21,229 nt of DNA from positions 1 through 21,229 of IMG/VR virus record IMGVR_UViG_3300025276_000256; one strand, written 5' to 3'. Positions 1-21,229 of the stretch are shown here, piece after piece. A program made the position numbers and the translations under genes. The stretch is from a virus. The notes beneath the pieces are model-generated. The model saw only the letters and a program-made list of their open reading frames with translations. It ran no database searches and was not told the origin of the DNA. Within the stretch, counting starts at the first letter, position 1, and every line of letters begins with the position of its first letter.

Positions 1-1
1 T

Positions 2-1099
2 CCTATGGAATGGAACTACGAAGGATACATTGATTCTTTTGGATTACCTGTATTCGAAACACCAGAAACTGAAACTCTTGGACCAAATGGAGATATAATA
101 GATTTAGGTGTAATAGATTATTGGCAGAATGAAGTTGATGGCTTAAAAGGAGATCAAGATGCTTTAAACGAATTTTATAGACAATTTCCAAGAACTGAAG
201 AGCATGCATTTAGAGACGAAGCAAAACAATCGCTATTTAATCTAACTAAGATATATGAGCAAATAGATTTTAACGGTGACTTAAGACATAGCTCTCTAGT
301 CACTAAAGGCAGCTTTCAGTGGAGAGATGGTATAAAAGATACCAGTGTCATATTTGTTCCAAATAACAACGGTAGATTCTTAGTTACTTGGGTTCCACCT
401 GAAAACTTACAAAATCGTGTAATAGTAAAGAGTGGGGTTAAGTATCCTGGTAACGATGGCTTAGGTGCCTTTGGCTGTGATAGCTACGATATATCAGGTA
501 CTGTTGACAACAGAGGATCTAATGGAGCTCTTCATGGTTTAACTAGTTTTAGTATGCTTGATGTTCCACCTAATCATTTTTTCTTAGAATACATTGCAAG
601 ACCTCAGACGGCTGAGATATTTTTTGAAGACGTACTTATGGCCTGTGTATTTTACGGAATGCCTATACTGTGTGAAAACAATAAACCTAGATTATTATAC
701 CACTTTAAACGTAGAGGTTATAGAGGTTTTTCTATGAATAGGCCAGATAAAATCTACAACAAATTGTCGATAACAGAAAAAGAAATTGGTGGTATACCAA
801 ACTCAAGTGAAGACATAAAACAAGCACATGCCGCTGCTATAGAGACGTATATAGAAAACTTTATAGGTCTACAAGACAAAGGCTATGGTGATATGTATTT
901 TCAAAAAACACTAAACGACTGGAGTAGATTTAACATAAACAACAGGACAAAGCACGATGCATCTATAAGTTCTGGATTAGCTCTTATGGCGTGCAATAAA
1001 AATAGATATAGACCTATACCAAAAAGAGAAATTATATCTTACAATTTAGGTATGAAAAAATATGATAACACCGGTATTGCTTCTAAAATTATAAAGTAA
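2..1099 (+). CDS. terL: Terminase large subunit, C-terminal part (5' truncated)
   Basis: This is the DNA-packaging motor protein: an N-terminal ATPase drives DNA into the prohead and a C-terminal nuclease cuts concatemers. Only the C-terminal 365 codons are here; the frame is open to the left edge, so the Met at nt 5 is probably internal and the ATPase Walker motifs lie upstream. The RNase H-fold nuclease is visible. Numbering from the Met at nt 5, the acidic residues are D159 in GCDSYDISGTVDNRG, E224 in LCENNKP and D318 in KHDASISSGLA, the usual spacing for a TerL D/E/D metal-binding triad. The C-terminus is basic. The TAA stop directly abuts the portal ATG (TAAATG), so the two genes are probably translationally coupled. 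The DISGTVDNRGSNGALHG stretch is one I remember from Bacteroidota phage terminases. Function is secure; the exact N-terminus is not visible. Confidence 0.95.
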   Translation, partial: PMEWNYEGYIDSFGLPVFETPETETLGPNGDIIDLGVIDYWQNEVDGLKGDQDALNEFYRQFPRTEEHAFRDEAKQSLFNLTKIYEQIDFNGDLRHSSLVTKGSFQWRDGIKDTSVIFVPNNNGRFLVTWVPPENLQNRVIVKSGVKYPGNDGLGAFGCDSYDISGTVDNRGSNGALHGLTSFSMLDVPPNHFFLEYIARPQTAEIFFEDVLMACVFYGMPILCENNKPRLLYHFKRRGYRGFSMNRPDKIYNKLSITEKEIGGIPNSSEDIKQAHAAAIETYIENFIGLQDKGYGDMYFQKTLNDWSRFNINNRTKHDASISSGLALMACNKNRYRPIPKREIISYNLGMKKYDNTGIASKIIK

Positions 1100-3508
1100 A
1101 TGAATATAAATTATAATGCTAACAGTGCGTTTCCCAATCAGGTAGTGCCTTTGGAGGAAAAACTAAGTTCTAAGTATGGTTCGCAAGTTGCTGATGCCAT
1201 ACAGTCAGAATGGTTTGCACAGGGTAGAACTAATGGAAATAGATATTTAACCTCTTTTAACAACTATCATGAGCGCAGACTTTATGCTAGAGGAGAACAA
1301 TCAACACAAAAATACAAAGATGAATTATCTATTAATGGTGATTTGTCTTATCTTAATTTAGATTGGAAACCAGTTCCTATACTATCTAAATTTGTGGATA
1401 TACTAACCAACGGTATATCTAACAAAGATTATGACATAAAAGCTTATGCTAACGATCCAGTGTCTATAAAAAAAAGAACAGACTACGCATCTGGTCTAGC
1501 TATGGACATGTTTGGCCAGGGCATAATACAAGAGGTAAAGAAAAATACAGGTCAAGATATATCTAAAACAAATATACCACCTATAGATCTTCCTAAGACA
1601 ATGGAGGAAATGGAATTGCACTTGCAGTTATCCTATAAACAAGCTATTGAAATAGCTGAAGAAGAAGCTATAACACAGACTTTAGATAAAAATAAATATG
1701 AGTTGTTAAAGCGTAGACTAAACTACGATCTAGTAACACTTGGTATTGCGGCGGCTAAAACAAATTTTAACATATCAGAAGGCATAACTTTAGATTATGT
1801 AGATCCTGCTTATATGATACACTCGTATACGGAAGATCCAAACTTTGAAGATATATATTATGTAGGTGAAGTTAAGGCTGTTACTATAGCAGAAATAAAA
1901 CAACAGTTTCCTCATATATCAGACGAAGCGTTGTCTAAAATACAGAAATCATATAGCAACCAAAACTATATATACGGATGGGGAGCTTATGACGAAAACA
2001 CTGTTCAAGTGTTATACTTTGAGTACAAGACCTATATGGATCAAGTGTTTAAGTTAAAGCAAACAGATCAAGGTTTAGAAAAAATACTAGTAAAGACAGA
2101 CGAATTTAATCCTCCACCAAGTGACAAATTTGACAGGGTTTCAAGAAGTATAGAGGTTTTATTTGAAGGTGTTAAAGTTCTAGGAACTGACATGATGCTA
2201 GATTGGAGAATGGCTGAGAATATGACTAGGCCCATGGCGGATACCACTAAGGTAGAAATGAATTACGCTATCTGTGCTCCTAGAATATACAAAGGTAGAA
2301 TAGAGTCGATAGTGAGTAAGACTATGGGTTTTGCTGATATGATTCAGTTGACTCATTTAAAATTGCAACAAGTAATATCAAGAATGGTACCAGACGGTGT
2401 GTTCTTAGATATGGATGGTTTAGCGGAAGTTGATCTTGGTAATGGTACCAACTATAATCCAGCTGAGGCATTAAACATGTATTTTCAAACCGGTTCTGTT
2501 GTTGGTAGATCGCTTACTCAAGACGGAGCTATGAATGCTGGTAAAGTACCGGTTCAAGAATTATCATCATCGTCAGGACAAGGAAAGATAGGTGCTTTAG
2601 TAAGTACGTATAACTTTTATGTTCAAATGATTAGAGACGTTACAGGTCTTAATGAGGCTAGAGATGGTAGTTTACCAGATAGAGATACATTAGTTGGGCT
2701 ACAAAAAATAGCTGCACAACAATCAAATATAGCTACCAAACACATTAACGACGCAAGTTTGTATTTAACACTAAGGCTGTGTGAGAACATTTCTAAAAAG
2801 CTAGCTGATGTAGTTAGATTTCCTTTAACAGCTGAAGCTTTAAAAAATTCTATATCAACGTTTAATGTTCAAACATTATCCGAAATATCTAACTTAAACC
2901 TTCACGATTTTGGTATATTCTTAGATCTTGAACCTGACGAAGAGGAAAAATCACAGCTTGAACAGAATATACAAGTTGCACTGCAAACCGGTGGCATTGA
3001 TTTAGAAGACGCTATTGACCTTAGGCAGATACGTAATTTAAAACTAGCTAATCAAATGCTTAAGCAAAAACGTAGAATAAAGCAAGAGAGAGATCAAAAA
3101 GCATCTCAGGCTAATATGCAGGCTCAAGCTCAAGCAAACGGTCAACTAGCAGAACAGACAGCTATGGCAGAGACTCAAAAGCAGCAAATACTAACTGATC
3201 AAAAAATGCAGTTAGAGCAAGCTAAGTCTCAGTTTGAAATACAGCGAATGCAAGCCGAAGCAAGTATAAAAAGAGAGCTTATGGCTGAAGAGTTTAATTA
3301 CAATGTACAACTGGCTAAAGAAAGATTCAATGGAGAGAAAGGCAAAGAAGGAGATATTGAAGACAGGAAAGACAAAAGAGCTAGAATAATAGGAACACAG
3401 CAATCACAAATGATACAGCAGAGACAAAACGATGGAACGCCTATTGATTTTGAATCTACTAACGATAGTTTAGGTGACTTTGGCTTAGAAGCCTTTGGTC
3501 CTAAATAA
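1100..3508 (+). CDS. Portal protein
   Basis: This is the dodecameric ring at one capsid vertex through which DNA enters and leaves; it contacts TerL, scaffold and the first neck protein. At 802 residues it is long, close to what I recall for crAss-like portals. Residues about 170-225 form a long charged helix with a DKNKYELLKRRLNYDL segment, followed by a wing-like region containing YVDPAYMIHSYTEDPNFEDI near residue 235. The middle (about 370-560) is mixed alpha/beta with a VTGLNEARDGSLPDRDTLVG segment. Residues about 650-775 form a Gln/Ala/Met-rich coiled coil, which would fit a long barrel or crown pointing into the head. The last residues are acidic and end FGLEAFGPK. The start sits immediately after the TerL stop, with no room for a ribosome binding site. 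Gene order TerL, portal, scaffold-like, capsid supports the call. Confidence 0.93.
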   Translation: MNINYNANSAFPNQVVPLEEKLSSKYGSQVADAIQSEWFAQGRTNGNRYLTSFNNYHERRLYARGEQSTQKYKDELSINGDLSYLNLDWKPVPILSKFVDILTNGISNKDYDIKAYANDPVSIKKRTDYASGLAMDMFGQGIIQEVKKNTGQDISKTNIPPIDLPKTMEEMELHLQLSYKQAIEIAEEEAITQTLDKNKYELLKRRLNYDLVTLGIAAAKTNFNISEGITLDYVDPAYMIHSYTEDPNFEDIYYVGEVKAVTIAEIKQQFPHISDEALSKIQKSYSNQNYIYGWGAYDENTVQVLYFEYKTYMDQVFKLKQTDQGLEKILVKTDEFNPPPSDKFDRVSRSIEVLFEGVKVLGTDMMLDWRMAENMTRPMADTTKVEMNYAICAPRIYKGRIESIVSKTMGFADMIQLTHLKLQQVISRMVPDGVFLDMDGLAEVDLGNGTNYNPAEALNMYFQTGSVVGRSLTQDGAMNAGKVPVQELSSSSGQGKIGALVSTYNFYVQMIRDVTGLNEARDGSLPDRDTLVGLQKIAAQQSNIATKHINDASLYLTLRLCENISKKLADVVRFPLTAEALKNSISTFNVQTLSEISNLNLHDFGIFLDLEPDEEEKSQLEQNIQVALQTGGIDLEDAIDLRQIRNLKLANQMLKQKRRIKQERDQKASQANMQAQAQANGQLAEQTAMAETQKQQILTDQKMQLEQAKSQFEIQRMQAEASIKRELMAEEFNYNVQLAKERFNGEKGKEGDIEDRKDKRARIIGTQQSQMIQQRQNDGTPIDFESTNDSLGDFGLEAFGPK

Positions 3509-3532
3509 TTTTTAATTTTATAATATTATATT
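3509..3532 (+). promoter_or_regulatory. A/T-only leader of the scaffold-like gene
   Basis: The 24 bp gap between portal and the next gene contains only A and T and has no Shine-Dalgarno sequence. Its last 10 bases plus the ATG (atattatattatg) are identical to those before the gene at 6289. This fits Bacteroidota translation initiation, where A/T-rich unstructured leaders replace anti-SD pairing. A phage-specific promoter overlapping the leader is also possible. No consensus Bacteroidota TAnnTTTG element is seen. Confidence 0.4.
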
Positions 3533-4762
3533 ATGTCAGAAGTAAATCAGGCCGTAGAGGTCAAGCAAGAAGGTGAGTTTTCTTTAAAAGGTAAGAAAAA
3601 AATACCAAAGAAATTTTCCGATACATCGAACAACGAACCAATTAAAGTTGATTTAACAAAACCTGAAGCACAAGGAGAAGTTGTGTCAGATGTTATAAAG
3701 GTTGATTTAACAGAAAAAAAAGAAACAGACGCCATTCAAGAGTCAAGCACAGAGAGCCTGGATGCACATGAACCATCCACAGATGGCAAAGAAGTGGGAG
3801 AGACACACGCCAAACCCCAAGACATTGCCCAAGAAGTTACAATTCAAGAAATAACTGAAGAAGAGGTAGAAGAAAAAACAACAGAACTTTACGAAGAAGC
3901 AGAGCAAGCTGTTAAAAACCAAGTTACACAAGGTGAAGTATTACCTGAAAACATACAATCACTTGTAGACTTTATGTCTAATACAGGTGGAACAATAGAG
4001 GATTACGTAAGACTAAATCACGATTACTCTAATGTAAATGAAAAAGTATTACTCAACGAGTATTACAAACAAACTAAACCTCATCTTGAAAAAGAAGAAG
4101 TTGATTTCCTTATGGAAGACAATTTTGATTACGATGAGGAGCTTGATGAGCCAAGGGATATTAGAAAAAAGAAATTGGCTTTCAAGGAAGAAGTTGCTAA
4201 AGCCCGTAAGGAGCTTGATGCTATGAAGGATAAATACTACCAGGAAATCAAGTTGAGACCTGGTGCTACCCAAGATCAGCAGAAAGCTACGGACTTTTTC
4301 AATAGATACAAGCAGCAAGAAGAGAGTGCAAAAACTCTTCAGCAGGATTTTAAAGTACAAACTGAACAAATTTTTAATGATGATTTCAAAGGTTTTGATT
4401 TCAGTTTAGGAGAAAAGAAGTTTAGATACAAACTACAAAATCCTTCTGATGTAGGTAAATCACAGCTTAATATAAACAGTTTTGTTTCAAAATTTGTAGA
4501 CAAAAGTGGAGCCGTGAACGATCCTTCTGGTTATCACAAAGCTATGTATGCTGCTATGAACTCGGATAAAATCGCTAATCATTTTTACGAACAAGGAAAG
4601 GCTGATGGTATTAAAAATATCGTTGACTCATCTAAAAACTTAAGTAATGACAAGCCTAGGCAAGTTGCCGATGGAAATGTCTTTATAAACGGTTTAAAAG
4701 TAAAATCAATAAGTGGATTAGATTCGTCTAAACTAAAAATTAAAAAACGAAACTTTAACTAA
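3533..4762 (+). CDS. Probable capsid scaffolding protein
   Basis: The protein lies between portal and major capsid protein, the usual place for a scaffold, and has the matching composition. Residues about 20-130 are acidic and low-complexity (ITEEEVEEKTTELYEEAEQA). Residues about 195-290 are charged and helical, likely coiled coil (EEVAKARKELDAMKDKYYQE). A more ordered region follows (about 285-370, GFDFSLGEKKFRYKLQNP), and the tail is strongly basic (KLKIKKRNFN), a common capsid-binding arrangement in scaffolds. The motif IKVDLT occurs twice near the N-terminus (residues 37-42 and 55-60). I see no protease motif in it, and no separate maturation protease gene lies between portal and capsid. 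The role is inferred from position and composition, because scaffolds are poorly conserved. It could instead be a minor head protein. Confidence 0.65.
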   Translation: MSEVNQAVEVKQEGEFSLKGKKKIPKKFSDTSNNEPIKVDLTKPEAQGEVVSDVIKVDLTEKKETDAIQESSTESLDAHEPSTDGKEVGETHAKPQDIAQEVTIQEITEEEVEEKTTELYEEAEQAVKNQVTQGEVLPENIQSLVDFMSNTGGTIEDYVRLNHDYSNVNEKVLLNEYYKQTKPHLEKEEVDFLMEDNFDYDEELDEPRDIRKKKLAFKEEVAKARKELDAMKDKYYQEIKLRPGATQDQQKATDFFNRYKQQEESAKTLQQDFKVQTEQIFNDDFKGFDFSLGEKKFRYKLQNPSDVGKSQLNINSFVSKFVDKSGAVNDPSGYHKAMYAAMNSDKIANHFYEQGKADGIKNIVDSSKNLSNDKPRQVADGNVFINGLKVKSISGLDSSKLKIKKRNFN

Positions 4763-4777
4763 TTAAACTTTTAAATT

Positions 4778-6211
4778 ATGGCATTAACACCACAATTTGG
4801 TTCGATAGTACCATCGCAGCTGCAACAGCCGCTCGCGAATAACTATCTAACATTTGACGGCGCAGCAGGTGGAAACTTCGCGCAACAATACTTACCTGAA
4901 CTTTACGAAGCAGAAGTAGAGCGTTACGGAAATCGTACGTTATCTGGATTCTTACGTATGGTTGGGGCTGAACTACCAATGACATCTGATCAAGTAATTT
5001 GGTCTGAGCAAAATAGACTACACGTAGCGTATGACAATTGTACGTTTAATAGCGGTGCAGGTACTATTACTATTCCAGTTGCGGCAAACGTCGTTAACGT
5101 TGTATCTCCACAGCAAACCATTGTAGTGATGGATGACTTTGGTGGAGAATCAAAGTGTTTAGTAACGGGATCACAAACTGCAACAGGTGTATTAACTGTA
5201 GCGCCTTATGGTTCTGCTACATTGGCTACTGAAGGATTAGTTGGCACTGTAAAGATATTTGTTTACGGTTCTGAATATCCAAAAGGAACAAACACTACAG
5301 TTGCTGGAACTGGAGCACTAGCGGTAGCGGGTAACGATTATCCTATTCAAACAATAACTCCTGCATTCACTCAGTTTTCTAACAAGCCAATTATCATTAG
5401 AACTCAATATTCAATCAATGGTTCTGACACAGCTCAGATCGGTTGGGTAGAAGTTGCTACTGAAGATGGAACAAATGGATACCTATGGTACCTAAAAGCA
5501 GAGTCTGAAACAAGACTACGTTTCGAGGATTACCTAGAAATGTCTGTTGTAGAAGGTGAGCAGGTTGCTGCTACATCTACAATTACAGGTGTTACTGGTA
5601 CAGAAGGTTTGTTTGCGGCTGTTGAAGACAGAGGTAATGTGCAAGTTGGATTCTCTGCTGGAACTGGTATTAATGACTTTGATGATATTCTTAGAAACTT
5701 AGATACTCAGGGAGCAATTGAGGAAAACATGTTATTCTTAAACAGAAACACTAATCTTGATTTTGATGATATGCTAGCTGCTATCTCATCTGGAGCTAAT
5801 GGTGGAACTGCTTTTGGATTATTTGAAAACTCTGAAGAGATGGCATTGAACCTAGGCTTTTCTGGTTTCCGTAGAGGATCTTACGATTTCTACAAAACTG
5901 ACTGGAAATACCTGAACGATGCTTCTACTCGTGGAGCTATGACTGGACCTGCTTCTATTGAAGGTATGTTAGTTCCTGCTGGAACTTCTACTGTTTACGA
6001 TCAGATCCTAGGAACAAATATCAGACGACCATTCTTACACGTTCGTTACCGTGCTTCACAAGCCGATGACAGACGCATGAAGTCTTGGTTAACTGGTTCT
6101 GTTGGTGGAGCTTTTACTAGCGACCTAGATGCTATGACTGTAAACTTCTTATCTGAAAGATGTTTAGTTGTACAAGCTGCGAATAACTTCGTGTTATTTA
6201 AAGGAGTGTAA
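4778..6211 (+). CDS. Major capsid protein (HK97-fold type)
   Basis: This would be the shell-forming protein, present in hundreds of copies. Its 477 residues fit the size of capsid proteins in crAss-like and marine Bacteroidota podoviruses. The N-terminus (FAQQYLPELYEAEVERYG, then SGFLRMVGAELPMTSDQVIW to about residue 80) resembles the N-arm region of that group as I remember it. A Gly/Thr/Val-rich beta region (about 90-180) may be the insertion or E-loop domain. The C-terminal half carries FENSEEMALNLGFSGFRRGS and ends with a compact beta segment (CLVVQAANNFVLFKGV). Codon use differs from its neighbours: 10 of 20 Arg codons are CGN, against 2 of 19 in the visible TerL and 0 of 14 in the next gene, which suggests selection for high expression. 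A strong terminator follows the stop at once. The leader is A/T-rich with no Shine-Dalgarno. Confidence 0.92.
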   Translation: MALTPQFGSIVPSQLQQPLANNYLTFDGAAGGNFAQQYLPELYEAEVERYGNRTLSGFLRMVGAELPMTSDQVIWSEQNRLHVAYDNCTFNSGAGTITIPVAANVVNVVSPQQTIVVMDDFGGESKCLVTGSQTATGVLTVAPYGSATLATEGLVGTVKIFVYGSEYPKGTNTTVAGTGALAVAGNDYPIQTITPAFTQFSNKPIIIRTQYSINGSDTAQIGWVEVATEDGTNGYLWYLKAESETRLRFEDYLEMSVVEGEQVAATSTITGVTGTEGLFAAVEDRGNVQVGFSAGTGINDFDDILRNLDTQGAIEENMLFLNRNTNLDFDDMLAAISSGANGGTAFGLFENSEEMALNLGFSGFRRGSYDFYKTDWKYLNDASTRGAMTGPASIEGMLVPAGTSTVYDQILGTNIRRPFLHVRYRASQADDRRMKSWLTGSVGGAFTSDLDAMTVNFLSERCLVVQAANNFVLFKGV

Positions 6212-6229
6212 TTACTCAATAATAATTAT

Positions 6230-6263
6230 CCCTGTCTTCGGGCAGGGTTTTTATTTTTTTTTT
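6230..6263 (+). terminator. Rho-independent terminator after the capsid gene
   Basis: A 7 bp stem (CCCTGTC at 6230-6236 with GGCAGGG at 6241-6247, one G-U pair) closes on a TTCG loop (6237-6240). C(UUCG)G is an exceptionally stable tetraloop. The stem is followed by T5-A-T10 (6248-6263). This is the only stem plus T-tract I found between genes in the window. It starts 18 bp after the capsid stop, so it should end or thin transcripts that carry the capsid gene. Confidence 0.92.
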
Positions 6264-6288
6264 ATAAATTATTTAATTATATTATATT
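6264..6288 (+). promoter_or_regulatory. A/T-only leader downstream of the terminator
   Basis: All 25 bases between the T-tract and the next start are A or T. The final atattatatt plus ATG matches the leader at 3509-3532 exactly over 13 bases including the start codon. It may serve as a Bacteroidota-style translation leader. Because it follows a strong terminator, a promoter could also be hidden here, but I cannot identify a recognised -10/-35 or -7/-33 pair. Confidence 0.35.
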
Positions 6289-7113
6289 ATGGCTAAAAAA
6301 GCTGAAGCAAAAAAAGTTGAGGTTGCACCTCAAAAAGAAGTAGTAACAAAAGTTGCTGCTCCAGTAATACCCACAAAACCAAAGTGGGAAATAAAACCTA
6401 GAACTTACATTGTTAAAGGTAACAAACAACCATTAACATTAACAATTCCAGGTAAACATACTAGAAAAAGTCCTTTGTTGTATTTTGATAAAGATCAAGT
6501 AAAGCAAAGAGAATTAAGATATGCAACTAACATGAACAGTCCTTTTACAGATGAGCAAAAAGGTGAAGCTACGTTAGGGCATATTACTTTTAGAGACGGT
6601 GTATTAAGTGTTCCAGAAGAAAATCAAATTCTTCAAAGACTACTTAGTTTATATCACCCACTAAAAGATAAGAAATATTATGAGTTTGATTCTGTTGAAG
6701 AAGCAGAAGATGATTTAGATATTATAGAAATGGAAGTACATGCACTTAACACTGCGATGGACATGGACATTGATCAAGCCGAAGCTATACTTAGGGTTGA
6801 AAAAGGAAGTGCTGTTTCTACTATGAAGTCTAAAGAACTTAAAAGAGATTTGTTATTATTTGCTAAAAGAAAACCAGGTTTATTTTTAAACCTAGCTAAT
6901 GACGAAAACGTTCAGCTAAGAAATTTTGGTATAAAAGCTATTGAAGCTTCAATAATTAACTTATCACAGGATCAAAGAACTTTTCACTGGAGTTCAAACG
7001 ACAGAAAACTATTTACTGTACCGTTTGACGAGAACCCATATTCAGCTTTAGCTGCGTGGTTTAAAACAGATGAAGGTGTAGAAGTTTATAGATCTATAGA
7101 AAAAAGAGTATAA
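6289..7113 (+). CDS. Conserved structural-operon protein, function unknown
   Basis: A 274-residue protein found directly after the capsid gene. Residues 1-30 are Lys/Ala/Val-rich and probably disordered. A beta-type region follows (KPRTYIVKGNKQPLTLTIP, residues about 37-55), then ELRYATNMNSPFTDEQKG and HITFRDGVLSVPEENQILQR. The second half is helical and charged (about 140-230), and the end is NPYSALAAWFKTDEGVEVYR. I recall this pattern, especially the WFKTDEGVEV ending, from proteins in the same place in marine Bacteroidota phage genomes, where they are hypothetical. Position suggests a head-associated, head-completion or connector role. No catalytic motif is visible. All 14 Arg codons are AGA/AGG, unlike the capsid gene just upstream. 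Confidence 0.85.
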   Translation: MAKKAEAKKVEVAPQKEVVTKVAAPVIPTKPKWEIKPRTYIVKGNKQPLTLTIPGKHTRKSPLLYFDKDQVKQRELRYATNMNSPFTDEQKGEATLGHITFRDGVLSVPEENQILQRLLSLYHPLKDKKYYEFDSVEEAEDDLDIIEMEVHALNTAMDMDIDQAEAILRVEKGSAVSTMKSKELKRDLLLFAKRKPGLFLNLANDENVQLRNFGIKAIEASIINLSQDQRTFHWSSNDRKLFTVPFDENPYSALAAWFKTDEGVEVYRSIEKRV

Positions 7114-7133
7114 ACAAGTGATACTAATATATT

Positions 7134-7157
7134 AGGGTATCATATTAATGGTACCCT
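7134..7157 (+). other. Stable intergenic hairpin without a T-tract
   Basis: A 10 bp inverted repeat (AGGGTATCAT at 7134-7143, ATGGTACCCT at 7148-7157, one G-U pair) closes on the 4-base loop ATTA. It lies in the 67 bp gap between the genes ending at 7113 and starting at 7181, the longest gap apart from the one holding the terminator. No run of T follows on either strand, so it is not a standard intrinsic terminator. It could be an mRNA processing or stability element or a protein-binding site. Confidence 0.7.
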
Positions 7158-7180
7158 GGTGTATTATAATTTAAAAAAGT

Positions 7181-7996
7181 ATGGCTGTAAACGTAAACAC
7201 TGTATATCAAACAGTACTGTCTATAATAAATAAAGAGCAAAGAGGTTATTTAACCCCTGCTGAATTCAATGAGGTAGGCACTCAAGTTCAATTAGATATA
7301 TTTGAAAAATACTTTGAAGACCTAAATCAGCAATTAAGAGTACCACAAGCGGATGTTGACTACGCTGACAGGATTATGAATCTTGACGAAAAGTTAGCTA
7401 TATTTAAAACATTTGGATCAGCTGTATATGACAATACAAGTAATCCAGGGTTATCGTACTTTACTTTACCAACCGTAGATAAATACGGAGCTACCGTAGA
7501 CTTCTACAGGCTAGGTACTGCAATATACAAAGACGATAGAGGTAATCAAATAGAACTACAAAGATTATCTAGAACAGATTTCTATAATATAGAAAGATCT
7601 CCTTTAACAAAATCAACAAAAAGTTTTCCTACGTATTTATACGAGAATAGAGGTAACATAAACAACGCGGGTACAACTATAAATAGTCATTTGCAAAACG
7701 TGATATACGTAAACCCAACTAGTATAACAAGTAATATAGAAGTTGATTATGTGAGGAAGCCTATTCCACCTATATGGGGTTTTACTACAGCTGGTAGAGG
7801 TCAATACTTATTTAACGGAAATTACTTTGACCCTAGTTTAGGTACAGGTTCTAGAGACTTTGAATTACATGAATCAGAGCAGGTTAATATTATATTAAGA
7901 GTATTAGCATATGCTGGTATAATAATACAAGATCCTTCTATAATTCAAATAGCTGCGCAACAAGTTCAAGGAAAAGAGGTAAACAAAAAAAGCTAA
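7181..7996 (+). CDS. Head-tail connector / ring-type structural protein
   Basis: A 271-residue protein. Residues 17-55 hold the signature NKEQRGYLTPAEFN followed by VQLDIFEKYFEDLNQQLRVP, which I remember as highly conserved in structural proteins of marine Bacteroidota and crAss-like podoviruses. The middle is beta-rich (YFTLPTVDKYGATVDFYRLG; LQNVIYVNPTSITSNIEVDY), with VRKPIPPIWGF around residue 190. The C-terminus is a helix (EQVNIILRVLAYAGIII) with a Lys-rich tail. Its place between the capsid-linked genes and the tail hub fits one of the stacked neck rings or a tail adaptor below the portal. The stop is followed by a second in-frame stop (TAA TAG) and then the next ATG, so the next gene is probably translationally coupled. 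The exact ring assignment is not possible from sequence alone. Confidence 0.82.
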   Translation: MAVNVNTVYQTVLSIINKEQRGYLTPAEFNEVGTQVQLDIFEKYFEDLNQQLRVPQADVDYADRIMNLDEKLAIFKTFGSAVYDNTSNPGLSYFTLPTVDKYGATVDFYRLGTAIYKDDRGNQIELQRLSRTDFYNIERSPLTKSTKSFPTYLYENRGNINNAGTTINSHLQNVIYVNPTSITSNIEVDYVRKPIPPIWGFTTAGRGQYLFNGNYFDPSLGTGSRDFELHESEQVNIILRVLAYAGIIIQDPSIIQIAAQQVQGKEVNKKS

Positions 7997-7999
7997 TAG

Positions 8000-9208
8000 A
8001 TGGGAGTTATAAACGAAACTAATCAACAATACTATGCAGGAGCTCAAGGCTTTGTAGTTAAAAATCCTGCAGGTGAAAGCAACTTTACTTTTACCTTTGA
8101 CACTAATTTAGTGTTTGGATCTTTTGATCCCGCAGAAGTAGACTACGCTTTAAATAACTTTAAGTTATATAGCAGTGCCGATGGTATAACTTACGCAGAA
8201 TACACAGCTTCTTACACAGTAATTGGTAACACAATAAAGTTAGTTGCTTTGCTTCCTCAAAACGACGTTTTGGTATGTCAGTTAAAGAGATTAGATGGCG
8301 GAAGTTATGGTGATAGAGATGCTTTTGGAACAACAACGGAAAGCAACTACGGTAGTTATGAATATATAACTTTAAATAATATTGTAAATAATTTTATAGT
8401 AGCTTATGTTGGTGCTGGTAAATTAATACCAAGCGTAAAAAGAACTGACTTAGTTTTTCATGCAAAACGTGCTTTACAGGAATTTAGTTATGATACTTTA
8501 AAAAGTGTCAAATCTCAAGAACTTACCATACCACCTAGCTTAAGTGTTGTTATACCACAAGATTACGTAAACTATGTTCGTATGTCGTGGATTGATATGG
8601 CTGGTGTACAAAGAATAATATACCCAGCAAACAATCTAACTGACTCTCCTTATAGAACCCCATTGCAAGACTCTAAGGGTATTCCAACTCAAGACAACTT
8701 TGGGCAAAATTTACAAGGAACATCGATAACAGAAGAGAGATGGAAAAGTAATAGCCAAGGCGAATTACAAGGAGAATTTAATGCTAGTGTAGACTGGTCT
8801 GGTTTTGATTGGGGTTATGGTGGAATGATTAATGAAGGCTATGGCCAATTATACGGTCTAGATCCGCAGTATTCTCAAGTAAATGGCTGGTTCAACATGA
8901 ACGACAGAGAGGGTAAAATATCTTTTTCAAGTAATTTAGTTGGTAAGCTTATAATACTAGAGTACATCTCTGATGGCTTAGCTTATGACATGGATAGTAG
9001 AATACCAAAATTAGCAGAAGCTGCTTTATATGCATACCTATCACACGCTGTGCTGGCTAGTAGAATTAATCAACCCGAATACATAGTACAAAGACTAAAA
9101 AGGGAAGCTAGCTCTAAACTAAGAAACGCAAAAATAAGATTATCTAATATAAAGCTTGATGAAATAGTTCAAGTTATGAGAGGTAAATCTAAATGGATAA
9201 AACACTAA
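8000..9208 (+). CDS. Head-tail connector protein with extra N-terminal beta domain
   Basis: A 402-residue protein with two parts. From about residue 117 on it looks like a conserved neck or tail-adaptor protein: ITLNNIVNNFI at 123-133, a charged helix with AKRALQEFSYDTLKSVK, IPQDYVNYVRMSW at 185-197, the segment NGWFNMNDREGKISFSS, then LEYISDGLAYD and C-terminal helices. I recall homologues that begin near the LNNIVNNF segment, so residues 1-115 appear to be an addition. That part is beta-rich (FTFTFDTNLVF, then a strand ending CQLKRLD, then a Gly/Thr linker) and is similar in layout to the N-terminal virion-docking domain of T7-type tail fibres. That likeness is by eye only. The start lies 3 bp after the upstream TAA. 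Confidence 0.8.
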   Translation: MGVINETNQQYYAGAQGFVVKNPAGESNFTFTFDTNLVFGSFDPAEVDYALNNFKLYSSADGITYAEYTASYTVIGNTIKLVALLPQNDVLVCQLKRLDGGSYGDRDAFGTTTESNYGSYEYITLNNIVNNFIVAYVGAGKLIPSVKRTDLVFHAKRALQEFSYDTLKSVKSQELTIPPSLSVVIPQDYVNYVRMSWIDMAGVQRIIYPANNLTDSPYRTPLQDSKGIPTQDNFGQNLQGTSITEERWKSNSQGELQGEFNASVDWSGFDWGYGGMINEGYGQLYGLDPQYSQVNGWFNMNDREGKISFSSNLVGKLIILEYISDGLAYDMDSRIPKLAEAALYAYLSHAVLASRINQPEYIVQRLKREASSKLRNAKIRLSNIKLDEIVQVMRGKSKWIKH

Positions 9209-9214
9209 AATTAA

Positions 9215-12200
9215 ATGGCAGAGTTTAAAAATGTTTTTATAAAATCTAAAATGAACAAGGATCTTGATGATCGCTTGTTACCACAGGGTGAATATAGAGA
9301 CGCATTAAATATACAGGTCAGTAAATCAGAGTCTTCGGACGTTGGTGCGCTAGAAAATGTTTTAGGTAATAGTAGTTTAATTAATTTTAAAGAAATTATT
9401 CCAGGTAAACCTGACTTGGTTTGTATTGGCTATTTAGTTTCTGAAGTTAATTCCTGTGTATTTTTCTTTTTAACAAACAACACCATAATTGGCAATGCAA
9501 CTGGCGGATATAATAATGACCCGTTGACAGAGCATTATATAGTAAGATCAATAATATCACAAGGGTCGGCTACGCAAAGTGATATATTAGTTGAAGGTAA
9601 GTTTTTGAACTTTTGGGAAGGAGCTCCTATATACGGGGTTAATTTGTTAGAAGAGTTATTGTTTTGGACTGACAACAGAAACCAACCTAGAAAAATAAAT
9701 GTAGATTCAGCACTAAGTGATATTAGTTATTATGTTATAGAAGATACTATCAGTGTAGCGAAGTACATGCCTTACACGGCTCCAATACTTTGGCAAGAAA
9801 TAAATAACTCTATGGCGGCTGACTTTAATCCTCCTTTTACAGGCGATGGAGTTGGCGAGTATCAAACTACAATGAAAGACGTTGTTAGTGAGAAATATCC
9901 TGACGGAAGCCCTGTCGCGGCTGGTGAATTTCAGCCTTACTATGATGACACATATAGAGGGGATCCTGATTACTTAGAAGATAAGTTTGTAAGATTTAGC
10001 TATAGGTTTAAATTTGATGACGGAGAATACTCTGTATTTGCACCGTTTACTCAAGAATGTTTTATACCTAAGCAAGACGGTTACTTTCTTTTTCCAGATC
10101 AAAACAGCCTAGCAACTAGTGCTCAATTAGACAACAACGACATGTCAGCTTCGTACAGGAGTACTATAGTTGACTTCATGGAGAACAAGGTAAATGAGTT
10201 AACTCTTTTAATAGAAATGCCTAAGTGCGGAGACCCGGCGCTACCTCCAACCAGCCTTAATAATGTAGGAAGTCAATTTAAAATAACCGAAGTAGAGATA
10301 CTTTACAAAGAATCAGACGGTGCTGCTGTTATGGTTGTTGATACTATTAAGATAGAAGCTAACCCATTTACAAAGGTAACTACTAACACGTTATCATATA
10401 TCTATTCTGGTACAAAGCCTTTTAGAACGTTACCAGAAGATCAACTTACTAGAGTGTATGATAAAATACCTGTCAAGGCACTTGGTCAAGAAATAATAAG
10501 TAATAGAGTTGTTTATAGTAACTTCCAAACAAAACACACTCCACCTACAACCTTAAACTACAATGTAGGAACTCAACCAAAAACAACTTTTAATGTTGCC
10601 AATGCTAACCCAACCACATGGACAACTAGCATTGTTGAATACCCTAATCACACTTTAAAACAAAATAGAAACTATCAAGCCGGTTTTGTATTATCTGATA
10701 GATTTGGTAGAACAACTTCAACTTTGTTATCAAACACAGGGGATGGGGCTGTTGGGAGTGTTAGTAAACTATCTACTGTATATTCGCCTTACAACGAGGG
10801 AAATGGTGTTGTAGATATAGGAACATGGCCAGGTGACTCACTTTTTGTTCAAGTAAACGAAACAATAAACGAAATACCTGTAGCGCCGACACTATACCCT
10901 GGAACATATATAGGAGATCCAACTTTACCTAACTATAATCCGTTAGGTTTTGAAACATGGAAGGTGGTTGTTAAGCAACAAGAGCAAGATTATTACAATG
11001 TATATCTGCCTGGTATACTAGCTTCATATCCTACATTAGAAGATCCTGGATCTCCTGTTTACAAGGAACTAGGTTTAACTTCTCATATGGTTTTACTTAA
11101 TGACAATATAAACAAAGTACCTAGAGACCTATCTGAAGTAGGTCCTGATCAACAGCAGTTTAGAAGTTCAGTTCAATTATTCGGTAGGGTTCAAAATACA
11201 GCTACAACAGCAGCTATTAATCTAACTAACATTGGATTAGTAAACGAGCAATACTATCCTTCAAGATTTTCAGATACAGTTTCTACTATACAAGATGAGG
11301 TTACTTTGTTTAACCTTACAGCACCTATTGATTCAGCTGATATAGACGATTTTAAAGGCGCTTTTTACGAAGCAGAATCAAACCCGAGTATAGGTAGAAT
11401 AAGTACAACTAATCAAATAGGTCAAACAAATCCATTAGCTCCTACGTCACCACCAAATCCTTTGTACTCAATACAAAACCTAGCCGTATATGAGACAGAG
11501 CCTGTAGAATCAAAACTAGATATATACTGGGAGACAAGTACGAGTGGTACTATAGAAGATTTGAACGCTCAAGTTATATTAACAGGTGGGCAAACTATAT
11601 TTGAAATTGTAAACTTTGATTGGTATCTTTCAGAGTACTTTGGTGTACAAACTGCAGCCACATGGGATCCAACTGTTCAAGGATTTCCAGAGCCAGGTAG
11701 TAACGGGTTTTCACCTGGGCCAGTAGCTGAATTTAAAAACGGGTATTCAGGAAGATTTAGATCTGTCATAGGTGGAAAAGACGCTGGTACAGGTTCAGAA
11801 GATGGTGCTTTTTATTTAAAAGATTTTAGCAATACCGCTATAGCAGAAGTCACTATCATTGATTTCGTAGTCACTGATGGCAACAACGTTGATGTCACCA
11901 ATGATTTTGCTCTTCTAAAAATAAACGGACTCACTAATCCTGCTGGTGGGGTTGGATACTATACAAACTATAGAAATCAACCTTCAATATCTCCAGGTGC
12001 TGATTATGATTCATTTATATTAGTCAATAAAAAACATAGAGTGTATTTACCAAGCAATGGATTAGCTAATGATTTTATTGTTACAATAAAATTTACTGAT
12101 GATAATAATCCAAACACACCACAACCGGCAACATTTGTTTTTCCAGGTACTAATCAAATTAGCAATACTTCTTTAGAAGATCTTCCGACAATACATGTTG

Positions 12201-14098
12201 GAGGTGAACAATTAATAGGTAGTGCACCGTTACCTACGTGGGGGCAAATTTCGCAGCCTATAGAAAACTTTTTAGATCCAGCACCGAGTCCTCCATCTGC
12301 AGGCTTATTCTATGAATATGGTTACGAAGAAAACATTACTGATTTTGGTTTGGTTAAATTCTACGGAATGAATGGATCTAATAGCAACAACAACGGCGGT
12401 ATCGGTGTATTGTATCCTAATCAACAAACGCTTCAATGGTCTATAGAGTCTCAACAACAGCCGTTTGTAGGTGACAATGAACCTTCTAATGTTGATATTT
12501 TCGAAATAAACGAAATCACTGGTGTGTTACAAGAAAAAATTCGTGGAGCTGGTATTGGGTTATACGCGGTAAAAGTGAGATTAATATCAGATGATGGTTC
12601 TCCGGAAGCGTTTTTTACTATTAAAATAACTATAGGTAGAAAAACAGCAAATGGCTCTTTTAGCAACAACCTTACAGAATATCCATTATACTACGACAAC
12701 AGCTACGTTCTTAGTTTACACAGGACACCTGGCGACGCGTTTGATAGCTTGCCAGGTGGTGGCGGTGGTAGTATAAAAGATACTTTTAAAAGAATATTTC
12801 CAGCAGTGTCTGGTCTTGCAACAATACCCGCGGATCTAAATGATAACTTCACTAACGCTAGTAACGGTAGCTATAACTACGGTAATGGTAATGAAGACTT
12901 TCAAAAGCTTACTACAAATCAGCCAAATGAAGATGATAATGAAGGGCCGCTAACTCAAGGTACGGGCTATATAGATATAGAAATGCTTATACAAGGTATT
13001 GAAACTTCTCCTTTTATGGATGGCTTTCAAACTTCAGAGATATCTTGGGCTATAGAATATAGAAAAATTATTGGCGGTTTTGTACAAGACTGGGAAGCGG
13101 CTACAGATATAGAAGGCAATGTACTCTCTTGGAATAATCTTTTAGATGCAACCACTACTACACCTGTAACAAACCCACAACAGTCTGGTGCTAGATTAGA
13201 TGGAGATGTACCTAGTGGAGGATTCGCAATATATAGTACCTCAACACATTCATCAGCTCATAACCCTCCTGGCGGCAGTGAAGATACTAGGCAAATATAC
13301 GGAGCTGCGTATCCTACAACTCTAGTGGGAGCACCTAGCTTAAACGATAGTCCGGCTAATTTTGTACAGTATAGAGCACAACAAAAGGCAAGCGCATCAA
13401 GCAACCGAACCCCCGAAATGTATTTAGGTAGATGGGTTGCTGTAGGTGAAAGTCCTATTTATGGAACAACTCCTTGTTTTGGTGAGTATAGAATTGTTAT
13501 ACAAAACATCGGTGGTCAATGTGATACTTGCCAAAGTAAAATAGTAGGAAGTCAAGGGAGTCAAGCCTCAAACCCAAACTCGTTATCTGGTAATATAGCT
13601 GGGAACCTGAGAATAGGAGATTTTTACTACGACTTAAAACCACCACAAGCTCCTAGATCTTATGCTTACGTAGTTGACACTACTATTCAGGCTGATCAAG
13701 CTACCGCTCTTGATAATCCTATGAACAACGTTGTACCCATGTACGCTGAAGAAGGTGTTAATAGATACGTTAGTCAATTTTATACAGACCCTGGTTTAAC
13801 GCAACTGGTAACAAATGCTACAACTCCTGGATGGAGTGATGCTAGTGTAGGCTATGTATCTTATACAGCCGCAGAAAGTACTGACTCTGCAAATTCTAAT
13901 GTGCCTTATAGCGCATATACTGTACCCGCAAATCAACCATTAGATGAAAGAGTAGGACCAGTTCTTGCTGCTGAAAATGCAGCTGTAGAAGGTGGTAATT
14001 CTCAGTCTGAACAATGGCAAAGATTATGGGCGTGTGAAATAACACCTACTACTGGTAGGAAAACAGAAAGATCATCCGTAGGTAGAACTACAACTTAA
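9215..14098 (+). CDS. Large tail stabilization / muzzle-type protein
   Basis: A 1627-residue protein with no signal peptide. The N-terminus carries the signature KDLDDRLLPQGEYRDALNIQ (residues 15-34) and GALENVLGN, typical of proteins annotated as stabilization proteins (P22 gp10-like) in crAss-like and marine Bacteroidota phages. A blade-like repeat LFWTDNRNQPRKINV follows at 149-163. Further conserved parts are YYNVYLPGIL, NINKVPRDLSEVGPDQQQF near 629-650 and YETEPVESKLDIYWETSTSG at 759-778. After about residue 800 the protein is a long beta-rich, Asn/Gly/Thr/Pro-rich region, probably several Ig- or cadherin-like domains, with a Gly5-Ser linker at 1181-1186 and a CxxC pair at C1436/C1439. 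It probably forms the tail hub below the neck. The C-terminal domains have no assignable function; host-surface contact is an inference. Confidence 0.78.
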   Translation: MAEFKNVFIKSKMNKDLDDRLLPQGEYRDALNIQVSKSESSDVGALENVLGNSSLINFKEIIPGKPDLVCIGYLVSEVNSCVFFFLTNNTIIGNATGGYNNDPLTEHYIVRSIISQGSATQSDILVEGKFLNFWEGAPIYGVNLLEELLFWTDNRNQPRKINVDSALSDISYYVIEDTISVAKYMPYTAPILWQEINNSMAADFNPPFTGDGVGEYQTTMKDVVSEKYPDGSPVAAGEFQPYYDDTYRGDPDYLEDKFVRFSYRFKFDDGEYSVFAPFTQECFIPKQDGYFLFPDQNSLATSAQLDNNDMSASYRSTIVDFMENKVNELTLLIEMPKCGDPALPPTSLNNVGSQFKITEVEILYKESDGAAVMVVDTIKIEANPFTKVTTNTLSYIYSGTKPFRTLPEDQLTRVYDKIPVKALGQEIISNRVVYSNFQTKHTPPTTLNYNVGTQPKTTFNVANANPTTWTTSIVEYPNHTLKQNRNYQAGFVLSDRFGRTTSTLLSNTGDGAVGSVSKLSTVYSPYNEGNGVVDIGTWPGDSLFVQVNETINEIPVAPTLYPGTYIGDPTLPNYNPLGFETWKVVVKQQEQDYYNVYLPGILASYPTLEDPGSPVYKELGLTSHMVLLNDNINKVPRDLSEVGPDQQQFRSSVQLFGRVQNTATTAAINLTNIGLVNEQYYPSRFSDTVSTIQDEVTLFNLTAPIDSADIDDFKGAFYEAESNPSIGRISTTNQIGQTNPLAPTSPPNPLYSIQNLAVYETEPVESKLDIYWETSTSGTIEDLNAQVILTGGQTIFEIVNFDWYLSEYFGVQTAATWDPTVQGFPEPGSNGFSPGPVAEFKNGYSGRFRSVIGGKDAGTGSEDGAFYLKDFSNTAIAEVTIIDFVVTDGNNVDVTNDFALLKINGLTNPAGGVGYYTNYRNQPSISPGADYDSFILVNKKHRVYLPSNGLANDFIVTIKFTDDNNPNTPQPATFVFPGTNQISNTSLEDLPTIHVGGEQLIGSAPLPTWGQISQPIENFLDPAPSPPSAGLFYEYGYEENITDFGLVKFYGMNGSNSNNNGGIGVLYPNQQTLQWSIESQQQPFVGDNEPSNVDIFEINEITGVLQEKIRGAGIGLYAVKVRLISDDGSPEAFFTIKITIGRKTANGSFSNNLTEYPLYYDNSYVLSLHRTPGDAFDSLPGGGGGSIKDTFKRIFPAVSGLATIPADLNDNFTNASNGSYNYGNGNEDFQKLTTNQPNEDDNEGPLTQGTGYIDIEMLIQGIETSPFMDGFQTSEISWAIEYRKIIGGFVQDWEAATDIEGNVLSWNNLLDATTTTPVTNPQQSGARLDGDVPSGGFAIYSTSTHSSAHNPPGGSEDTRQIYGAAYPTTLVGAPSLNDSPANFVQYRAQQKASASSNRTPEMYLGRWVAVGESPIYGTTPCFGEYRIVIQNIGGQCDTCQSKIVGSQGSQASNPNSLSGNIAGNLRIGDFYYDLKPPQAPRSYAYVVDTTIQADQATALDNPMNNVVPMYAEEGVNRYVSQFYTDPGLTQLVTNATTPGWSDASVGYVSYTAAESTDSANSNVPYSAYTVPANQPLDERVGPVLAAENAAVEGGNSQSEQWQRLWACEITPTTGRKTERSSVGRTTT

Positions 14099-14133
14099 GT
14101 AAAGCGTTCTTAAAACATGTAATATAATATATA

Positions 14134-15681
14134 ATGGCGTTAATAGAAGTAAAATATTTCAACTCTTTTACCCTAAGGAAGACTATTAAAAATGTAAATC
14201 CTAATCCAAGCAATATTAAATGGTTTGGATCAAGAGGTATACCTAGCGTTATAGGTGGCTATGGAAGTTATGGTATACCAGACGAAAGCACTTTAAACTG
14301 GGCAATAGAAGAATCAAGAATTAGAGGCGGGTATAATAACACGTCTATTTCTTTTGGGGCTAAAGCTTATTTAGTAGAGGACGAGCCTCAAGGAACTGTT
14401 AGAGGCAACGCTATGATATACTCTGGTATATTTAATTCTAGAACAGGCATTAATCAGACTAATCAGTTCTCAGTAGCAAACGACATAACAAAAGCAACTG
14501 ACCCAGCTAACGGTAGCATACAAAGGCTATATGCTGAAGACAGCAATCTTATTATATTTTCTGAGAAAAAAGTAAGTAGAGCTTTAATAGATAAGGACGC
14601 AATATATACCGCTGAAGGAAGTGCCGTGCCTATTACACAGCTTAATTTAGTTATAGGTCAAATAACTCCTTACGCTGGTAATTTCGGTATAGCTAAAAAT
14701 CCAGAAAGCTTTGCTGTGTATGGGTATAGAAAATACTTTGTAGACAAGAACATGAATGCTGTTTTAAGACTATCTAGAGACGGTATAACAGAAATTTCAA
14801 ACTATGGTATGATTGATTGGTTTAGAGACAATCTAAGTACTGTAGATTCAGTTAGCTTTGGACCAGGTAAAATACTTGGTGGATGGGATATATACACAAA
14901 GCAGTTTACAGTTTCTTTACAAAAGCCAGTCTCTTTAGGAACTACAACACTAGGTGAGTATAACACGCTTCAATTTGACGAAGCGGTATTAGGCTGGCCC
15001 TCGTTCTACAGCTTTAAGCCGACTTGGATGTTTAGCTTAGGCGGTAGATTTTATAGCGTATCAAAAGGAAGTGGCGATACTGATATTCTTTGGTTGCACA
15101 ATGATCCTACATCTGATAGAGCAGAATTCTACAATGAAAAGTACAAATCAAACATAACATTTTTAGTTAATCCAGACGTAAGTAGAAGCAAGGTTTTTAA
15201 AACCGTAAGCTACGAAGGTAGCAATGGTTGGGAAGTTACATCTTTTGTGTCTGATATAACAGGTGTTGATAGCATAGAAAACACAGCCTCTAACGTGCCT
15301 TTATGGCTACTACCACCACAGACTAGAGATACAACTAATGGTGTATATAGTTACTATGAAGGAGAATATATAATAGATCCTAGAACGGCTGCAACTACAT
15401 TCAATACAGCTGTTTATAGAACAGATTACGTAAGTGTATTTGGAACTGATGATCCACCTTACAACAGGTTTTACGCTGGGTTTACAAGAAAAGAAAATAA
15501 ATACTACGCTAATCTAGTAAATGATTCCGTAGCAACGGGAGGCGAGGTTAGGTTTGGTGACCAAATGACAGGCATAAAAGGTTACTACTGTACAGTGGTA
15601 ATAGAAAACGATACTTACACTAATCCTGGAGGAGCAAAAGAATTATTTGCTGTTAACTCAAACTTTAGCGTAAGCAGTTAA
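14134..15681 (+). CDS. Tail hub protein with propeller-type conserved core
   Basis: A 515-residue beta-rich protein. The core includes NWAIEESRIRGGYNN (W56), AMIYSGIFNSRTGINQTNQF, then DPANGSIQRLYAEDSNLIIF, and GIAKNPESFAVYGYRKYF at 185-202 followed by LRLSRDGITEISNYGMIDWF. I associate these segments with stabilization/muzzle-type tail proteins of Bacteroidota phages, where related segments can sit in the same chain as the N-terminal signature now found in the 9215 gene. Here they are separate: this gene is in another reading frame, and an in-frame TAA at 14125 just before its ATG rules out a simple frameshift fusion. The C-terminal third is beta-rich (IKGYYCTVVIENDTY) and may form the outer face. 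It probably assembles with the 1627-residue protein in the tail hub. Confidence 0.77.
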   Translation: MALIEVKYFNSFTLRKTIKNVNPNPSNIKWFGSRGIPSVIGGYGSYGIPDESTLNWAIEESRIRGGYNNTSISFGAKAYLVEDEPQGTVRGNAMIYSGIFNSRTGINQTNQFSVANDITKATDPANGSIQRLYAEDSNLIIFSEKKVSRALIDKDAIYTAEGSAVPITQLNLVIGQITPYAGNFGIAKNPESFAVYGYRKYFVDKNMNAVLRLSRDGITEISNYGMIDWFRDNLSTVDSVSFGPGKILGGWDIYTKQFTVSLQKPVSLGTTTLGEYNTLQFDEAVLGWPSFYSFKPTWMFSLGGRFYSVSKGSGDTDILWLHNDPTSDRAEFYNEKYKSNITFLVNPDVSRSKVFKTVSYEGSNGWEVTSFVSDITGVDSIENTASNVPLWLLPPQTRDTTNGVYSYYEGEYIIDPRTAATTFNTAVYRTDYVSVFGTDDPPYNRFYAGFTRKENKYYANLVNDSVATGGEVRFGDQMTGIKGYYCTVVIENDTYTNPGGAKELFAVNSNFSVSS

Positions 15682-15691
15682 ATTAAATCAA

Positions 15692-16096
15692 ATGGAATTA
15701 CAAGTTAGAAAACTAAAGGAAACTGATTGGGACACTTTAGTGAGTTGGTGGAAATGGTGGAGATGGACAGTTATGCCTAAAGGTTTTTTACCGGACAACG
15801 GTACTGGTGGCTTAATGGTATACAAAGAAGATACACCTATCGTCGCTGGATTTTTATATTTTACAAACTCAGATGGCGTACTACTAGAGTGGATAGTGTC
15901 TAACCCAGAATATAGAGAGGAAGACCGTAAACAAGCTTTAGAATTATTAATATCTACAGCTGAAGAAACTTGCAGATTAGCAGGTAAAAAATACATGTTT
16001 AGTATAGGTAGAAATAAACACCTAATACAAACACATAAGAAACTAGGATGGACTGTAGACGAAAGCTCATCATATGAATTAATAAAAAATATATAA
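15692..16096 (+). CDS. GNAT-like N-acetyltransferase fold protein
   Basis: A 134-residue protein. The order of elements fits the GNAT fold: strand MELQVRKL, a first helix, beta hairpin GGLMVYKEDTPIVAGFLYF, strand LLEWIVSNPEYR, helix DRKQALELLISTAEETCRLA, strand YMFSI and the ending HLIQTHKKLGWTVD, where GNATs usually have a Y-x-K-x-GF segment. The PEYR start of motif A is kept, but the acetyl-CoA pyrophosphate loop is poor: the usual RxxGxG/A glycines are replaced (R75-E-E-D-R-K). Residues 13-25 (WDTLVSWWKWWRW) hold six tryptophans. The gene sits 10 bp after the tail hub gene and 3 bp before an internal virion gene. It may acetylate a host or virion protein, or be an inactive structural relative. 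I recall similar small proteins in the same place in marine Bacteroidota phages. Confidence 0.72.
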   Translation: MELQVRKLKETDWDTLVSWWKWWRWTVMPKGFLPDNGTGGLMVYKEDTPIVAGFLYFTNSDGVLLEWIVSNPEYREEDRKQALELLISTAEETCRLAGKKYMFSIGRNKHLIQTHKKLGWTVDESSSYELIKNI

Positions 16097-16099
16097 ATT

Positions 16100-16834
16100 A
16101 TGGCAGCAGTAACCGCAATGGTAGTAGGAGCAGCAGCAGTAGCAGTTGGTGGAGCAATTCAATCTGGTAAAGAGCATAAGAATATGCGTAGAGCTAGAGG
16201 TGAAAAAGCTATGGCCGCTTCTAAAGTTCGGTCACTTCAAAACAGTAGACAGACTATAACCAACCCGTACGCAGGTGTTACGTCTTTAGCTAACTTAGCA
16301 TCGGACTTGTCTGGTCAAATGTCTAATCCTTATGCTAGTCTAGGCGTGGCTACTCAAGCCGCGGAAATACAAATGGAGCAAGCTGATATAGCTTTAGCTA
16401 ATTCACTAGACGCAATGATGTCTACAGGAGCAAGTGCTGGTGGTGCAACTGCTTTAGCTCAAGCCGCTTTAAGAAGTAAGAAAGGAGTAGCCGCTGGTAT
16501 AGAACAACAAGAGGCTCAAAACGAAAAGCTTAAGGCACAAGGTGAGCAAAACCTACAACAAAGACAAACACAAGAACAACAACGATTACAGCAAATAGCT
16601 ATATCTGAGGGATCAAAAGAGCAACAAGCTCAAGCAGCTGGAAACATATTTATGTTTAATGCTGATGAAGATAGAAAGAACGCTGATATATCCTACAATA
16701 TAGCTAAAGAAACTGGAGCCGCGCAGAGGCAAGCGCAAGCTAGCTCTAATAGAGATGCTGCTACTGCAGGTATATTTACTGGTATAGGTAGTATAGCTAG
16801 TGGAGCTCTCTCTGGAGGAGTATTTGAATCATAA
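16100..16834 (+). CDS. Small internal virion / ejection protein with hydrophobic ends
   Basis: A 244-residue protein. The N-terminus is a hydrophobic, Ala/Val/Gly-rich segment (AVTAMVVGAAAVAVGGAI, about residues 3-20) that could insert into a membrane. The C-terminus is a second Gly-rich hydrophobic stretch (AGIFTGIGSIASGALSGG). Between them are helical segments rich in Ala and Gln, with two NPYA motifs (NPYAGVTSLANLASDLSG and NPYASLGVATQAAEIQMEQA) and a coiled-coil-like stretch (about 130-180, EQQEAQNEKLKAQGEQNLQQ). The pattern is like that of T7 gp14-type or P22 gp7-type ejection proteins, which are stored in the head or neck and form part of the DNA conduit across the cell envelope. This is inference from composition, hydrophobic ends and gene order. 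Confidence 0.7.
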   Translation: MAAVTAMVVGAAAVAVGGAIQSGKEHKNMRRARGEKAMAASKVRSLQNSRQTITNPYAGVTSLANLASDLSGQMSNPYASLGVATQAAEIQMEQADIALANSLDAMMSTGASAGGATALAQAALRSKKGVAAGIEQQEAQNEKLKAQGEQNLQQRQTQEQQRLQQIAISEGSKEQQAQAAGNIFMFNADEDRKNADISYNIAKETGAAQRQAQASSNRDAATAGIFTGIGSIASGALSGGVFES

Positions 16835-16848
16835 TTAAAAAATAAAAC

Positions 16849-18543
16849 ATGGGATATACTATACCGTCTGGGGATTATTCACTACCACCACTACAAGTAA
16901 ATGTAGGGGCTGAGCTAGGTAAAAGCTTTGGGTCTGCTCTTGCGAATATGGGAGCTAGAAAAGAACAAAAAAGAAAAGAAGCAGCGCAACTTTTAAAAGA
17001 TCAAAATGCTACAAAAAATACTATAGCAATTACACAAGCTGAAGCACAGCGAAAGTTTGGTTCTGATTTGCAGAAAAAAGGAGTTTCACAGATTCTTATA
17101 CAACAATATAGCGACAGAGTTAAGCAGAAAGGAGATGCAGCTATGAAGGCACAGTTAGATATGGCTTTTGGTCAAGAGATGACTGATGAGGAAAGAATGC
17201 AGAATGCTAAAACAGTGGCAGACGTAACAAGTTACACCGAGAATACATTAACGCAAATTGGAGCGTTTGGCTCTGATATTGATTTAGTTAATGACACTGA
17301 TTATGTCGTATACGGTGATGATACAAACGGTGAGCAGTTTGCAAACACTCTTGGCCTGAATGCCTTTAAAGGAAATATGATTGCTTCAGACGCGATTATA
17401 AATGGTAATCTAACTGGAGAAGGTAATATAAACGATGTTGGAAGTACAGTATCAATACCTGTTGATAGTCCATTTTGGAATACGGTGAACTCAGAAGGTG
17501 GTGCTACTGTTAAGGACCAAGTTGAAATAGGTTTAGATGCAGAGCATGGGCGCATAACACAACAAGAAATTGATGGTAAGCAGTATTACACCTTTACTAC
17601 AGATATAAACTTAAACAACTATGAAAGCGCTGGTGGAGTAGACTTAGTTCAAAAAAAGCTAAAAACTTTAGAAAGCGATAAAACATTTCAAGAGACGAAT
17701 CTAATGGACGAGACAGGTGCATGGAGTGAAACGTATATTGACAAAAATCCTATAACTACTTCTAATTTTGAAGTAGATGCAGATAACAAACCAACAGGTT
17801 ATAAGGTAACAACAAGCTATAATATTTTAGATGTTAATGCGATGATTGCCTCAAAGCCATATCAAGACGGGATAAAAGCAGAATACGATGCTAAGTTTAA
17901 CTCAAGCGCTAGCCCTCCTATATCTAGATTTATACAGCAAAACTACTTAAGGGAAATAGGATCTTCATTAGATATGAATAGTGAAGAATGGAAAGGTATG
18001 ACTCCTGACGCTCGAAGAACCGCTGTTATGTCTGGCATTACTGAAAAGCTTTGGGAAAATTATTTTCCTCCGTCTAAAAACAATCAAGGTGATGGAGATT
18101 CGCAGGAGCAAATGGTATTAGGTAAGGATACACCTATTGGAATACTAACTCAAGCAAAATCAATGACCAATCCTCTTACCAACCTTAAGTACAGAGAAGG
18201 TGATACTATATACTTAATGAAAAACCAAAGAACTCGTATAGATGAGGAAAATACCGATAATGGTAATGACGGTACAAGTATATATCAATTAATAAAAGGT
18301 AAGTACAATAAAGCGTTTCAAGCTGCAGAAGGACTAGTGGCTGCTAAAAACACCGCGGGTCTTAAAGCAATTAAAAATTCAATGACAGGAGTACCTTTAA
18401 CACTTCCAGACGGTAGAGGTAAATATGAGGTTGATGCATCGGGTAATATTAGACTTGTTGCTGGTACTGATCCTAGGCTTTACAAGATTGTAAGTGATGA
18501 AATCTTCCTTGAAGCTTTAAACGATGCAATTAAGTCTGAATAA
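16849..18543 (+). CDS. Mid-size internal virion protein, unknown family
   Basis: A 564-residue protein. Residues about 20-130 are charged and helical (ARKEQKRKEAAQLLKDQN; SDRVKQKGDAAMKAQLDMAF), probably coiled coil. Residues about 145-320 look beta-rich and acidic (DLVNDTDYVVYGDD; KQYYTFTTDINLNNYES; NKPTGYKVTTSYNI). The rest is mixed, with a helical C-terminus (YKIVSDEIFLEALNDAIKSE). It has no signal peptide or obvious enzyme motif. It lies between the small hydrophobic-ended protein and the very large protein, so it would be the middle member of an internal-protein trio, comparable in position to T7 gp15. That comparison is by position only. A minor tail protein is a possible alternative. 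Confidence 0.65.
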   Translation: MGYTIPSGDYSLPPLQVNVGAELGKSFGSALANMGARKEQKRKEAAQLLKDQNATKNTIAITQAEAQRKFGSDLQKKGVSQILIQQYSDRVKQKGDAAMKAQLDMAFGQEMTDEERMQNAKTVADVTSYTENTLTQIGAFGSDIDLVNDTDYVVYGDDTNGEQFANTLGLNAFKGNMIASDAIINGNLTGEGNINDVGSTVSIPVDSPFWNTVNSEGGATVKDQVEIGLDAEHGRITQQEIDGKQYYTFTTDINLNNYESAGGVDLVQKKLKTLESDKTFQETNLMDETGAWSETYIDKNPITTSNFEVDADNKPTGYKVTTSYNILDVNAMIASKPYQDGIKAEYDAKFNSSASPPISRFIQQNYLREIGSSLDMNSEEWKGMTPDARRTAVMSGITEKLWENYFPPSKNNQGDGDSQEQMVLGKDTPIGILTQAKSMTNPLTNLKYREGDTIYLMKNQRTRIDEENTDNGNDGTSIYQLIKGKYNKAFQAAEGLVAAKNTAGLKAIKNSMTGVPLTLPDGRGKYEVDASGNIRLVAGTDPRLYKIVSDEIFLEALNDAIKSE

Positions 18544-18558
18544 ATTAAATATAATTAT

Positions 18559-21229
18559 ATGTACACATACAACGGAGAAAATTACACTTTAGATGAAATA
18601 AAAACAATCTTAGGTGTTGAAGAAATAACTGACGCTATTATGTCTCAGTATGGTATAACACTGGCTGGAGAAGAAGCACAAGAGATTGTAGATGCTACTA
18701 AACCAGATAGTGCTTTTAGTCAGGTAATAGATGGAAAGTCACCTGAGGATTTTCAACAAGTTGCCGCAACGGAGGATGTACCTGCGGTAACTGTAACAGA
18801 GGACGCATCCAAGCCGCTAGAGGAGATGCCTACTTCAGAATTGGAATTACAATTGGAAGAAACTTCTTTGGCTATTGCAGAGTTGAACAAAGAACTCGAT
18901 GATAAAGGTCGTTATAAGCAAAGTAATAGACCACTAACATATAGATTAAGTAAGTTAAAATCAAAAAAAGAAAGAGAAGCTACTCAGTTACAGGTTAGAT
19001 ACACTAATGCTGATAAAATAGATTTTAGTAATGCAGAATTTGTTACTAATCAACTTGAAGATAGAGTTGTTACAGAAATGAGAGCTGAGCACGGGTATCC
19101 TTACTTGAACGTAGAGGCTACAGGTGCTGGTAATGAAATTGTAATTAAAAATTACTTAGGTACTGGTAAGAATATAAATGTAAAACTAGATGGCAGTGAA
19201 GAGTCTAAGAAAGTTTTTAAAGATCTTAATGATTATGATAAAGCTTTAACAGACAGTTCTAGAGTAGAGTTAACTATGGAAAGCTCTTTAAACAGATCAT
19301 TTAAAAACAACGACATAGTACCCTTAAACAAGGTAATAAAATCTTCAGGTTACGAAATACAGCAAGTAAAAACGCCTGGAGAAGAAGTTGTAGTTGTACC
19401 TGATGCAAAATACCCTATTACTGATTATACTCCTGCTACATATGAATACTCTTTAACTAAAGATGGCGTAACTATTGCTTCTGATATAAATGGTATTAGT
19501 GATATATTAAAAGGAGATAAAAAACTAGAAGGAGCAATTGTTCAGGAAGCTTATGATTATCAAGAGCTCACGCTAGAAAAACGAGCTCAAGCTTTTGATG
19601 AACAAAAAGAAATAATAACAAAAGATCCAACAACGACTGTTGATTATTACGAAGATGGTTCTTTTGAAAAAGATATTATTAAAGCAATTCAAGACAAAGG
19701 ATTAGACTTGAGCCCTGAAGAGATTCAAACAGTGCAAGATTATTTTAAATCTATAAATGCACGTGTTGGTGGAGTAGAAGTTCAAGAAGGTTCTGTCATG
19801 GAGCAATTTTCTTCACTGCTAAAAGTCGCGGATAAAATGGGGTTTGTTGACGAAGGATCTAGCAAAAACTATATAAGCGATGAGAAAAAAGTAGAGATAT
19901 ATAGAAACCTATCTGGCTTACCATCAGAAATAATTGAAAAAATAAAAGCTAGTGGTTTTTTACCAACAGTTAAGAAAAAGGTTGCTGAAATAGCATATCA
20001 AAAAACTTTAGAAAAATCAGAAACTATATTTGAGGATCTTATAAAAGCAGAAGGCGATCAAGAAACAATACAGCTTGCTCAAAGATTTATAGGTGCTGAA
20101 AGAAGTGATGTTGTTAAATCTCTTGAAACAAGGGCAGATAAAGTAGTAGAACAGAGAGAAAAACAAGCTACTATATTCTCTGCACAAGCAAAGAACATAA
20201 TAGAAAACGTGGCTCCTGAAGGTGCTAAAATTGGCTTAATGGCAGCTGGTGGATCTAGTCAAATAGGTTTACAGATAGATAGAGAGTTAACTAAAGAAGA
20301 GCAAAAGCAGTTTGATAAGGCCGCTGATATGTTGATGGCTTTGCAATATAGTATAGATCTTTCACAAAGCGATTACGTTAAAACAATTAACAATATTCAA
20401 AGAGATTTTCAAATATATGCTGCTGAAGACAAAGGTATAGATCAAGGACTTTTTAATACATCATCAAAAGAATATGGATTAGACAATCTATTAGTTAAAG
20501 ATATTAACGATAGTTTTGCTGGTTTTTTACTATCTGTACCTACATTACTGGATAGTGACTGGGCAAACCTTGAGCAACAAAAAATAAATCGTAAAAACAG
20601 TTACTATGAAACGGCTAGAGCTTACGACGATGGAGATTTTGGTAGGTATGTTCTTAGAACAACCGCTCAGCAGTCTGCTAACATAGTCGTTGCTATAGCA
20701 ACAGGTGGGGCCGGTAGTGCTTTAAACTTAACTAAAATGGGTACTCAATTAGCTATTGGTACTGTATTTGGAGTAAGCAGTGGTACTCAGACGTTTAGAG
20801 ATTTATCAAGCCAAAATACTATATATGACCTAGCTAAGCTTAGAGGAGAACAAGCCACACGTGCTAAAACAGAAGGCATTATAGGTGACTATGAGTATAC
20901 TCAAATAATGCAAGACGTAAATAACACTCTTGCTATGGGTAGGTTATCTAACACTCAAGTTATGGGCGCATCGTTCACTAATGGTGTAATAGAAGGCTCT
21001 GTTATGACGTTGATTGGGCAAGCACCAAACACATTAAAACTTTTAAAAAACTTTAAGACTCCTACTCAGATAGCTGAGATTTCAAAGAACCTATTCAGCA
21101 AGTATGGTAGAGTTGGGCAACTATATAACTACATAGGGAAGCCACTTGTTACGAGACCACTTGGTGAAGTTGTAGAAGAGGGTGCCGTGTATGGTCTTCA
21201 ACAATACATTACAGAGTACGGTATATTAG
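18559..21229 (+). CDS. Very large internal virion / ejection protein (3' truncated)
   Basis: An open frame of 890 codons that continues past the right edge. The start is the first ATG after the upstream stop, behind an A/T-only leader. The N-terminus (MYTYNGENYTLDEIKTILGV) is followed by an acidic low-complexity linker (about 30-110), then a long helical region (about 340-620). Hydrophobic Gly/Ala segments appear at about 651-664 (FAGFLLSVPTLL), 706-722 (SANIVVAIATGGAG) and 730-745 (QLAIGTVFGVSSG). The last visible part, GEVVEEGAVYGLQQYITEYG at 869-888, resembles a recurring E-x-Q helix in large phage internal proteins. It probably is the largest ejected protein, comparable in position to T7 gp16 or crAss-like cargo proteins. 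Any lytic transglycosylase, protease or RNA polymerase domain would lie beyond the window. Confidence 0.72.
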   Translation, partial: MYTYNGENYTLDEIKTILGVEEITDAIMSQYGITLAGEEAQEIVDATKPDSAFSQVIDGKSPEDFQQVAATEDVPAVTVTEDASKPLEEMPTSELELQLEETSLAIAELNKELDDKGRYKQSNRPLTYRLSKLKSKKEREATQLQVRYTNADKIDFSNAEFVTNQLEDRVVTEMRAEHGYPYLNVEATGAGNEIVIKNYLGTGKNINVKLDGSEESKKVFKDLNDYDKALTDSSRVELTMESSLNRSFKNNDIVPLNKVIKSSGYEIQQVKTPGEEVVVVPDAKYPITDYTPATYEYSLTKDGVTIASDINGISDILKGDKKLEGAIVQEAYDYQELTLEKRAQAFDEQKEIITKDPTTTVDYYEDGSFEKDIIKAIQDKGLDLSPEEIQTVQDYFKSINARVGGVEVQEGSVMEQFSSLLKVADKMGFVDEGSSKNYISDEKKVEIYRNLSGLPSEIIEKIKASGFLPTVKKKVAEIAYQKTLEKSETIFEDLIKAEGDQETIQLAQRFIGAERSDVVKSLETRADKVVEQREKQATIFSAQAKNIIENVAPEGAKIGLMAAGGSSQIGLQIDRELTKEEQKQFDKAADMLMALQYSIDLSQSDYVKTINNIQRDFQIYAAEDKGIDQGLFNTSSKEYGLDNLLVKDINDSFAGFLLSVPTLLDSDWANLEQQKINRKNSYYETARAYDDGDFGRYVLRTTAQQSANIVVAIATGGAGSALNLTKMGTQLAIGTVFGVSSGTQTFRDLSSQNTIYDLAKLRGEQATRAKTEGIIGDYEYTQIMQDVNNTLAMGRLSNTQVMGASFTNGVIEGSVMTLIGQAPNTLKLLKNFKTPTQIAEISKNLFSKYGRVGQLYNYIGKPLVTRPLGEVVEEGAVYGLQQYITEYGIL

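Follow-up and report, generated by a model that had tools for sequence, protein, structure and literature searches.

The window, by which we mean the whole 21,229-base IMG/VR virus record analyzed here, carries a small gene on its plus strand (positions 15692 to 16096; ATG start, 134 amino acids [aa]) that is predicted to encode a GNAT-fold protein lacking the acyl-CoA P-loop consensus. The gene starts 10 nucleotides (nt) past the stop codon of its upstream neighbor, and its own stop codon lies 3 nt ahead of the next ATG. The upstream neighbor (14134 to 15681, plus strand) encodes a portion of a muzzle (nozzle) protein of the crAss type, as judged from its matches to PF25729 (crAss_MUZ_C; E 4.8e-9) and phrog_14478 (virion structural protein). 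Downstream, also on the plus strand, are genes for a 244-aa, Ala/Gly-rich, gp14-like candidate ejection protein (16100 to 16834), named for its position and cluster membership; a 564-aa protein at the gp15 position (16849 to 18543); and a protein of at least 890 aa at the gp16 position (18559 to 21228), which runs off the window. The last two were placed solely by order and size. Because matches to PHROGs and Pfam were sparse, we infer the gp14, gp15, and gp16 labels mainly from order, size, and composition. With the first of these labels accepted, the GNAT gene lies between a nozzle gene and a gp14-like gene.

Codons 13 to 25 (15728 to 15766, plus strand), which cover helix α1 and the turn that follows it, hold a cluster of Trp residues at positions 13, 19, 20, 22, 23, and 25; further Trp residues are found at positions 67 and 120. 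When the protein's own composition was shuffled, at least six Trp within any 13-residue stretch arose in 8 of 20,000 shuffles. The position of the GNAT pyrophosphate loop, codons 75 to 82 (15914 to 15937, plus strand), falls between the strand of residues 62 to 70 and the start of the helix of residues 79 to 96 and reads R-E-E-D-R-K-Q-A. Residues 75 to 80 are R-E-E-D-R-K where GNATs have Q/R-x-x-G-x-G/A.

The gene is real and under purifying selection, given dN/dS values of 0.06 to 0.18 between the window gene and eight chosen relatives, matches in 80 phage records, and relatives encoded by at least 575 IMG/VR stretches. The dN/dS range, from these eight chosen comparisons, rules out a pseudogene. 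An antisense open reading frame (ORF) of 102 aa (15688 to 15996, minus strand) overlaps most of the gene.

In PHROGs, the protein belongs to phrog_17252 (E 6.5e-35; residues 4 to 133 aligned to profile positions 2 to 133 of 134), a family listed there with unknown function whose named members come mostly from flavobacterial phages. Members from phages of Cellulophaga, Flavobacterium (elemo), Tenacibaculum (Gundel_1), and Maribacter (Panino) are 33 to 38% identical to the window protein and resemble it in length and gene surroundings. The 80 phage records found by tblastn, some of them GenBank/RefSeq pairs, match at least 80% of the query at less than 60% identity each (68 Flavobacterium, 8 Cellulophaga, 2 Tenacibaculum, 1 Maribacter, and 1 unclassified). 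From the IMG/VR stretches, 80 were kept for comparison. Scans of the window protein against Pfam and NCBIfam gave no match; among 33 family members scanned against Pfam, 9 touched Acetyltransf_1 (best E 0.013). The most distant relative found (L141, 5947 to 6336) is 28% identical to the window protein.

The protein is predicted to adopt a GNAT fold

The first-pass annotation of the window had proposed a GNAT-like fold from the sequence, and structure prediction agrees. An AlphaFold2 model built with 71 family sequences has a pLDDT of 95.7 and a pTM of 0.90. Its strands are β1 (residues 3 to 7), β2 (40 to 45), β3 (48 to 57), β4 (62 to 70), β5 (101 to 105), and a final strand (129 to 133), and its helices are α1 (10 to 22), a short helix (34 to 37), α3 (79 to 96), and α4 (109 to 117). 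By prediction, this arrangement follows the GNAT order β1-α1-α2-β2-β3-β4-α3-β5-α4-β6-β7.

Fold searches with the model point in the same direction. In VIA-align, the best solved match is RimI (5isv), with a Z score of 15.6 and a root mean square deviation of 2.3 over 128 aligned residues, so that the RimI-type protein N-acetyltransferases match the window protein over the whole domain. Judged by title or by sister entries, all but one of the best 50 VIA-align matches (Z 15.6 to 13.9) represent acetyltransferases or complexes that contain them, the exception being the condensation domain of Ebony (6dym). RimI and Ard1, both protein N-acetyltransferases, are among the best-scoring solved folds when ties within 1 Z unit are counted, and Foldseek also returned GNATs. 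At the level of sequence, a 33-member profile reached GNATs in the PDB weakly, with YqjY (1mk4) as its best match (E 0.0061). RecA chains returned by phmmer were passed over, as no single stretch passes alone. Together, the model and the fold searches support the assignment of a GNAT fold to the window protein.

The P-loop consensus is lost across the family, and a Trp face and cleft residues are retained

The P-loop consensus of GNATs is Gln/Arg-x-x-Gly-x-Gly/Ala (PMC4964394). We aligned 99 unique members of the family, comprising the window protein, the IMG/VR loci, and isolates with duplicates collapsed; five sequences were left out by length, including L141, and one because of ambiguous residues. 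The replacement of the loop glycines noted earlier in the window protein proved to be family-wide: [QR]xxGx[GA] is found in residues 66 to 90 of none of the 99 members and anywhere in the protein in one (L079, in another part), and Gly is absent from residues 75 to 82 in 90. RimI, by contrast, keeps the motif in all 79 control sequences. A lone degenerate variant is therefore ruled out, since no relative in the alignment has a normal loop.

Six positions, D12, P34, G40, T58, R79, and L111, are invariant in all 99 members. E66, in strand β4, is Glu in 88 members, Asp in 10, and Asn in 1 and could be a retained general base, and N108 is Asn in 79. The position seven residues past N108, which we take to be that of the usual GNAT Tyr acid, is occupied by His in 78 members, Tyr in 15, Phe in 4, and Leu in 2. 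Among characterized GNATs, a Glu base is reported for 36% and a Tyr acid for 62% (PMC4964394). The family as a whole has thus lost the loop consensus, and some residues of the cleft are firmly conserved.

The six Trp residues at positions 13 to 25 that the first-pass annotation singled out are present in the window protein, and most of the cluster is conserved. W19 and W20 are each kept in 98 of the 99 members, W23 in 96, and W25 in 90, and position 13 holds Trp in 66, Tyr in 32, and Phe in 1. W22, however, is variable, with Trp in just 12 members. Exactly six Trp in the cluster region is a rarity (2 of 99); most members have five (74 of 99). Elsewhere in the family, one member (L111, 6001 to 6429) has a tandem duplication of the segment SIGRNKHL at the β5-α4 turn.

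The place next to ejection-type genes is conserved

The location of the gene between tail and ejection-type genes, to which attention had been drawn in the window, is borne out by the annotation of the neighbors and by 93 unique IMG/VR loci. In 91 of these, an ORF on the same strand, 150 aa or longer, ends no more than 60 nt upstream. All 88 loci that reach far enough downstream have a same-strand ORF of 182 to 575 aa as the next gene, no more than 12 nt away. At the upper end of this range (L026, 5401 to 7125), the gp14-like neighbor has grown to 575 aa and contains degenerate repeats with a high content of Gly, Asn, Tyr, and Ala.

Of 106 gp14-like neighbors, 105 fall in one phmmer single-linkage cluster, although part of this linkage may be compositional, as the proteins are Ala/Gly-rich; the neighbor of L141 lies outside. 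For phi46:3, phi18:3, phi13:2, Gundel_1, and phi19:3, the protein clustered was the product of the nearest structural gene of the gp14-like kind. The gp14-like proteins of phi18:3, elemo, and ctfjg026 match phrog_13764 (virion structural protein); that of L066 reaches this family with an E value of only 0.091, and that of L001 matches another, phrog_6121. In a Pfam scan of five gp14-like proteins (the window's and those of four relatives), T7_gp14 (PF24072) was matched by the elemo protein only, below the cutoff (E 0.02) but over nearly its whole length, and not by the 244-aa protein of the window. A tblastn search of phage records with the latter found nothing.

In six of eight annotated records, the GNAT gene is on the same strand as its structural neighbors. 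In the other two, Gundel_1 (L031, 9001 to 9411) and phi19:3 (L032, 9040 to 9411), it is on the opposite strand, inverted within an unchanged interval between the flanking structural genes. Small opposite-strand genes separate the GNAT gene from the gp14-like gene in phi46:3, phi18:3, and phi13:2, the last of which also has a tRNA there. Given these inverted and intervening genes, position is kept more strictly than cotranscription.

The muzzle gene itself varies in structure. It is seemingly split in the window into two ORFs (9215 to 14098 and 14134 to 15681; 1,627 and 515 aa), and tblastn positions suggest that close relatives, among them L001 and L037, share this split. In elemoE_10-3D, both parts match within a single ORF (3570 to 7982 of L030). 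The ring-joining domain and propeller of the crAss001 muzzle resemble those of the T7 nozzle (PMC10172136). In crAss001, no small gene directly follows the muzzle gene, gp44, and the muzzle-GNAT arrangement is therefore not universal.

Comparison with T7 gp13

The order in the window, with a muzzle/nozzle gene followed by genes for the GNAT protein and for proteins of 244, 564, and at least 890 aa, resembles that of T7 genes 12 (nozzle), 13 (138 aa), 14 (196 aa), 15 (747 aa), and 16 (1,318 aa; lengths from record coordinates). T7 gp13 thus shares with the window protein both its place, after the nozzle gene and before gp14, gp15, and gp16, and a similar length. Likewise, nine T7-type records (T7, P-SSP7, Syn5, P60, CRP-171, HTVC011P, Lo5R7ANS, S42-C7, and P-SSP10) have a gene whose annotation reads tail tubular protein B, tail tube B, or tail protein immediately before the gp13 relative. 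According to PMC5592923, T7 gp13 is of unknown function, and other proteins require it for their incorporation into the virion. It matches PF11090 ("probable scaffold protein Gp13") and phrog_308.

A model of T7 gp13, predicted from 19 sequences with a pLDDT of 93.9, has a GNAT fold. Among solved structures, it is matched best by the GNAT domain of PAT (Z 12.1), and acetyltransferases are named in most of the titles listed. T7 gp13 and the window protein therefore have the same GNAT topology, both by prediction; in the literature searched, we found no outright statement that T7 gp13 has this fold. The two differ in that T7 gp13 lacks the Trp cluster and formally matches the loop pattern (RLSGKA). 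The pattern is absent from the whole protein in 14 of 19 T7-type gp13 sequences and in 14 of 15 sequences of a broader set.

Sequence comparisons did not establish direct homology. Profile comparisons by hhalign gave E values of 0.057 against the 19 T7-type sequences and 0.0013 against the 15 broader ones, and the RimI control was nearly as good. When scores were set against a null of 60 column shuffles per comparison, the window family scored 25.6 over 119 columns against broad gp13 (shuffle maximum 20.7) and 23.0 over 54 columns against RimI (shuffle maximum 19.1); against T7-type gp13 alone, the score of 16.4 was inside the null (maximum 17.4). Broad gp13 scored 26.1 against RimI. A Pfam scan of 33 members of the window family (E up to 1) listed 11 families without PF11090, and phrog_308 is not listed for the window protein (E up to 0.01) or for two relatives (E up to 1). 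The window model has 994 matches in BFVD, and the absence of T7 gp13 from the best 50 of them is uninformative on kinship. The window family and gp13 have the same predicted fold and the same place, and special kinship or common descent is unproven because the profiles are barely nearer to gp13 than to RimI.

A possible role in virion assembly

We lean, with moderate confidence, toward a morphogenetic role for the window protein in short-tailed phages, as a GNAT-fold, gp13-like protein that would act on ejection proteins, would not be packaged, and is probably not an enzyme. It would be made late, together with the nozzle and ejection proteins, and would bind an ejection protein soon after the latter's synthesis, with the gp14-like protein encoded just downstream as the likeliest partner. 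The Trp-rich side of α1 may form the binding surface together with what remains of the acyl-CoA cleft around R79. In GNATs, the segment between β1 and β2 is variable and supplies acceptor sites (PMC4964394), in keeping with a Trp face that binds a partner. The protein would then help its partner, in a chaperone-like manner, into head or core assembly and leave before the virion is complete. Three roles had been suggested in the first-pass annotation. An assembly-linked role fits best, by analogy with T7 gp13, whereas a virion-associated role finds little support in the proteomic notes for phi18:3 discussed below and a host-modifying enzyme is little favored.

Several observations count against a gp13-like factor. 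Profile scores hardly single out gp13 over RimI. The gene is on the opposite strand in Gundel_1 and phi19:3 and is separated from the gp14-like gene in phi46:3, phi18:3, and phi13:2. A possible base at E66, CoA binding by GNATs with atypical P-loops, and the formal loop match of T7 gp13 also point away from it, as do the labels "probable virion-associated" and "internal virion protein" given to gp13 and the lack of a tblastn or T7_gp14 match for the window's gp14-like neighbor.

The main rival is an active enzyme with an atypical loop. The protein would be an acyltransferase whose substrate, acetylated in the course of assembly, is a structural or ejection protein of the phage, with E66 as the base and R79 holding the CoA phosphates. 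The invariance of R79, the acidic residue at position 66 in 98 of 99 members, and the frequent N108 favor such an enzyme, as do the fold matches to RimI and Ard1 and the precedents of MtAAC(2')-Ic and HpPseH, which bind CoA despite atypical P-loops (PMC4964394). Against it are the Gly-free loop of most members, the loss of the usual Tyr acid from 84 of 99, and the weak reach of the profile into GNAT sequences of the PDB. On balance, we regard catalysis as unlikely.

The window protein might instead belong to the virion as a minor component that is packaged, or ejected, along with the core. In phi18:3, six genes near the GNAT gene (gp113, gp114, gp115, gp120, gp121, and gp123) carry tandem mass spectrometry (MS/MS) notes that identify their products as virion proteins. 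In the T7 record, gene 13 bears the label "internal virion protein," which phrog_308 also has, and a legend calls T7 gp13 "probable virion-associated" (PMC5592923). The GNAT gene of phi18:3, gp116, however, is annotated as a hypothetical protein with no MS/MS note. This is weak evidence, since four other genes there, gp117 to gp119 and gp122, lack one too. In the T7-like phage phiPsa17, the gp13 homolog is not among the virion proteins that the text of PMC4517105 lists as detected, whereas the gp14, gp15, and gp16 homologs are listed. We consider a place in the virion decidedly improbable.

A late host-modifying enzyme that merely happens to be located in the structural region is the least credible reading, and we give it very little weight: the opposite-strand genes of Gundel_1 and phi19:3 mean that the protein need not be coexpressed with structural proteins, and a possible part in regulating host metabolism has been suggested for the GNATs of RCA phages (PMC6918029), but a free-standing effector would not need a place by ejection-type genes that is kept in all 88 readable unique loci, next to neighbors of which 105 of the 106 tested share one gp14-like cluster, and that recurs for GNAT genes in distant podovirus groups.

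If the protein is a gp13-like assembly factor, as we favor, it bears on the working mode of gp13-type factors. Should a GNAT scaffold devoid of the CoA loop serve distant podoviruses, the Trp face and the R79 cleft would be a concrete candidate binding site. Such a role would also call for caution in annotating genes of this kind as metabolic acetyltransferases.

Relation to GNAT proteins of other podoviruses

GNAT genes at comparable places are known from other short-tailed phages. In SIO1, the GNAT gene (phrog_1249, acetyltransferase) directly follows a gene annotated as "tail appendage," much as in the window. For the Cobavirus group, internal virion proteins B and D, a GNAT, and tubular proteins are listed in succession, and the SIO1 GNAT has been suggested to correspond to T7 gp13 "based on the GNAT domain" (PMC6775973). 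Like the window family, the SIO1 protein has no match to [QR]xxGx[GA]; unlike the window protein, which Pfam does not recognize, it scores above the Acetyltransf_1 cutoff.

In P22, gene 14 (DUF2824; L172, 8911 to 9366) is flanked by the tail needle gene 26 and the ejection gene 7, a place akin to that of T7 gp13, and phiSG1 (L255, 1417 to 1887) has the same arrangement. Profile searches for a GNAT relationship of P22 gp14 gave nothing, and the single supporting match is a Foldseek hit between a DUF2824 protein of Aeromonas phage 4_4572 and the T7 gp13 model (TM score 0.54; E 9.8e-5). The connection of P22 gp14 to the broader GNAT idea is thus a lead, not a result.

These parallels suggest a broader idea, which we put forward as speculative and rather doubtful. 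GNAT-fold proteins that have largely given up acyl transfer might have been overlooked as a general nonvirion partner for the trio of ejection proteins in podoviruses. T7 gp13, the SIO1 GNAT, the window family, and possibly P22 gp14, encoded between the tail needle and gp7, would then be variants of a single assembly device, arisen independently or very long ago, in which the former acyl-CoA/acceptor cleft would keep hold of the first ejection protein, which is hydrophobic, until it is packaged.
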